Shown here in pieces: positions 1-64,000 of a DNA stretch of 64,000 nucleotides. The position numbers and the translations under genes are program-made. The stretch comes from Bacteroidota bacterium (GTDB lineage: Bacteria; Bacteroidota; Bacteroidia; M30B66). The notes under the pieces were generated by a model, which did not search any database, had not been told where the DNA came from, and saw only the letters and a list, made by a program, of their open reading frames with translations. Numbering within the stretch: the stretch's first letter is position 1; each line of letters starts with the position of its first letter. The stretch lies in NCBI GenBank assembly GCA_027490225.1, contig JAIXYK010000055.1, positions 1 through 64,000 of the forward strand, written 5' to 3'.

Positions 1-3000
1 GGTGCCTATTGCTGACAGTGCATTTATTTTATCGGAAACATTTTGATACATAGAAGTTCTAAAGAAATACTCATAATACAAAAACTCGTTGTTTGCAATA
101 GAGTTACCACCAGAAAGCATTCTTTTTCGGAGTTCAACTGTATTGTTTAATAAGTTAGTAAATTGAGCAGACACTCCTTGTAATGCAAGATTAACTCCTC
201 CAAATTGAGAGTTGGAAGCACTGGCAACACGCACATCGCGGTGAATGATTTGTACCTTATACATTTTACTCGTAGCAAGCGTAGGAACTACAAAACTTAC
301 ACGATTCATGGAAGAAAGGTAGGTTACTTGAGTCTCTAAGGGAGCGCCTGAGGGCTGAGGTAGAAAACGAGCGTAGTAATTTCTTTGGTAACCGTTGGCA
401 GGCAAAGAATTAAACAAATCAACAGCATATTGAAGTTGAATAAAACCACTTTCGCAAGTGTTTTGAGCAAAGAACCTTTGTCTGTTTAAAGGCAAACAAT
501 AGGCAATATCTTGGTCTCTTAATTTGTCTGGTAAAGCTCCTGTAGTAAATGTAATATCTAATGTTTCGCTGATTGCAGTACCATTTGTTCTTTTTGCTTG
601 TACCCATGTTCCAGATTGCAATTTCTCTGCTTTTACTTTCAAACTTAACTTATAATTTGTAAAAGGATCAAGCAAAGCAGTTTGGGTGATCATAGCCCTT
701 GTATTATCTGTTGAGGTGCTAAGCGTTACCGGAACATTTACAGTTCCTTTTTTAAGGGTGAAATATTCTATTATGAACCTAAAGTTCTCGTTAGTAACAG
801 AGCCGTCGGCATTATTTTTAGGTAAAACAAATGCAGTATTTAAATCAACGTTAAAAGCAGCCTGAGGAGCCACACCGCAATCTACACCTGTGGTGGAAGC
901 TTGTGGAGAAATATCGCCAATCATTTTAATTCCAGCTAATGGACTTTCAATTGGAGGCTCACATTTGGTTCCAATCATTAACTCGAACCTGCAATCGCCT
1001 TTAACAAGACCACCAAGAATATTGTATCGTCCGCCAATAGTACCTTTCATCCATGCAGGATTTGGAAAACCAGATTGAAGCAATGCAGCAGCTGCAACGT
1101 CTACAATCTTATAATTTACTACTTCTCCAAACATATTTACATCAATACCAATACTTCCAACCAAGTAGGCATAAACTGCACCTTTTGCATACCAACCATT
1201 TATACCGAGTCTTTCACCTTCGGGTATTCCATCACAACTGGTAGCACCATAGTCGAACATATTCATATCGAAGCCAATTTCAGCATCCAATTTTGCTGAA
1301 AACACTAGGTATTTTTGATCAAACTTGGGAGGTATAAATGAAGCTCCAAAAGCGAGTCCTGTGCCACTTGAAATACCGGGACTTCTTACAATTGTTCCTG
1401 GTCCCAGAATTTCTTCAATGATTTCTGGTGGGTCTGGGGGAGCAGGAAGTTGCTGCCCTGCCATTAAATATGCATTAAATTCAAACATATTTGCCACCAT
1501 CACTCCTACTCGGCTTGGTAAATCGGGTTGACCGACCAATATTTGCCATTTATCAGGACCTGCATACAAATAGGCAGAACCAGCTATATTTCCAGGTTGT
1601 TTACCAACGATGGTCATGGGAACGTTTATCATTACTGAAAATAAACCAGTAAGTATATTCTGTGTAAAATCATAATTCAAAACCACACCAGCTCTTACCG
1701 CTTGAAAAGTTCTGTCTATTGGATTGGTCATGAAATAGGCATTTCCTTCGAGCGACATGGTTGCAAGACCTCCAGAAGTGCTAAATACTCCCGATAAAGT
1801 AACATCTGCATTGTATACTTGCCCACCGCCGTTGGAACCAAACATAATGGTTGCTTTAAAACCAAATCCTGCAGTATCGCTTGGGATTAATCGAATGCTG
1901 CTTAAAGTAGAACCTGGAGGTGGTGTTTCGGTAGGAGTTTTAGGCACTAATTCGGCCGCTGAAACTGGTAAGCTAGCTATGTTCATTCCATAAAAAGCAC
2001 CACCACCAAAGCCAAATAATTCGAGGCCGGAATAAATTGGAATTCCTGGTGTAAATTTAGCAGAAGCATCAAAATACCAATATTTATGGTCGTTAATTTC
2101 ACCAGCTCCTCCTACAACTTTTACAGTGATGGTTTTGATGAATGTAGCATCTAAGCCACCCATAAAACCCTTTCCAAAAATGCTATCTTCTGCAAAAAAC
2201 CTAAAGTAGCCTTTTACACTAACAAATCCCATATCTGCATTTATTAGGATAGCTTTAAGGTCAACGCCAGTTGGAATTAATGCTGGAAAATCAATAGCAT
2301 CCGGATGCGGATCAACTTCACCAGGAGCTCTCTTAATATCTCCTAAATCTAACCTGCCCAGAATTGCTAATTCGGTACTTCCTCCAAAGGTGTTGCTTTC
2401 TCCAGTAAAATTAACATTTACTTGAAAATTTAATGCTATTCTATCTCCAGAAGTAGTATCCCAATTAAACATACCATGGTAGGTTTGTCTGGTTAATGTA
2501 ATGTTGGTCACAGAAACTGGAAATCCAGCCATTTTCTTTTCAGGACTTGCGAAAGAGAAGGTATTACAACTGATATATGGTGCTTTTGTTTCAACTTTCA
2601 ATTCTTGAAAATGTACCCCAACAAATCGCACGGGTATTTCGCCAATTTTAGTATTGATGCCGATATTTCCATTTAAATTCATACTTGGTTTAAAACCACC
2701 AGAATCAGCCAAAATGCTGATAAAAGATGTAGGTAATAATTCAACGCTGGCATGCCAGATTGGTACAACAAGCGTATCTTTTGGTAATATTCTAAACTCG
2801 TACCTTAAACCACTTTGCGCAGGACCTTGACTTAAAACGCTTGAATATTTAAGGTGATCGGTACTAATTGGAGCTACCATTTCTCCTTTAAAACCTCCAT
2901 TCACAAAACTGTTTGAAACTACTTCTAATTGAATAGAATCTAAAGAAAAGCCCCAACCTTCTAAAGAACCATTTTCGAGACTTAAAATGTTTTGTGCTCC

Positions 3001-5991
3001 TATTTTCCCACTTATTCCACTGTTGTCTATTAACAAATTGCTCACCTCAAAACTGATTCGATTGGAGACTGTGTTTTTCTGAGAACTAGTATCAGCATTT
3101 GCTCCAGTTGAGGGGATTTCTGCCAAAGCTGTATCATTCTTTGAGGTACTGTTTTCTGAAAATTCTTTGGGTAGCGATACTTTTAATTTCTTGAGGTAAA
3201 AACCGTTCCACAAAACCGACCTGTCTCCCGCATAGTTTGTAGGAAATTGCATGCCTGAAGGATTGCTTAAATCGCTAAAATCTAATGTAGCTTCTTGTAC
3301 ATCAAAGCCCCAACCTTTTATTCCAGGTATTTGAAATTTGTCGAAATCTAATGCAGTCATCCAGTTTCCTGTTCTTCTGACAGTGAATGCAAATCTTGCT
3401 TCTACCCTTTTTGAAGTGTCGGGTTCTCCTTTGAGGTTTTCTGCAACGAGCATAGTGGTATCAAATTTAACCGCTCCTTTAATGTTCAATGCTCTAAAAC
3501 CCTCGCAATCCCAGCTTACATAACAACCAGAATCTGCTACTGCACCAGTTGCTAAGTTTATTTTTGTACCATTTAATAAGATACGTTGACCTGGAGCAAA
3601 TACGTAATCCATATCTTCGGGCATATACAACGTTCCCATATTAGCTCCAGCTAACCCAAAGGGATGAAAACAAACATCTGATGCTCCGAATCCTATATTA
3701 CTAATTCCTATTCCATTAGTATCGAGTAAATCCCTTAAACCGTAGAAAGGAATATTCAAAGCAGCAGCCAAAGTGGCCCTTTCGGGTTTGAAGCTCGCTG
3801 CTACAACAGCTATAGTAATATTTTCACCTCCAATTCTCTTATCAAGTCCTAGTGGCAATCCTATTGGAGTGTTAGGATTACTTATAAGCAAAGGCTGCCT
3901 GCTTTCGAAGAACTGTTGTAAGGAATCTGCATTGGGTAAGTTAGTTTGATATGCGTCATTACTTGAAAATATTGGTAATAAAGAACTATTATCATATTCA
4001 GCTCCAGCGGAACCCGAAAAAACTTGTTTTGCCGCGTTTATTTGAAGGTCGTTGAAACTTACTTTTAATACACTTCTCATAAATGGAATGTGTATATTTC
4101 CTTTGCCACGAGCAGCTGGTCCTAAATAACTTATTTCTGTAATTCGCATTTTGAATTTACCAATGCTCACCGAATCTCCCAGCTGTATGGTAGTAATTGC
4201 TACTCTGTCGGTAATAACTGGACCATCACATTCGCCCATACATGCAGAATTTACTTGTTCGCCAGCTATTCCATCACTTATGAAAAAACTACCAGATTCA
4301 GAAGTAATATAGGTTGTGGATGTTGAATCAAGATTATTACTTAAGTAACTTACCCGCCAAAAGTACCTTCCTGTATCGGCTAGAAAGAAGTCGTTTTTTA
4401 TTTGACGGCTGATTTTAAGCAAAAGTGATTGTTGTGTTTTATTAGTCTTTATGGTGTCATTGATATATAGCATACCAAATTTTGTATTGATAATTGTATC
4501 AAAACTTGATTTACGCGAAATTTCAATTTTATACTGTTCTTCAATTTTTGCTATGAACCAATAAGGGTTTGGTCCTGTTAAACTTTTGATAATTTCAGGA
4601 TTTGGAAGCAAAGTTTGTTGAGCACCAACTTGTTGTATAAAGTTTTCAGGATTAAAGTTCAAGGTAATTGTATGGCTTGTAACTGTTGTATCTCTTACTG
4701 GTGAAATAAGTTTTGGGGCAGGCATTCCATTCAAAAATGTAGCATTGGCGGTAGCAGTTCTGCTTTGCCCATTTTCCATTTGAATAGAAAGCTCACTTTG
4801 AACAGTATGTGCGGCACCTCTTGTTAAAATGCCTGAGCCAGGAGTTTGAAAAAGATTTCTCCCTACAGAAATATGCTGCAATTGCTGTAAAGTTGGATTT
4901 TGATTAATTTGTTGTTGTACAAATGTTTCACGCCCCAATGGCCAAGATTGCTGAACGGTTGATAAGTCAGAAAAGCCTTGGGTATTGTTTATTTGGGTAT
5001 TTACTGTGTACCCTCTGTCGTCTATTGAAAAAGGTTCAAAACGTGCTATAATTGGAACATTTCTAAAGGGGATTTTTACACCAGGCGCAGGATAAACTAT
5101 AGAAGCTTGAACAACATTGGAAGTAGAAGTTGGTAAACCAATTCTAAATGTGCAAATTTCACTTTTGCCTCCATTAGAAAAAACAGCATTCTGAGTTAAA
5201 TCTTCTGCGGTTACTTGCCAAGCATATTCTTTGCCCGATTGCAATGTTGGCCCAAATGCCGTGAGTAAATAGAAATTGTTATTGGTAATATCGTTTACTA
5301 TTGGAACTGATGTAGACTGCATAGCCTGAATTGGGTTTTGCCCTGGGAGTATTTCTATAATTTTAAAGCGGTAACTTAAAATTGCGTTTAAAGGAACTCC
5401 AACAGGTGGAACCCATGTAAAATTTACGTTTTGTGGAGTGAGGTAAAGCACTTCACTACCACAAAAAGGATTAATCAGCAATGGAGGCTGAAGAAAACTC
5501 ACTTGAAAAACGTTTGAACAACCTGAGGGTTCCTTTGCTGACCTTGGCTCTAAGGTATTAAAATCTACAGCTTGCAAACAAATTTGATACAATCCTTCGG
5601 GAAGGTTCCCATTTATTACTTCTTGCTGACTTAAACCTTGATATTCTAAAGAAGCTGGATTTATGTATAACTGAAGTTCAGACCCATTAATAATTCTTAC
5701 TCCAGGAGAAATAACTAATGGAGGAACTTGAGGAACCTCATTATTTGGAATGCGTACTCCTTTATCTACAGTTAAATTTTGAATACTTCCTGCCAGAAAA
5801 ACATTAAAAGTTTCTTGACTTGAATTTACAATTGTTACAACTGTTTGAGTTGCCGATGAAATATACTGCGTAAAATCTGTTGAATACGGCGGATTTACTG
5901 CTACATTAATGGAAATTGGATTGTTTTGACCATTAACTTGATGTAATAAAACAATTAAACAAAGAAATAAAATTTTAGAAATTCGATTCAT
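1..5991 (-). CDS. Giant secreted protein, C-terminus cut by left edge
   Basis: I translated the minus strand from an ATG at 5991 and read about 1,997 codons. I checked every codon near the left edge and sampled lines elsewhere, found no stop, and the frame is still open at base 1. Residues 1-21 form a signal peptide (hydrophobic core LFLCLIVLL, cleavage probably before Q22), so the product is exported. The first several hundred residues contain segments like fibronectin type III domains (for example VNFTWVPPVGVP). The rest is long, Gly/Ser/Thr-rich and probably beta-rich, and I do not recognise its family. The true C-terminus, where a T9SS tag would sit, is outside the window. The gene starts 10 bp after the stop of an outer-membrane barrel gene, so the two are probably co-transcribed. 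A role at the cell surface or in the envelope is inference. Confidence 0.85.
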   Translation of the reverse strand, partial: MNRISKILFLCLIVLLHQVNGQNNPISINVAVNPPYSTDFTQYISSATQTVVTIVNSSQETFNVFLAGSIQNLTVDKGVRIPNNEVPQVPPLVISPGVRIINGSELQLYINPASLEYQGLSQQEVINGNLPEGLYQICLQAVDFNTLEPRSAKEPSGCSNVFQVSFLQPPLLINPFCGSEVLYLTPQNVNFTWVPPVGVPLNAILSYRFKIIEILPGQNPIQAMQSTSVPIVNDITNNNFYLLTAFGPTLQSGKEYAWQVTAEDLTQNAVFSNGGKSEICTFRIGLPTSTSNVVQASIVYPAPGVKIPFRNVPIIARFEPFSIDDRGYTVNTQINNTQGFSDLSTVQQSWPLGRETFVQQQINQNPTLQQLQHISVGRNLFQTPGSGILTRGAAHTVQSELSIQMENGQSRTATANATFLNGMPAPKLISPVRDTTVTSHTITLNFNPENFIQQVGAQQTLLPNPEIIKSLTGPNPYWFIAKIEEQYKIEISRKSSFDTIINTKFGMLYINDTIKTNKTQQSLLLKISRQIKNDFFLADTGRYFWRVSYLSNNLDSTSTTYITSESGSFFISDGIAGEQVNSACMGECDGPVITDRVAITTIQLGDSVSIGKFKMRITEISYLGPAARGKGNIHIPFMRSVLKVSFNDLQINAAKQVFSGSAGAEYDNSSLLPIFSSNDAYQTNLPNADSLQQFFESRQPLLISNPNTPIGLPLGLDKRIGGENITIAVVAASFKPERATLAAALNIPFYGLRDLLDTNGIGISNIGFGASDVCFHPFGLAGANMGTLYMPEDMDYVFAPGQRILLNGTKINLATGAVADSGCYVSWDCEGFRALNIKGAVKFDTTMLVAENLKGEPDTSKRVEARFAFTVRRTGNWMTALDFDKFQIPGIKGWGFDVQEATLDFSDLSNPSGMQFPTNYAGDRSVLWNGFYLKKLKVSLPKEFSENSTSKNDTALAEIPSTGANADTSSQKNTVSNRISFEVSNLLIDNSGISGKIGAQNILSLENGSLEGWGFSLDSIQLEVVSNSFVNGGFKGEMVAPISTDHLKYSSVLSQGPAQSGLRYEFRILPKDTLVVPIWHASVELLPTSFISILADSGGFKPSMNLNGNIGINTKIGEIPVRFVGVHFQELKVETKAPYISCNTFSFASPEKKMAGFPVSVTNITLTRQTYHGMFNWDTTSGDRIALNFQVNVNFTGESNTFGGSTELAILGRLDLGDIKRAPGEVDPHPDAIDFPALIPTGVDLKAILINADMGFVSVKGYFRFFAEDSIFGKGFMGGLDATFIKTITVKVVGGAGEINDHKYWYFDASAKFTPGIPIYSGLELFGFGGGAFYGMNIASLPVSAAELVPKTPTETPPPGSTLSSIRLIPSDTAGFGFKATIMFGSNGGGQVYNADVTLSGVFSTSGGLATMSLEGNAYFMTNPIDRTFQAVRAGVVLNYDFTQNILTGLFSVMINVPMTIVGKQPGNIAGSAYLYAGPDKWQILVGQPDLPSRVGVMVANMFEFNAYLMAGQQLPAPPDPPEIIEEILGPGTIVRSPGISSGTGLAFGASFIPPKFDQKYLVFSAKLDAEIGFDMNMFDYGATSCDGIPEGERLGINGWYAKGAVYAYLVGSIGIDVNMFGEVVNYKIVDVAAAALLQSGFPNPAWMKGTIGGRYNILGGLVKGDCRFELMIGTKCEPPIESPLAGIKMIGDISPQASTTGVDCGVAPQAAFNVDLNTAFVLPKNNADGSVTNENFRFIIEYFTLKKGTVNVPVTLSTSTDNTRAMITQTALLDPFTNYKLSLKVKAEKLQSGTWVQAKRTNGTAISETLDITFTTGALPDKLRDQDIAYCLPLNRQRFFAQNTCESGFIQLQYAVDLFNSLPANGYQRNYYARFLPQPSGAPLETQVTYLSSMNRVSFVVPTLATSKMYKVQIIHRDVRVASASNSQFGGVNLALQGVSAQFTNLLNNTVELRKRMLSGGNSIANNEFLYYEYFFRTSMYQNVSDKINALSAIGT

Positions 5992-6001
5992 TACATGTAG
6001 A

Positions 6002-7669
6002 TTAAAAGAAATTAAATTGATACCCGGCGCTGAACCACATTTCTGTAAATGGCAAAGAAACTGGACTTGTTGAGCCATTATGAGTGAGCCTTAGATTTGC
6101 TAAAAAGTTGTGCGATTTGCTTATGCGATAATTCAAGTTTACACCTCCATTTATAACACTACCAGCCGATTTACCATTAAATTGATTTACCATATAACTA
6201 AAATTAAAACCAGTAACTAACTTTTTCTTAAGGAAGCTTCGCCCCAAGCCTACGGAAGGCCCTACCAGTAAAGCTTCACCAGTAGCAAAAGTGGTTTTGG
6301 TATAATTAACACCTCCAGTAAAATTCAAACCTGTTTTAAGAAAAGTATAGGTAGATGTAAAGTTTCCCACCATTACATTACTTCCTAATTGTGCACTTTG
6401 AAACGGATTAAGACTGCTTAGTTCTTGGTACATAGTTAGTAAAACAAAATTAATTGCTCTATTAGCGTTACTTAAACTTAAGCGATTGATAACTGATAAA
6501 TTTTGGTTGGCAATTGCCAAACGGGTTGTATCATTTACAGGAATAATTCCTGCTCTTTGGGTAATTCCATAATTGCCATATTGAACATCTAGGCCATATT
6601 TGCGCCCCGGTTGAAAACTTAAATTTACTGAGCCAATGGTTCTTTCTGTGGTAGAAAACTTATTTCTTAGCAGGTTATCTCGCTGTATACCAACACTTCC
6701 AGAAAGTCTTACTTTATTTTTAAAAAGATTAAAACTTGGTTCAACAGTGTAAGACTCGAGGTCTGTTTGAAAAATAAATGCTCCCATTGAATTAAAATCC
6801 TGGTCTACTCTTTTGTAATTTAATCTAAGGTTTACATATTTTGATGTATACCCTATAAAAGCATTACCTGCAAACAGTAGTTGTGTTGAAATATTCCTTT
6901 TCATAATAAAAGACAACTCCTTTGGAACGTCGCTATCATTAATAGAATCTAACAGTGTATTTCTTGTGAAAGCCGATGCCGCCACTTCAAAACCAAGATT
7001 TACATGTTTAAAAAGCAGGAATTTTGAATTGATGCCAACTACTGCATTTTCGGCAGGATTGAGTCTTGGTGGAGCATCTGTATAACTTGCTGCTTCGTCT
7101 TTTGCTTTTAAAACTATGAGGTCGAAATAGTTAGACTCTGTTCCTACTCCTATTTTAGCACTAAAACCCATTCGCTTAAATGCAGGTTGAGGAGCAATAA
7201 AAGATTGGGTTGTATCGAGCCTAACGGCTTTGTTTATTCTACCTGCAATTGCCCCAAATCTAAATTTCTTGGTTCTAATTTCTAAGCCACCACCTAACAT
7301 TACAATTCCGCTCAAAGTATAATTTGAAAAATTGAGGCTTCTATAACCAATATGGGTGGTGAGCCATTTGTACCGAGGACTTACACCAAACTGATTGAAG
7401 GGTTGAGAAAATGAACGATTTTGAGCTCCAATATTGAAGTAAAAAGGAAAGCTAACACCTAAAACAGTGATGGTTGGAGAACCATTGATGCTCCACAAAA
7501 ATGGCTTTGAACGAGGCTCAATGCCAGAAACTTGGTAAAAGTTGCCTAAGACGGTTAGACCTCCGCTAAACTTTACAGGTTTTTGTTTTCCAATCTGCTC
7601 TAAGTCTTGGGCATTAGAAACAATAGTAACAATAAAAATAAAATGAATTAAAAGTAAAAATCCCCTCAT
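6002..7669 (-). CDS. Outer-membrane beta-barrel protein
   Basis: A 555-residue protein with a clear signal peptide (core LLLIHFIFIVTIV, cleavage near NAQD at about residue 20). The mature chain alternates polar and hydrophobic residues in short strands separated by Gly/Asn turns, is rich in aromatic residues, and ends in Asn-Phe-Phe. A terminal aromatic residue is the usual C-terminal signal of outer-membrane barrels. I do not recognise a specific family. It is the first gene of a pair, with the giant secreted protein starting 10 bp downstream. The barrel could serve as its transporter, anchor or assembly partner, which is inference from context only. The ATG at 7669 has no Shine-Dalgarno sequence, as is usual in this phylum. 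Confidence 0.8.
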   Translation of the reverse strand: MRGFLLLIHFIFIVTIVSNAQDLEQIGKQKPVKFSGGLTVLGNFYQVSGIEPRSKPFLWSINGSPTITVLGVSFPFYFNIGAQNRSFSQPFNQFGVSPRYKWLTTHIGYRSLNFSNYTLSGIVMLGGGLEIRTKKFRFGAIAGRINKAVRLDTTQSFIAPQPAFKRMGFSAKIGVGTESNYFDLIVLKAKDEAASYTDAPPRLNPAENAVVGINSKFLLFKHVNLGFEVAASAFTRNTLLDSINDSDVPKELSFIMKRNISTQLLFAGNAFIGYTSKYVNLRLNYKRVDQDFNSMGAFIFQTDLESYTVEPSFNLFKNKVRLSGSVGIQRDNLLRNKFSTTERTIGSVNLSFQPGRKYGLDVQYGNYGITQRAGIIPVNDTTRLAIANQNLSVINRLSLSNANRAINFVLLTMYQELSSLNPFQSAQLGSNVMVGNFTSTYTFLKTGLNFTGGVNYTKTTFATGEALLVGPSVGLGRSFLKKKLVTGFNFSYMVNQFNGKSAGSVINGGVNLNYRISKSHNFLANLRLTHNGSTSPVSLPFTEMWFSAGYQFNFF

Positions 7670-7848
7670 CGTTCCAGTTTATGTAAATAAGTAAAATAAT
7701 CTTCCCATTTAAAAATCAGCTCTTATTTCTGATAATTATTATTGATGCTGTGATAAGTGCTTCGGTAATAATTATGTTCAATATTTAACTTCGATTTGCA
7801 TGGCTATTTTTACTTTTACAAACCTAGATAAATAAAGAAACTTTAACC

Positions 7849-7864
7849 TATAACTTAAGTTATA
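7849..7864. promoter_or_regulatory. Perfect 16-bp palindrome, possible operator
   Basis: TATAACTT is followed directly by its reverse complement AAGTTATA. With one bulged base the symmetry extends by AAC/GTT on the flanks. It lies about 185 bp upstream of the barrel-gene start. A dimeric regulator site is possible, but AT-rich palindromes also arise by chance. Confidence 0.35.
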
Positions 7865-7971
7865 ATGTTACCTAGAGGATTAATACTAGGAAAAACATTT
7901 TTTGGGAGAATTCTAATTGAATTCTAAAAAACTAATACTTAGATGCTAATTTTGGTAAAAACCTTTGCCCC

Positions 7972-8066
7972 GCGTTAAGGATTGAAGCAACCACCTTGTG
8001 GCGCTGAAAGCCTGACATTTTTATTAAAATGCGTTTAGCAATTTTATTAAAAAGGGAACGCCCAAA
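7972..8066 (-). repeat. Structured intergenic repeat, copy A
   Basis: On the plus strand it begins GCGTTAAGGATTGAAGCAA and ends GGGAACGCCCAAA. The ends match the other copy (60121-60207, opposite genomic strand), which on its matching strand begins GCGCTAACGGTTGAAGCAA and ends GGGGAGCGCCCAAA. The first five and the near-last five bases are complementary in each copy: GCGTT with AACGC here, GCGCT with AGCGC in copy B. An internal hairpin CATTTT-TATT-AAAATG is visible. The middle is not conserved. Read on the minus strand, it starts about 45 bp after the endonuclease V stop. Confidence 0.7.
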
Positions 8067-8110
8067 AGAAATTTATTTCAAATGAACATCTATTACAAAA
8101 CCAGAAAGGC

Positions 8111-8617
8111 CTAATCTGTTTGTTTCGTAAATGTATCTAATGCTTTGAGTAAAGTTGGAATTCTAAAATCTCCCTGCATTGCGCTAATATTATTGAAAGC
8201 TTCATCTAAATTCATTCCTATGGCCGTAATAAACAATGGCTTTTTACTTTCTCCGCGAAATAAGCTTTTCTTGAGCTGGTTGATTGTTGCAAAATTTGTT
8301 TTGGCAACTCCTATAATTGGGATTTTTTTGTTTAGTTTTTCGAATAAGTGAGCTCCTAAACCAAATTTACCGTCATCATCTAAATAAACAAATCCATCTA
8401 TTACTATTGCGTGAATAGAATTTAAATCAAACTTACTGAGAAGACTTAAAATACATGGCAATTCTCTTTTATAAAATTCACCCGAAACATATTGAGCTAT
8501 ATTTTCGAGTGTTTCTGTATGTACTTTATAATTGCTGGTAGTGCTCCAATCTTCGAATTCTAAACAAACGGTTTTTGCTTTATTATCGAAATAATGTGAA
8601 TCGAATGCAAGAATCAT
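8111..8617 (-). CDS. nfi: Endonuclease V (deoxyinosine 3' endonuclease)
   Basis: Endonuclease V cuts DNA, and in some lineages RNA, one base 3' of inosine as the first step of deaminated-adenine repair. At 168 residues this is a compact member compared with about 220 in E. coli. The family motifs are in order: D6 in FDSHYF, E52 in GEFYKRELP, D74 in VIDGFVYLD, GLGAH ending at H90, and GVAKT with K106. D6, E52 and D74 match the expected metal-binding catalytic residues. The gene begins 2 bp after the acetyltransferase stop, so the two form one transcription unit. The assignment rests on motif order and is strong. Whether the substrate is DNA or RNA cannot be told. Confidence 0.88.
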   Translation of the reverse strand: MILAFDSHYFDNKAKTVCLEFEDWSTTSNYKVHTETLENIAQYVSGEFYKRELPCILSLLSKFDLNSIHAIVIDGFVYLDDDGKFGLGAHLFEKLNKKIPIIGVAKTNFATINQLKKSLFRGESKKPLFITAIGMNLDEAFNNISAMQGDFRIPTLLKALDTFTKQTD

Positions 8618-8619
8618 AA

Positions 8620-9141
8620 CTAGATTAAATCTAACTTCATTAAGATATCTGTTTGGGCATCTTTTCCTAGTTGAAAAATATGCGAACCAAAATCCTCGAA
8701 TTTGTTTTTTTTGTAAAAGCTGATTGCGTTTTTATTCTTTTCCCAAACAGCTAACCATAAAATTTCTGCATTTATGGTATGGGCTTTTTCTAATGCTTTA
8801 TTTAAAAGTGCTTGACCGGCTTTTATTCCTTGAAACTCTTTTAAAACATATATACGCTCAATTTCTAGTGCTTTTTGTTCTTGAGGTTCTGTTTGGGCAT
8901 GTGCCATATTAAGCTTTAAGTAGCCAATACTACTTTCACCTAATTTAGCGAAGTAAAATTCAGAATTTGGATTTTGTAATTCTTGCGATAACTTTTCAAT
9001 ACTAAGATTGTTATTTAAATACTCCTGCATATCTTCATGGGTATTGTATGCTGCAAAAGTCTCTATAAAGGTTACTTTGCTTAAATGTTGCAATTGTGGA
9101 AGTTCTGAAATTGAAATTTTTATCACATCCAAGTTGCTCAT
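8620..9141 (-). CDS. GNAT acetyltransferase, PaiA-like (polyamine type)
   Basis: A GCN5-related N-acetyltransferase of 173 residues. The acetyl-CoA-binding motif A is the stretch IYVLKEFQGIKAGQALLNKA, and a late IWLAVWEKNKNAI-type strand-helix precedes FYKKNKF. The overall pattern (LSKVTFIETF near the N-terminus, GYLKLNMAHAQTE, LEIERIYV, VWEKN.NAI.FY, a QTDILM end) follows Bacillus PaiA as I remember it. PaiA acetylates spermidine/spermine, so a polyamine acetyltransferase is the best guess. The gene precedes endonuclease V by 2 bp. I see no functional link between the two. Confidence 0.8.
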   Translation of the reverse strand: MSNLDVIKISISELPQLQHLSKVTFIETFAAYNTHEDMQEYLNNNLSIEKLSQELQNPNSEFYFAKLGESSIGYLKLNMAHAQTEPQEQKALEIERIYVLKEFQGIKAGQALLNKALEKAHTINAEILWLAVWEKNKNAISFYKKNKFEDFGSHIFQLGKDAQTDILMKLDLI

Positions 9142-9191
9142 TTACAAAATATTAAAAAATGATTTGAATTTTAATAAATACTACTTAACAT

Positions 9192-12100
9192 TTACCTAAA
9201 CACAGTTAAAGTTCCACCTTTGGTAAACCACTGATTATTTACCCACTGCACTTCTATTACCCAACCATAAACGTCTTGCGGAACATATCGACCTTTGAAT
9301 TGTCCGTCCCAGCCATCGGTGAGTTTGTTGGATTCGAACATTACGTTTCCGTGTTTATCGTAAATCCACATTTTGAATTCTTGTATGCCTTCGCCCTTTG
9401 CCAAAAATATCTCGTTTAATCCATCTTGATTTACTGTCATGGCATTTGGCAAATACACCCTGAAAGGCTCCAATAAACAAATACTAATTTCACTTTTGTC
9501 TTCGCATCCATTGCTATCTGCAACTTCCAGCACAACTGAATACTCGCCATGGGTAATATACCCATGAAATGGATTTACACCTGATTCATACGCCAGCTCA
9601 GAACCATCTCCAAAACTCCAACTACCTTGTGTAGCTCCTGTACTTAAATCAATAAAGTTGATGTCTCTGATGTTAGATGGAATGCAATCGTTATCAGGAT
9701 TAACACTGAATTGAGATTTTACCAATGCAAAACCCGGAATGGTAACTGATGTATCGAGTTTGCAACCAGAAATTGTATCGGTGATACTTGCAGTGTAAGT
9801 ATTGGAAGCTAAACCTGGCAATGTTTCGCCTGCATTATAATTGCTTCCCCGCCATTTAATGGTGTACCCTGATTGACCAGTAGCATTCGCTACAATAAAA
9901 CCTTCTTCCCCATAACATAAAGTTTCGCTACTGGTAAATTGAACGTTAATGGGTGCTGCAACTGTAATTGAAATTGTATCTTTAATAATCGAGCAACCGT
10001 CAGTAATGAGCAAATTATAATCGGTGCTTTGTAATGGACTAACAATTTGTTGTTGTTGTTGAGGCAATAAACCATTGCTCCAGTTATAAGTTATCAAGTT
10101 GCCATTACCACCAAATGCATTTACATTAATGGCAGCAAAGTCTCCATAACAAATTGAGTCCTTAGAAACGGTTAATGTATAGCCAATACTTGGTGCAACG
10201 CGAATGGTTGCAGTATCAATACTTTGACAAAGTCCTTCTCCAACAGAATAACTCAATAAATGCTCACCCTGATTCGCCACAAAAGCATTGAAATGCAAAG
10301 AATCTACAATACCAGAGCCGCTCAGTAAGCCTCCAGCCGGTTGCAGGTCAATTGGGATTAAGCTATCAATGTAACATAATTGCCCGCCAGGCACATCAAT
10401 CTCTGCCTGAATAAATGGAATTACTTCTATTTCAACACTGTCAGTACAACCAGAAACTGATTCGTAAAAAATCTGATGAATTCCTCCACCGGCTTGGTTA
10501 GGACTAAATATCCCAAGGGCATCATCTACAATACCATTTCCCGAAAATTCGCCACCATAGGCATAACTAGGAATGTTGATAGAGAAATCTTGAGTTTCTT
10601 CGCAAATGGCTGGTTGAGTTGAAAACAAATTTTTCAAAACAATCATTACTACTGAATCGCGACAGGTATTGTTATCGTAATACACATAATTAAGCCCAGC
10701 ATTTGCTTGTGAAGGAATAAAAAAAGCACTGTCATCATCAAAAGGCTGCACCCCATTTCCTGACCAATCTCCTCCCCAAGGCGTAATGTCCATCGTTTCT
10801 CGCCAAAGCGTTAATGGATTGTCTGTAGAGCAAAATAAAACTGTATCAACTCCAATATCTGTAGTGCGAACAAATACTTTAGTTGTATCCGTACAACCAT
10901 TTGATAAAGTATAAATTAACTCAGGCTCAAAATTATTCCCTTGGTTCTCTCCCGGGTTAAACAATCCAGTTAAAGTATCAAGAATTCCAACTCCAGACCA
11001 AGTTCCTCCAGAAGGATAGTAATTTTCTAGCAAATATGGAGCTTCTGCAGGACAAGCGCTGGTATTCCAACCTGCATAAATTTCTTTTACAAATACTTCA
11101 AATTGTTGCTCGCAGCCATTCAACACATAATGAATTGTATGTAAGCCGCCATAAGCTTCTCCAGGATCGAAAATTCCGTTTAATGAGTCAACGATACCTG
11201 GCCCGCGATAACGTCCACCAGGAGGGCTCAAAATATACCTCAGCGAGGAATCGCTTTGACATAAACTATCAATAAATAAAGGAGCATTTCTGATGGTATC
11301 AACATAAACAATCTTGGTATCGCTACAGCCATTAAATGTGTATGTAACGGCATACTCTCCAATTGTATCGGGCGAGAGAATTCCAGATGACGTAACGCTG
11401 CTGCCGCTCCAGGTCCCTCCAGCCGGCGACTGACCAATGAGTTGAAAAGGCGAAGACCCCGGACAAGCTGCCTGAGGCAAACCTGCATCGATGGGTAAAA
11501 TTGTAATTACAACAGTTGAAGTGCATCCGAAAGTTGAAGAAATAGGAAGATAATATCCAATTACATTTGCTCCAGTATTGGCAGAATCTCCATTAAAAGT
11601 TCCAGCATCTGCATCTGTTATACCCGAACCAAACCAAGTGCCGCCTGCAGGAGTAGCAACTAAATCAAATGGAATTGCATTTTGACACTGAGTGCTGCTT
11701 GCAGGAACTACTGCTGGGGTAAAAACATTAACCGTAACTGAACCAGATGCTGGCGCTGCAGGTGAAGTATCATCAACGGTTAAGGTATATGTTGTATTTG
11801 CTAAAGGTGAAACTGTTTGAGGTCCTGCTGTGGGGGGCAATCCATTGCTCCATGAATAAGTGTAAATCCCGTTACCTCCTGTAACTTCTGCAATAATTTC
11901 TGTTGAACTTCCTTCACAAATACTATCATTCTCGGCTATAAGTGTCACTACAATTGGGCAATCATCTACCCTAAAAGAATCTACAGTTATAAAAGTCCAT
12001 AAACTGTCACAAGCATCATAAAAATTAGTTGTTAAAGCCAATTCATAAACGCCACCTGCATCTAAACCAGGGCTAAAAGTAAGCTGTGCTTGGTTGGTAC

Positions 12101-12707
12101 TATCATGTAAACAGCCAACAGGTGTTGCTGAAACAACTTGTTGATCTAATACACCTAAGAATGAGAATGCGCCTGCATAAATTGAATCACATTTTATATA
12201 CCTGCTTAAATTTACAATTGCAGTGCTGCTCGAACATGCAGGTGCTGGCAAAATTGCATCAATTTGAGGTGGAACCGGAGGTATAACCTCTGTTGTCCAG
12301 CTAGCTTCCCAACCTGTGCAAGCAGCATTAGCATCAGAACCAAAATGCATAGATAAACAACCTGAAGATATTGTGATTGGAGGCGGAGGAATAAGCCCCC
12401 AATAAGCTGGGCCAACTTGAGGAGAAAACTCATCAGGTCCTAAATGAAAAGTTAATGAATCTAATAAGGTTTCAACACAAAATGATTCAAATGTAATGGT
12501 TAAAAATCCCGGAGCATCTAAACAAATTGTAAAAGTTTGGTTGCTATTGTGAAAATAGTTTTCTCCATCGCCTCCGTTGTCATATAAAATACCTTTGCAT
12601 TCAGTAACTGTAGTATCGCTAAAATTAAATTCTAACTGTGCAGTTGCAGTAACAACTACCAAGCTGCAGATTAATGAAAACAGATATTTCAGACCATTAA
12701 CCTTCAT
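9192..12707 (-). CDS. Large T9SS type B surface protein with CUB-like domain and seven GGxWxGxGI repeats
   Basis: A 1171-residue exported protein. The signal peptide ends near ATA-QLEF (residue 24). Residues about 30-140 look like a CUB domain (ILYDNGGDGENYF, FTICLDAPGFLTITF, late GWEASW). Next comes a SprB-type stretch (SICEGSSTEI, YSWSNGLPP). Seven diverged copies of a 70-80-residue unit follow, with signature G-G-x-W-x-G-x-G-I, G-x-F-x-P, G, I-x-Y, G-C-x-D. After a second SprB-like stretch, a PKD-like domain (SWSFGDGSE) covers about 1005-1080. Residues about 1084-1171 (VYLPNAMTVNQDGLNE, then KHGNVMFES, DGWDGQF, GGTLTVFR) are the gliding-associated T9SS type B sorting domain. It is the last gene of the operon, overlapping the previous gene by ATGA. 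An adhesin or structural surface role is likely. Confidence 0.88.
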   Translation of the reverse strand: MKVNGLKYLFSLICSLVVVTATAQLEFNFSDTTVTECKGILYDNGGDGENYFHNSNQTFTICLDAPGFLTITFESFCVETLLDSLTFHLGPDEFSPQVGPAYWGLIPPPPITISSGCLSMHFGSDANAACTGWEASWTTEVIPPVPPQIDAILPAPACSSSTAIVNLSRYIKCDSIYAGAFSFLGVLDQQVVSATPVGCLHDSTNQAQLTFSPGLDAGGVYELALTTNFYDACDSLWTFITVDSFRVDDCPIVVTLIAENDSICEGSSTEIIAEVTGGNGIYTYSWSNGLPPTAGPQTVSPLANTTYTLTVDDTSPAAPASGSVTVNVFTPAVVPASSTQCQNAIPFDLVATPAGGTWFGSGITDADAGTFNGDSANTGANVIGYYLPISSTFGCTSTVVITILPIDAGLPQAACPGSSPFQLIGQSPAGGTWSGSSVTSSGILSPDTIGEYAVTYTFNGCSDTKIVYVDTIRNAPLFIDSLCQSDSSLRYILSPPGGRYRGPGIVDSLNGIFDPGEAYGGLHTIHYVLNGCEQQFEVFVKEIYAGWNTSACPAEAPYLLENYYPSGGTWSGVGILDTLTGLFNPGENQGNNFEPELIYTLSNGCTDTTKVFVRTTDIGVDTVLFCSTDNPLTLWRETMDITPWGGDWSGNGVQPFDDDSAFFIPSQANAGLNYVYYDNNTCRDSVVMIVLKNLFSTQPAICEETQDFSINIPSYAYGGEFSGNGIVDDALGIFSPNQAGGGIHQIFYESVSGCTDSVEIEVIPFIQAEIDVPGGQLCYIDSLIPIDLQPAGGLLSGSGIVDSLHFNAFVANQGEHLLSYSVGEGLCQSIDTATIRVAPSIGYTLTVSKDSICYGDFAAINVNAFGGNGNLITYNWSNGLLPQQQQQIVSPLQSTDYNLLITDGCSIIKDTISITVAAPINVQFTSSETLCYGEEGFIVANATGQSGYTIKWRGSNYNAGETLPGLASNTYTASITDTISGCKLDTSVTIPGFALVKSQFSVNPDNDCIPSNIRDINFIDLSTGATQGSWSFGDGSELAYESGVNPFHGYITHGEYSVVLEVADSNGCEDKSEISICLLEPFRVYLPNAMTVNQDGLNEIFLAKGEGIQEFKMWIYDKHGNVMFESNKLTDGWDGQFKGRYVPQDVYGWVIEVQWVNNQWFTKGGTLTVFR

Positions 12708-13180
12708 TCTGCTTTTATAACTACTGGGTCGGTTGTAACTTCATTGCTCCACTTTCCGGCTTGGTCGCGTAACTTGATGGTAAATGTTACGGTTTCAAAT
12801 TGTCCGTTACCCAATAAGAACAAAGTATTGAGTTTAATGCGTAATTTGCCTCTAATAAAAAGAGAATAACCAGCAGGAGTCAAAGGTTTTACATGATAAT
12901 AATCAGGAGTATTTAAACGGCTATCTTTTACTTCAATGTCTTGACCATCAGGATCTGCACTTCCAATATCTCCGTTTGGATCTTCGTATTGAATTTCAAC
13001 AAAAACAGAATCTGTAAACTGTTTCACAGAATCTGGCCCTATTGAAATTACTCCAATAACCGGTGCTTTCTCTTCTGCTATTTCTTCTTCTTTTTTACAG
13101 GATGATGAAAATGCAGAAACTCCCAGAAGCATTGCTCCTATTAAACCTTTTAGGTTATTTTTTATGTAGATGGCTATCAT
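12704..13180 (-). CDS. Small lipoprotein of unknown function
   Basis: A 158-residue protein with a lipoprotein signal: hydrophobic core GLIGAMLLGVSAF, then SSSC with the lipid-modified Cys at 28, followed by KKEEE. The mature part carries an IQYEDPNGDIGSADPDGQD segment that resembles a Ca-binding or Ig-like turn. It ends with TIKLRDQAGKWSNEVTT, typical of an Ig-like fold in surface proteins. I do not recognise a named family. It overlaps its upstream and downstream neighbours by ATGA, so translation in this operon is probably coupled. The Lys/Glu residues after Cys are common in lipoproteins of this phylum. Confidence 0.75.
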   Translation of the reverse strand: MIAIYIKNNLKGLIGAMLLGVSAFSSSCKKEEEIAEEKAPVIGVISIGPDSVKQFTDSVFVEIQYEDPNGDIGSADPDGQDIEVKDSRLNTPDYYHVKPLTPAGYSLFIRGKLRIKLNTLFLLGNGQFETVTFTIKLRDQAGKWSNEVTTDPVVIKAE

Positions 13181-14118
13181 TCTCCTTTTTGAAATGAATA
13201 GTATCTTTTGATGTGTTCCGCGCTAGATGTAGTAGGTATTTCTGTTAGGGTTGGTAAATTATCTTGTAAGTAAGCCCTAATAAACTGAGCCTGACCTAAA
13301 GGTAAGCTTCCTACTGAAACACTAAACTTATGTGTAAATTGAATTTGATTACCAGAATATCCTTCCCCAGTTATTGGAGTTATTGAAGATAAGCTGATTT
13401 CAGTTAAACCACCAAAAATGTTCATTGATGGTCCTGTTTTTACTTTTAGGTATGAAATATCATTTACAGGAGTTTGGTCGTCGGTAAATGCTAAGTAAAT
13501 GTCAATAGAAGTCGCATTTGCAGGGACCTGCACACTTCCACTTTGAATATTCCTTGGTAAAGCTGTATTGCTTCCTGTTTCGGTTATCAAAATACCAGTT
13601 AATTGGGGCGGCAAATTGGTGCCTACTGGCGAATTTCCAAAAACATCTTTGGCTCCATTAATTATCCAGTTTCTAACATTTTCGATATACCCGACTTTTT
13701 TTGCTTCCCAATCTGAGCCTGGACTCAATCCTAAGGGCATAATTCCCGAAAGGCCATCAATATCTACAGTTACCCTATTCATTAAAACACTGGCATTGGC
13801 ATCTCCAGGTTTTACACGGTATTGAAAACTTCCTGCTACATCATTTTTTATTACTGGCTTTAGCACTAATGTGTTGTAAGCGCTTTCCACTGTCCTAAAA
13901 TCTGGCTCAAAGGTGCCATCGTGGCAACCTGAATTAGCGCAAGTAGGTTTAAAAATGTTCTTATGCAATCCTGCGAATGAATTAGCATCAATTGTAACGA
14001 CAGTATTGTTTGTAACTGGCGGTTGATTTTCAGGCAAATCAAAAGGATTAATTTTTTCTTCTTTTTTACACCCAAAAGTCAAGACCAATAAAGAAAATAT
14101 GAATAATAGCCCCTTCAT
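13177..14118 (-). CDS. Lipoprotein with CX4CH haem-like motif
   Basis: A 313-residue lipoprotein (signal peptide LLFIFSLLVLTFGC, lipidated C17). Residues 50-66 read LHKNIFKPTC-ANSG-CH. They place two cysteines and a histidine as C60-x4-C65-H66, a spaced version of the c-type haem motif. M127 in SGIMPLG lies where small cytochromes c often have their axial Met (MPP/MPxG). The remaining two thirds, from PQLTGILITETGS onward, looks like an Ig-like or beta-sandwich domain. CX4CH is rare for covalent haem, so this is either an unusual surface cytochrome or a disulphide-bonded relative. Its operon partners include a DUF1501-type protein, and in Planctomycetes such proteins neighbour cytochrome-like domains. 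Confidence 0.75.
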   Translation of the reverse strand: MKGLLFIFSLLVLTFGCKKEEKINPFDLPENQPPVTNNTVVTIDANSFAGLHKNIFKPTCANSGCHDGTFEPDFRTVESAYNTLVLKPVIKNDVAGSFQYRVKPGDANASVLMNRVTVDIDGLSGIMPLGLSPGSDWEAKKVGYIENVRNWIINGAKDVFGNSPVGTNLPPQLTGILITETGSNTALPRNIQSGSVQVPANATSIDIYLAFTDDQTPVNDISYLKVKTGPSMNIFGGLTEISLSSITPITGEGYSGNQIQFTHKFSVSVGSLPLGQAQFIRAYLQDNLPTLTEIPTTSSAEHIKRYYSFQKGE

Positions 14119-15458
14119 ATTCTGTCGAATAAACTTACAGACTCAGGTTGTAAGAAACCTGCACCCATTATTTCATCTTTAACTCCTAAAATTTCTCCAA
14201 TCGTAGGTACATTGTCTGAAGTAAACCCTACAGGATTGGCTTCATTTCCAATACTGAGATTTTGAGGAACTCCAGGACCTGCCATTACAGTAAATACGCG
14301 TGAAGCATTATTATCAGAATGGTCATACGCATACCAATCGTTCACATCTTTTATAGGATTGTGATTTAGATTTCTGCCACATTCAGGTGAAGCAATCAAT
14401 ACTGTATCTCCTGCCATTTCTGGAATTTGGGTTTGAATGTAATTCCATAAATGTCCAACAGCATGATCTGCCCTGTGCAATGCACGTAAATAACCAGTAA
14501 AGTCTGCATGACAACCATCTACGCTGCTTAAGTTTACTACTGTAATTGCAGGTTTAAACCAACGCATAATTTCACAAGCAAATCCAATATTCAATGCATC
14601 ATTGTTTTCGGTAATGGTTGGGAATGGAATTGCGTTTTGTGTAACACGGTCGTAGGTTGAACGCATAAACGATTTAATGTCTTGCTTTTCATCTTCCGTA
14701 TTTCCTAAAGAATCGCCTCCTTTACCAACATTCGCAAAACTTTGGTCAAGAAAATACTTCATTTGATACATTGGATCCAATTCATTTTCAGGATGATAAA
14801 CCTTAGCATTACTCAAATGCTCAAAACCTAAATTGCCAAAAGTGATAGATGGCGCAAAAAAGTTAGCACCATACTGCGAACCATAATTTGGATGATTGCT
14901 ATAATTCAACAATGGCAAACCATTACCAATTCCATTTCCTACAAACCAAACTTTGGACGCTGGAAAACCACCATGTCTGCGCAAATATTCAAAAATTGTA
15001 GGGTTAATTGGCTTTTGTTTTAAGCCTTGCGTAGTTACTTGGCTGCCTTGGAGCAGGTTATTTAATCCCCCAAAATGTCCAGCTGACTGTGCCTGCACTT
15101 CTCGAAAAACTGTACCCTGTGTTTCTAAAGTTTGACTAAGAATTTGCGGAATGGGTGTGCCTCCTTCTACCCCATTTCCTTGGTTGGTTCCATAAACAAT
15201 TTTATTCTCAGGACTTGGTCCATTAAACATATTGTACATGATGTTTCCTGCCCATGGAAAACCCTGAGAATCGTCTAAATAACGTTGTAAAATACTTTCT
15301 TGTTGACGCACACCTCCAGCAAACAACACATACACCACATGCCCTGCAAGTTGTCGACCGGTAGCTGCAAACAGCCTTCCTGAAGGTAAAATATAAGGTA
15401 CCGCAAAAGCTCCAGCTCCGGCAATTCCTGCATTTCTTATGAATTTTCTACGGTTCAT
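14115..15458 (-). CDS. DUF1501-type secreted protein (alkaline-phosphatase-like fold)
   Basis: About 447 residues. An open frame extends to a TTG at 15491, but the ATG at 15458 is chosen: it gives MNRRKFIRNAGIAGAGAF, a twin-Arg-like export signal, and starts 1 nt after the upstream stop. The middle and C-terminus (FACEIMRWFKPAITVVNLSSVDGCHADF, DTVLIASPECGRN, DHSDNNASRVFTVMAGPGV, VPTIGEILGV) match the pattern of the DUF1501/sulfatase-like family known from Planctomycetes and Bacteroidota. Its biochemical activity is unknown. It follows two lipoproteins and overlaps the CX4CH lipoprotein by ATGA. Confidence in family is good, in function low. Confidence 0.82.
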   Translation of the reverse strand: MNRRKFIRNAGIAGAGAFAVPYILPSGRLFAATGRQLAGHVVYVLFAGGVRQQESILQRYLDDSQGFPWAGNIMYNMFNGPSPENKIVYGTNQGNGVEGGTPIPQILSQTLETQGTVFREVQAQSAGHFGGLNNLLQGSQVTTQGLKQKPINPTIFEYLRRHGGFPASKVWFVGNGIGNGLPLLNYSNHPNYGSQYGANFFAPSITFGNLGFEHLSNAKVYHPENELDPMYQMKYFLDQSFANVGKGGDSLGNTEDEKQDIKSFMRSTYDRVTQNAIPFPTITENNDALNIGFACEIMRWFKPAITVVNLSSVDGCHADFTGYLRALHRADHAVGHLWNYIQTQIPEMAGDTVLIASPECGRNLNHNPIKDVNDWYAYDHSDNNASRVFTVMAGPGVPQNLSIGNEANPVGFTSDNVPTIGEILGVKDEIMGAGFLQPESVSLFDRI

Positions 15459-15459
15459 C

Positions 15460-15954
15460 TTAATAGTATAAGTATTCGTTAGAAAGGGCAAAAGCGAAAT
15501 ATATCATTTCGGCACTTAACTGGGGATTTGCTTCAATAAAATTGCGAAACCAAGTTTTTTCCGCTTCTGAAGGTTTTCGCACAAAAAAACGCTCATACGT
15601 TTGTTCTGTAAATACATCCGGATTAGCACGCATTACACTGTCAGATGGCAATACAACTTGCGGATCATTCATAAAATTAGAAATCAGCACTTCTCTGCCC
15701 AATTCTTTGTCTCCAATAGATTCTAAACAGTCTATTATTTCAACCAATTGATTACCAGATAATGCTCTTTGAAACAAATTGGTATATAATATTGAAACAT
15801 ACTGTTCCTGTGTTTTATTCTTATTTTTTGCTCCAATAGATGGATACAATTTCACAGGATTTACTTCATATTGATCTTGTGCTACATCTTTTTTACATGC
15901 GGCAAATGATAAAATGAGCAGTCCCAGAAAAAAAGCTATTATCTTATTTTTCAT
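15460..15954 (-). CDS. Lipoprotein with Y-x-x-L-x-x-R / SNEY motif module
   Basis: A 164-residue lipoprotein (AFFLGLLILSFAAC, lipidated C20, then KKD). The mature part contains EQYVSILYTNLFQRAL, then YERFFVRKPSEAEKTWF, and ends with FALSNEYLYY. The next gene upstream contains the same type of module and also ends in a SNEY sequence, so the two are probably distant relatives. The pattern (Tyr..Leu..Arg.P...E, closing S.EY) recalls DUF4214-type linker repeats or the DUF1549 family, but I cannot choose between them. The 5-bp gap to the upstream gene and 1-bp gap to the DUF1501 gene indicate one operon. Confidence 0.75.
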   Translation of the reverse strand: MKNKIIAFFLGLLILSFAACKKDVAQDQYEVNPVKLYPSIGAKNKNKTQEQYVSILYTNLFQRALSGNQLVEIIDCLESIGDKELGREVLISNFMNDPQVVLPSDSVMRANPDVFTEQTYERFFVRKPSEAEKTWFRNFIEANPQLSAEMIYFAFALSNEYLYY

Positions 15955-15959
15955 TTTGC

Positions 15960-16901
15960 TTAAAAATTAGCGTATTCATTAGAAATCAATATCCTTTTTT
16001 GCAAGGCTTTTACATCTTTATTAGTTGAAAATAAAAGCAATTCTGTGCTCATTTCCAATGAACTTGGGTCACGTGCAAGCAGTGTTTTATACATCCAAAT
16101 GATGATTCCCTGCGTGCATTCGTTTGTGTTGGAAACAATTTGTACAAACTCGTCTTTATTTTGGCCTGATTGACCAAAAAGTTCTCCCGGTACATTGTCC
16201 TCTACCATACTAAAGCTTGTTTGAAACTCAGCTTGTGTGGGGAACCTAAAGAACAAATCATCATAACACGCATTTACAAAATTAAATGTGTTCATATTGA
16301 TGATGTCATAAATACTGTTGTTGCACATGTGTCCGCACATTTGTGTGATGGTGATAGTGCCATTTTGATAATTTGCCCGGGAATTTAATACAGCTAACAT
16401 TTTATTATAAGCTTGCATGTTTTCTTCGTATCCTGCAATATTTCCAGCCAAAGAATCGCTGAAAGCATCACTTTTAATGATGTTGGCCTCTCCAATTAGT
16501 TCATCTTCTGCAATGCCTTCGAGAAATCTTATTTTTCCCAATTCATACAAACGTTTATGATATGCCAATGTATAAGATGTATCGCCTTCTCTAAAAATTG
16601 CATCAGTCATTAACTTGTTTATAAGCGCCTCTCTTGCAGCTACAGATACATTTGAAGCTTGAAGTGAAGCTGTTTCTGCATTCATTTCGATATCGAGTGG
16701 CTCTCGACCTAGTAAATCAATAAATAGTCTGTTTACGTAATTACGAACCTTAACGGAAGGTATTTTTGAGTAATACGGTGAATCGTTGTCGGGAATTACT
16801 TCGACCCCATCTTTCTTGCAGGCTGCTAAAAAGCATAAAATGAGTATTCCGAAAATGGAATTTTGAAGCTTCAACAAATCTTTGATTTTTATGATAGCCA
16901 A
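15960..16901 (-). CDS. Lipoprotein, first gene of the DUF1501 operon (DUF1549/DUF4214-like motifs)
   Basis: About 313 residues; lipoprotein signal SIFGILILCFLAAC with lipidated C28 in this numbering. No ATG is available: the frame closes with a stop 15 bp upstream of the TTG at 16901. The start is therefore TTG, either 16901 or one of the two TTG codons at residues 9-10. The mature part begins YVNRLFIDLLGREP, like the opening of planctomycete DUF1549 proteins. Later modules are CYDDLFFRFPTQAEF and WMYKTLLARDPSSLEM, and the end is ISNEYANF. It shares the module with the 164-residue lipoprotein 5 bp downstream. Function unknown; a surface complex with its operon partners is inference. Confidence 0.72.
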   Translation of the reverse strand: MAIIKIKDLLKLQNSIFGILILCFLAACKKDGVEVIPDNDSPYYSKIPSVKVRNYVNRLFIDLLGREPLDIEMNAETASLQASNVSVAAREALINKLMTDAIFREGDTSYTLAYHKRLYELGKIRFLEGIAEDELIGEANIIKSDAFSDSLAGNIAGYEENMQAYNKMLAVLNSRANYQNGTITITQMCGHMCNNSIYDIINMNTFNFVNACYDDLFFRFPTQAEFQTSFSMVEDNVPGELFGQSGQNKDEFVQIVSNTNECTQGIIIWMYKTLLARDPSSLEMSTELLLFSTNKDVKALQKRILISNEYANF

Positions 16902-16953
16902 ATTACAACAGCAAGGCTAACAAAAAAGTTCAAAATCAATCTTCTACTTACAT

Positions 16954-17715
16954 CTATTCGTGTTCTATCCTAAAGTAGAACCCTGATGCTAAAAATGCTG
17001 GCAAAACGTTCGCTATTTTTTGGTCAATTTTAGCAATTGTTTTTAAAGGTATGAATGGTAAATAAGTCTCAATGATAGGTGCGAGAAAATAGGCTTTTTT
17101 AATTTCTGTAATCTTCAATTTGTATTGTTTCAATTCTCTTCTCAATCGACCAATAGTAAAAAAGTTTACATGTGGCGTTTCATAATTTTGAGAATATGGC
17201 TCCTTTTTGCCTAATAAAGCTTTCACCTTTAATATAAAATTGTTTAAGCCCATTTTACGCATTAAATACAAGGGCTGCATTGCTATTTCAAAGGGACCAA
17301 AACCATTTGGAATGGTGATAAGCAACTTCATATTTTTATCAGAATGCTTTCCCAGATAATCTAAAATTTCATGGTAAGGACCAATATGCTCCAATACTTC
17401 TGTTAAGATGATGTATTCTTTTCCTTTGAGAGGAGAATCTTGCAAATACTCAAATTTAAAACGCACATTAGGCAGTGTATTTGCGGCAATCGCAATGTCT
17501 AAAGTTGGTTGATGAAGGTCAATTCCTAAAATATCTGCATCAGGAATGGTTCCTAGAGGAATGGTAATGTTTCCTGTACCTGCCCCAACATCAAGCACTT
17601 CAGCACTTGTTCCATTTTTATGACCATTTTCAATTGTATCGTATAACCATTCTAATCTACTTAAATGGCAAGGATATTCAGTGTATTGTGTATATTTTAA
17701 TGCTTCGGCTCTCAT
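16954..17715 (-). CDS. SAM-dependent class I methyltransferase
   Basis: A 253-residue protein with a Rossmann methyltransferase core. Motif I is EVLDVGAGTGNI (residues 39-50), an acidic strand end follows in LGIDLH, motif post-I/IV is TEVLEHI (about 105-111), and LITIPNGFGP follows. This is the Methyltransf_11/23 pattern, often seen in small-molecule, lipid or glycan methylation. The C-terminal third (YLMRKMGLNNFILKVKALLG onward) may bind the substrate. Its ATG overlaps the stop of the 2OG oxygenase gene (TAATG), so the two are translationally coupled. Substrate unknown. Confidence 0.85.
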   Translation of the reverse strand: MRAEALKYTQYTEYPCHLSRLEWLYDTIENGHKNGTSAEVLDVGAGTGNITIPLGTIPDADILGIDLHQPTLDIAIAANTLPNVRFKFEYLQDSPLKGKEYIILTEVLEHIGPYHEILDYLGKHSDKNMKLLITIPNGFGPFEIAMQPLYLMRKMGLNNFILKVKALLGKKEPYSQNYETPHVNFFTIGRLRRELKQYKLKITEIKKAYFLAPIIETYLPFIPLKTIAKIDQKIANVLPAFLASGFYFRIEHE

Positions 17716-18503
17716 TATATTTTAATTCCCGCTTTTTTAAAAATGCGTTTAATGTTATTTTTCAACGTTTCTTTCACATCTGTTTTTACCTTTTTCATCA
17801 AACCTTCTTCTGGTCTTGCTTTAAAAACAGTATCATGATATCCTGCTGCTCCTTCTCTCAAATCTGTGTAATAATAACCGTAAAAGGATTTTCTATGAAC
17901 TCCTTCTGGTACTGTTATTTTGCCGTAACCATGATAAGAAATTTCACTGGTTTCAAAAATTACGCAACGGTTAAATGAAGGCAAATAAAACTTCTCCAGC
18001 TTACTTACATCTTTGTTCCATAGCTCTAAAAGTCCACCAAATTCTTCTTTCCAATCTTTATTCATAAAAATAAGCAGATTTACCCTTCTATGAATATTTC
18101 TATCGTAATGAATATTGAAATCAATATGAATATCTAAAAAACTTCCATTAGAACCTTGATGAACGCCCATTCCTAAAGCATCATTTACTGAATATAAATT
18201 GTCAATTCCAGTAATTCCGCTTAATGCCTTATAAAATTCAGGAGTGTTTAATGCAGCTTTCAGTTCTGTAAATGCAGGATGAAAATTTTCAAAACCAGCA
18301 CCTTCAGATTTATGTTCATTTAACCCTTGGTAATTTCTGCTCATTTTATCAAGACCAGGGAAATTACCTTCTATAGTTTCTGCAAACTCGGGCGAAAGAA
18401 AATTATCAATCTTTATGTGTTTGTATGGACTTGCAGTTTCAAATTGCTTGTTGAGTTCCTTAATATTGCTTTCTTCGAAAAAAGAGGCTGGAATAATTTG
18501 CAT
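17715..18503 (-). CDS. 2OG-Fe(II) oxygenase (prolyl-4-hydroxylase-like)
   Basis: A 262-residue protein with the facial triad of the 2-oxoglutarate/Fe(II) dioxygenases: H126-x-D128 in DIHIDFN and H191 in SYHGYGK. R204 in VHRKSFYGY is the likely 2-oxoglutarate-binding Arg. The strand RRVNLLIFMNKDW and the segment EFGGLLELWNKD are typical of the 2OG-FeII_Oxy_3 group. It probably hydroxylates a small molecule, sugar or protein side chain. It overlaps the methyltransferase gene by one base (TAATG) and starts 21 bp after the Lrp/AsnC regulator gene. The three may form one regulated modification unit. Substrate unknown. Confidence 0.85.
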   Translation of the reverse strand: MQIIPASFFEESNIKELNKQFETASPYKHIKIDNFLSPEFAETIEGNFPGLDKMSRNYQGLNEHKSEGAGFENFHPAFTELKAALNTPEFYKALSGITGIDNLYSVNDALGMGVHQGSNGSFLDIHIDFNIHYDRNIHRRVNLLIFMNKDWKEEFGGLLELWNKDVSKLEKFYLPSFNRCVIFETSEISYHGYGKITVPEGVHRKSFYGYYYTDLREGAAGYHDTVFKARPEEGLMKKVKTDVKETLKNNIKRIFKKAGIKI

Positions 18504-18524
18504 GTGATGATGGTTCTTAAAAAA

Positions 18525-18989
18525 TTAAACAATATTAATTTGACGGGAAAAACCTTGTTCTAATGTAATAAAAGTCTCTGTACGTTGAATGCCTTGAATT
18601 GGCTGAATCTTCTCGTTTAACACTTCTCTCAGGTGATTGGTATCTCTGCAAAGTACTTTTGCGAAAATACTGTAAATACCAGTGGTGTAGTGCAATTCAA
18701 CAATTTCTGGAATGGCTTGCATTTGCTGTCTGACATCATTGTATGCAGAACCTTTATCAAGAAAAATCCCAATAAATGCGCAAATATCATAACCAATAAT
18801 ACTTGGATTTACTATAAGTTGAGAACCTGTAACTACACCCAAATCCATCAATTTTTTCATTCTTACATGGATAGTTCCGGCAGAAACATCTAATTGTTTG
18901 GCAATTTCAGTGTAAGGAACTACCGCATCATTCATTAATACAGTAAGAATTTTACGGTCTAATACGTCTATATCTGCTCCTTTGCTCAT
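18525..18989 (-). CDS. Lrp/AsnC-family transcriptional regulator
   Basis: A 154-residue regulator. The N-terminal winged helix-turn-helix (DRKILTVLMNDAVVPYTEIAKQL, then VSAGTIHVRMKKLMDLGVV) and the C-terminal RAM/AsnC ligand-binding half (CAFIGIFLDKG, VELHYTTGIYSIFAKVLCRD, ETFITLEQ) are complete and of normal length. Members sense amino acids or related metabolites and usually regulate themselves and neighbouring genes. It sits 21 bp upstream of the 2OG oxygenase gene in the same direction and 102 bp downstream of proC. A -7 box lies about 56 bp upstream of its start. Confidence 0.92.
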   Translation of the reverse strand: MSKGADIDVLDRKILTVLMNDAVVPYTEIAKQLDVSAGTIHVRMKKLMDLGVVTGSQLIVNPSIIGYDICAFIGIFLDKGSAYNDVRQQMQAIPEIVELHYTTGIYSIFAKVLCRDTNHLREVLNEKIQPIQGIQRTETFITLEQGFSRQINIV

Positions 18990-19044
18990 TTTTTAATCTA
19001 ATCAATTAATGAAAAATAGCTGCTGTTTTTTCAATCAGCGGGGG

Positions 19045-19052
19045 CAAATATA
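19045..19052 (-). promoter_or_regulatory. Putative -7 box for the Lrp/AsnC gene
   Basis: The minus strand reads TATATTTG followed by CCCCCG, matching the TAnnTTTG -7 box of Bacteroidota. It lies 56 bp before the ATG at 18989. I could not find a TTG at the expected -33 spacing, so only half of the consensus is present. Confidence 0.5.
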
Positions 19053-19091
19053 GAAATTTATTAGTAGTTGTATAATTAAAATGCCAACATG

Positions 19092-19895
19092 TTAACTTTT
19101 TGACAATTCCTTTGCCCTTGATTCTGCATTAAAAATTGCCTTCTGTAAATTTAAGCCAACTTCTTTATTTTCAAAAATTTTAAATGCTGCTTCAGTAGTT
19201 CCTCCTTTTGAAGCTACTGCAACTATTAATTCATCCAGACTTTTCTCTGCTTGATTTATTAAATGAAACGAGCCTAACATTGTTTGTTTTACTAACATGG
19301 CAGCCACTCCTTCATCAAGTCCCATAGCTTTTCCCGCTTCAATCATATTTTGAACCAAGTAAAAAAAGTAAGCTGGCCCACTTCCGCTCAGTGCAGTTAC
19401 GGCATCTAACTGGCTTTCATTTTCTAAATAAACTGTTCTTCCAGTTGTACTTAAAAGATGTTCAGCTCGGCGCAATTGTTCTGGTAAAACGTTTTTGTGT
19501 GCAGTTAATGCAGTAACACCCATTCCTAAACCTGCAGGAGAATTTGGCATTGCACGCACAATTATATCATGATTCAACTGATTTGAAATATATCGAATGG
19601 TAAGACCTGCCATGATAGATAAAACAGTAATCCCTGGATGCAAAAGTTGCTTTATTTGAGCAGACAGTTCTAAAAAATCTTGCGGTTTTACAGCTAGCAA
19701 TATCAAATCACTTTCAGAAATTTTTGAATTCTCAGGAGTTACAACTTCGCCAATCTGCATTTTTTTAAGCTCTTCCATCCTATCAGCATTTTTCTCAACA
19801 AGCAAAAAATCAGATGGCTTTACAATATTGTATTTAATAAGAGCTTTTGCGTATATCAAGCCCATGTTTCCGCAACCAATTAGTGTAACTTTCAT
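19092..19895 (-). CDS. proC: Pyrroline-5-carboxylate reductase
   Basis: Catalyses the last step of proline synthesis, NAD(P)H-dependent reduction of 1-pyrroline-5-carboxylate. The ATG at 19895 is chosen, giving MKVTLIGCGNMG, a canonical Rossmann start; the frame runs on to a TTG at 19919 with no sequence worth keeping. The product is 267 residues, normal for the family. Signatures visible are LLAVKPQDF, VRAMPNSPAGLG, LSGSGPAYFFYLVQNMIEAG and the C-terminal SKGGTTEAA. It is downstream of a terminator and upstream of the Lrp/AsnC gene, which could plausibly respond to amino acids, but no direct link is visible. Confidence 0.95.
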   Translation of the reverse strand: MKVTLIGCGNMGLIYAKALIKYNIVKPSDFLLVEKNADRMEELKKMQIGEVVTPENSKISESDLILLAVKPQDFLELSAQIKQLLHPGITVLSIMAGLTIRYISNQLNHDIIVRAMPNSPAGLGMGVTALTAHKNVLPEQLRRAEHLLSTTGRTVYLENESQLDAVTALSGSGPAYFFYLVQNMIEAGKAMGLDEGVAAMLVKQTMLGSFHLINQAEKSLDELIVAVASKGGTTEAAFKIFENKEVGLNLQKAIFNAESRAKELSKS

Positions 19896-19983
19896 AACAT
19901 ATATAATATGAGTCCGCAAATTAATGCGATTAATTTCTATAAATTGTAATTATTTATTATCGTAATAACATTATTTATAAAAA

Positions 19984-20015
19984 AGCCTGTAACATTTTTT
20001 AAGATGCTACAGGCT
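19984..20015 (-). terminator. Rho-independent terminator after the 20070-20570 gene
   Basis: On the minus strand AGCCTGTA-GCAT pairs with ATGT-TACAGGCT (12 pairs, one G-U), and TTTTTT follows. It ends the polysaccharide-initiation operon 55 bp after its last stop and separates it from proC. Confidence 0.85.
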
Positions 20016-20069
20016 ATGATTGGTTGTTGTGTTATTTTTTTAGTTCTCTTTTTTTAAAATTTATAATGA

Positions 20070-20570
20070 TTATAAAATCAAAAAATTCAAAATCAATATT
20101 ATCAATAAAATAGTGAACGTTGTTAAAGCATAATATTTCATTTTTGTTTTCGTCGCTTTCAATTCTTTAGCAATTGCAATCGTTTTTTCTTCTGTTTCTG
20201 TTAATTCAATAAGGTTGATTATATTATCCATAAATTGATAATTAAAATTAAGTTTATCTGCATAAATCACTTTGCTTCTTAATTTAATTCCATCAAATTT
20301 TAGATGCTCTGAATCTGATTTTTCAAAAACACACATTGTCTTTTTGTTTGGGAACAATGATTTTAATTTAAAAAATATCAATGAAGCCGATTCATTCCAT
20401 TGTTCAAAAACAAAAACTATAATATTCGAATTGTTACTATTTATATTCGAATAATTCTCAGGATTTATTTGCAAAGCTTCGTAAGTATCATCAGTAACTT
20501 GTTGAATCATTTTAAATAATTCAGGAATTCTTGAAGTATCCGCTGAGACTATTGAAATGGTAGATTTCAC
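20070..20570 (-). CDS. Tail-anchored protein of unknown function
   Basis: A 166-residue protein starting at a GTG (20570), 4 bp after the stop of the GlcNAc-1-P-transferase gene; no in-frame ATG is near. Residues about 1-125 alternate predicted strands and helices (STISIVSAD, NIIVFVFEQW, KKTMCVFEKSD, KLRSKVIYAD, FMDNIINLIEL), which recalls a degenerate response-regulator receiver fold without phospho-acceptor residues. A charged helix follows (EEKTIAIAKELKATKTKMK), then one C-terminal membrane helix (LTTFTILLIILILNFLIL). I do not recognise the family. Its place at the end of a glycan operon suggests a membrane-surface helper. The GTG start is moderately sure. Confidence 0.6.
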   Translation of the reverse strand: MKSTISIVSADTSRIPELFKMIQQVTDDTYEALQINPENYSNINSNNSNIIVFVFEQWNESASLIFFKLKSLFPNKKTMCVFEKSDSEHLKFDGIKLRSKVIYADKLNFNYQFMDNIINLIELTETEEKTIAIAKELKATKTKMKYYALTTFTILLIILILNFLIL

Positions 20571-20574
20571 AGTT

Positions 20575-21666
20575 TTAATTATTATCAGTTTGAATGTTAT
20601 TTAATAATTCTTTAGTTCTTTTGTAATCTTCTGAAAGTGTTTTAATGTACCTGAAAAAATGTACATTTAAATAAGTAACACTGATTAAACTCAATAAAAC
20701 AAAAACAATAAATTTTGAAAAGAAAAGCTGAAATCCAATTGAAGCCATTATTATCCAAACATGGCTGGTAAGAATAAGTTCTGTAGTTGTTTGGGCAGAA
20801 AAATTTGTTTTCAATATTAAATGATGAATATGATTGGTATCAGCTTTAAATGGAGAATTTCCATTAATCATTCTTTCTGCAAAAAGTCTAAATTCATCAA
20901 ACAAAGGAAGTAACATGCAAGAAAGTAAAATCAAATCTATTTGAAAATAATTGTTCAATGCGTAAATCTGAGTGGCTCCCTGAATTAAATCTAAACCGCA
21001 AAACACAGTAATGTAACCAACTAATAAAGAACCTGAATCTCCAAGAAAAATACGCGCATTTGGAAAATTATGAGGTATAAAACCTGCTAAAGCAGCAAGA
21101 AATAAAATACTAATTCCAACTATAAGAATATTATGAGTATGAATTGCTAAAACTGCAAAAAAGAAAAAATTAATCATTCCTATTCCGCTAGCAAGTCCAT
21201 TTACCCCATCTATTAAATTCATCGCATTAATTACTCCTACAATAAATAAAAATGAAATTACTGGTGTAATAAATTCTGAATTACCCAATAAACTTAACAA
21301 TTCATCAGGAATCGGAACAATTAATCCATTGCTTACCATTATGAAAGCAACCAATCCTTGTACTGTAAATTTAAAACTTGCGGAAAGATCTACCAAGTCG
21401 TCTACAACGCCCATAACAATGATTAGCAATCCGCCGGTAATAAAAAGTTGAAAATCCTTTGTATGCTCAAAAAAATCAAACACAAAAACTCCAATCAAAA
21501 AGAAAAATGATATAACAATGCCTCCTAATCTTGGAATTGGTGCAGTGTGCATTTTTCGGGCACTGGGTATATCGTATAATTTAAACTTCATCGCAAATGC
21601 AATCATATAAGGCATGCATTTGTAGACCAAGAAAAACAGTAAAATTGAAAGTACAAATAGAATCAT
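20575..21666 (-). CDS. MraY/WecA-family polyprenyl-phosphate sugar-1-phosphate transferase
   Basis: A 363-residue polytopic membrane enzyme that loads a sugar-1-phosphate, typically GlcNAc-1-P, onto undecaprenyl phosphate to start a surface glycan. Family motifs: PRLGGI after the first helix, DDLVDLS, NAMNLIDGVNGLASG (Asn in place of the usual second Asp of NLIDGxDGLA), FLGDSGSLLVGY, and the cytoplasmic HIHHLIL. Roughly ten hydrophobic segments are visible. The glycosyltransferase gene lies 49 bp upstream, and a small tail-anchored protein gene 4 bp downstream. WecA/TagO-like is safer than MraY because clp genes and glycan-synthesis genes, not cell-wall genes, surround it. Confidence 0.88.
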   Translation of the reverse strand: MILFVLSILLFFLVYKCMPYMIAFAMKFKLYDIPSARKMHTAPIPRLGGIVISFFFLIGVFVFDFFEHTKDFQLFITGGLLIIVMGVVDDLVDLSASFKFTVQGLVAFIMVSNGLIVPIPDELLSLLGNSEFITPVISFLFIVGVINAMNLIDGVNGLASGIGMINFFFFAVLAIHTHNILIVGISILFLAALAGFIPHNFPNARIFLGDSGSLLVGYITVFCGLDLIQGATQIYALNNYFQIDLILLSCMLLPLFDEFRLFAERMINGNSPFKADTNHIHHLILKTNFSAQTTTELILTSHVWIIMASIGFQLFFSKFIVFVLLSLISVTYLNVHFFRYIKTLSEDYKRTKELLNNIQTDNN

Positions 21667-21715
21667 ATTAAAAAGGTTTTAATTGATGAATGTCAACTTA
21701 AAAAGATTTTATCAT

Positions 21716-22864
21716 TTATGCAGCACTTTGTTTAGAAGGTTCCCATGCAACAGCAGTTTCTATTGAAACAGGAATTGTTTGAAGTTCTGGTTGGAACAAT
21801 GCATTAAACTTATTGGCTATTCTACTCCAATTATATCTTCGCATTGCAATATTTAGCATTTGAGCTCTATTGCTCTGTATATCTGCAGCATTTGTTAACT
21901 TTACGAGATTTGCTAATGATGCGGCATCTGAAAAATAAAATGCTGCATTTTCTGTTGTTGCTCTATTAAAGCTAACATCGAAAGCAAAAACGGGCAGATT
22001 TAAATGCATTGCTTCAATCAAAGAAGGGTTTGTTCCTCCAGCGCTATGACCATGCATATATAAATAAGCATTTGAACGAATAACATCTAGAGCTCTTTGC
22101 TGATATATTGGATGAAGCAATTGAATATTTTCGTATTTGCTGTATTTAATTCGTAGCTGTTTTCCATAATCACTTGCATTCCAATTACCTACTATAATAA
22201 TTGGAAGTGTAAGTTCTGTAAATGCATCGAGTATAATATGTATGTTGTTTTCTGGTTCAATTCTGCAAACTGTAAACGCATATGGCTCCTTTAAAAAAGG
22301 ATATGCAACAAACTCAACAGGAGAAGGCATAACCCTTTGAACATGATCGGCGCCATATTCAATTAGCTCTGCTTCTACTCCATATTCTTCTTCAATGTAT
22401 TCTTGAATTGCTAGATTATCTGCAATTACAGCATGTGAAAACCTTACTGCCATTCTTTCAAAAAATTTCAACATCCACCTGGTTGGTTTTGACCATTTGT
22501 TACGTTTCCATTCCAGTCCGTCTACACTGGTAATAATCTGCTTATTGTTGAAGAGCCTCACTAAAGGCAAAAACATAGCACCCGAAACGCCCAGTATTAT
22601 GAAGGTGTCTGCATAAGTTAAAGCATGCAAAATGCAATACAAATCATATGGAATGCTGCTCATTCCATTAGCATTTAATGGCACATGATGCAAAATAACA
22701 TCTTCATATTTGCCTGTCCTTTCTTCTTTTTTGTAAATCTTATTGCTGCAATAAACATGTACCTCATGTTCTACAGAAAATCGTGTTGCCAGGTGATGCG
22801 CCATGGTTTCAAAACCTCCATAACGCGCTGGAATTCCAGCCGATCCTATAATTGCTATTTTCAT
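21716..22864 (-). CDS. DUF1972-type glycosyltransferase (rhamnosyltransferase-like)
   Basis: The enzyme probably adds the second sugar of a surface polysaccharide repeat on the cytoplasmic membrane face. The N-terminus MKIAIIGSAGIPARYGGFET, then TSVDGLEWKRNKW, is the DUF1972 signature seen in rhamnosyltransferases such as WchF. A GT4/GT1-type C-terminal half follows (YAFTVCRIEPENNIHIIL, HGHSAGGTNPSLIEAM). The ATG at 22864 is chosen over the GTG at 22870: it is the only ATG and is preceded by an SD-like GAGGTG. Length is 382 residues. It is the first gene of the operon and has an elaborate leader with a start-proximal hairpin and two operator-like repeats. Confidence 0.9.
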   Translation of the reverse strand: MKIAIIGSAGIPARYGGFETMAHHLATRFSVEHEVHVYCSNKIYKKEERTGKYEDVILHHVPLNANGMSSIPYDLYCILHALTYADTFIILGVSGAMFLPLVRLFNNKQIITSVDGLEWKRNKWSKPTRWMLKFFERMAVRFSHAVIADNLAIQEYIEEEYGVEAELIEYGADHVQRVMPSPVEFVAYPFLKEPYAFTVCRIEPENNIHIILDAFTELTLPIIIVGNWNASDYGKQLRIKYSKYENIQLLHPIYQQRALDVIRSNAYLYMHGHSAGGTNPSLIEAMHLNLPVFAFDVSFNRATTENAAFYFSDAASLANLVKLTNAADIQSNRAQMLNIAMRRYNWSRIANKFNALFQPELQTIPVSIETAVAWEPSKQSAA

Positions 22865-22866
22865 TG

Positions 22867-22922
22867 ACACCTCTTTTTTGAAAGAGAAATTGAGTAGATT
22901 TCTTCCATATTAGTTGAGGTGT
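22867..22922 (-). promoter_or_regulatory. Start-codon-proximal leader hairpin of the glycan operon
   Basis: In the minus-strand transcript ACACCTC (22922-22916) pairs with GAGGTGT (22873-22867), which ends 2 nt before the ATG. A nested stem AGAAAT/ATTTCT (22903-22898 and 22890-22885) closes a 7-nt loop inside. GAGGTG is a Shine-Dalgarno-like sequence, so the outer stem would hide the ribosome site. Confidence 0.5.
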
Positions 22923-22997
22923 ATTACTTACATAATTGTTTTTTTGTTTCGAATTCATACGCTACAATGCTTGTAAACATTGAATAATCAATAAATC

Positions 22998-23017
22998 TGA
23001 TGTGATAAATAACATCA
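22998..23017. promoter_or_regulatory. Inverted-repeat operator candidate, copy 1
   Basis: TGATGT, eight bases (GATAAATA), ACATCA. The same half-sites with the same spacing recur at 23120-23139, 122 bp away. It lies 134 bp upstream of the glycosyltransferase ATG. Confidence 0.55.
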
Positions 23018-23119
23018 ATGTAACAACATTCTATTTACAACGAAGAGGTAAATTATCCATTTGAGAGGCTATACTAGCAAGTATTATTGAACACTGAAAA
23101 AATAATGAATTAAAAAAAA

Positions 23120-23139
23120 TGATGTAAGTTTTAACATCA
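23120..23139. promoter_or_regulatory. Inverted-repeat operator candidate, copy 2
   Basis: TGATGT, eight bases (AAGTTTTA), ACATCA. Both copies continue with AT after the second half-site and share an A just before it. It lies 256 bp upstream of the glycosyltransferase ATG. Confidence 0.55.
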
Positions 23140-23179
23140 ATAAAAAAGAGAGAATTTTCTATAAGAAAAGTATAAACAA

Positions 23180-23208
23180 AAAAAGCGACCCAAATTGAGT
23201 CGCTTTTT
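23180..23208 (-). terminator. clpX terminator
   Basis: AAAAAGCGAC pairs with GTCGCTTTTT around a 9-nt loop, 21 bp after the clpX stop. The minus strand continues with T residues. The stem is also T-rich on the plus strand, so it could work in both directions. Confidence 0.88.
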
Positions 23209-23228
23209 ATCAGAATACTAAAATATAC

Positions 23229-24467
23229 TTAAGCAGCTTTTAACTGAGAAAGTTTAAGCTTATCGAATTTACTTTTAGCAAATTCTAAAGAAACACTTAC
23301 TGCTTTTATATCTTTATCGGAAGGAATGTCAAACATTAAATCTGTCATTATTGCTTCACAAATCGACCTTAAACCTCTTGCTCCTAATTTAAACTCAATT
23401 GCTTTTTCTACTATAAAGTCGATTGCTGCATCTTCAAATTTCAAATTAACACTGTCCATTAAAAACAACTTCTGATATTGTTTTATTAATGAATTTTTGG
23501 GTTCACTTAAAATTCTTTTCAAAGCTTCAGCATCTAATGGATCTAAATGACTCAACACTGGCAAACGACCAATTAATTCAGGTATTAATCCAAAACTTTT
23601 TAAATCAACTGGAGAAATATATTTCAAATAGTTATCCTTGTCAATAGCATCTAAGTCTTTAGAAGCAGTATACCCCATGGTTTGACTTTGCATTCTTCTT
23701 GCAATTTTCTTGTCAATTCCATCAAAAGCACCTCCACAAATAAAAAGGATATTGCGTGTATCAATTGACACCATTTTCTGTTCTGGGTGCTTTCTTCCTC
23801 CCTGAGGTGGAACATTAACAGTAGCACCTTCAAGCAATTTTAATAAACCTTGCTGAACACCTTCTCCAGAAACATCTCTTGTAATTGAAGGATTATCACT
23901 TTTTCTTGCAATTTTATCCACTTCATCTATAAAAACAATTCCTCGTTGAGCTGCTTCTACATTATAATCTGCCGCTTGAAGCAAACGTGCAAGTATACTT
24001 TCTACATCCTCACCAACATAACCTGCTTCGGTAAGCACAGTTGCATCAGCAATGCAAAAAGGAACATTCAAAATCTTAGAAATTGTTTTTGCCAATAGTG
24101 TCTTACCAGTGCCTGTTTCACCAACTAAAATAATATTTGACTTTTCAATTTCTGTATCATCTTCTTTCTTGAAAGATTTTTGTGACAACCTTTTGTAGTG
24201 ATTGTATACTGCTACGCACAATACTTTTTTAGCTTCATCCTGACCGATAACATATTCATCGAGATGCGTCTTAATTTCAATTGGTTTTAATAAGTTAAGT
24301 TCCTGCTTTGCAGAACCTGTTCCTCGTTCTGCAAGTTCTTCGCTAACTATTTGATTGGCTTGCGTAACGCACATATCGCAGATAAATGCATCTAAACCAG
24401 CAATAAGTATGGCTGTTTCCTTTTTACTACGACCACAAAAAGAACACTTCTCTTTTATTCGCTCCAT
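23229..24467 (-). CDS. clpX: ATP-dependent Clp protease ATP-binding subunit ClpX
   Basis: AAA+ unfoldase that recognises tagged or native substrates and feeds them to ClpP in the cytoplasm. At 412 residues it has a normal length. The N-terminal zinc-binding domain has C8-x2-C11 and C30-x2-C33. The AAA+ core shows Walker A GETGTGKT, Walker B IVFIDEVDKI, and the arginine-finger region ELIGRLPV. The C-terminal small domain is complete (LKLGARGLRSI). The gene starts 6 bp after the clpP stop, so the two form one operon, and a strong terminator follows. Confidence 0.97.
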   Translation of the reverse strand: MERIKEKCSFCGRSKKETAILIAGLDAFICDMCVTQANQIVSEELAERGTGSAKQELNLLKPIEIKTHLDEYVIGQDEAKKVLCVAVYNHYKRLSQKSFKKEDDTEIEKSNIILVGETGTGKTLLAKTISKILNVPFCIADATVLTEAGYVGEDVESILARLLQAADYNVEAAQRGIVFIDEVDKIARKSDNPSITRDVSGEGVQQGLLKLLEGATVNVPPQGGRKHPEQKMVSIDTRNILFICGGAFDGIDKKIARRMQSQTMGYTASKDLDAIDKDNYLKYISPVDLKSFGLIPELIGRLPVLSHLDPLDAEALKRILSEPKNSLIKQYQKLFLMDSVNLKFEDAAIDFIVEKAIEFKLGARGLRSICEAIMTDLMFDIPSDKDIKAVSVSLEFAKSKFDKLKLSQLKAA

Positions 24468-24473
24468 TATAAA

Positions 24474-25148
24474 CTATTTTTTTCTTGTAAGAATTTCGTC
24501 AATCATACCGTATTCTTTAGCTTCTTCGGCTGTCATCCAATAATCACGATCACTATCTTTTTCAACTCTATCGTATGGTTGACCACTATGATCGGCAATT
24601 ATATCGTATAATTCTTTTTTCAATTTTTGAATTTCACGTGCCGTAATTTCAATATCAGAAGCTTGTCCTTGAGCTCCACCCATAGGTTGGTGTATCATAA
24701 CTCTTGCATGTTTTAAAGCAGTACGTTTTTTTGGAGCTCCAGCACAAAGCAAAACAGCTCCCATAGAAGCAGCCATTCCGGTACAAATAGTTGCAACATC
24801 AGGAGCAATAATTTGCATGGTATCATAAATTCCCAAACCTGCATATACAGAACCTCCTGGAGTATTCATATATATCTGAATATCTTTTTTAGCATCCACA
24901 CTTTCTAAGAAAAGTAATTGGGCCTGAACAATATTCGCAACATAATCATTGATTCCTACACCAAGAAAAATAATGCGGTCCATCATTAATCTTGAGAATA
25001 CATCCATTTGTGCAACATTCAATTGTCTTTCTTCTATAATTGTAGGTGAAATATAATCGGCAGTAACAGATGTGTAGTTATGCAATGTAGCGGAGCTGAT
25101 ACCGCGATGTTTCACAGCGTATTTTTTAAATTCTTCGTTATTGAACAT
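24474..25148 (-). CDS. clpP: ATP-dependent Clp protease proteolytic subunit
   Basis: Serine protease subunit that forms the two-ring barrel docked by ClpX. The 224 residues include the nucleophile S128 in GMAASMGAVLL, H153 in VMIHQPMGG, and the catalytic Asp region KDSDRDYWMTAEEAKEYG near residue 200. The oxyanion-hole segment NTPGGSVYAGL is intact. The N-terminal 40 residues are longer than in E. coli and may include a short propeptide. clpX follows after 6 bp. It is divergent from ahcY, sharing a 231-bp spacer. Confidence 0.96.
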   Translation of the reverse strand: MFNNEEFKKYAVKHRGISSATLHNYTSVTADYISPTIIEERQLNVAQMDVFSRLMMDRIIFLGVGINDYVANIVQAQLLFLESVDAKKDIQIYMNTPGGSVYAGLGIYDTMQIIAPDVATICTGMAASMGAVLLCAGAPKKRTALKHARVMIHQPMGGAQGQASDIEITAREIQKLKKELYDIIADHSGQPYDRVEKDSDRDYWMTAEEAKEYGMIDEILTRKK

Positions 25149-25290
25149 AATTTTTTAATGATTGGTGTAAATAAACGTTTTTTTTTAATGCGGATTTCAT
25201 CAATTATGCCAATTATAAACACTGACATTATGACTAACCCGACTTTTATTTCTGTGTAAAGATGATAGCTATCAACATTAAATTTCAACA

Positions 25291-25314
25291 AAGGTTGAGA
25301 AAGATTTCAACCTT
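25291..25314. promoter_or_regulatory. Inverted repeat abutting the ahcY promoter
   Basis: AAGGTTGA and TCAACCTT (8 bp each, 8-nt spacer) end one base before the TTTG of the -33 region at 25316-25319. The position suits an operator for activation or repression of ahcY. It has no T-run and no gene ends nearby, so it is not a terminator. Confidence 0.4.
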
Positions 25315-25315
25315 G

Positions 25316-25349
25316 TTTGGTTAATACCGAAAGAAATGTTATATATTTG
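25316..25349 (+). promoter_or_regulatory. Putative ahcY promoter
   Basis: TTTG at 25316-25319 (-33) and TATATTTG at 25342-25349 (-7, matching TAnnTTTG) are separated by 22 bp, close to the Bacteroidota consensus spacing. The predicted transcript would start about 7 bp further, giving a leader of some 24 nt. Confidence 0.65.
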
Positions 25350-25379
25350 CACCCGCAAAAAAAACAATAACGAAAAACA

Positions 25380-26702
25380 ATGGAAAATAACGTAGCTGTG
25401 GATACATATATCCCATACAAAGTAAAAGACATTTCACTCGCAGAATGGGGTAGAAAAGAAATTCGCTTAGCAGAAGCTGAGATGCCAGGATTAATGGCAT
25501 TACGTGAAGAATTTGGAGCTAGCAAACCTTTAAAAGGAGCGCGCGTAGCAGGTTGTTTACACATGACAATTCAAACTGCAGTACTAATTGAAACATTGAT
25601 TGTTTTAGGTGCTGAAGTAACTTGGTCTTCTTGTAACATTTTTAGCACGCAAGATCATGCTGCTGCTGCAATTGCTGCTGCCGGCATTCCTGTTTATGCT
25701 TGGAAAGGAATGACAGCTGAAGAATTTGAATGGTGTATTGAACAAACTTTATTTTTTGGTCCAGAACGTAAACCATTAAACATGATTTTGGATGATGGTG
25801 GAGATTTAACTAATTTGGTTTTTGATAAATATCCAGAATTAGCATCAGATATCCGTGGTCTTTCTGAAGAAACTACAACAGGTGTGCACCGTTTATATGA
25901 GCGTATGAAAAAAGGAACTTTGTTGGTTCCTGCAATTAATATTAATGATTCAGTTACAAAATCTAAATTTGATAATAAATACGGATGCCGTGAATCTTTA
26001 GTTGATGCAATTCGTCGTGCTACCGATGTTATGATGGCAGGTAAAGTTGCTGTTGTTGCTGGTTACGGAGATGTTGGAAAAGGTTCTGCAGATTCTTTAA
26101 GAAATTCTGGCGTTCGTGTAATTGTTACTGAAATTGATCCTATTTGTGCTTTACAAGCTGCTATGGAAGGTTTCGAAGTGAAGAAAATGGAAACTGCCAT
26201 AAAAGAAGCTGATATTGTTGTAACTGCTACAGGAAACATGAATATTGTTGCTGAACGTCATTTCCGTTCATTGAAAGACAAAGCTATTGTTTGTAACATT
26301 GGGCATTTTGATACAGAAATCGATATGGCTTGGTTAAACGGTGCTTACGGACATACAAAAGATACTATCAAACCACAGGTTGATCTTTACAATATCGACG
26401 GAAAAGATATCATCGTTTTGGCTGAAGGTCGTTTAGTAAATTTAGGTTGCGCTACTGGTCACCCATCATTCGTAATGTCTGCATCATTTACAAATCAAGT
26501 GTTGGCACAATTAGAATTATGGACAAATACAGCAGCATACGAAAAACAAGTATACACGCTACCTAAGTTTTTAGATGAGAAAGTTGCTCGTCTTCACTTG
26601 GCTAAAATTGGTGTTGAGTTAGATGTTTTAAATGCTGATCAAGCTGAATATATTGGTGTTGAAGCAAAAGGTCCATTCAAACCAGAATACTACAGATATT
26701 AA
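25380..26702 (+). CDS. ahcY: Adenosylhomocysteinase (S-adenosylhomocysteine hydrolase)
   Basis: Splits S-adenosylhomocysteine, the product of all SAM-dependent methylations, into adenosine and homocysteine using tightly bound NAD. The 440 residues cover the whole family: substrate segments [15 protein letters not shown] and [32 protein letters not shown], the NAD-binding [32 protein letters not shown], and the C-terminal FKPEYYRY. It is monocistronic with its own promoter and a shared bidirectional terminator. Codon use looks more selected than in its neighbours, in keeping with high expression. Confidence 0.97.
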
Positions 26703-26722
26703 TATCTAATATTAGAATGTCT

Positions 26723-26754
26723 AAAAGCCTTGTAATTTACTTTACAAGGCTTTT
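26723..26754. terminator. Bidirectional terminator between ahcY and the Rieske-like gene
   Basis: AAAAGCCTTGTAA pairs with TTACAAGGCTTTT, and TT follows on the plus strand. It starts 21 bp after the ahcY stop. The stop codon of the convergent minus-strand gene (26755-26757) directly abuts the stem, so one hairpin serves both genes. Confidence 0.88.
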
Positions 26755-27192
26755 TTAATTATATACATGCAAGGTTAAAGGACCGCTCATTTGAGCTCGG
26801 TATTGCAACAATCCTCTCGTGGCAGGACCGTTAATTGCGCTTCCATCTACTAAAGAAAATTTAGATGTACAGCATGCACAATTTAAAAAAACATTGGTTG
26901 TTGTATCAATAGAAACTTGCCCACAAGTTTGCTCAGGTTGCCATGTACAGTGCCTGTCAAAAGCAACATATTCATCAAAAGTACGATGATATATTACTAT
27001 ACCTCGTGATCCAGCTGTTAAATATGTCCAACCTCCTACAGAATTTAAACCCAAATTAGTAGGTAAATTTAATAGCACATATTGGTCAACATTTACATAA
27101 GGAATACCTAATTGCTGATTTTGGTCTTCCTTTTTACAACCACCGGAAGCAATAATAATTATTAATAATATAAGCCTGTTTTTAATTTTCAT
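26755..27192 (-). CDS. Rieske-like lipoprotein with both His ligands replaced
   Basis: A 145-residue lipoprotein (LILLIIIIASGGC, lipidated C19). The C-terminal half follows a Rieske [2Fe-2S] layout: AFDRH-C82-T-W84, C90 in the position of the box I disulphide Cys, then box II C105-A-C107-C108-TSKF, then the typical SAINGPATRGLLQY tail. Canonical Rieske boxes are CxH and CPCHGS. Here Trp84 and Cys108 stand where the two histidines should be, while both ligand cysteines and both disulphide cysteines remain. A normal Rieske cluster is unlikely. The site could be redesigned (for example with more Cys ligands) or purely structural. Single-gene unit, convergent with ahcY. Function unknown. Confidence 0.78.
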   Translation of the reverse strand: MKIKNRLILLIIIIASGGCKKEDQNQQLGIPYVNVDQYVLLNLPTNLGLNSVGGWTYLTAGSRGIVIYHRTFDEYVAFDRHCTWQPEQTCGQVSIDTTTNVFLNCACCTSKFSLVDGSAINGPATRGLLQYRAQMSGPLTLHVYN

Positions 27193-27274
27193 CTTAAAAG
27201 TAACGCATTGATAAATATATTTGTTGTGGTAGAAAGTTTCCTTTCATAAAAATCATCATAATTAAATAACAAAG

Positions 27275-27538
27275 ATGTATAAAAAAATAATTCAATATTT
27301 ATTGGTTCTAATTTTAAGCTTTAGCATCCAAAATGTTTTTTCTCAGGTAAAACCAAATTCTAGAAAGGAACAAAAAAAGGAGTTAAAAAAGAAAAAAGAA
27401 TTACAAATTAAAAAACAAAGAAAAGCAGAAAAAGAGCTAAAAGACAGGCATTTATCTATTCAAGATAAGGCTACAAAAAAACGAATGAAGAAGGCCAAGA
27501 AAAAATCTGATAAGCTAAATAGAAACAAAAGAAGATAA
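27275..27538 (+). CDS. Small secreted, extremely basic protein
   Basis: An 87-residue protein with a signal peptide (IIQYLLVLILSFSIQNVFS-Q). Of the 63 residues after VFSQ, I count 30 Lys or Arg and only 8 acidic residues. The charged part would form a long amphipathic or extended helix with runs such as KKELKKKKELQIKKQRK. I know no named family. Possible roles are binding of LPS, nucleic acid or peptidoglycan, all speculative. It stands alone between the Rieske-like gene (divergent) and a 309-bp spacer. Confidence 0.65.
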   Translation: MYKKIIQYLLVLILSFSIQNVFSQVKPNSRKEQKKELKKKKELQIKKQRKAEKELKDRHLSIQDKATKKRMKKAKKKSDKLNRNKRR

Positions 27539-27847
27539 TTTACTTGAATAGATTATTGAAAACTGTTTACTAATCTGGCCGACAAATCACTTATTATGTT
27601 TTTGTTATTTTTTAAAGAAGAATACATCTTTGTCATGAAGAAAAAATGATGATTGAATAGATGATAATTGATGAATAGTTTAACGCAATTTTAACTTTTA
27701 TCCTCTTTAAGACACAACTTTTTTACCTTAAAATAATTGATGAATAGAGTGTTACGTAAATTTTAACAATTTTTAATGAACATGACTATCTATTTATATC
27801 TTAGCCGACTTGAAAAATGACCTTTATATTTAAATAAATTTAGAAGC
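27539..27847. other. Gene-free leader of the TonB/PorV cassette
   Basis: This 309-bp spacer has no credible ORF. It contains two copies of a direct repeat (27664-27695 and 27733-27767). A possible -7 box, TATCTTAG at 27797-27804, differs from TAnnTTTG at one base and lies about 44 bp before the receptor ATG. No hairpin stands out. Confidence 0.5.
27664..27767 (+). repeat. Two direct repeats upstream of the TonB/PorV cassette
   Basis: ATAATTGATGAATAG is found exactly at 27664-27678 and 27733-27747. Each is followed within 5-8 bp by a related AACG/TACG...AATTTTAAC segment, ending at 27695 and 27767. Copy-to-copy distance is 69 bp, near 6.5 helical turns. These could be two binding sites for one regulator. 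Confidence 0.45.
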
Positions 27848-30800
27848 ATGGGAAGAAACTTTTACCTTTCATTCATCGCTGTTATTTCACTTTCTGCAAG
27901 TGCTATCGCTCAATCTGGAGCTGGTACTTTGAAAGGAGTAATTAAAGATTCCAAAACGGGAGAATTAATTCCATTTGCCAATGTGGTAGTGGAATTAGGA
28001 GGGAATCAGGTTGGTAGCGGACAATCAAACATCAACGGGGAATACATTGTAAAACCATTAGATCCGGGTTCATATGATGTAAAAACCAGTTATGTTGGTT
28101 ATAAACCAATTAAAACTACTGGAGTAATTATTTCTGCTGGTAAAATAACTACTGTTGATGTGAAATTAGAATCATCGATAGTTGAAATCAAAACCTTCGA
28201 AGTAGTTGAATACGACGTTCCTTTAATTGATGATTACCAAGGTAAAACAGTTACAAAAGAAGAGATCTACGCGCTTCCTACTAGAAATGTGCAGTCTGTT
28301 GCGGCTACTACTGCAGGTGTTACTCAAGCAGATGAAGGTGACGCTGTAAATATGCGCGGTTCCAGAGATGATGCAACTTTCTATTTTATAGATGGTATCA
28401 AGGTGCGCGGTTCTACAAATATTCCTCAACAAGGTATTGAGCAAATTCAAATTATTACTGGTGGTGTTCCTGCAATGTATGGAGATTTAACTGGTGGTGT
28501 AATTAGTATAACTACCAGAGGTCCTTCTCAATCATTCAATGGGGGCCTTGAGTTAGTAAGGTCTGTTGATGGCTTTGGGTACAGCCTTCTTGGTTTCAAT
28601 ATTACTGGACCAATCGCTACACAAAAACTGGCAGATGGAACTAAAAAACCTTTTATCGGATTCTTTTTCTCTTCAGAATTAAACAGAGATGTAGACAGAG
28701 ATCCATCCGCAATTGGTAACATTTCTGTAAAACAAGATAAATTAGATGAATTAGGTAAAAACCCTCTTAGAGTTGGACCTTTAGGAACTGGTGCTGTTCA
28801 AAATGCACGTTATATAAGGGCTACAGATTTCGATACAACTAGAAGAAAACAAAATTTTCTTTCGAACCGAGCTAGTTTTGCTGGTAAAATTGATATTAAA
28901 CTAAATGAATCTTCTACACTAACTATAGGTGGAACATGGGATTATTTCAATAGAATGGAATATTCTTTAAACAGAAATATGTTTAACACTGATAATAACA
29001 TCAGAAGAATTGACGATACTTATCGTGTTTACGCAAAATTTACTCAACGTATAGGAAGCAATAATACAGATGAAAAATCGGCTTCAAACATTAAGAATGT
29101 ATTCTATAATATACAAGCTGACTTTTCAAGAAACAATATCAAAAGAGAAAGTGATTTACATAAAGACAGGCTCTTCGATTATGGGTATGTTGGTAAATTC
29201 AAAACATACAAAACTCCTTTCTACACATTTGGCGTAGATTCTTTAAATGGCATTCCTTACTTTGGAGTAAAATTAGGAGGCTTTAGAGATACTTTATTCA
29301 CTTTTGAAAGAGCAGAAATAAATCCACTTTTAGCAAATTATACTACTGATCACTATAACTTAGCGAATGGTGTAAAACAAGGTTACTTTACTGACTTAGT
29401 AGATGTAATTCAAGGTGGAGGATTATTAAATGGCGGTACTGCACCTTCTATATATGCGTTATACGAAGCACCTGGTAATGTTGCAGATTTTACACAAAAA
29501 GTTCAAAATGACCAAATTCGTTTGGTAGGAAATCTTTCTCTTGATATAAAAGGTCATGAAATAGGGGTAGGATTCGAATATGAACAAAGAACAGATAGAG
29601 GCTACACTGCTCAAAACTTAAGTGGATTATGGACACAAATGAGATTATTGGCAAATAGACATATTGAAGAGCTAGACTTATCTAACCCATTGCCTCAACT
29701 TAATTCAAATGGATCATTCAGTGACACCATTCTTTACAACAGACTTTATAATGGAGCTTCAGAATCATTCTTCAGTAAAAATTTAAGAAAACAACTTGGC
29801 CTTGCGGCTACTGGAACTGATTGGATTGATGTAGATAATTTATCACCTGAAACTTTTAACTTAAACATGTTTTCTGTAGACGAATTATTTAATGGAGGTA
29901 GCGGTAATACTTTCGTAAGCTACAATGGATATGATTATTTAGGTAACAAGATAAAAGGAAGAAAAACATTAGATAATTTCTTGAATGAAAAAGATGAAAA
30001 TGGAAATTTCAAACGTGAAATAGGAGCTTATACTCCTATATATATGTCAGCATATATCCAAGACAAATTTTCTTTTAGAGACTTAATATTCAATGTGGGT
30101 CTTAGAGTAGACCGTTTCGACGCAAATCAAAGTGTTTTAACTGATCCTTTTAGTTTGCAAGAAACAAGAAAAGCAAGAGAATTTAACTTCACTGGAAACA
30201 ATGCAAGACCTGAAAATATAGGTGACGATTACGTTGTTTATGTTAAAGATAAAAAGAATACAAGTCTTAATGATATAAACAATATTGCAGGGTACAGAAA
30301 TGGAAACAGATGGTACAATGCATCAGGTCAAGAAATAGCTGATCCAAACGTAATTGCACAAGCGAATTCTGAAGGCCGCGCAACTCCTTCATTATTAGAC
30401 CCTAATAGTACAGAGCCATTTTCAGCTGCAGCATTTAAAGATTATAAGCCTCAGGTTAACTTAATGCCAAGAATAGCATTCCAATTCCCGATTTCAGATG
30501 TTTCTCAATTCTTTGCACACTATGACGTTTTAACACAAAGACCTACAGAAAGAAACAGATTAGATCCTTTGGATTATTTCTTCTTAGCTAACAGCATTGG
30601 AAATATCGTAAACAATCCTGATTTAAAACCTCAAAGAACAATTGATTATGAAGTTGGTTTCAAACAAGCTTTGAACCAGAGTTCCGCTTTAACAATCAGT
30701 GCTTTTTATCGTGAAATGAGGAATTTGATTCAAGTAATACCAGTAAACTTTGCATGGCCAGTTACATATACTACAATGGGTAATATTGACTTCGGTACCG

Positions 30801-31528
30801 TTAAAGGTTTATCTTTAGCTTATGATTTAAGAAGAACAGGTAATGTGCGTTTAACTGCTAATTACACGCTTCAATTTGCTGACGGTACAGGTTCAAGTTC
30901 AACAGGTGCGTTCAACTTATTACAGTCTGGTCAACCTAACTTAAGAACAACAATACCTTTAAGTTTTGATACCCGTCACCAGATTCAAACAACTTTCGAT
31001 TACCGTTATGGTGAAGGAAAAAATTACAATGGACCAAGAATCAAAGGAAAAAATATTTTACAAAACACAGGTTTGAATCTCGTAATGATTGCGAATTCAG
31101 GAACTCCATATTCTGCTTCTTCTGTATTCACACAGGATGGTTCATTTGGAAATGCTGGAAGACCGCAATTAAAAGGTTCTTTAAACGGTTCTCGTTTGCC
31201 TTTCCAATTTAGATTAAATGCACGTCTAGACAGAAGCTTTACCTTAAAGTATGGTAAAAAGAAAGAAGGTGATGAAAGAAAAACAGCTGATTTACAGGTT
31301 TATGTTTTAGTACAAAACTTACTTAATAACTTAAATATAGTAAATGTGTACCGTGCTACAGGAAATCCAAATGATGATGGTTATTTAACTGCATTAACTT
31401 CATTACAAAATATTCAACAACAATTGGATCCTGTATCGTTTGCTCAATTATATGCTGCAAAAATTAACAATCCAGATAATTACGCACGTCCGAGAGTTAT
31501 TCGCATCGGTGCTATTTTAAACTTTTAA
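27848..31528 (+). CDS. TonB-dependent receptor with carboxypeptidase-regulatory-like domain
   Basis: A 1226-residue outer-membrane receptor. The signal peptide ends at SAIA-Q (residue 21). Residues about 27-110 are a CarboxypepD_reg-like beta-sandwich (GTLKGVIKDSKTGELIPFANV, INGEYIVKPLDPGSYDV). A plug domain follows (TAGVTQADEGDAVNMRGSRDDATFYFIDGIKV, IITGGVPAMYGDLTGGVISITTRG), then a barrel of about 900 residues ending YARPRVIRIGAILNF with a terminal Phe. No SusD gene follows; the next genes encode a large secreted protein and a PorV/PorQ-family barrel. The receptor may therefore work in surface assembly or export rather than simple glycan import. A paired direct repeat lies upstream. Confidence 0.93.
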   Translation: MGRNFYLSFIAVISLSASAIAQSGAGTLKGVIKDSKTGELIPFANVVVELGGNQVGSGQSNINGEYIVKPLDPGSYDVKTSYVGYKPIKTTGVIISAGKITTVDVKLESSIVEIKTFEVVEYDVPLIDDYQGKTVTKEEIYALPTRNVQSVAATTAGVTQADEGDAVNMRGSRDDATFYFIDGIKVRGSTNIPQQGIEQIQIITGGVPAMYGDLTGGVISITTRGPSQSFNGGLELVRSVDGFGYSLLGFNITGPIATQKLADGTKKPFIGFFFSSELNRDVDRDPSAIGNISVKQDKLDELGKNPLRVGPLGTGAVQNARYIRATDFDTTRRKQNFLSNRASFAGKIDIKLNESSTLTIGGTWDYFNRMEYSLNRNMFNTDNNIRRIDDTYRVYAKFTQRIGSNNTDEKSASNIKNVFYNIQADFSRNNIKRESDLHKDRLFDYGYVGKFKTYKTPFYTFGVDSLNGIPYFGVKLGGFRDTLFTFERAEINPLLANYTTDHYNLANGVKQGYFTDLVDVIQGGGLLNGGTAPSIYALYEAPGNVADFTQKVQNDQIRLVGNLSLDIKGHEIGVGFEYEQRTDRGYTAQNLSGLWTQMRLLANRHIEELDLSNPLPQLNSNGSFSDTILYNRLYNGASESFFSKNLRKQLGLAATGTDWIDVDNLSPETFNLNMFSVDELFNGGSGNTFVSYNGYDYLGNKIKGRKTLDNFLNEKDENGNFKREIGAYTPIYMSAYIQDKFSFRDLIFNVGLRVDRFDANQSVLTDPFSLQETRKAREFNFTGNNARPENIGDDYVVYVKDKKNTSLNDINNIAGYRNGNRWYNASGQEIADPNVIAQANSEGRATPSLLDPNSTEPFSAAAFKDYKPQVNLMPRIAFQFPISDVSQFFAHYDVLTQRPTERNRLDPLDYFFLANSIGNIVNNPDLKPQRTIDYEVGFKQALNQSSALTISAFYREMRNLIQVIPVNFAWPVTYTTMGNIDFGTVKGLSLAYDLRRTGNVRLTANYTLQFADGTGSSSTGAFNLLQSGQPNLRTTIPLSFDTRHQIQTTFDYRYGEGKNYNGPRIKGKNILQNTGLNLVMIANSGTPYSASSVFTQDGSFGNAGRPQLKGSLNGSRLPFQFRLNARLDRSFTLKYGKKKEGDERKTADLQVYVLVQNLLNNLNIVNVYRATGNPNDDGYLTALTSLQNIQQQLDPVSFAQLYAAKINNPDNYARPRVIRIGAILNF

Positions 31529-31557
31529 TATAATCGAACTTTAATTTCGAATAAACT

Positions 31558-34500
31558 ATGAAAACTCGAATTATAGCAATCTCACTCCTATTAATTAGCT
31601 CATCAATAGATGCCAGGGAAATTATAGGAAAAAACGGAGGCAAAGTGGCTTCCAATGCTAACGGCAGCAATTCAAAAGTTGCAGCATCTTGTAAGCCTGG
31701 TGCGGGAAGAACTGACTTAGACATCAATAATGTAAGAACTACTATTTTTACTTCAGGTGATATGTGGTGGGATTTAAATAGCAACCCACGTTATGAAATA
31801 CCAAAAATTGCAACAGGAAGCTCGGAAACAAGAAAGCACTCTTCATTTGCTGGGTCACTATGGATTGGGGGAGTTGATGATGGGGGAAGTTTAAAAGTGG
31901 CTGCAATGACTTATCGCCAAAGCGGTAACGATTTTTGGCCAGGCCCTTTAAAAATAGCAGATGCTTCTGTTACGGCTGATGTTTGTTTAGCTTATGACCA
32001 ACACTGGAAAATTACCAGAAAAGAAGTGGAAGACTTCGTTATTGGTGGCCTTGCCCCTACTGAAGTAATTCAATCTTGGCCAGGAAATGGAATTGTAAAC
32101 GGAGGAGATGAATTTACAGGATTTGCTTCTCAATTGGCTCCTTACGTGGACGTTGATGATGACGGAATTTACAATCCGGATAATGGAGATTATCCTGGTT
32201 ATGATGTTACTGGAGATTTAGGATGTGATGCTAAATTATTTGGTGACCAAACTATTTGGTGGGTATTCAATGATAAAGGAAATGTGCATTCAGAATTTGG
32301 TGGATTTCCCCTAGGTGTAGAAATTAGAGCGCAGGCATTTGCTTTTGCAACTAATAACTCACTAAATAATATGACTTTCTATAACTATGAAATCATTAAC
32401 CGTTCAGATATTGCTGTAAATGAAACTTATGTGGGCGTTTGGACAGATTCAGATATCGGAAATTACATAGATGACTATGTTGGTTGTGATGTTGGAAGAG
32501 GTTTAGGTATTGCATTTAACGGTGACGCTGATGATGAAACTAACAATGGTTATGGTTTAAATCCACCTGCTTTTGGAATTGACTTTTTTGAAGGTCCGTT
32601 TATGGATGCTGATTCTACTGATAACAGTAACGACCCTTGCTTGGAGCCAAAAGCATATAACGGTTTAGGTTTCGGAGATACGATTGTTGATAACGAACGA
32701 ATAGGTATGTCTAAATTTGTTTACTACAACAACACAAGCGACTTAAGAGGAAATCCTGATAACTATTTGCACATATACAATTATCTGAGAGGTCGTTGGA
32801 AAGATGGTACTCCTATGGTATACGGCGGAGATGGTTATGGTTCAGGACAAGCTACTAACTTTATGTTTCCTGGTAATACTGACCCACTTGGTATTGGTCA
32901 AATTGCAAATGGTAATACAACTTGTTTGCCTCAAGCGCCATGGAGCGAAGAAACTGTAGGTAATGAGCCAGGTGATAGAAGATTTGTGCAATCAGCAGGA
33001 CCGATAACATTAGAAGCAGGAGCTGTAAATACAGTAACTATAGGTGCAGTTTGGGCTAGGGCTTCTTCTGGAGGTCAATTGGCTTCAGTTGAATTGGTTA
33101 AAGTTGCCGATGATGATGCGCAAGCACTATTTGATAATTGTTTTGGAATTTTAAATGGTCCCGATGCGCCAGTGGTTAATGCTGTAGAGCTTGATAAAGA
33201 AGTAATTCTTAACTTAGTAAGTACTGGTAACGATAAAGTTGTCCAATATTCAGAAGTAACAACTGTTCCTGGTTACGGAGATGTAACTTACAATTTTCAA
33301 GGTTATTTAATTTACCAATTAAAATCACCAAATGTTACAGTTAGTGATAGAAAAGACCCAAACCTAGCAAGATTAATTTTCCAATGTGACTTGCGTGATA
33401 CGGTTGATCAGTTAATAAATAAAACCTTTGATTTGAACTTAAATGCTGAAATTCCAGTTGAAGAAGTTAATGGAGAAAATAAAGGAATACGCAATTCATT
33501 CAGAGTTACAACAGACGCGTTTGCAACAGGTAATAACAAGTTAGTAAATCATAAACAATACTACTTTATGGTTCTTTCATATGCAGTTTCACAAGGAACA
33601 CCTGCAGATTTCGATGAGCCATTTTTTGCTGGCAGAAGAACTTATGGAGCTTCAGCAGTTCAAGTTTATACAACTATTCCACATATTAACTCACCTGAAC
33701 AAAGTGGAATGAGTGTTCAATCAGCTTATGGTGATAAGCCAATTGTAACAAGAATTGAAGGTTATGGTAATGGAGGAAACAACATCGATTTATCCGATGA
33801 AACAATTAACAAGATTCTTGCACCTCCATATTGGGCAAAAGAAATAGTTTACCAGAAAAACAAAGCTCCTATTAACGTAAAGGTTATTGATCCCTTAAAA
33901 ATTCCTTTAGGAGATTTCGAATTTAAATTTGAAGGCCTAGCTGATACAAGTAAATGGGTACTAAAATATGGAGATGCTGTTTACCGATCTATATATGGAC
34001 TTGCAAATCCTATAGAGCAAGTAATAAGCGATTTTGGTTTCTCTGTTACCGTTGGACAAGTTCCTTTACCTGGCGACAATCCTACTGAAGGTAATGGTTT
34101 TGTAACTGCATCCTCTACATTCCAAGACAACACAAAAAGATGGATTACATTTTTAGCTGATGCTGAAGGTTCTGAAGAACCAAGAAATTGGATCAGAGCT
34201 GGTGTTGCAACCTTTCCTGCTACTGTTTTACCAGCTGGAACATGGAACGATTATCCAGGTATAGATGACGTTAGTGCTTATGAAAAAGTATTAGGCGGTA
34301 CTTGGGCTCCATATCCATTGGTTTCAAGATTTGCTGATGGACCTAGCTACACAACTTCAGCGAATATTCAAACTTTAGGCAATCTTAGAAAAATACCAGG
34401 CATTGACGTTGTTTTTACAGCTGATCAATCAAAATGGTCTCGTTGCCCAGTTTTCGAAACTACTGACGATAATGATTATTCAGTTGGGGGTGCTAATAAA

Positions 34501-35403
34501 TTGACTTTACGTGCTTCACCTTCAGTTGGAAAGAATGGTCAGCCTGATGGCGATGGTTTAGGTATGGGTTGGTTTCCAGGTTATGCAATTAATGTTGAAA
34601 CTGGTGAAAGACTAAACATTGCTTTTGGTGAATCTTCTAGATTAACTCAAGACAATGGGAGAGATATGCTTTTCAATCCATCTTCTAGAACAGTAGCTTT
34701 TGACAATGGTCAATTACAAGCTTATTTGGGAGGTAAACATTTTATTTATGTGTTTAATCACGTAGGAGATGATGTTGACGAGATGCCACGCTATGATGAA
34801 GGTGCATTTATTCGCAATAGATTTGCAACTGCGCCAGCAGCAACTGCTCAAAGAAATATTTTTCAAGCCTGTGCTTGGGTAAGTATTCCATTAGGAGTTG
34901 CGAACCAACCTTTCTTAACTAATGATTTAAACGTAAAAATTAGGGTACAAAGACCTTATGTTAAAAATTATAATGCTGTAGATTCTGCTGATGGTAGTGC
35001 AGCTGTTAACAATAACTTCCCTATTTACACTTTCAATACTGCTGGAGTTGCTCCAATTAGAGAAAGTAACGAATTAGCTAAAAATGCACTGGATTTAATT
35101 AATGTCGTTCCTAATCCTTATTATGCTTTCTCAGCTTATGAAACAGGACAGCTAGACAATCGTGTTAAAATTACTAATCTGCCTAAAGTTTGTAAAATTA
35201 ATATTTACACAACAGGAGGAATATTAGTAAGAACATTCAGCAAAGACAGTGAAAAAACTTCTTTAGATTGGGATTTAAAAAATCAATCAAACATCACAAT
35301 ATCGAGTGGAGTTTATATCATACATGTTCAAGCAGATGGAATAGGCGAAAAAGTAGTGAAGTGGTTTGGTGTTATGCGTCCTATAGATTTAGATTCCTTC
35401 TAA
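31558..35403 (+). CDS. Large secreted protein with T9SS type A-like C-terminus
   Basis: A 1281-residue protein. The signal peptide is MKTRIIAISLLLISSSIDA. The mature protein starts with DLDINNVRTTIFTSGDMWWD and SLWIGGVDDGG, LKVAAMTYRQSGNDFWPGPL. I recall this opening from uncharacterised large Bacteroidota proteins but know no function. Aspartate-rich loops (VDDDGIYNPDNGDYPGYD, DADSTDNSNDP) suggest Ca binding. The last 100 residues (VPNPYYAFSAYETG, KINIYTTGGILVRTF, SSGVYIIHV, EKVVKWFGVMRP) look like a T9SS type A sorting domain with an unusual tail (PIDLDSF). It lies 29 bp after the receptor gene and 21 bp before the PorV-like gene. Confidence 0.85.
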   Translation: MKTRIIAISLLLISSSIDAREIIGKNGGKVASNANGSNSKVAASCKPGAGRTDLDINNVRTTIFTSGDMWWDLNSNPRYEIPKIATGSSETRKHSSFAGSLWIGGVDDGGSLKVAAMTYRQSGNDFWPGPLKIADASVTADVCLAYDQHWKITRKEVEDFVIGGLAPTEVIQSWPGNGIVNGGDEFTGFASQLAPYVDVDDDGIYNPDNGDYPGYDVTGDLGCDAKLFGDQTIWWVFNDKGNVHSEFGGFPLGVEIRAQAFAFATNNSLNNMTFYNYEIINRSDIAVNETYVGVWTDSDIGNYIDDYVGCDVGRGLGIAFNGDADDETNNGYGLNPPAFGIDFFEGPFMDADSTDNSNDPCLEPKAYNGLGFGDTIVDNERIGMSKFVYYNNTSDLRGNPDNYLHIYNYLRGRWKDGTPMVYGGDGYGSGQATNFMFPGNTDPLGIGQIANGNTTCLPQAPWSEETVGNEPGDRRFVQSAGPITLEAGAVNTVTIGAVWARASSGGQLASVELVKVADDDAQALFDNCFGILNGPDAPVVNAVELDKEVILNLVSTGNDKVVQYSEVTTVPGYGDVTYNFQGYLIYQLKSPNVTVSDRKDPNLARLIFQCDLRDTVDQLINKTFDLNLNAEIPVEEVNGENKGIRNSFRVTTDAFATGNNKLVNHKQYYFMVLSYAVSQGTPADFDEPFFAGRRTYGASAVQVYTTIPHINSPEQSGMSVQSAYGDKPIVTRIEGYGNGGNNIDLSDETINKILAPPYWAKEIVYQKNKAPINVKVIDPLKIPLGDFEFKFEGLADTSKWVLKYGDAVYRSIYGLANPIEQVISDFGFSVTVGQVPLPGDNPTEGNGFVTASSTFQDNTKRWITFLADAEGSEEPRNWIRAGVATFPATVLPAGTWNDYPGIDDVSAYEKVLGGTWAPYPLVSRFADGPSYTTSANIQTLGNLRKIPGIDVVFTADQSKWSRCPVFETTDDNDYSVGGANKLTLRASPSVGKNGQPDGDGLGMGWFPGYAINVETGERLNIAFGESSRLTQDNGRDMLFNPSSRTVAFDNGQLQAYLGGKHFIYVFNHVGDDVDEMPRYDEGAFIRNRFATAPAATAQRNIFQACAWVSIPLGVANQPFLTNDLNVKIRVQRPYVKNYNAVDSADGSAAVNNNFPIYTFNTAGVAPIRESNELAKNALDLINVVPNPYYAFSAYETGQLDNRVKITNLPKVCKINIYTTGGILVRTFSKDSEKTSLDWDLKNQSNITISSGVYIIHVQADGIGEKVVKWFGVMRPIDLDSF

Positions 35404-35424
35404 TACATTAATTAAAGAAAAAAG

Positions 35425-36504
35425 ATGAAACAATTATATAAATCAATTTTAGCATTTTCAGCCCTAACTGCATTAAGTTTAACAACTTTTGCAGGTAACG
35501 AAGATAGAATTGGACAGGCTGGTTCTACCGAATTGCTTATCAATCCATTTGCAAGAAGTTCAGGATTTGCTGGAGCAAATACATCATTGGTTAAAGGTTT
35601 AGAAGCTCAGTTTCTAAATGTAGCAGGAACGGCGTTTACCAAAAAAACAGAGCTAATCTTCTCGCACACCAATTGGCTAAGTGGTGCAGGAATTAATATC
35701 AATGCATTTGGAATAACTCAAGGTGTTGGAAAAGATAAAACTGGAACTATTGGATTGAGTGTTATGTCAATGAACTTTGGTGATTTGTTAATCACAACGG
35801 TAGACTTACCTGAAGGTGGTTTAGGTACATTTAGTCCAACTTTCACTAACATTGGTTTGTCGTATGCAAAAGAATTCTCTAATAGTATTTATGGAGGAAT
35901 TGTTTTCAGGACAGTGTCACAAAGAATTGCAGATTTAACATCTTCTGGGATATGTTTTGATGCGGGAATACAATATGTTACAGGTAAAAAAGATAACTTA
36001 AGATTTGGAATTTCTTTAAGAAATGTTGGGCCAAGGATGAGTTTTAAAGGCGATGGTCTTTCATTTAGAGGTATTGTTCCTGCAAATGGCAATTCAATTA
36101 CAGTTCAACAAAGAAACGAAGCATTTGAAATGCCTTCTTTATTGAATATTGGCGGGGCTTACATTTTCGATTTATCTAAAGATGAAAAACATAAACTAAC
36201 TGCTGCAGCAAACTTTGTTTCAAATTCTTTTTCAAGAGACCAAATACAGGCAGGTGTTGAATATTGCTTTAATAAAATGTTTATGGTAAGAGGAGGTTAT
36301 AGCCATGAGATTAAATCTCCAAGTAATAGCTCTGTTGGAAATGTTACTACAACTAGAACCAACGCCTTAACTGGTCCAACAGCTGGATTTACATTTGAAG
36401 CTCCTCTAAATAAAAAAGGGACTACATTTTCATTGGATTATTCATACAGAGCAAGTAATCCTTTCTCTGGTGTACATTCAATTGGCGCAAGAATCAATTT
36501 ATAA
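35425..36504 (+). CDS. PorV/PorQ-family outer-membrane protein
   Basis: A 359-residue barrel. The signal peptide ends at TFA-GNEDR (residue 23). The N-terminus of the mature protein (QAGSTELLINPFARSSGFAGANTS, GLEAQFLNVAGTAF) and the later FTNIGLSYAKEF, GGIVFRTVSQRI and FGISLRNVGPRM follow the PorV/PorQ family. PorV is the T9SS outer-membrane shuttle that carries tagged cargo to the attachment complex. The canonical PorV usually stands with other T9SS genes, whereas here it follows a specific large secreted protein, so a dedicated paralogue for that cargo is plausible. It ends with a strand terminating ARINL. A terminator follows after 46 bp. Confidence 0.85.
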   Translation: MKQLYKSILAFSALTALSLTTFAGNEDRIGQAGSTELLINPFARSSGFAGANTSLVKGLEAQFLNVAGTAFTKKTELIFSHTNWLSGAGININAFGITQGVGKDKTGTIGLSVMSMNFGDLLITTVDLPEGGLGTFSPTFTNIGLSYAKEFSNSIYGGIVFRTVSQRIADLTSSGICFDAGIQYVTGKKDNLRFGISLRNVGPRMSFKGDGLSFRGIVPANGNSITVQQRNEAFEMPSLLNIGGAYIFDLSKDEKHKLTAAANFVSNSFSRDQIQAGVEYCFNKMFMVRGGYSHEIKSPSNSSVGNVTTTRTNALTGPTAGFTFEAPLNKKGTTFSLDYSYRASNPFSGVHSIGARINL

Positions 36505-36550
36505 ATATTGCTTGTAATTACGGATTAGCTTTTATAATTTAGCTGCATTC

Positions 36551-36588
36551 AACGGAAAGACTCTTCACATTGGAAGGGTCTTTCCGTT
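36551..36588 (+). terminator. Terminator after the PorV-like gene
   Basis: AACGGAAAGAC pairs with GTCTTTCCGTT, with extra pairing TCTTC/GAAGG inside, followed by TTTTATTTT. It lies 46 bp after the stop and closes the three-gene cassette. greA begins 30 bp further. Confidence 0.85.
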
Positions 36589-36618
36589 TTATTTTCATTT
36601 ACCCTTAAAACATAAAAT

Positions 36619-37092
36619 ATGTCATCTATTATATATTTAACTGAAGATGGTCTTAAAAGATTGCAAAACGAACTCAATCAATTAAAGAGTGTGGAAAGGC
36701 CCTCCATTTCTGCGCAAATTGCTGAAGCTCGCGATAAGGGAGATTTATCTGAAAATGCTGAATATGATGCAGCAAAAGAAGCGCAAGGGCTTTTAGAATT
36801 GAAGATTTCAAAAATGGAGGATATGGTTGCTAATGCCAGAATCATTGATGAATCCAAACTTGACGCTAGTAAAGTATTAATACTGTCTAAAGTTAAAATT
36901 AAGAATACGCTTAATAATGCAGTAATGTCATACACATTGGTTGCAGAAAACGAAGCTGATATGAAAACTGGAAAAATCTCGATTAATTCTCCAATTGCAA
37001 AAGCGTTGCTAGGTAAAAAAGTGGGAGATCAGGTAGAAGCAACAGTTCCTTCAGGTAAAGTGAAATTAGAAATTATGGAAATTGGAAGATAA
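36619..37092 (+). CDS. greA: Transcription elongation factor GreA
   Basis: Rescues backtracked RNA polymerase by stimulating transcript cleavage. The 157 residues match the family. The N-terminal coiled coil opens with YLTEDGLKRLQNELNQLK and has the acidic tip DLSENAEYDAAKEAQ. The C-terminal FKBP-like domain runs from KVLILSKVKIKN and closes with NSPIAKALLGKKVGDQVE. The stop overlaps the start of the HIT gene (TAATG), so the two are coupled. Confidence 0.95.
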   Translation: MSSIIYLTEDGLKRLQNELNQLKSVERPSISAQIAEARDKGDLSENAEYDAAKEAQGLLELKISKMEDMVANARIIDESKLDASKVLILSKVKIKNTLNNAVMSYTLVAENEADMKTGKISINSPIAKALLGKKVGDQVEATVPSGKVKLEIMEIGR

Positions 37093-37487
37093 TGGCTTCT
37101 ATCTTTTCTAAAATAATTGAAGGCCAAATCCCTTCCTATAAAATAACTGAAACAGAAGATTTTCTAGCCTTCTTAGATGTTTTTCCTTTGATGGAAGGAC
37201 ATGTCTTAGTAGTTCCTAAAAAAGAGATTGATAATATTTTAGACTTATCTCCTGTACTTTATACATCCTTGTTTTCATTTACCCAAAAAATCGGAAAAGC
37301 AATTGAAGCCGCTATTCCTTGTAAAAAAGTAGGCATTGCTGTAATTGGTTTAGAAGTTCCTCATGCGCATATTCATTTGGTTCCAATAAACAGTGCCGAC
37401 GATTTAAATTTTACTAGGCCTAAACTTACTTTTTCAAAAGAAAAATTTGTTTCAATTCAAGAAGCTATTGTTTCTAAATTAAGCTAA
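37092..37487 (+). CDS. HIT-family nucleotide-binding protein
   Basis: A 131-residue histidine-triad hydrolase (HINT/Fhit superfamily), likely a nucleoside phosphoramidate or dinucleotide hydrolase. It shows the family start SIFSKIIEGQIPSYKI, LDVFPLMEGHVLVVPKKEI, and the active-site triad HAHIHLVP near residues 96-103. It is translationally coupled to greA, an arrangement I remember as common in Bacteroidota. Its 3' end overlaps the convergent ruvC 3' end by 4 bp. Confidence 0.92.
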   Translation: MASIFSKIIEGQIPSYKITETEDFLAFLDVFPLMEGHVLVVPKKEIDNILDLSPVLYTSLFSFTQKIGKAIEAAIPCKKVGIAVIGLEVPHAHIHLVPINSADDLNFTRPKLTFSKEKFVSIQEAIVSKLS

Positions 37488-38053
37488 GATTTTACTCTGC
37501 CAGGGTTGTTGTTTATAAAAGATTTCCAGCCACTTTGCCCTTTATTTGCTGTTGTAAATTGCCCCGGTTTTAGCTGGTAATAATGACATAAAGCCGCAGC
37601 AACACCATCTGTAGCATCTGAAAACTTTGGCATTTCGTCGTCTGTCAATTTCAATAAAATTTGAACCATTGCTGCTACTTGTTCTTTTGAAGCGGCGCCT
37701 TTTCCAGTAATACTTTGCTTTATCTTTCTAGGTGCGTATTCAAAAATAGGAATGTTTCTATGCAATGCCGCAGCTAAAGCAACTCCTTGCGCCCTACCCA
37801 ATTTCAACATTGATTGAACATTTTTCCCAAAAAAAGGAGCTTCTGCTGCCAATTCATCAGGATGATGATGGTCTATCAATGACAAGACCTTATCAAAAAT
37901 CATTTTTAACTTAGTACCATGGTCTTCGATTTTATTCATATGCAAAGAGCCTAACTCCAATAAAACTATGTTGCTGCCCTTTACATGAATTATTCCGAAA
38001 CCCATTACATTCGTACCCGGATCTATTCCTAAAATTATTCTGTCTTTAATCAC
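37484..38053 (-). CDS. ruvC: Crossover junction endodeoxyribonuclease RuvC
   Basis: Holliday-junction resolvase working with RuvAB. Conserved pieces: RIILGIDPGTNVMGFG with the first catalytic Asp, ELAAEAPFFGKNVQSMLKLGRAQG with the catalytic Glu, YAPRKIKQSITGKGAASKEQVA, and the C-terminal SDATDGVAAALCHYY with catalytic acidic residues. No ATG is usable. The GTG at 38053 gives MIKDRIILGID, as in typical RuvC; a TTG at 38068 is the alternative. It is about 190 residues and complete. Divergent from the GT2 gene with only about 30 bp between starts; it overlaps the HIT gene tail by 4 bp. Confidence 0.92.
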   Translation of the reverse strand: MIKDRIILGIDPGTNVMGFGIIHVKGSNIVLLELGSLHMNKIEDHGTKLKMIFDKVLSLIDHHHPDELAAEAPFFGKNVQSMLKLGRAQGVALAAALHRNIPIFEYAPRKIKQSITGKGAASKEQVAAMVQILLKLTDDEMPKFSDATDGVAAALCHYYQLKPGQFTTANKGQSGWKSFINNNPGRVKS

Positions 38054-38082
38054 TTGCCAAATGTACAAATCATAACACTTTA

Positions 38083-39078
38083 ATGAATACTACTTCATCA
38101 CCTCTTTTGCAAAATGATTTGTTAATTGTTTTACCTTTTAGAAATGAAAAAGAGCGCATCTTTAAAACTATAGAATGCTTAAAAAATCAAAAACTTAATG
38201 ATAATGACAGGATTGTTTTAGTTGATGACAATTCTACTGATAATATTTCATTAGATTCAAATCTACCCAAAAACTCAAAAGCAATTCAACTAACTGAAAA
38301 AGATGGATTTGGAAAAAAGAAAGCTATTCAAATAGGAATTAAATCTGGAAAACAAGAATTGATCTTGACCACAGATGCCGATTGTATTTTCTCGGAAAAC
38401 TGGTCCGAAAAAATGCGCCTTTCTGTAAATCATGAATACCAATTAATTATCGGTCCTTTACTCAACGAAAAGTCGCATAATTTAATTACTTCACTACAAG
38501 AAATAGAAAGCATTGTTTTATTGCATATTGCAAAGTTAAGTGCGCATTTTAAGAGTCCAATAATCTGTTGGGGAGCTAATCTGTTATTTACAAGAAAAAC
38601 ATTCGAGGCTGTAAATGGATATGAATCGCACATTAAAAAAAGTTCTGGTGATGATGTATTGTTAATGCATGCAATCTTTAAAAAATTTCCAGATAGTGTT
38701 TTGTTCAATAACGATTACGAGGCTTTAGTAATAACAAAATCTGAAACTAATTGGAAATCATACTTCAATCAACGTATTAGATGGGCATCAAAATCTGCAC
38801 ATCTTAGAAGCTTGAAAGGTTTTTTATTGACCTCTACCCTACTTGCATTGTTATTCTTACCATATATCATATTAATGAAACTTTGGTTCGTAGCTGTCCT
38901 TATTCCATTTGTTGAATATTACTTTTTACTTAAAACAGCTCATTTTTATAGAAGGAATTTTTATATTGGCGAATGGTTTTTCTTCAGATGGGCCTACCCT
39001 ACCCTTGTTTTTACAATTGTTGCATTATCCATTTTACCCATTAAAATAAAATGGAAAGGAAGAGAAATTAATTATTAA
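38083..39078 (+). CDS. Membrane-bound family 2 glycosyltransferase
   Basis: A 331-residue GT2 enzyme. The catalytic N-terminal domain has the nucleotide-sugar motif VLVDDNSTDN, the DxD-type TTDADC, and the processivity-type motif QRIRW (Q-x-x-R-W) near residue 230. Two to three C-terminal membrane segments follow (LTSTLLALLFLPYIILMKLWF, and AYPTLVFTIVALSILP). Such enzymes add sugars to lipid carriers or synthesise glycans at the inner membrane. The neighbours (ruvC, an aldehyde dehydrogenase) give no hint of substrate. Confidence 0.88.
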   Translation: MNTTSSPLLQNDLLIVLPFRNEKERIFKTIECLKNQKLNDNDRIVLVDDNSTDNISLDSNLPKNSKAIQLTEKDGFGKKKAIQIGIKSGKQELILTTDADCIFSENWSEKMRLSVNHEYQLIIGPLLNEKSHNLITSLQEIESIVLLHIAKLSAHFKSPIICWGANLLFTRKTFEAVNGYESHIKKSSGDDVLLMHAIFKKFPDSVLFNNDYEALVITKSETNWKSYFNQRIRWASKSAHLRSLKGFLLTSTLLALLFLPYIILMKLWFVAVLIPFVEYYFLLKTAHFYRRNFYIGEWFFFRWAYPTLVFTIVALSILPIKIKWKGREINY

Positions 39079-39101
39079 TACTACTTTTGAAGGAGATGGA
39101 A

Positions 39102-40544
39102 ATGGAAAAAATTACCAATTATATTGGAGGAAAAATACAGGCTTCAATTTCTTCTGAATGGCTTGAAAATGTAAATCCTGCGACGGGAAAAGTGTATAGT
39201 TTAATCGCAAGAAGCAATCAAGAAGACGTTGAATTGGCAATAGAAGCAGCTAAAAATGTGCAAATTAGCTGGGGCGAAACTCCTGCTCAAACGCGTTCTA
39301 ATTTGATGCTGAGATTAGCTGACTTAATGGAACGTGAAGTTGAAAAATTAGCACTTGCAGAATCAATCGACAATGGAAAACCTTTGCAAGTTGCGCTCTC
39401 AGTAGATATTCCTCGCGCAATTAGCAATATCCGTTTTTTTGCAACTGCCATTTTACACACTTCCACAGAATCTCATCAAACTGACAATCGTGCATTAAAT
39501 TACACACTTAGACAGCCGGTAGGGATTTGTGTATGTATTTCTCCGTGGAATTTACCTTTATACTTATTTACCTGGAAAATAGCTCCTGCATTGGCTGCTG
39601 GAAATGTTGTATTAGCAAAACCATCGGAAGTTACTCCAATGACAGCTTACTTGTTTTCAAAACTCTGCATAGAGGCAGGATTCCCCGCAGGAGTTCTCAA
39701 CATTCTTCATGGATTAGGAAATGAAGTTGGTGCAGCGATGATTGCACATCCTTTGGTTAAAGCAATTTCTTTTACAGGCGGAACTTCAACAGGAGCTGCT
39801 ATCGCTAAAGTTGCCGCTCCGCAGTTTAAAAAACTCTCATTAGAACTAGGAGGAAAAAATCCAACTTTAGTTTTTAAAGATTGTAATTTTAATAATACGG
39901 TAGATGAAGTTGTTCGCGCAGCATTTAGCAACCAAGGTCAAATATGTTTATGTGGCTCTCGAATTTTAATTGAGGAAGAAATATATGAAAAATTCAAAAC
40001 TGCATTTATTCAAAAAGTAAGTGCATTAAAAGTTGGAAATCCTTTAGAAAATGAAAGTAATATTGGCGCGATCGTTTCAGAACCTCATATGCAAAAAGTC
40101 CTCAATTACATTGAACTTGCAAAAAGCGAAGGTGGCAAACTATTAACTGGGGGAAATAGACTGTCTTTTTCTGGAGAAACTGAAAATGGATTTTATATTG
40201 AACCTACAGTATTCGAAAACCTTTCAAATGATTGCAAGGTGAACCAGGAAGAGATTTTTGGGCCTGTTGTTACCTTACATTCATTTAAATCAACTGAAGA
40301 GGCTATTTCGCTCGCTAATGATACTCAATATGGTTTAGCAGCTTCTGTATGGACAGAGAGTATCACAACGGCTCAAAATGTAGCATTGAGATTACAAATG
40401 GGAATTGTGTGGGTAAATTGCTGGATGTTACGTGATTTAAGAACACCATTTGGTGGTGTAAAAAGCAGTGGAGTTGGTCGCGAAGGAGGCTGGGAAGCAC
40501 TCAGGTTTTTTACTGAAGCGAAAAATGTTTGTATAAAGTATTGA
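39102..40544 (+). CDS. Aldehyde dehydrogenase (2-hydroxymuconic/2-aminomuconic semialdehyde type)
   Basis: An NAD(P)-dependent aldehyde dehydrogenase of about 480 residues. Motifs: PWNLPLYLFTWKIAPALAAGN, KPSEVTP, FTGGTSTG (cofactor loop), LELGGKNP with the general-base Glu, and the catalytic Cys in NQGQICLCGSRI. The N- and C-terminal halves are complete (EIFGPVV, PFGGVKSSGVGREGG). The overall pattern suits muconic semialdehyde dehydrogenases of aromatic or tryptophan breakdown, but no pathway neighbours are present. The ATG at 39102 is chosen because an AAGGAG Shine-Dalgarno sequence lies 6 nt before it, unusual for this phylum; ATG 39096 and TTG 39087 are alternatives. Confidence 0.9.
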   Translation: MEKITNYIGGKIQASISSEWLENVNPATGKVYSLIARSNQEDVELAIEAAKNVQISWGETPAQTRSNLMLRLADLMEREVEKLALAESIDNGKPLQVALSVDIPRAISNIRFFATAILHTSTESHQTDNRALNYTLRQPVGICVCISPWNLPLYLFTWKIAPALAAGNVVLAKPSEVTPMTAYLFSKLCIEAGFPAGVLNILHGLGNEVGAAMIAHPLVKAISFTGGTSTGAAIAKVAAPQFKKLSLELGGKNPTLVFKDCNFNNTVDEVVRAAFSNQGQICLCGSRILIEEEIYEKFKTAFIQKVSALKVGNPLENESNIGAIVSEPHMQKVLNYIELAKSEGGKLLTGGNRLSFSGETENGFYIEPTVFENLSNDCKVNQEEIFGPVVTLHSFKSTEEAISLANDTQYGLAASVWTESITTAQNVALRLQMGIVWVNCWMLRDLRTPFGGVKSSGVGREGGWEALRFFTEAKNVCIKY

Positions 40545-40550
40545 GAAAAA

Positions 40551-40577
40551 TGCATTTCTTTTATCGATAAAAATGCA
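40551..40577 (+). terminator. Weak hairpin after the aldehyde dehydrogenase gene
   Basis: TGCATTT pairs with AAATGCA, 4 bp after the aldehyde dehydrogenase stop, with an inner TATCGATA. The T-run is poor (GCTTTCTTCG), so terminator function is doubtful. Confidence 0.35.
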
Positions 40578-40642
40578 GCTTTCTTCGAAATTGTTTTTTC
40601 TGTTCAACCTGATTCTTTTCATTTACATTTAAAACAAAATCA

Positions 40643-41671
40643 ATGAATCTAAAAATTGGAACCATTTCAATTCATTTAATTGCCTGGGTCTTACTTTTTA
40701 TGATACCGTTTCTTTCTACTTATCAAGTGATAAAATCATTTGCCGGAGAAAGTGAGTCGTTACCAATGATTCCAATGATAATTTTAAGCTTAACTTTAAT
40801 TGGAATTTTTTACCTAAATTATTTTTTTCTTATTCCAAGATACCTACTTAAAAAGAAATATGTAAAATATATTTTGTATTTTATTATGGCTATTGGATGT
40901 TCGATAATTATTTCATCAATAATCTTCACCATAGCAGGAGTAGATCCCGCTGAAATTGATAAAAACAATCCCGTCGTAAATAAAATAGGACCAATTGCAA
41001 AAGCAAATGCATTCCTAATGCTGGGTGTCGCAACCATTGCTTCTATTGCTTTAGCTTTAAATAAAAGAATAAAAGAAATAGAACAAGAAAATCACACATC
41101 TCAAATATCTATGTTAAAGTATCAAATAAATCCACATTTCTTATTTAATACTTTGAATAATATTTATGCAACCTCCATAATTGATAATTCTCCAAAAACT
41201 GCTGAGATGATTGAAAAACTTTCAAGCATGATGCGGTATACAATGAAAGATACACAAAATGATTATGTGAGTTTAGAAAATGAGTTTGATTACATAACTA
41301 ACTTTATTGAACTACAAAAAATAAGGTTAGATGAAAACATCAAGTTAATTTTAGAAATTCAAAAATGTGAAGCAGATTTAAAAATTGCACCCATGCTTTT
41401 AATTCCATTCATTGAAAATGCATTTAAACATGGCTTAAATCCTGAAGAAAAAAGCGAAATAAAAATAGAGCTTTCAGTTAAAAGCAAAATATTGTATTTA
41501 GCTATTTCAAATAATATTGTTAACCATCAAAATAGTATTGTAGAAAAAAGTGGTTTAGGAATAGCGAATACAAAAAAAAGACTAGAGTTAATTTATCCTT
41601 CAAGCCATGAACTTGTATTTAAAACGGATAAAAATATATTTAATGTTTTTCTAAAAGTTGATTTAGCATGA
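40643..41671 (+). CDS. LytS/YehU-type sensor histidine kinase
   Basis: A 342-residue membrane sensor. Four hydrophobic segments occupy about residues 8-140 without a large periplasmic domain, so it probably senses a membrane signal. The phospho-acceptor is H165 in KYQINPHFLFNTLNN, the His_kinase (PF06580) signature. The ATPase part has PMLLIPFIENAFKHGL (N box) and SGLGIANTKKRL (G box). Its stop overlaps the response-regulator start by ATGA. The pair directly precedes an exporter/TonB operon and is its likely regulator. Confidence 0.93.
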   Translation: MNLKIGTISIHLIAWVLLFMIPFLSTYQVIKSFAGESESLPMIPMIILSLTLIGIFYLNYFFLIPRYLLKKKYVKYILYFIMAIGCSIIISSIIFTIAGVDPAEIDKNNPVVNKIGPIAKANAFLMLGVATIASIALALNKRIKEIEQENHTSQISMLKYQINPHFLFNTLNNIYATSIIDNSPKTAEMIEKLSSMMRYTMKDTQNDYVSLENEFDYITNFIELQKIRLDENIKLILEIQKCEADLKIAPMLLIPFIENAFKHGLNPEEKSEIKIELSVKSKILYLAISNNIVNHQNSIVEKSGLGIANTKKRLELIYPSSHELVFKTDKNIFNVFLKVDLA

Positions 41672-42360
41672 TTAAAGCAATTGCAATTGATGATGAGCCA
41701 TTGGCATTGAAAGTGATTCAATCATTTTGCAATAACTATGAGGATATAGAGTTAGAAAAGACTTTTACTCAACCTAGCGAAGCATTAAAATATTTAAGAA
41801 AATATCCTTGCGACTTAGTGTTTATAGATATTCAAATGCCATCAATTACTGGTATTTCTTTCGTAAAGGCACTTCAACAAAATACAATGGTTATATTTAC
41901 TACAGCTTATAGCGAATATGCTGCAGAAGGATTTGAATTGAATGCAATTGATTATATATTAAAACCATTTAATCAAAAAAGATTTGAACAAGCAGTAAAT
42001 AAAGCCAAAGAATATTATAATTATATTCACAAAAAAGAAAGTCAAATTGAAAAAGATATTTTTATTCGTGCTGATTATAGTTTAAAAAAAATACCAATTG
42101 CAGAGATACTATTTATTGAAGGACTTGCTGATTATCTAAAAGTGCATATAAAAGATAAAAAAACAATTGTAGCAAGAATGACAATGAAAGAGATGATGGA
42201 AAAATTACCATCTAATGATTTTATTAGGGTTCACCGAAGCTTTATTATACCGATTAATCATATTCAAGCTGTAAAAAATCAAACGATCTTTCTTCCCGAA
42301 AAACAAATTAGCATTGGAAAAACATATGTAAATGATTTTAATGCACGTTTCAAAATATAG
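41668..42360 (+). CDS. LytTR-family response regulator
   Basis: A 230-residue regulator. The receiver domain has DD at 8-9 in AIDDEPLAL, phospho-acceptor D54 in LVFIDIQMP, TTAY and the conserved Lys in YILKPF. The C-terminal LytTR DNA-binding domain spans about residues 130-230 (IFIRADYSLKKIPIAEILFIEGLADYLKV, DFIRVHRSFIIPINHI). LytTR proteins bind direct repeats upstream of target promoters. Partner of the preceding kinase (ATGA overlap). The exporter genes begin 168 bp downstream. Confidence 0.94.
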   Translation: MIKAIAIDDEPLALKVIQSFCNNYEDIELEKTFTQPSEALKYLRKYPCDLVFIDIQMPSITGISFVKALQQNTMVIFTTAYSEYAAEGFELNAIDYILKPFNQKRFEQAVNKAKEYYNYIHKKESQIEKDIFIRADYSLKKIPIAEILFIEGLADYLKVHIKDKKTIVARMTMKEMMEKLPSNDFIRVHRSFIIPINHIQAVKNQTIFLPEKQISIGKTYVNDFNARFKI

Positions 42361-42467
42361 GATTTAATCCTTCATCTACAAAATATCATCCTTTATCTCT
42401 ATAATTTTTTAAATTATCGAAAGCTACCCACTTTTGCAGTATTAATTAAGTTTTTATTTATTCTAAA

Positions 42468-42497
42468 AAGCACTTCAGTTCAAAAGCTGAAGTGCTT
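42468..42497. promoter_or_regulatory. Hairpin in the leader of the exporter operon
   Basis: AAGCACTTCAG pairs perfectly with CTGAAGTGCTT over an 8-nt loop. It lies between the response-regulator stop and the TolC-like ATG (31 bp upstream of it). A T-run follows only on the minus strand, where no gene ends, so it is not a clear plus-strand terminator. It could be a partial terminator, an attenuator or an mRNA-stabilising hairpin. Confidence 0.5.
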
Positions 42498-42528
42498 GAT
42501 TAAGTAAAACTTATTAAATTAAAACTGC

Positions 42529-43842
42529 ATGAAAAAACATATCTTTCTTTTAATTTTATTTTCAATTAATAACTATGAATTAAAATGTCAACTAATTTTT
42601 AATTCATTAGAACAAGTATTATCTTATACAAAAGAAAAGAGTTCATCAATAAAATCAAACAGCATTAAAATTGAACAAGCAGAAAAAGGAAAACTGGCAG
42701 CTATCGCTTCAATAATTGATTTGAATGGAAATGTATCATTAAATGTTAATCAAAACACAAGACTTCCTGTAAGTTTATTTCCAGCTGAAGCTTTTGGTGG
42801 AACGCCAGGAACCTACCAAGAAATCCAAACAGGAATACCTTTTACAAATAATTTAAGCCAATATGGAGAATTAAAACTCATAAATATTAGCGGATGGAAA
42901 AGCTTAAAACTTGCAAAAATAAATCTTGATTATAGTAAAACAGAAAGTCAATTAAATGAAAAACAATTGTTTGAAAATATTGCTGCTACGTATTACAATA
43001 TTATTACCCTTAATGAACAGCTAAAAACTACAAAGCTTAATGTGCAAGCTTCTGATACCATCTATCAAATTGTAGAGAATAAGTTTAACTCTGGTCTAGC
43101 TAGACAACAAGATTTAAATGAAGCAAAAGCCAATTCAATTTCTATTAAAGAAAATGAAACTCAAATTTCATTTTTAATCGAACAGCATTACATAGCACTT
43201 AAAATATTAATAGATATAGATAGCCAAGAAATTATTGAAATAAATGAAAAACCGCTATTAGATAAATCCACAGAAAACCCTCAATTTTTGGAAAACAGAC
43301 TTACTTACAATAGCATGTTTGCAAAAGAAATGCTAGCTACACATACATATAAGCAAAACAAGTCAAACTTATTACCTACACTTTCTTTTTTTGCTTCTAA
43401 TTCTAATCAACAATTTAGTTCGAATTTTAGTCTATTCGACAGAAATGTAAATTGGATAAATAGCAATTATATTGGTTTAAAAGCCACATGGTCAATTCCA
43501 AACGCTAACACTATTTCGCAGTTAACAAAATCAAAATATGAATACTTGCTTGCAAAAGAAAATAGAAAACATTCTGAAATTCAAATAAAAAACAATTCTA
43601 AACAACTAGAATCCGAATTTAATAAAGCTATTTCAAAAAGGGAAAGTGACCGTATATTAAATGAATTGAAACGTGATACATATATTAAAAACAAAGAAAA
43701 TTACATTGAAGGCATTTTAAGTTTAGATCAATTGCTAAATAGTTATAATGCAATGGTTAACAGCCAATACAACTATTCGACTTCATCAGTAAACGTTTTA
43801 TTATCTATTTCTAAAATCAATATCAACAATAATTATCAATGA
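42529..43842 (+). CDS. TolC-family outer-membrane efflux protein
   Basis: A 437-residue outer-membrane channel subunit. The signal peptide is short (KKHIFLLILFSINNYELKC). Two helical coiled-coil repeats are seen, the first around LNEKQLFENIAATYYNIITLNEQLKTTKLNVQA, NKFNSGLARQQDLNEAK, the second around SKYEYLLAKENRKHSEIQIKNNSKQLESEFNKA. The second ends in ENYIEGILSLDQLLNSYNAMVNSQYNY. This is the OEP family duplication. It forms a tripartite exporter with the next three genes and overlaps the fusion-protein gene by ATGA. Very AT-rich. Confidence 0.88.
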   Translation: MKKHIFLLILFSINNYELKCQLIFNSLEQVLSYTKEKSSSIKSNSIKIEQAEKGKLAAIASIIDLNGNVSLNVNQNTRLPVSLFPAEAFGGTPGTYQEIQTGIPFTNNLSQYGELKLINISGWKSLKLAKINLDYSKTESQLNEKQLFENIAATYYNIITLNEQLKTTKLNVQASDTIYQIVENKFNSGLARQQDLNEAKANSISIKENETQISFLIEQHYIALKILIDIDSQEIIEINEKPLLDKSTENPQFLENRLTYNSMFAKEMLATHTYKQNKSNLLPTLSFFASNSNQQFSSNFSLFDRNVNWINSNYIGLKATWSIPNANTISQLTKSKYEYLLAKENRKHSEIQIKNNSKQLESEFNKAISKRESDRILNELKRDTYIKNKENYIEGILSLDQLLNSYNAMVNSQYNYSTSSVNVLLSISKININNNYQ

Positions 43843-44978
43843 AAAATTTAATATCAATTGGACTAATAATAATAGCTTCACATTTTAATTCATGTGGAAT
43901 TAAAACAGAAGAGACAAAACCTGTAAAAAAAGATGTAACTGAAATGGTATTTGCTTCTGGTATTTTAGAAGCAAAAAACACTTATAAACTTACTGCTCAA
44001 ACTGATGGATACATTATAAAGTTAAACTTTAATGAAGGAGATGTTATAGAAGCTGGAAACATTGTAGCCGAAGTAAATAATCAAGAAAATCAATTTAATA
44101 CTGAAAGCGCGGCTGCCCTATTCACAATTGCTGAAAACAATACAAAAGCAAATGCTCCAGCAATAGCACAAGCTAACAACGCATTAACACTTGCAAAGCA
44201 AAAGTTAGAAAGCGATTCCATTCAGTTAAAAAGATATAAAACCTTATTCTCCAAAAAATCTGTTTCTCAATTAGAATTAGAAAACCAAACTTTACAATAC
44301 AATACCACTAAAGCCAATTATATAAGCGCTTTAGAAAACTTCAAATTAGTAAAACAACAAGCCGAACAGCAATTGATTTCGAGCAATGCATCACAAAACA
44401 TTAGTAAAACACTGTTTTCAAACAATAAAATTAAAGCATCTGTTTCAGGAAGAATTTATGAAAAATTTAAACAACCTGGAGATTATGTTAAAAGAGGTGA
44501 AGTCATTGCTACGATAGGAAATGCAGATGAACTTTATGCAAAGGTAAATATCGATGAAAATAATATTTCAAAAATCAAAATTGGACAAGAAGCAATAATT
44601 CAATTAAATACTACTAAAGAAAAAACATATAAAGGAAGAGTGACAGAGATTCTTCCTTCTTTCGATATAGCTTCCCAGTCTTTTTTGTGCAAAATTGAAT
44701 TTCTAGATAAACTGGATTTTAAAATTGCAGGAACGCAATTGCAATCAAACATAGTAATAGGAAAACACAAAGGTGCTTTATTGATACCTAGAAACTTTTT
44801 AGATTTTGATGACAAAGTGACTTTAATTAATAAAAGTAAGGTCTCAGTAAAAACAGGATTTATAGGAAAAGATTGGATTCAAATAAAATCTGGAATTGAT
44901 GATAATACAAAATTAATTACTGAAAACTTATCAATAAACAAGGGAGTAACTTCAGAAGTTGGAGCAACTATTAAATAA
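43839..44978 (+). CDS. Periplasmic membrane-fusion lipoprotein (HlyD/MacA type)
   Basis: A 379-residue adaptor linking an inner-membrane ABC transporter to the TolC-like channel. The lipoprotein signal is GLIIIASHFNSC with Cys near residue 19. The biotinyl-lipoyl half-motifs are GYIIKLNFNEGDVIEAGNIVAEV and SGRIYEKFKQPGDYVKRGEVIATIG. Between them is a long helical hairpin (NNALTLAKQKLESDSIQLKRYKTLFSKKSVSQLELENQ). A beta-barrel domain (ELYAKVNIDENNISKIKIGQEAIIQL) follows. It overlaps tolC by ATGA, and the permease begins 6 bp downstream. Confidence 0.9.
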   Translation: MKNLISIGLIIIASHFNSCGIKTEETKPVKKDVTEMVFASGILEAKNTYKLTAQTDGYIIKLNFNEGDVIEAGNIVAEVNNQENQFNTESAAALFTIAENNTKANAPAIAQANNALTLAKQKLESDSIQLKRYKTLFSKKSVSQLELENQTLQYNTTKANYISALENFKLVKQQAEQQLISSNASQNISKTLFSNNKIKASVSGRIYEKFKQPGDYVKRGEVIATIGNADELYAKVNIDENNISKIKIGQEAIIQLNTTKEKTYKGRVTEILPSFDIASQSFLCKIEFLDKLDFKIAGTQLQSNIVIGKHKGALLIPRNFLDFDDKVTLINKSKVSVKTGFIGKDWIQIKSGIDDNTKLITENLSINKGVTSEVGATIK

Positions 44979-44984
44979 CAATCC

Positions 44985-46223
44985 ATGAAAATTAAAAATG
45001 TGAATCTTGATATTGCAATAACGCATATCATAACTAGAAAAAGGCAGACAATTGTTGCTGCTTTAGGTGTAATGCTTGGAATTGCTATCTATTTGTTTAT
45101 GAATTCACTTTCAGAAGGATTTAGTGCCTATTCTACAGGAGAAATATTTAAAAATAATGCGCATTTAAAAATTTACAAAGAAGATAAAATTAGTGAACCT
45201 TTAATTGGTTCGACTTCTCAAGAGAATCTGCCAATTTTGATAAATCCTCAAATCATCTCAGATTCTAAAACATTAGTTAATCCCAAGAAAATAGTTCTTG
45301 ATTTAAAAAAACATGATTTCATTACGCATGCGATAGAACAAGTAAATGTGGATTTATTTTATAAGAATGGAAAATCACAATTAAGAGGAACCGGACAAGG
45401 AGTAAATATTGTGGAGACAGACTCAATGTTTAATGTAAAAGGATATATGATTGCAGGTAATTTATATGAAATTCAAAATAACATTGAGGCAATTATAATT
45501 GGGAAAGGAATAGCAGAAAAGCTAAATTTAAAATTAAATGATAATTTAACTATTACTTCCTCAATTGGGGTAAATAAAATTTTAAAAGTAAAAGGAATTT
45601 TCAGTACTGGTAATTCCTATTCAGACCAGTCAAAATCGTACATTAATATACATACAGCGCAGCAATTGTTAAAAGAAGGAAACTCTTATGTAACAACAAT
45701 ATATGCAAATACAAAAAATGCAAAAAAAGCAGTTGAATATGCAGCTTTTATTCAGCCTAATACAAATTATAAAGTAGAAGCATGGCAAATCACCAACGCT
45801 GATGTGCTTTCAGGTGATAAAGTTAGAGCAACTTTGATGGGCTCAATCTCATTCTCCATTTTAATAGTTGCTGCATTTGGTATTTACAATATTCTAAATA
45901 TGACTGTAGTTCAAAAAATGAATGACATAGCTATACTTAAAGCAACTGGTTATTCAGGTAGAGACGTAATACAAATTTTTCTAACTGAAGCAATTTTGAT
46001 GGGACTTATTGGATCTATTGTGGGTTTATTATTTGGTTCGGTTCTAATTGCAATAATGTCGAATATTTATATGGGGCCGCCGGTTGGGTATTTTCCCATT
46101 TATTTTAATCTGGATCTTTTTATAAACAGTTTTATTCTTGGATTAGTAATAACATTTTTTGCCGGCTATATTCCTGCAAGAAAGGCAGCAAAAATAGACC
46201 CTATAGCAATTTTCAGAAAATAA
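44985..46223 (+). CDS. MacB-type ABC transporter permease
   Basis: A 412-residue permease with MacB/LolC topology. One N-terminal membrane helix (QTIVAALGVMLGIAIYLFMNSL) precedes a periplasmic MacB_PCD domain of about 230 residues. Three C-terminal helices of the FtsX domain follow (ISFSILIVAAFGIYNILNM, AILMGLIGSIVGLLFGSVLIAIM, FINSFILGLVITFFAGYI), and it ends PARKAAKIDPIAIFRK, the usual coupling tail. Such transporters push substrate out of the periplasm mechanically rather than across the inner membrane. The separate ATPase gene is 11 bp downstream. Confidence 0.92.
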   Translation: MKIKNVNLDIAITHIITRKRQTIVAALGVMLGIAIYLFMNSLSEGFSAYSTGEIFKNNAHLKIYKEDKISEPLIGSTSQENLPILINPQIISDSKTLVNPKKIVLDLKKHDFITHAIEQVNVDLFYKNGKSQLRGTGQGVNIVETDSMFNVKGYMIAGNLYEIQNNIEAIIIGKGIAEKLNLKLNDNLTITSSIGVNKILKVKGIFSTGNSYSDQSKSYINIHTAQQLLKEGNSYVTTIYANTKNAKKAVEYAAFIQPNTNYKVEAWQITNADVLSGDKVRATLMGSISFSILIVAAFGIYNILNMTVVQKMNDIAILKATGYSGRDVIQIFLTEAILMGLIGSIVGLLFGSVLIAIMSNIYMGPPVGYFPIYFNLDLFINSFILGLVITFFAGYIPARKAAKIDPIAIFRK

Positions 46224-46234
46224 AATCTACAATT

Positions 46235-46930
46235 ATGGAAAATAATAAAATTGTATTATCGACAAATAAAATTGGGAAATATTTTTATGACCCAATAAAA
46301 TTTAAGGTATTAGATAATGTAAATTTTGAAGCTTACAAAGGAGAATTCTTAACCTTGGTAGGAAAAAGTGGAAGTGGCAAATCTACATTGCTTTACTGCC
46401 TCAGTACAATGGATACTCAATATGAAGGAGAGCTGTATATAAACAATGAAAAAGTAAAAGGAAAAAAAATAGATGAATTAGCTAAACTAAGAAATCAAAA
46501 CATAGGATTCATTTTTCAGTTTCATTATTTATTACCAGAATTTACTTGCCTCAAAAATGTAATGCTGCCAGCATTAAAAAGAAAAAAATATACTTATGAA
46601 GAAATTGAAAATATGGCTTATGATAAATTAAAGTTGCTTGGTATGGAAGATCAAGCATTAAAGCCTTCTTCAAAATTGAGTGGAGGACAGCAACAAAGAA
46701 TAGCTATAGCAAGGGCATTGATTAACGAACCTGATATAATTATGTGTGATGAACCGACTGGTAATTTGGATAGTAATAATACAAAAACAGTTTTTGAAAT
46801 ATTTCAAAAAATATGTCATGAATTAAATCAGACCATAATTGCTGTTACACATGATTTAGATTTCGCTAAAGCTAGCGACAGAACTATAGAAATGGCTGAT
46901 GGCAAAATAATTTCTCAAATAATAAATTAA
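46235..46930 (+). CDS. ABC transporter ATP-binding protein (LolD/MacB type)
   Basis: A 231-residue ATPase. Walker A is GKSGSGKST, Q-loop FIFQFHYLLPEFT, signature LSGGQQQRIAIARAL, Walker B PDIIMCDEPTGNLD, and H-loop VTHDLDFA. The LolD/MacB type is shown by the PTGNLDS sequence and its pairing with the MacB-type permease. It energises the tripartite exporter encoded by the three preceding genes. A TonB-dependent receptor gene follows after 11 bp in the same direction. Confidence 0.95.
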   Translation: MENNKIVLSTNKIGKYFYDPIKFKVLDNVNFEAYKGEFLTLVGKSGSGKSTLLYCLSTMDTQYEGELYINNEKVKGKKIDELAKLRNQNIGFIFQFHYLLPEFTCLKNVMLPALKRKKYTYEEIENMAYDKLKLLGMEDQALKPSSKLSGGQQQRIAIARALINEPDIIMCDEPTGNLDSNNTKTVFEIFQKICHELNQTIIAVTHDLDFAKASDRTIEMADGKIISQIIN

Positions 46931-46941
46931 AACAAAAATTA

Positions 46942-49254
46942 ATGAAAAATAATATTTCAATTACGTTCTTCTTTCTAATATTCATAAATATGGGAAGTCT
47001 ATGGAGTCAAAAAAAATACACTGTTAGCGGTACACTAACAGATGGTACAAACGGCGAAACAATGATAGGGGCAGCTGTGCTTATAAAAGAAAAAAAAGGA
47101 GTTGGAACCACCTGTAATCCACAAGGTTTTTATTCACTTACACTTTCTGAAGGTTCCTATACTTTGCAAATTCAATTTATCGGATATCAGCAAATAGAAA
47201 AACAAATTGTTTTGGATAAGAATATTGTTCTCGATTTTAAGCTAAACCCTAATTCTATTGCGATGAAGGAGTTTGAAGTTACCGATAAAAAAGATAATGA
47301 TAACCTCACAAAAACTGAAATTGGAGTAGAAAAATTAGACATGAAAGAAATTGAAAAAATTCCTGTAATTTTTGGAGAAAAAGATATTTTAAAAACAATA
47401 CAACTATTACCCGGAGTAAAATCAGCTGGAGAAGGAAATAGTGGATTTTTTGTAAGAGGGGGCTCAGCCGACCAAAACCTTATTCTTTTAGATGAAGCAC
47501 CAGTATATAATGCTTCTCATCTACTTGGATTCTTTAGCACATTTAATAGCGATGCTTTAAAAGATGTTACAATTATCAAAGGAAATAGTCCTGCGCAGTA
47601 TGGCGGTAGGTTATCTTCTGTACTTGATGTAAAAATGAAAGAAGGAAACAATCAAAAATACAATGTAGCAGGAGGATTAGGATTGATTAGCAGCCGATTA
47701 AGTGTTGAAGGCCCAATTCAAAAAGATAAATCATCTTTTATCATTTCTGGTCGGAGAACTTATGCAGATGTATTCTTACAAGCAACAGATGAATTTGCAG
47801 GAAATAAGCTCTATTTCTATGATTTAAATCTTAAAGCAAATTATAAAATAAATGATAAAAACCGAATCTTCGTTTCAGGATACTTTGGTAAAGATGTGTT
47901 AGGATTTGGTGATAATTTCGGAATTAATTGGGGGAACAAAACAGCCACATTAAGGTGGAATAGCATTCTGTCTGCCAGATTATTTTCGAACACTTCTTTA
48001 ATTTATAGCAATTATGACTTCAATATTAAAATTAACTCTGGAGGTGCAGATTTCAATATTAATTCAAATATAAAAGACTGGAATTTAAAACAGGAATTTA
48101 GCTATTTCATCAATGAAAAAAACACTCTTAAATTTGGATTTAATAGCATTCACCATACAATTACACCGAGCAGATTTGAGGGCGAATTAGTTACTCAAGA
48201 TAAAAAAGAAAGTAGAAGTTCTCTTGAAAATGCATTGTTTATAAACAATACTTCTAAGATAAATGAGAAACTAACATTAGATTATGGTTTGAGACTTTCT
48301 GCATTTAGCTTGTTAGGTGGAGATACCTATAACATTTATGAAAAAGGGATTTTAAAAGATAGCGTTGTTTTAGAAAATGGTGAACTTGGTAAAACATATT
48401 ACAATTTAGAACCTAGATTTCAATTCAGTTATTTAATTAATGATAAAAATAGTCTTAAAGGTGGCTATGCAAGAAACACACAGCACTTGCATTTACTTAG
48501 TAATAGCAACACTGGGGCTCCTAGTGACCAATGGATTGGAAATTCATATAATATTAAACCTGAAATAAGTGACCAAATAAGTTTAGGGTATTTTAGAAAT
48601 TTTAAAGAAAATAAATACCAGTTTAGCACGGAAATATATTACAAAGATTTACAAAATCAGGTAGATTATAAAAATGGTGCAGATATTAACAGTGCTCCTG
48701 ATGTAGAAAGTGAATTGCTCTTTGGAAAAGGAAGGGCATATGGGGCCGAATTTCTAATTAAAAAAACACAAGGAAAATTTACAGGCTGGATTGGCTATAC
48801 ATTATCAAGAACGGAGAGAAAAATTGAGGGTATTAACAACAATGACTGGTATGTAGCTCGTCAAGATAGAACGCATGATTTATCTGTAGTTGCTATGTAT
48901 GAATTAACAAAAAGGTGGTCAATATCAGGATTATTCGTTTATAATACTGGCAATGCTGCAACATTTCCAAGTGGGAAATATAGCCTAGAAGATAAAACAC
49001 TTTTTTATTATACCGAGAGAAACGGATACAGGATGCCTGCTTATCATAGAATGGATTTCGGTGCGACTTATACAAAGCCTCACAAGAAAAAATACGAATC
49101 TTCTTGGAATTTTAGTTTGTACAATGTGTATGGAAGAGAAAATGCATATACCATTACTTTCGAAAACGACCCTAACGATCCTTCAAGAACGAGGGCTTTA
49201 CAAACATCACTATTCAGGTGGGTTCCGTCAGTTACTTACAATTTTAAATTTTAA
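46942..49254 (+). CDS. TonB-dependent receptor linked to the exporter operon
   Basis: A 770-residue outer-membrane receptor. The signal peptide is NNISITFFFLIFINMGSLWS-QKK. Residues about 25-105 form a CarboxypepD_reg-like domain (YTVSGTLTDGTNGETMIGAAV, NPQGFYSLTLSEGSYTL). The plug contains FFVRGGSADQNLILLDEAPVYN and IIKGNSPAQYGGRLSSVLDVKMK. A barrel follows, ending RWVPSVTYNFKF with a terminal Phe. It is 11 bp after the ABC ATPase gene and 11 bp before a DUF4249 lipoprotein gene, the usual partner of this receptor subtype. Its place in an efflux operon suggests it takes up, senses or passes the same molecule. Confidence 0.93.
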   Translation: MKNNISITFFFLIFINMGSLWSQKKYTVSGTLTDGTNGETMIGAAVLIKEKKGVGTTCNPQGFYSLTLSEGSYTLQIQFIGYQQIEKQIVLDKNIVLDFKLNPNSIAMKEFEVTDKKDNDNLTKTEIGVEKLDMKEIEKIPVIFGEKDILKTIQLLPGVKSAGEGNSGFFVRGGSADQNLILLDEAPVYNASHLLGFFSTFNSDALKDVTIIKGNSPAQYGGRLSSVLDVKMKEGNNQKYNVAGGLGLISSRLSVEGPIQKDKSSFIISGRRTYADVFLQATDEFAGNKLYFYDLNLKANYKINDKNRIFVSGYFGKDVLGFGDNFGINWGNKTATLRWNSILSARLFSNTSLIYSNYDFNIKINSGGADFNINSNIKDWNLKQEFSYFINEKNTLKFGFNSIHHTITPSRFEGELVTQDKKESRSSLENALFINNTSKINEKLTLDYGLRLSAFSLLGGDTYNIYEKGILKDSVVLENGELGKTYYNLEPRFQFSYLINDKNSLKGGYARNTQHLHLLSNSNTGAPSDQWIGNSYNIKPEISDQISLGYFRNFKENKYQFSTEIYYKDLQNQVDYKNGADINSAPDVESELLFGKGRAYGAEFLIKKTQGKFTGWIGYTLSRTERKIEGINNNDWYVARQDRTHDLSVVAMYELTKRWSISGLFVYNTGNAATFPSGKYSLEDKTLFYYTERNGYRMPAYHRMDFGATYTKPHKKKYESSWNFSLYNVYGRENAYTITFENDPNDPSRTRALQTSLFRWVPSVTYNFKF

Positions 49255-49265
49255 TTTTAATAATC

Positions 49266-50081
49266 ATGAAAAAAATAATATCAATCAAATTAATAATATT
49301 AGTTTTATTCACTTCCTTTTTTCTTGTTTCATGTGAAAAAGAAATAGAAATTGATTTAAACGAAGGAGATACACAAATAGTAATTGAAGGTGAAATTACA
49401 AATGAACCAGGACCATATAAAGTTAAAATAAGTAAAACTGTCAATTTTAATAAAGGGAACAATTTCCCCGGAGTATCAAATGCAATAGTTACAATTACAG
49501 ATAACTTGGGAAATACTGAGCAGCTTATTGAAATTGAAAATGGAATATACCAAACATCTAGTTTAGTTGGTATACAAGGAAACACTTATACCCTTAATAT
49601 TAGTGTTGAGGGGAAAAACTATTCTGCTATTTCAAAAATGCCAATGCAAGTAAATCTAGATAGTTTAAGGTTTAACGAATTTTCTGCCCCTTTGGGAGGA
49701 GGGAATAGTTTAACAACTGTGCCGATGTTTAAAGACCCAGTAGAAAAAGGGAATAACTATCGTTTCTTTTTTAGTGTAAATGGAGAAAAAAATACTGGAT
49801 ATATTATTACTAACGATAATGTAAATAATGGACAAGAAAATCAAAGACCTATTTTTGACCAAGAATTAGAAGTTAATATGGGTGACACTGTTATAGTAGA
49901 AATGCGTTGTATTGATTTAAATATTTATAATTATTTTTATACGTTAAGTCAAATATCAGGAGGAGGTCCCGGCGGTGGAGCAACTCCAAGCAATCCTCCT
50001 AATAATATTACCGGAGATAAAGCTTTAGGTTATTTTTCGGCGCATACAATTCAAAAAAGACTGCAAATCGCAACTAAATAA
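49266..50081 (+). CDS. DUF4249 lipoprotein, partner of the TonB-dependent receptor
   Basis: A 271-residue lipoprotein (IKLIILVLFTSFFLVSC, lipidated C23, then EKEIEIDLNEGDTQIVIEGEI). The start and the Ig-like strand NAIVTITDNLGNTEQLIE, then GNTYTLNISVEGKNYSAIS, correspond to DUF4249, a family commonly encoded behind TonB-dependent receptors in Bacteroidota. A Gly/Pro-rich loop (GGGPGGGATPSNPPNN) precedes GDKALGYFSAHTIQKRL, which is typical of the family end. It is probably a surface or periplasmic accessory of the receptor. It is the last gene of the operon; no clear terminator follows. Confidence 0.85.
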   Translation: MKKIISIKLIILVLFTSFFLVSCEKEIEIDLNEGDTQIVIEGEITNEPGPYKVKISKTVNFNKGNNFPGVSNAIVTITDNLGNTEQLIEIENGIYQTSSLVGIQGNTYTLNISVEGKNYSAISKMPMQVNLDSLRFNEFSAPLGGGNSLTTVPMFKDPVEKGNNYRFFFSVNGEKNTGYIITNDNVNNGQENQRPIFDQELEVNMGDTVIVEMRCIDLNIYNYFYTLSQISGGGPGGGATPSNPPNNITGDKALGYFSAHTIQKRLQIATK

Positions 50082-50110
50082 AATAAAAAAATTCTAGTGA
50101 AATATTTTCC

Positions 50111-50128
50111 CGCAGATTTCGCAGATTT
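50111..50128 (+). repeat. Tandem 9-mer CGCAGATTT x2
   Basis: CGCAGATTT is repeated twice without gap, preceded by CC, 30 bp after the DUF4249 stop. I recall similar CCCGCAGATT-CGCAGATT sequences as scattered short repeats in Bacteroidota genomes, but only one is visible here outside genes. Confidence 0.4.
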
Positions 50129-50232
50129 CAATATTTGTATTAAGTGAAATTAATAATTCTACCAATAAAATAAATCACATTAAAAATAACAAAATAAATA
50201 ATCACTAAATCTTTAAAATGAATTTTCAAAAC

Positions 50233-52350
50233 TCAAGAAATCCTTCCCCAATTCATCATTTTCTTTTCTAATTCCTGTAAGCGCAATTTTAAGCGAATAT
50301 TATAAGGTTGTTCTAAAAGCGGATCATCTTGTAAAACCCTTTCAGCCAAATGCCTGCTTTCAATCAGCAATTTATTGTCCTTTACAATATCTGAAAGTTT
50401 CAAATCTAATACGCCGCTTTGTTGCGTGCCTTGTAAATCACCGGGACCACGCAATTCTAAATCTACTTCCGCTATTCTGAAACCATCAGTAGTTTCTTCC
50501 ATGGTTTCAATTCTGCGGCGAGCTTCTTTGCTCAATTTGAAACTGGTAAGCAATAAACAATATGATTGATCTGCACCACGCCCTACCCTACCGCGTAATT
50601 GATGTAACTGAGAAAGTCCAAAACGTTCTGCACTTTCTATAACCATTACCGAAGCATTCGGTACATTCACGCCAACTTCAATAACAGTAGTTGCGACCAT
50701 TATTTGTGTTTGGTGTTTTACAAATCGCTGCATTTCGAATTCCTTGTCGGAAGGTTTTAATTTACCATGCACCACGCTCACATGATATTTGGGAGCAGGA
50801 AACCATGCAACCAAATGTTCATAACCATCCATTAAGTTCTTATAATCAAGCTGTTCACTTTCTTCAATTAAAGGGTAAACAATATATACTTGTCGCCCAA
50901 TATCAATTTGACTTTTCACAAATTCCAATACCCTTGGTCTATCTTTTTCGTAATGATGTTTTGTAAAAATGGGTTTTCTTCCCGGAGGTAATTCATCAAT
51001 TATAGAAATATCTAAATCTCCATAAGCAGTCATAGCCAATGTTCTTGGAATTGGAGTGGCGCTCATTATTAATACATGGGGCGGTAAAACGTTTTTAGCC
51101 CAAAGTTTTGCACGTTGCGCCACACCAAAACGATGTTGTTCATCTATCACAACAAAACCTAGATTTTTAAAAACAACTTTATCTTCCAGTAAAGCGTGAG
51201 TACCTACTAAAATTTGTAATTCTCCCGATACCAAATCAGCATGTAAAATGTCTCTGGCTTTCTTTTTACTTGAACCTGTAAGAATAGAAATTTTCACTCC
51301 AATAGCTTCTGCTAATGGTTGTAAGGATACAAAATGCTGTTGCGCCAGAATCTCTGTTGGAGCCATCAGGCAGGCTTGAAAACCATTATCAATGGCCATT
51401 AACATACTTAAAAATGCAACAATTGTTTTTCCACTTCCCACATCACCTTGCACCAAACGGTTCATTTGAATAGGCTTTGCAACGTCTGCACGAATTTCTT
51501 TCACCACTCGTTTTTGCGCATTGGTAAGTTCAAATGGCAAGTGATTTTTATAAAACCCATTAAATACCTCACCAATTTTTTCAAATGGAAATCCTTTAAT
51601 GGATGTCTTGTTGATTTTGTATTGCAGTAACAATTTCAACTGAAGAAAAAACAGTTCTTCAAATTTCAATCTTCTTTCAGCATACATTAATTCCTGCGCA
51701 TTTCCAGGAGCATGAATCCAATGGTAAGCAATGTTTAATGGAACAAGCTGCATTTGCTGGATAATCTCATCTGGAACCGTTTCTTTTATTTGCGAAGAAA
51801 CCATGTTTAAGGCCTGACGAATCAAATTTGCCATTCCCCGAGTATCGAGCCAATTACGTTTCATGGCTTCAGAACTCGAATAAACTGGTTGTAAAGTTGA
51901 AGCTGTTGTCAACTTTTCAGGTGAAAAAACTTCCAATTCTGGATGCGCTATATTGTACGAACCATTAAAAACTGTTGGTTTTCCGAATAATAAAAAGTCA
52001 ATACCTGGTTTTATTTTCTCGCGTGCATACTTTATTCCTTGGAACCAAACCAATTCAATTGTACCTGTTTGATCCCTAAAAATTGCGGTCATCCGCTGTG
52101 TTCGCTCTTTTCCTTTTATCTCAACTTTTTCGATTCTTCCAATCAACTGCACATAAGGAAGTTCTTCTACAATTTCCCTAACTGTAAATATTCTGGTTCT
52201 ATCTATATAACGAAATGGGTACCATTGCAATAAATCTCCTATTGTTGCAATATTGCATTCTTTCAACAATAGAGCAGCTTTCCGAGGTAATAATCCGGGA
52301 ATTTGCGTAATGGATGTTTCTAGTGCTGACACGCTGCAAAAGAAATGCAT
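50233..52350 (-). CDS. recG: ATP-dependent DNA helicase RecG
   Basis: Branch-migrating helicase for Holliday junctions and stalled forks. The 705 residues include the N-terminal wedge/OB region (IPGLLPRKAALLLKECNIATIGDLL, FRYIDRT, VQLIGRIEKVEIKG). Helicase motifs follow: I in QGDVGSGKT, II in VIDEQHRFGV, III in MSATPIPRTLAM. The second RecA domain has MVATTVIEVGVNVPNASVMVIE and QLHQLRGRVGRG. The C-terminal end (GDLQGTQQSG, LSDIVKDNKLL) is complete. It is a single gene, convergent with the DUF4249 gene and divergent from rmuC across a 251-bp spacer. Confidence 0.96.
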   Translation of the reverse strand: MHFFCSVSALETSITQIPGLLPRKAALLLKECNIATIGDLLQWYPFRYIDRTRIFTVREIVEELPYVQLIGRIEKVEIKGKERTQRMTAIFRDQTGTIELVWFQGIKYAREKIKPGIDFLLFGKPTVFNGSYNIAHPELEVFSPEKLTTASTLQPVYSSSEAMKRNWLDTRGMANLIRQALNMVSSQIKETVPDEIIQQMQLVPLNIAYHWIHAPGNAQELMYAERRLKFEELFFLQLKLLLQYKINKTSIKGFPFEKIGEVFNGFYKNHLPFELTNAQKRVVKEIRADVAKPIQMNRLVQGDVGSGKTIVAFLSMLMAIDNGFQACLMAPTEILAQQHFVSLQPLAEAIGVKISILTGSSKKKARDILHADLVSGELQILVGTHALLEDKVVFKNLGFVVIDEQHRFGVAQRAKLWAKNVLPPHVLIMSATPIPRTLAMTAYGDLDISIIDELPPGRKPIFTKHHYEKDRPRVLEFVKSQIDIGRQVYIVYPLIEESEQLDYKNLMDGYEHLVAWFPAPKYHVSVVHGKLKPSDKEFEMQRFVKHQTQIMVATTVIEVGVNVPNASVMVIESAERFGLSQLHQLRGRVGRGADQSYCLLLTSFKLSKEARRRIETMEETTDGFRIAEVDLELRGPGDLQGTQQSGVLDLKLSDIVKDNKLLIESRHLAERVLQDDPLLEQPYNIRLKLRLQELEKKMMNWGRIS

Positions 52351-52601
52351 ATTAAGTTCACATGCAATTAGAGATTATGAGCATGTTGACATGTATATAT
52401 TTCATTTTAAGATAATTTATTTACCAAAATCAATTTCAATTCTTAATAACTTTTAAAGAAAACTTAAGGCTTTTCAGATTATTTCGGTCATAAGCAATTA
52501 TCTAAAATCTATCTTTAGTAAATTTACAAGATTCATTTCATTATTATTACGGCTTAAGTATTACGATATATATATTCAAACTAAATCTCTCAAAACAAAA
52601 A

Positions 52602-54005
52602 ATGCTTTACGTTCTCCTCGCTATTTGCGTTATTAATTCCATTTTAATTGTAATGATTTTTCTCAAGAAAAATGGAACAAACCCACAATCAGAAGAAAAG
52701 ATAAATGCTATTTCACAACAGCTCATTAGATTAGAAAGTAATTCGAAGGAAGATTTCAAAATGAACCGGGAAGAAGCAGCAAAAACTGCCAAAGAAAATC
52801 GGGAAGATGTGGGTAAAAACATCCTTTTCTTTTCAGAAAGCAATGCCGAAAAACTGGAGAAATTGACTCAAAAAATGGAAGTGCAGTTAAATGCAATTCA
52901 AGAACAATTTAAACAAGATGCGCATCTAAATCGGGAAAATACCATTCAACGTTTCCGAGAATTTCAGGATACGCTCGATAAAAACATCAAAGCCATTAAC
53001 GAATTGCAAAAAGAGAAGTTTTCGCAAATCGATGAAAGACAAACAAAACTGATTGAAAATACCGAGAAAAAACTGGAACAAATGCGCGAAACGGTTGATG
53101 AAAAACTCCAAAAAACCTTGAGCGAGCGCATTGGTCAAAGTTTCGAAACTGTTGGAAAACAACTAGAAGCCGTGCAATTAGGTTTGGGAGAAATGAAAAC
53201 CTTAGCACAAGATGTTGGAGGTTTGAAAAAGGTGCTTGGAAACGTTAAAAAGAGGGGTGGATTGGGAGAAATACAACTAGAAATGTTGCTCGAAACTATT
53301 CTTGCTCCTGAACAATATGAAGCAAATGTTAAAACCAAAAAAGGCTCGGCCGATTTAGTAGAATTTGCCATAAAATTACCTGGACGCGATGATGATAAAA
53401 ATGTGGTTTGGTTACCCATTGATGCAAAATTTCCTAAAGATGCCTACGAACAAATGCAAGAAGCTCACGAAAGTGGGGATGTTGCTTTGATTGAAGCTGG
53501 AAATAAAAACTTAGAGAACATCATTAAAAAAATGGCGAAAGACATCAGAGATAAATACATCGATCCGCCAAATACAACTGATTTTGCCATTATGTTTCTG
53601 CCATTTGAAGGCATTTATGCAGAAGTAATCAGACGCTCACACTTATTGGAACAATTGCAACGTGAATTTAAAGTTGCAGTTACCGGGCCAACAACATTGG
53701 CAGCAATTTTAAACAGCTTACAAATGGGCTTCAGAACTTTAGCTTTACAACAACGAAGCAGCGAAGTGTGGACAATACTTGGTGCTGTAAAAACCGAATT
53801 CGAAAAGTTTGGTGGAATGCTAGAAAAGGCGCAAAAAAATATCACAACAGCAGGAAGTACTTTAGATGAATTAATTGGGAAGCGTACCAATGCCATCAAT
53901 AGAAAATTGCGCGATGTGCAAGCTTTACCAAGTGGAGAAAGCAGAAAAATACTTCCAGAAATTGGCATAAATACCGAAACAGCTGAAGAAGAACAAAACA
54001 ATTGA
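52602..54005 (+). CDS. rmuC: DNA recombination protein RmuC
   Basis: A 467-residue protein. An N-terminal membrane anchor (LLAICVINSILIVMIFL) is followed by about 170 residues of coiled coil rich in Lys/Glu/Gln. Then comes the RmuC nuclease-like domain (KRGGLGEIQLEMLLETILAPEQYEANV, WLPIDAKFPKDAYEQ, DFAIMFLPFEGIYAEVIR). RmuC limits inversions and recombination at repeats; its exact activity is unsettled. The length is normal. Antisense frames of 78-128 codons over this gene are shadows. Confidence 0.93.
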   Translation: MLYVLLAICVINSILIVMIFLKKNGTNPQSEEKINAISQQLIRLESNSKEDFKMNREEAAKTAKENREDVGKNILFFSESNAEKLEKLTQKMEVQLNAIQEQFKQDAHLNRENTIQRFREFQDTLDKNIKAINELQKEKFSQIDERQTKLIENTEKKLEQMRETVDEKLQKTLSERIGQSFETVGKQLEAVQLGLGEMKTLAQDVGGLKKVLGNVKKRGGLGEIQLEMLLETILAPEQYEANVKTKKGSADLVEFAIKLPGRDDDKNVVWLPIDAKFPKDAYEQMQEAHESGDVALIEAGNKNLENIIKKMAKDIRDKYIDPPNTTDFAIMFLPFEGIYAEVIRRSHLLEQLQREFKVAVTGPTTLAAILNSLQMGFRTLALQQRSSEVWTILGAVKTEFEKFGGMLEKAQKNITTAGSTLDELIGKRTNAINRKLRDVQALPSGESRKILPEIGINTETAEEEQNN

Positions 54006-54067
54006 TTTATTAACGCGTTGTGTTCATAATCATTTAAGACATGCTGTCAGTTTATTGCTGATGGTCT

Positions 54068-54075
54068 TATCTTTG
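54068..54075 (+). promoter_or_regulatory. Putative -7 box for trxA
   Basis: TATCTTTG matches TAnnTTTG exactly and lies 27 bp before the trxA ATG, giving a leader of about 20 nt. No TTG is found at the proper -33 distance. Confidence 0.5.
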
Positions 54076-54102
54076 AACCGCAGTTAAAAATTAAAAATAA
54101 TC

Positions 54103-54423
54103 ATGGCTTTACAAATCACAGATGCAAATTTCGAGGAATTAGTCCTTAAATCAGATAAACCAGTACTTGTTGACTTCTGGGCAGAATGGTGCGGCCCTTG
54201 TCGCGTTGTTGGTCCAATTGTAGAAGAACTTTCTAAAGACTTCGACGGAAAAGCAGTAGTCGGAAAAGTTGATGTTGACACAAATCCAGAAATTTCTATG
54301 AAATACGGAATTCGTAATATTCCTACTTTATTGGTTTTCAAAAACGGAGAAGTAGTTGACAAACAAGTTGGTGCAGTGCCAAAAAATGTACTTGCTACCA
54401 AGTTAGAAGCTCAAATGGCTTAG
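54103..54423 (+). CDS. trxA: Thioredoxin
   Basis: A 106-residue cytoplasmic disulphide reductase with the active site W29-C30-G-P-C33 in [12 protein letters not shown], the conserved cis-Pro in [16 protein letters not shown], and Asp in VLVDFW. It has no signal peptide. Length and all motifs are normal. It is a single-gene unit with a -7 box upstream and its own terminator downstream. Confidence 0.96.
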
Positions 54424-54454
54424 TCTTTTTGAATTAAAAAATTCATATTAATTT

Positions 54455-54487
54455 AAAAAACACAGGATGATTTATTCTGTGTTTTTT
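54455..54487 (+). terminator. trxA terminator
   Basis: AAAAAACACAG pairs with CTGTGTTTTTT, followed by one more T, 31 bp after the trxA stop. The DUF58 gene begins 13 bp after the stem. Confidence 0.88.
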
Positions 54488-54500
54488 TATTTATTTACAT

Positions 54501-55430
54501 ATGCCAATTAATCGTCAAGAACTACAGCAATATGGTCATCTCGAATTGATGGCCCGTCAGGTGGTAGAAGGTTTTATTACAGGTTTACATAAAAGTCCGT
54601 TCCATGGATTTTCAGTTGAATTTGCAGAATACCGACAATACAATCAAGGTGAAGCAATTCGCTACATTGACTGGAGGTTGTATGGAAAAACTGACAAATT
54701 GTTTGTAAAACGGTTCGAAGAAGAAACCAACTTACGCTGCCAGATAGTCATCGACCGCTCAGCATCTATGTACTTTCCATTGGATGTCAAATCAAAAAAC
54801 ATCGAAAGCAAATTAAGCTTTTCTGCTAAAGCAGCTGCTTCATTGGTCTACATGCTTAATAAACAGAGAGATGCTACTGGATTAAGCGTATTTTCTGACG
54901 ATTTAGAAATTCAAACACCTGCAAGGTCAGCAGGTGTGCACATGGCAATGTTGTACGCTGAATTAGAAAAAATGATGGACACACCTTGGGACCAAAAACA
55001 AGGTGAAACCAATGCTGCAAAATCATTACACATTATTGCAGAAGCTGTCCACAAAAGAAGTTTGGTGGTTATTTTCAGCGATATGTTTGATAATGGAACC
55101 GATACTGAACAGATTTTTTCTGCCCTCCAACATTTGAAACACAATAAACATGAAGTGATTCTCTTTCATGTTACGGATAAGGAAAAAGAATTAAATTTCG
55201 ATTACGATAACCGTCCCTACAAATTTGTAGACATGGAAAGTGGGGAAGAAATAAAACTTCAACCACAGCAAGTAAAAGAAAAGTACTTGCAACACATTCA
55301 GGAATTTACCCAGGAATTAAAATTAAGGTGTGCCCAATATCATATTGATTTTGTTGATGCAGATATCAATCAAGGCTATTCACAAATATTACTTCCTTAT
55401 TTAATGAAAAGAACCAACATGCGCGTTTAA
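54501..55430 (+). CDS. DUF58/VWA protein of a MoxR-type operon
   Basis: A 309-residue protein of the DUF58 family, whose members accompany MoxR-type AAA+ ATPases. The signature FAEYRQYNQGEAIRYIDWRLYGKTDKLFVKRFEEE is present. A VWA-type metal site follows at D85-R-S87-A-S89 (IVIDRSASM), with KRSLVVIFSDMFDN as the later strand. No membrane segment is seen, so it is cytoplasmic. It probably acts as substrate or metal-centre adaptor for the ATPase two genes downstream. A VWA gene follows after 32 bp. Confidence 0.88.
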   Translation: MPINRQELQQYGHLELMARQVVEGFITGLHKSPFHGFSVEFAEYRQYNQGEAIRYIDWRLYGKTDKLFVKRFEEETNLRCQIVIDRSASMYFPLDVKSKNIESKLSFSAKAAASLVYMLNKQRDATGLSVFSDDLEIQTPARSAGVHMAMLYAELEKMMDTPWDQKQGETNAAKSLHIIAEAVHKRSLVVIFSDMFDNGTDTEQIFSALQHLKHNKHEVILFHVTDKEKELNFDYDNRPYKFVDMESGEEIKLQPQQVKEKYLQHIQEFTQELKLRCAQYHIDFVDADINQGYSQILLPYLMKRTNMRV

Positions 55431-55462
55431 ACAAGCAGCGCAGTTATCCGTTATTTTAAGCT

Positions 55463-56554
55463 ATGGAAGGATTTCGTTTTTCAAAGTACGAACCCGATAA
55501 AGAAAAGCCGCCGTTTGAGCGTTTATTGGACATTTTTAAAGAAGTTTTGCTGCATACAAGTGGCAATCTTCCCGAAGCTTTAGATTGGATGAATCACCTC
55601 GATCGTCAATATAACATTACAACCGACGAGTATGGAATGGGCGATTTTATTGAAGAACTGAAGAAAAAAGGTTACATCAAAGAAGACGATGAGCAGCAAT
55701 TGCAAATGACGCCAAAAGTGGAGCGCGAAATTAGACGCGATTCACTCAACAAAATCTTTGGAAAACTTAAAAAAGGAAAACGTGGAAACCATTCCACCAA
55801 ATACAATGGTCAAGGCGACGAAACAGGCATGGACAAAAGAGCCTACGAGTTTGGTGACCCAATTGAATCTATTTCTTTAACTGATTCTATACGAAATGCG
55901 CAGGTAAATCATGGCGCCGCAGATTTCAGGTTAGAAGAAGGAGATTTGGAAGTCTATCAACAAGAATACAGAACGCAAACATCTACAGTTTTGATGATTG
56001 ACATTTCACACTCTATGATCTTGTATGGGGAAGACAGAATTACACCAGCCAAAAAAGTAGCGCTTGCATTATCTGAACTCATCAAAATAAAATATCCAAA
56101 AGATACTTTAGATGTATTAGTTTTTGGAAATGATGCCTGGCCAATAAAAGTTACCGATATTCCATACCTGCAAGTTGGACCTTTTCATACCAATACCGTT
56201 GCTGGTCTTGAGTTAGCAATGGATTTATTGAGAAGAAGAAAAACACCCAACAAGCAAATTTTTATGATTACCGATGGAAAACCAACTTGCTTAAAAGAAG
56301 GTGATCATTATTATAAAAACAGCAATGGGCTGGACCGCAAAATTGTAAACAAAACCCTTGCACTTGCTGCTCAATGCCGCAGATTACGCATCCCCATCAC
56401 AACATTCATGCTGGCCAGCGATAGTTGGCTGCAAAGTTTTGTTGAAGAATTTACCGAAACCAATGGTGGACGCGCATTCTACACAGGATTAGAAGGTTTA
56501 GGAGACATCATATTCGCAGATTACGAACGCAATAGAATTAAAAAAACAAAATAA
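55463..56554 (+). CDS. VWA-domain protein
   Basis: A 363-residue protein. The N-terminal 130 residues are helical and charged (ERLLDIFKEVLLHTSGN, IEELKKKGYIKEDDEQQLQMTPKVEREIRRD). A VWA domain follows with a complete MIDAS: D180-I-S182-H-S184 in LMIDISHSM, a Thr loop near HTNTVAG, and Asp in IFMITDGKPT. I recall this layout beside Mg-chelatase-like ATPases in several phyla. The ATPase gene is 5 bp downstream, so the two likely form a complex. The target is unknown. Confidence 0.88.
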   Translation: MEGFRFSKYEPDKEKPPFERLLDIFKEVLLHTSGNLPEALDWMNHLDRQYNITTDEYGMGDFIEELKKKGYIKEDDEQQLQMTPKVEREIRRDSLNKIFGKLKKGKRGNHSTKYNGQGDETGMDKRAYEFGDPIESISLTDSIRNAQVNHGAADFRLEEGDLEVYQQEYRTQTSTVLMIDISHSMILYGEDRITPAKKVALALSELIKIKYPKDTLDVLVFGNDAWPIKVTDIPYLQVGPFHTNTVAGLELAMDLLRRRKTPNKQIFMITDGKPTCLKEGDHYYKNSNGLDRKIVNKTLALAAQCRRLRIPITTFMLASDSWLQSFVEEFTETNGGRAFYTGLEGLGDIIFADYERNRIKKTK

Positions 56555-56559
56555 TTTAC

Positions 56560-58056
56560 ATGAATCCCTTATTGAAAATTAAAACATTTGGCGAATTAAA
56601 AGCTGCCAAATATGTTACAAAAACTATAAAAGACGAGTTACGCGATAACCTTATCAGCGCATTAAAAAATAAGACAAGTACTTTCAAAGGAATTGTTGGG
56701 TATGAAAAAACCGTAATGCCCGATTTGCAACGTGCAATTCTTTCCCGTCACAACATTAATCTATTAGGACTTCGTGGACAAGCAAAAACACGTATTGCCC
56801 GCCAAATGACAGAATTACTCGATGAGTACATACCTTTTGTTGCAGGTTCAGAAATCAATGATGACCCTTTTCATCCAATTTCCTACCATGCACGTCACCA
56901 ACTGGAAATTTTAGGAGATGAAACGCCTATTGCTTGGTTGCATAAAAACGACAGGTTCGTAGAAAAATTAGCTACTCCAGACGTTACTGTGGCCGATTTG
57001 ATTGGAGATATTGACCCAATAAAAGCGGCAAACCTTAAAATATCTTATGCCGACGAGCGCGCAATTCACTTTGGATTGATTCCACGTTCCAACCGTTGCT
57101 TATTTGTTATCAACGAATTGCCCGATTTACAAGCCCGCATTCAAGTTGCCTTGTTCAACATATTACAAGAAGGCGACATTCAAATTCGTGGATTCCGCTT
57201 GCGTTTGCCTTTAGACATTCAGTTTGTGTTCACCGCCAATCCCGAAGATTACACCAATCGTGGAAGCATCGTTACACCATTGAAAGACAGAATTCAAAGT
57301 CAAATTGTTACGCATTATCCAAAAGAAATTGCGATTGCAAAAGCTATTACAAAGCAAGAAGCAAAATTGCCCAAAGCACAAACCGATATGGTTAAGGTTC
57401 CGGAAATTATTTACGATTTAATTGAGCAAATTAGTTTCGAAGCCCGCACATCAGAATTTGTAGATGCCAAAAGTGGAGTTTCAGCTCGCTTGGGAATTTC
57501 TGCTTTAGAAAACCTAATCAGCTCAGCCGAAAGACGCGCTTTAATCAATGGCGAAACCAAAACCACCGCCCGCATCAGCGATTTATGGGGAACGGTAGCT
57601 GCCATAAATGGAAAAATTGAATTGGTGTACGAAGGCGAACAAGAAGGTCCCGTGAATGTGGCCAATTTCCTCATTGCAAAAGCCATTAGAAGCTTGTTTG
57701 TAAATTACTTTCCAGACCCTGAACGCTTCAAACGTAAAAAAGAAACAAATCCATACGATACCATTACCAACTGGTTCAACAGCGACCACGACATTGATTT
57801 ACTGCTCGATGAAGAAAAACAAGGCTATGAATCGAAATTGAAAAAAGTAGATGGTCTAAAAGACTTGGTAAACCTATATTACAAGAGCTTACCAGAAGAC
57901 GAACGCCTTTTGTTAATGGAATTTGTATTGTACGGCTTGGCTTCTTATTCTCAACTCAACAGAATGGCATTAGACAGCAGCATGTTGTTTAAAGATTTGT
58001 TTTCGAGTGTATTTAATAATGATGACGACGAAACAGGAAAGTTTGGAGCGAATTAA
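56560..58056 (+). CDS. AAA+ ATPase of the MoxR/magnesium-chelatase class
   Basis: A 498-residue ATPase. Walker A is loose, G70-L-R-G73-Q-A-K76-T77. Walker B reads CLFVINELPDL, with N185 in place of the usual Asp next to E186. I recall INELPDL as standard for this subfamily, so it is not evidence of inactivation. Sensor 1 is FTANPEDYTNRG, and TPLKDRIQSQI is the arginine-finger helix. The helix 2 insert QIRGFRLRLPLDIQ, typical of the class, is present. The C-terminal 120 residues are a separate helical part. It closes the DUF58-VWA-ATPase operon. Such systems act as chaperones or metal-insertion factors. Confidence 0.87.
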   Translation: MNPLLKIKTFGELKAAKYVTKTIKDELRDNLISALKNKTSTFKGIVGYEKTVMPDLQRAILSRHNINLLGLRGQAKTRIARQMTELLDEYIPFVAGSEINDDPFHPISYHARHQLEILGDETPIAWLHKNDRFVEKLATPDVTVADLIGDIDPIKAANLKISYADERAIHFGLIPRSNRCLFVINELPDLQARIQVALFNILQEGDIQIRGFRLRLPLDIQFVFTANPEDYTNRGSIVTPLKDRIQSQIVTHYPKEIAIAKAITKQEAKLPKAQTDMVKVPEIIYDLIEQISFEARTSEFVDAKSGVSARLGISALENLISSAERRALINGETKTTARISDLWGTVAAINGKIELVYEGEQEGPVNVANFLIAKAIRSLFVNYFPDPERFKRKKETNPYDTITNWFNSDHDIDLLLDEEKQGYESKLKKVDGLKDLVNLYYKSLPEDERLLLMEFVLYGLASYSQLNRMALDSSMLFKDLFSSVFNNDDDETGKFGAN

Positions 58057-58110
58057 ATTATAAGTGGATAGATTAGAGTATTCTCAATAATCGGAATTTT
58101 TAATAAAATT

Positions 58111-58359
58111 ATGGCAAAAACCATTTCTATATTTTTAGGAGATTACTTTGAAAATTTTATCGAAGGATTAGTAAAATCTGGAAAGTTTTCTTCTGCAAAT
58201 GAAGTTGTGCAAACAGCTTTGAGAATGTTTGAACAAGAAGAAACAAAAAAAAATGAGCTAATTAAGGAACTCATAAAAGGAGAAAAGTCTGGTTTTGTTA
58301 AAGATTTTAATCGTGATACTTTTTTAAGAAATCTCAGAGAAGCCCATTCAAACGAATGA
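58111..58359 (+). CDS. parD: ParD-family antitoxin, orphan
   Basis: An 82-residue protein. The N-terminal ribbon-helix-helix (TISIFLGDYFENFIEGLVKSGKFSSANEVVQTALRMFEQEE) is the ParD/CopG signature that binds its own promoter. The C-terminal part (LIKELIKGEKSGFVKDFNRDTFLRNLREAH) is the toxin-clamping tail. Its stop overlaps an ATG (ATGA), the normal coupling to parE, but that frame ends after seven codons, so the toxin is missing. As an orphan it may survive as a regulator or by neutralising toxins elsewhere. Confidence 0.85.
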   Translation: MAKTISIFLGDYFENFIEGLVKSGKFSSANEVVQTALRMFEQEETKKNELIKELIKGEKSGFVKDFNRDTFLRNLREAHSNE

Positions 58360-58379
58360 ATTATAAGATAAGAAAATAA
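58356..58379 (+). pseudogene. ParE toxin stub (seven codons)
   Basis: The ATG overlaps the parD stop by ATGA and reads M-N-Y-K-I-R-K then TAA. This looks like the beginning of a ParE toxin (typically M-x-Y-K-I/L...), with the rest deleted: the next gene starts only 17 bp later. That it is a remnant is inference from position and sequence. Confidence 0.5.
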
Positions 58380-58396
58380 GAACAAATCTACTAAAA

Positions 58397-58996
58397 TTGA
58401 AAATCTTTCCTTTAGTTTGTCTGATTAGCATTGTTTTCAATTCATCCATAGCAGCTCAACCAATTCAACGCTTCAAAGGCCAATCCTCAGATTCATTAGT
58501 CCACACTATTTTACCAAAAAAATTCAATGGGGGAAATGCATATGAATTTAGAAATGGAAATAATTCCTTTATTATTTATTCTGAATTAACAAATAAAAAA
58601 AAGCAGATAGAAGAATTTTACGCGACCTCTACCCTACTCAATTTATTGCATTCAGACGATGATTTAAATTTTACAAGTTACTTTATAGATACACTTTCCA
58701 CTGGCAATTCCTGTTGGGCTCCAGCGCAACTCGATTCAATATTTTTAATAAATATAGATAATGACGTTGAAAAGGAAATTTGTGTTGTATTAAATCACAT
58801 TCCATATTGCGATGCCTATTTAAATTATGTTTCTGTTCATTTTTACGATAACCTAGAAAATTTTATTTTATACAAAAAGCTTAAGCCATTGAGGGATTTC
58901 ACCTTTGCAATTCATGAATTTTCACGGCCTGTAAATGAAATAATTACAGAAAAAATAAATTCATTTTTAAAGGAAAAGCGTGAAATAAAGAAGTAA
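58397..58996 (+). CDS. Secreted protein of unknown function, TTG start
   Basis: A 199-residue protein. The only plausible start is TTG at 58397: it gives MKIFPLVCLISIVFNSSIAA-QP, a textbook signal peptide, and no ATG exists upstream before the stop at 58364. The mature part has no family I recognise. It contains short strands (NSFIIYSELTN, FTSYFIDTL, IFLINIDNDVEKEICVVLNHI) and several Cys. It begins just after the ParE stub, so the deletion that removed the toxin may also have removed its original 5' region. Its own promoter is not visible. Confidence 0.65.
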   Translation: MKIFPLVCLISIVFNSSIAAQPIQRFKGQSSDSLVHTILPKKFNGGNAYEFRNGNNSFIIYSELTNKKKQIEEFYATSTLLNLLHSDDDLNFTSYFIDTLSTGNSCWAPAQLDSIFLINIDNDVEKEICVVLNHIPYCDAYLNYVSVHFYDNLENFILYKKLKPLRDFTFAIHEFSRPVNEIITEKINSFLKEKREIKK

Positions 58997-59042
58997 ATTT
59001 AATACTTCATTTGAAGGTAAAATTTCACTTTAAAATCACCCA

Positions 59043-60107
59043 ATGAATATTATAATTAGCGGCACTGGAAGTTACATTCCCGATATAACAGTTACCAACG
59101 AGGAATTTATAAAACATAGTTTCTATGGTGAAGATGGAAATCCTATTATTGGCGACTCAAAAAGAATTATCGAGAAATTCAAATCTATCACCGGAATTGA
59201 AGAACGCCGGTATGTAAATGAAAATCAAACATCCAGCGATATTGGAACTATTGCAGCCCGCAAGGCCATTGAAGACGCTGGTATCGACAAAGAAACGCTC
59301 GATGGAATTATTCTCGCCCACAATTTTGGAAACATTCCGCACGGAACCGTTCAGTCTGATATCTTACCAAGTTTGGCTACACGTGTAAAGTTCGATTTGC
59401 AAATCAAAAATCCCAATTGTGTGGCCTTCGATATTCTTTTTGGCTGCCCTGGCTGGATTCAAGGTGTAATCCTTGCCCGAAATTATATACTTGCCGGTGA
59501 AGGAAAGCGCTATTTGGTAATTGGTTCCGAAACACTTTCGCGCGTGCTCGATCCTTTCGACCGCGATTCTATGATTTATGCCGATGGTGCAGCCGCTGCT
59601 ATTATTGAAACTACTGACACCAATGACAATTCCGGAATCTTAAGTGTTGCGGCCCAAACACATGCCGCCGATGAAGCTTACTATTTATACTTCGCCGAAT
59701 CGCACAATACAAGCTTCAATCGGGGTGTTTGTTACATCAAAATGCATGGACGTAAAATTTACGAATTCGCCCTCAACAACGTTCCATTGGCCATGAAAAC
59801 CTGCTTAGATAAAAGTGGAATCAATATTCTCGAAATCAAAAAAGTGTTCATTCACCAAGCCAACGAAAAAATGGATGAGGCCATCATCAAGCGCTTTTAT
59901 CAACTTTACGAGCTGCCAATTCCTGAGAACATTATGCCCATGAGCATTCACAAATTAGGCAATAGTTCAGTCGCCACCGTGCCCACTTTATTCGATTTGG
60001 TGAAGAAAAATCAGCTCGAAAATCACCAGCTAAACAAAGGCGATGTCGTGCTTTTGGCCTCCGTTGGAGCTGGCATGAACATCAATGCAATTACCTATCG
60101 CGTTTAG
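59043..60107 (+). CDS. FabH-like beta-ketoacyl-ACP synthase III
   Basis: A 354-residue thiolase-fold enzyme that starts fatty acid or related acyl chains by condensing acyl-CoA with malonyl-ACP. The triad is visible: C135 in ILFGCPGWIQG, H271 in VFIHQANEKM and N307 in KLGNSSVATVP. The N-terminus (ISGTGSYIPDITVTNEEF, GIEERRYVNE) and the end (LLASVGAGMNINAITYRV) are complete. No fab or ACP genes lie nearby, so it may be a second FabH for a special product. Codons use more C and G at third positions than the neighbours. The structured repeat starts 14 bp after the stop. Confidence 0.88.
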   Translation: MNIIISGTGSYIPDITVTNEEFIKHSFYGEDGNPIIGDSKRIIEKFKSITGIEERRYVNENQTSSDIGTIAARKAIEDAGIDKETLDGIILAHNFGNIPHGTVQSDILPSLATRVKFDLQIKNPNCVAFDILFGCPGWIQGVILARNYILAGEGKRYLVIGSETLSRVLDPFDRDSMIYADGAAAAIIETTDTNDNSGILSVAAQTHAADEAYYLYFAESHNTSFNRGVCYIKMHGRKIYEFALNNVPLAMKTCLDKSGINILEIKKVFIHQANEKMDEAIIKRFYQLYELPIPENIMPMSIHKLGNSSVATVPTLFDLVKKNQLENHQLNKGDVVLLASVGAGMNINAITYRV

Positions 60108-60120
60108 ATTTTACAATTAT

Positions 60121-60207
60121 TTTGGGCGCTCCCCTGCGGGTCACGTTTTCAGCCATAGCTCGCCTGGTGAAAAACCAGTCGAGGCTATTTGCTTCAACCG
60201 TTAGCGC
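60121..60207 (+). repeat. Structured intergenic repeat, copy B
   Basis: The plus strand begins AAA-type leader then GGGCGCTCCCC and ends GCTTCAACCGTTAGCGC. It matches copy A (7972-8066) at both ends. AGCGC/GCGCT pair across the ends. Inside, CTGG pairs with CCAG, and CTCG with CGAG; CCC-GCA-GGG forms a small hairpin near one end. It lies 14 bp after the FabH-like stop, in the same orientation relative to its upstream gene as copy A. Confidence 0.7.
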
Positions 60208-60274
60208 AACAACACGAAAATATATAGCTAAATCAATTAAAACAAGCATACATTTACCAATCTAACATTAAAAA

Positions 60275-60942
60275 ATGACTTCAAAATTAAATGTAATAAT
60301 AACTGGTACTACAGGCATGGTTGGAGAAGGTGTTTTACATGAGTGTTTATTACGTCCTGAAATATCAGAAGTGCTCGTAATTAATAGAAAATCATGCGGC
60401 ATTCAACATCCAAAATTGAAAGAAATTATTCATGCCGACTTTTTTAATTTAACACCCATTAAAAACCAACTAACTGGCTATGATGCTTGTTTTTCTGCCT
60501 TGGCGTTTCTTCGGTTGGGATGAAAGAACCCGATTATTTTAGACTTACTTATACGCTTACCATGCATGTTGCTTCTGTTCTTTCTGAAATAAACCAACAC
60601 ATGACTTTCTGCTACATTTCTGGCGCAGCAACAGACAGCACTGAAAAAGGACGCATGATGTGGGCACGCGTTAAAGGTAAAACCGAAAACGAATTAATGA
60701 AATTGCCATTTAAAAAAGTATATAACTTCCGTCCTGGAATTTTAGAACCAACCAAAGGCTTAAAAAACACCTTATCATTTTATAAATATTTAAGTTGGAC
60801 AGCCCCCATTATTCGGCTTTTAGCTCCAAATCAAATTTCTTCTTTAAAACAACTTGGAAAAGCTATGATTGGCGCAACATTAAATGGGTATGATAAACAA
60901 ATTATAGAAGTAAGTGATATTAAAAAAATTGCCAATACTTAA
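60275..60942 (+). pseudogene. Frameshifted NAD(P)-binding epimerase/reductase-like gene
   Basis: Two overlapping frames, 60275-60523 and a following one to 60942, together form one Rossmann protein of about 222 residues. The first has the dinucleotide motif VIITGTTGMVGEG. The second has the catalytic-type segment CYISGAATDSTEKGRMMWARVKGKTENEL. At 60490-60494 the DNA has five T residues. Six would join the frames as DACFFCLGVSSVGMKEPD, natural for the family (short-chain reductase/HTATIP2-like). It is either a real inactivating deletion, phase variation in a homopolymer, or a sequencing error. Confidence 0.8.
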
Positions 60943-60987
60943 TCATCATTATTCAGATATAATCATTCCATTAAACTATAAAACAAT

Positions 60988-61434
60988 ATGACTTCAAATC
61001 CTTATTTAATTTTACTTGCCGATGACGATTTAAGCGACCAGGAAATCTTTAAAAATGCTCTAAAATCAGCTAAATTTAAATCAAAAGTAAATATTTTAAA
61101 TAATGGTGTTGAATTAATTAATTACCTAAACAGTAAAAATAATTTACCCGATGTTATTTTTTTAGATATAAATATGCCTTTGAAAAACGGATTAGAATGT
61201 CTGCGAGAAATACGAAGCGAAGAGCGTTTTAAAGAGCTTATTATTGTGATGTTTTCAAATACTACTTCCAAACAAAAAATTATAGATTCTTTCGAGAATG
61301 GAGCGAATGTTTATTTAAGTAAATCCCATAGCAAAGAAAAACTTCATAAAGCAATCCAAAAGATAATTATGTATACACATCTATACAAAACTCCCCCTTT
61401 TCATATCGATAATTTTATTATGAAATTAGATTAA
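60988..61434 (+). CDS. Single-domain CheY-like response regulator
   Basis: A 148-residue receiver-only protein: acidic cluster ADDDLSD near residue 14, phospho-acceptor Asp in PDVIFLDINMP, MFSNTT for the conserved Ser/Thr, and Lys in YLSKSHSKEKL. The pattern is that of the phytochrome-partner (Rcp1-like) receivers, which relay phosphate rather than bind DNA. No cognate kinase is nearby. It ends 7 bp before the convergent DUF1801 gene. Confidence 0.92.
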   Translation: MTSNPYLILLADDDLSDQEIFKNALKSAKFKSKVNILNNGVELINYLNSKNNLPDVIFLDINMPLKNGLECLREIRSEERFKELIIVMFSNTTSKQKIIDSFENGANVYLSKSHSKEKLHKAIQKIIMYTHLYKTPPFHIDNFIMKLD

Positions 61435-61441
61435 AACGAAT

Positions 61442-61798
61442 TTACTTTTTTGACACCAATCGCACCCTGAAATCTACAATCCTGGCAACTAATTCAAGTG
61501 GTAATTCCATATCAACCGGAAATTGCACAGAGCCTTTACCTTGTTTATAAATTGATAATTCTTTCTCAAATTCAGAATGCCCCGAGGGTGTTGCATAAAA
61601 CCCAATATGATTTTTATATCCTGCAAAATAGACCAATGCTTTTCCCTTTAATTTATAAGCTGGCATGCCATAACTAATAGACTCTTCTGCTTCTGGAGCT
61701 GCTTTCTGAATAGCATTCCGCATTTGAATAAGTAATTCGTGTTGAATACCGCTGAATGAAGCAATATATGTTGTAACGTCTTTAAATTTTGTTTCCAC
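61442..61798 (-). CDS. DUF1801 protein (YdhG-like)
   Basis: A 118-residue protein with the family pattern YIASFSGIQHELLIQMRNAIQKAAPEAEESISYGMPAYKLKGK, then YFAGYKNHIGFYATPSG, GSVQFPVDMELPLELV. DUF1801 proteins include YdhG of Bacillus, linked to iron handling; the biochemical role is not established. The start is GTG at 61798, since the frame closes with a stop 12 bp upstream and no ATG is available. It is convergent with the CheY-like gene. Confidence 0.85.
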   Translation of the reverse strand: METKFKDVTTYIASFSGIQHELLIQMRNAIQKAAPEAEESISYGMPAYKLKGKALVYFAGYKNHIGFYATPSGHSEFEKELSIYKQGKGSVQFPVDMELPLELVARIVDFRVRLVSKK

Positions 61799-61832
61799 TT
61801 TAAAGATGATTTAGTAAGAAAGTGCAAATAAA

Positions 61833-63185
61833 TTACCTTCTATCGTTCATACTAATTGTTGTAGCATCCTGCACATAAAAGGAACTCACAGCGCCTAAAA
61901 TCATAAAAATTCCTGCTAAAACAATAGCATACATTGCTTGACTTCCATAAATGTATTTTACTATTGGACCTCCAAAAATTCCATTGATGATTTGAGGAAG
62001 TGTAATAAAGAAATTAAAAATCCCCATATAAACTCCCATTTTTCCTGCAGGAATAGAACCTGCAAGAATTGCATAAGGCATTGCTAAAATACTTGCCCAA
62101 GCTAAGCCTACACCTATCATTGAAATCAATAAAAACTCCTTATTAGGAGCGAAATACATAGAAATTAATCCTAAACCGCCAGCTATAAGTGAAAACGCAT
62201 GTGTTCTTTTTCTACCGAATTTAGCTGCTATTGCAGGTAGCATTAATGCATAAATGGCTGAAATACCATTGTATACTCCGAAAATAACACCAACCCAAGC
62301 TCCTGCTTCACGGTATTTATCAGATGATGTGTCTTCTATAGGCAATCCAAAAATATGCTGAGCAATGGCAGGAGCTGTAAAAACCCACATACTAAACAAA
62401 GCAAACCAACTAAAAAACTGCACCAATCCTAGTTGACGCATTGTTTTTGGCATTTTAGAAAAGTCCTTAAAAATCTGCCCTAAACCTGCTGATTCATTTT
62501 CTGGTTTACCGTGAATCAATTCGTATTCTGCTGGTGGATACTCTCTTGTAAATATAACTGTAACTAAAATGGCAATTAAAAACACAACCGCACCTATATA
62601 AAAAGAAAAAACTACATTATCGGCAACTTGTCCTGCCGGTGCTGATGAAGAAACATCAAAATAATTATGTAATATATATGGCAACCAAGAACCAATAACA
62701 GCGCCCAAACCAATTAAAAACGTTTGTATTGAAAAACCTAAGGTTCGTTGTTTATCTGGTAAATTATCTGCTACCAAAGCTCTGAACGGCTCCATAGCAA
62801 CGTTTATGGAAGCGTCCATCAACATTAAAAACATGGCCCCCATAAACAATGCTGTTTTACCAATAAAAAAAGCTCCTGAATTGGGCAAAATCAATAATGC
62901 TATACAACATAAAATAGTACCAACTAAAAAATATGGCTTTCGTCTTCCTAGTTTGTTCCACGTTTTATCACTATAATGGCCAATAATTGGTTGAACAATC
63001 ATTCCTGTAAGCGGCGCTACCAACCAAAACCAAGAAAGTTCTTCTACGTGTGCTCCAAAATTTTGTAAAATAGAAGATGCATTCCCATTTTGTAATGCAA
63101 AGCCAAATTGGATTCCTAAAAAGCCGAAGCTCATATTCCATATTTGCCAGAATGTCAGTCGCTTAGTTTCGTATCTTGGATTCAT
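61833..63185 (-). CDS. MFS transporter, SLC45 (sugar/H+ symporter) type
   Basis: A 450-residue inner-membrane transporter with about 12 membrane segments. The N-terminal half shows FWQIWNMSFGFLGIQFGFALQNGNAS and WLVAPLTGMIVQPIIGHYSDKTWNKLGRRKPYFLVG, with the loop motif G-x-x-S-D-x-x-x-x-x-x-G-R-R typical of SLC45-like sucrose/maltose symporters. The second half begins near FFSWFALFSMWVFTAPAIAQHIFG. A sugar substrate is likely but not shown by neighbours. It is a single gene, 34 bp upstream of DUF1801 in the same direction. Confidence 0.88.
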   Translation of the reverse strand: MNPRYETKRLTFWQIWNMSFGFLGIQFGFALQNGNASSILQNFGAHVEELSWFWLVAPLTGMIVQPIIGHYSDKTWNKLGRRKPYFLVGTILCCIALLILPNSGAFFIGKTALFMGAMFLMLMDASINVAMEPFRALVADNLPDKQRTLGFSIQTFLIGLGAVIGSWLPYILHNYFDVSSSAPAGQVADNVVFSFYIGAVVFLIAILVTVIFTREYPPAEYELIHGKPENESAGLGQIFKDFSKMPKTMRQLGLVQFFSWFALFSMWVFTAPAIAQHIFGLPIEDTSSDKYREAGAWVGVIFGVYNGISAIYALMLPAIAAKFGRKRTHAFSLIAGGLGLISMYFAPNKEFLLISMIGVGLAWASILAMPYAILAGSIPAGKMGVYMGIFNFFITLPQIINGIFGGPIVKYIYGSQAMYAIVLAGIFMILGAVSSFYVQDATTISMNDRR

Positions 63186-63273
63186 CTATAGTTTGATGGT
63201 GTCAGTTTAAAACTGCCAAAATACACAATTGATGTAAAGTAAACACCATTCAATAAAAATAATAAAAATAAAA

Positions 63274-63308
63274 AAGCGCAAACCCCTTTATTGATGGGAT
63301 TTGCGCTT
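63274..63308 (-). terminator. Terminator after the T9SS type A protein gene
   Basis: AAGCGCAAA-x-CCC pairs with GGG-x-TTTGCGCTT. The minus strand continues TTTTTTATTTTTATT. It lies 21 bp after the stop of the minus-strand gene at 63330 and has no T-run on the plus strand. Confidence 0.88.
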
Positions 63309-63329
63309 CTTAAAAAACTTAAAAAATAC

Positions 63330-64000
63330 TTATTGCTTTATTAAGCGTTTGTAAACTGATGTACCATTTGAACTTAACTTAACAGTGTAAACACCTGTTG
63401 AAATATCACTTAAGTTAATATTATTGTTATTGCCATTCACTTCAAATTGACCAACATTTTTTCCATCTAAAGCAATAATAGAAACTATACCTTTAAAATT
63501 ATTGCTAATGTTTAACTGGTTGTTTGCTGGATTAGGAAAAATCTGAATATCATTATCATTGATGTTATTAATTCCAACTGTTGAGCCTGACTTAACAAAA
63601 GTTTTGTTAATTACGGTTGACTTGCCACCTGGACCATTATCTGTTATCATTAAAGAAAGTGTGTTAACACCACTTGGCATTTCAGCTGTATTAATAGCAT
63701 ATTTAAAGTTTACAGTATTTCCTGGAGTATTTTCCAGAATTGAGAATCCAGGAAAACCTTGCGCTTCTATGGTAACTGTTTGACCGATTTCTGGAGCTAA
63801 AGCAGTTAATTCTAATTCTAACGCTATAGAACTAAAGAATCCTCCTAAAGTTGGTAAATCCAAAGTATCGCAAACAAAATCAAATGCCATTGGAGGTATG
63901 TTAATGGTATCGCAAACATTCGCAGTAAAAAACAATGAATCTAATGCATCTACGCCGTCTGCTGCGTCGTAAGGACCATCGAAAGCTGTTCCTGTTGTAT
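63330..64000 (-). CDS. T9SS type A-sorted secreted protein, N-terminus cut by right edge
   Basis: The minus-strand frame is open from the stop at 63330 to base 64000 (about 223 codons); an apparent TTG start at 63935 is internal, since coding-like sequence (AFDGPYDAADGVDALDSLFF) continues upstream. The last 75 residues (INNINDNDIQIFPNPANNQLNIS, IVSIIALDGKNVGQFEV, ISTGVYTVKLSSNGTSVYKRLIKQ) are a standard T9SS type A sorting domain, so the product is exported and attached to or released from the surface. The part before it looks like a beta-sandwich. The protein's function is outside the window. Confidence 0.88.
   Translation of the reverse strand, partial: TTGTAFDGPYDAADGVDALDSLFFTANVCDTINIPPMAFDFVCDTLDLPTLGGFFSSIALELELTALAPEIGQTVTIEAQGFPGFSILENTPGNTVNFKYAINTAEMPSGVNTLSLMITDNGPGGKSTVINKTFVKSGSTVGINNINDNDIQIFPNPANNQLNISNNFKGIVSIIALDGKNVGQFEVNGNNNNINLSDISTGVYTVKLSSNGTSVYKRLIKQ

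Follow-up and report, generated by a model that had tools for sequence, protein, structure and literature searches.

Five adjacent genes, A to E, in the window analysed here (a 64,000-nucleotide stretch of Bacteroidota DNA) very probably form one conserved cell-envelope unit of DUF1501/PSCyt1-like type. The cassette is a new form of the PSCyt/DUF1501-like modules, a kind already known though uncharacterised, and our profile comparisons indicate that A-E is in part the Bacteroidota counterpart of those modules, split into separate proteins.

The original prediction described six minus-strand genes with gaps of 5 bp and 1 bp followed by three ATGA overlaps, and the open reading frame list confirms both this arrangement and the positions (Table 1). 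A and B are separated by 5 bp, B and C by 1 bp when the ATG start of C is used, and 4-bp ATGA overlaps are found at C-D, D-E and E-F. The same order is found again at almost all related loci, which argues that the arrangement is more than chance; promoter and terminator scans returned fewer sites than in shuffled sequence. Judged by predicted signals, all six proteins look to be exported. Lipoprotein or Tat-type signals had been ascribed to four genes; the kinds of signal hold, and their number is five of six (lipoprotein signals in A, B, D and E, a Tat-type signal in C), with a signal-peptide-like stretch at the start of F as well. No aligned homologue lacks the lipobox cysteine (27/27 for A, 27/27 for B, 24/24 for D and 35/35 for E), and the source genome encodes the machinery that these proteins would require (SprA, TatC and proteins for cytochrome c assembly).

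Table 1. Genes of the A-F cassette, with positions in the window and predicted features of their products.
Gene	Position	Strand	Length and start	Predicted features
A	15960-16901	minus	313 aa; TTG start, true start uncertain	Lipoprotein; all-helical; DUF4214/phycobilisome-linker-like repeat stretches; SNEY at C-terminus
B	15460-15954	minus	164 aa	Lipoprotein; DUF4214-like; SNEY at C-terminus
C	14115-15458	minus	Start taken as ATG of MNRRKF; ORF listed from TTG at 15491	Tat-type export signal; far-diverged DUF1501 relative with motifs of alkaline phosphatase superfamily type
D	13177-14118	minus		Lipoprotein; predicted monohaem c-type cytochrome domain, then Ig-like domain
E	12704-13180	minus	158 aa	Small lipoprotein; no family match in Pfam or NCBIfam; within conserved core
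F	9192-12707	minus	1171 aa	CUB-like start, repeats, PKD, type B T9SS C-terminal domain

Conservation of the cassette was assessed with C as a query in 198 relatives, which gave matches in 75 genomes; these fall into groups of about 50-83% and about 35-45% identity, plus shorter, weaker matches. When 40 regions and 80 named loci were scored with profiles of A-F, the order A-B-C-D-E(-F) was found in 107 of the 119 loci with C, drawn from two overlapping locus sets that merge to 105 distinct C sequences, and the expectation of a conserved gene order is thus borne out. All six genes stand in order in 89 loci, some having extra F-like ORFs, and A-B-C-D-E without F in 18; most of the other 12 run into contig edges. 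The lower-identity group constitutes a second type of cassette: F is missing from all 15 of the type II loci fetched, whereas type I is defined by its presence. Both types occur in the source genome: the window carries type I, and just beyond it on the same contig (G000:C52, about 85060-89150; L053, 7061-11149) a second, paralogous A-E cassette without F, of type II, lies between a gene for an M20-type peptidase and one for a lipoprotein. In each of the five gene trees, built from A, B, C, D and E, the two types part with support of 0.999-1.0, so the core A-E was duplicated as a block.

There are exceptions to the pattern. In L121, C lies on a contig without A, B, D or E nearby, and in L042 the cassette is without A and F. 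A shortened C stands alone at the type II place in L069 (7627-8724) and L070 (8047-9060), with its Tat-type signal and motifs kept, indicating that C is able to exist without the remaining cassette genes; neither A nor a clear D was found anywhere in these two genomes, which are 100% and 99% complete. We counted this joint absence for the A-E unit; the lone C genes, the two exceptions above and the failure of C to reach family cut-offs were counted against it. Among the named records with the cassette, uncultured Flavobacteriales and MAGs of other Bacteroidota predominate, although some record titles look doubtful (Chitinophaga or Chryseobacterium for lake MAGs). The reach of the cassette is limited: in a phylum-wide sample of 247 well-assembled genomes, 2 carry full-length C and 28 carry PSCyt2, with no genome carrying both, numbers too small to claim exclusion.

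C begins with RRKFIR, a twin-arginine-type signal, and profile comparison indicates that it is a far-diverged relative of DUF1501. The window protein reaches no cut-off in Pfam or NCBIfam, that of DUF1501 (PF07394) included, and DUF1501 is detected at E<=0.1 in 3 of 27 family members (best 0.0032). Aligned against an alignment of 25 proteins found with PF07394, the C family gave E 1.2e-9 (hhalign 96.4%), the match spanning 120 columns in the C-terminal half. The DUF1501-type motif set (GG near the N-terminus, D-x-x-H, E-x-G-R, D-H) is present in C, where the motifs AGG[VI]R, GH..G, D..H, PE.GRN and DH are kept in 101-104 of 105 homologues, and motifs of the same kind can be read in the source genome's canonical DUF1501 (SGGND, FDTH, SEFGR, TDHG). 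Searching solved structures with the sequence of C yielded nothing useful. Other Bacteroidota have short homologues of about 360 aa, which were weighed as orthologues of C and rejected; we take them as a separate family of phosphatase/sulfatase type, since the one that was read out (L216) has FDG and DHGR in contrast to the AGG and PE-GR of C, and the neighbours also differ.

For the paired lipoproteins A and B, which end in SNEYANF and SNEYLYY, similarity to DUF1549/DUF4214-type proteins had been anticipated. Both resemble DUF4214 while staying below its cut-off: window A scores 17.2 bits and window B 23.1, the cut-off for PF13946 being 23.2, and the family is detected at E<=0.1 in 21 of 27 A members (best 4e-7) and 18 of 27 B members. 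The DUF1549 part is moderate for A and hardly holds for B. With signal peptides removed, A gave hhalign 59% (E 9.4e-5, 46 columns) against the start of PSCyt2/DUF1549, and B gave 14% against the PSC comparison alignment (30 Bacteroidota proteins found with PF07583). Window A has no Pfam match above cut-off to PSCyt2/DUF1549 or PSD1/DUF1553, and at E<=0.1 these are detected in 5 (best 0.0046) and 4 (best 2.9e-4) of 27 A members. A and B resemble each other at 94%, or 61% (E 8e-5) without signal peptides, and under the same treatment the C-terminal third of A matches DUF1800 at 81% (E 1.2e-5). The best VIA matches to the A model (pLDDT 92) are phycobilisome linkers (Z 9.9, rmsd 2.4, 117 residues), a Z below the tool's advised level for helical proteins and within the range of common helical arrangements; Foldseek gave prob 1.00 for several linkers, but E-values of 0.14-0.4. 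Unlike phycobilisome linkers (PF00427), A and B are lipoproteins outside any phycobilisome, and a common fold does not show a common function. Apparent links of A to D (hhalign 83%) and of E to D (91%) fell to 0.3% and 0.7% once signal peptides were removed and were rejected.

D is likely a haem lipoprotein, as its motif and its relation to PSCyt1 suggest. Unlike the usual haem motif, C-X-X-C-H, window D has C-X4-C-H (PTCANSGCHDG); the latter is present in 102 of 102 D homologues and the former in none, and a downstream Met-Pro context is kept in 99. Against the PSCyt1 part of PSCyt1-PSCyt2-PSD1 proteins D gave hhalign 96.1% (E 3.2e-9). Removing signal peptides left this at 92.2% (E 5.9e-7) and brought unrelated pairs below 1%. 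No Pfam cytochrome family, PF07635 included, was detected among 24 D members at E<=0.1. Compared with solved structures by Foldseek and VIA, the D model listed no cytochrome; matches to the Ig-like domain took up the lists, and we therefore do not treat this absence as counter-evidence. A third D-like match in the source genome (L227; G000:C23:40272-40700) is weak (E 1.4e-4).

Elsewhere among Bacteroidota, a PSCyt1-PSCyt2-PSD1 protein is encoded beside a canonical DUF1501 gene. Set against this module, PSCyt1-PSCyt2(DUF1549)-PSD1(DUF1553) plus DUF1501, D resembles PSCyt1, C resembles DUF1501 and A moderately resembles the start of PSCyt2. In contrast to the known module, the cassette uses separate lipoproteins, contains neither PSCyt2 nor PSD1 as a full domain, and has C-X4-C-H instead of the usual haem motif, while B, E and F are additional; no PSCyt2 was found in the source genome. 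The original prediction of a Bacteroidota analogue of the planctomycete module is accordingly upheld by profile-profile comparison for C and D, in part for A and hardly for B. A DUF1800-DUF1501 pair likewise places a Tat-type DUF1501 relative beside a helical partner, although the pair as published (PMC5122149) includes neither a haem gene nor lipoprotein linkers nor a T9SS protein, and cassette C is far from canonical DUF1501. A canonical DUF1501 gene with an upstream DUF1800-looking partner is present in the source genome too (L152, G000:C56). PSCyt function has been given as unknown (PMC5615132), and our search of the literature on DUF1501, PSCyt and PSD1 found no function. Carbohydrate-binding domains have been noted in PSCyt genes and sulfatase genes close to them (PMC5615132), DUF1800-DUF1501 genes lie beside bacterial chitin synthases (PMC5122149), and in Rhodopirellula baltica PSD1 and PSCyt2 each occur 41 times (PMC2754498).

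Because many Bacteroidota, most of them uncultured, share this gene order, the six proteins probably cooperate in the cell envelope. We propose that Tat-exported C would be a hydrolase-like subunit with a metal site, that D may be a lipid-anchored monohaem cytochrome passing electrons to or from C, that A and B may be lipid-anchored, linker-like scaffolds keeping C and D together, and that E could be a small lipoprotein in an accessory role. Where F is present, in type I, it would be a T9SS-secreted surface protein on which, or next to which, the unit acts. The sequences themselves show the gene order, the export signals, the family relations of C and D, the DUF4214-type repeats of A and B and the block duplication; we infer that haem and metal are bound, that a complex forms and sits at the surface, and what its substrate and chemistry would be. 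A unit with these haem and scaffold roles, the substrate set aside, is on balance probable. The target may be a surface polysaccharide, and the published contexts of PSCyt (PMC5615132) and DUF1800-DUF1501 (PMC5122149) genes, together with the motifs, are consistent with an envelope redox/hydrolase unit acting on it. Our confidence in this substrate is low, and a redox role on polysaccharide is a tentative and rather doubtful proposal. An anti-phage role was considered and rejected, there being no PADLOC match.

The close association of the cassette with F admits another explanation, namely that A-E is a dedicated maturation or surface-attachment apparatus that folds, modifies or anchors this protein. 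The type B sorting domain originally assigned to F is confirmed (CHU_C, Pfam E 1e-11; NCBIfam TIGR04131 above cut-off), and with this C-terminal domain, and SprA in the genome, F has the features of a type B T9SS cargo protein. F directly follows E in type I loci across families, with an ATGA overlap, as such an apparatus would lead one to expect. We nevertheless regard the explanation as unlikely, since A-E is kept in type II loci that lack F; shorter T9SS type B proteins do occur near the type II cassette in the source genome and some relatives, but they lie on the opposite strand and do not accompany all type II loci. F is an add-on of the type I cassette, outside the core, and the central place first given to the 1171-residue protein is not supported, given its absence from all type II cassettes fetched.

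Two further alternatives turn on D. If D were a surface electron carrier scaffolded by C, A and B, the cassette would be an extracellular electron-transfer or metal-oxidation unit, in keeping with a weak match of the D profile to the cytochrome FoxE (E 0.017, neither of two stretches being significant alone) and with the C-X-K-(D/E)2 surface-export signal defined in Capnocytophaga (PMC5080379), which D (CKKEE) and E (CKKEEE) fit and A (CKKDG) and B (CKKDV) do not. These fits were taken without a background count and are weak evidence, and the single haem motif, the weakness of the FoxE match, the lack of a multihaem partner or porin in the operon and the hydrolase-like motifs kept in C make such a unit very improbable. 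Alternatively, C-X4-C-H could bind another metal or form a disulfide in a structural cassette. The departure from the usual haem motif and the lack of a Pfam cytochrome match or listed cytochrome fold for D would fit, yet the relation to PSCyt1, the invariant Cys, Cys and His with the conserved Met-Pro, and the cytochrome c assembly genes in the source genome speak against it, leaving this alternative at least as improbable as the electron-transfer unit. The DUF1501/PSCyt1-like envelope unit remains our preferred reading.

A bolder extension of that reading is that the cassette exemplifies a new class of cell-envelope redox machine, in which linker-fold lipoproteins would join a C-X4-C-H cytochrome to a DUF1501-type enzyme and a surface polymer would be modified by a novel chemistry; DUF1800, DUF1549/1553 and A/B would then all be versions of a single general DUF1501 partner. 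We consider this quite unlikely as a whole. The cassette hints that the helical DUF1501 partners (DUF1549/1553, DUF1800, A/B) may have a linker-like element in common. The splitting into short genes, the block duplication and the reductions to C alone serve as natural experiments on which parts belong together. The separate proteins are also short enough to be expressed singly. Planctomycete cytochrome domains number dozens in some genomes.

Elsewhere in the window, a methyltransferase and 2OG-Fe(II) oxygenase pair lies just upstream of the cassette (16954-18503); it stands beside the cassette in close relatives only and was rejected as a functional clue. A 1281-aa protein (31558-35403), without a Pfam match at 1e-5, is encoded directly after a TonB-dependent receptor-like gene, and a short endonuclease V-like protein of 168 aa (Pfam E 4.4e-7) is encoded at 8111-8617.
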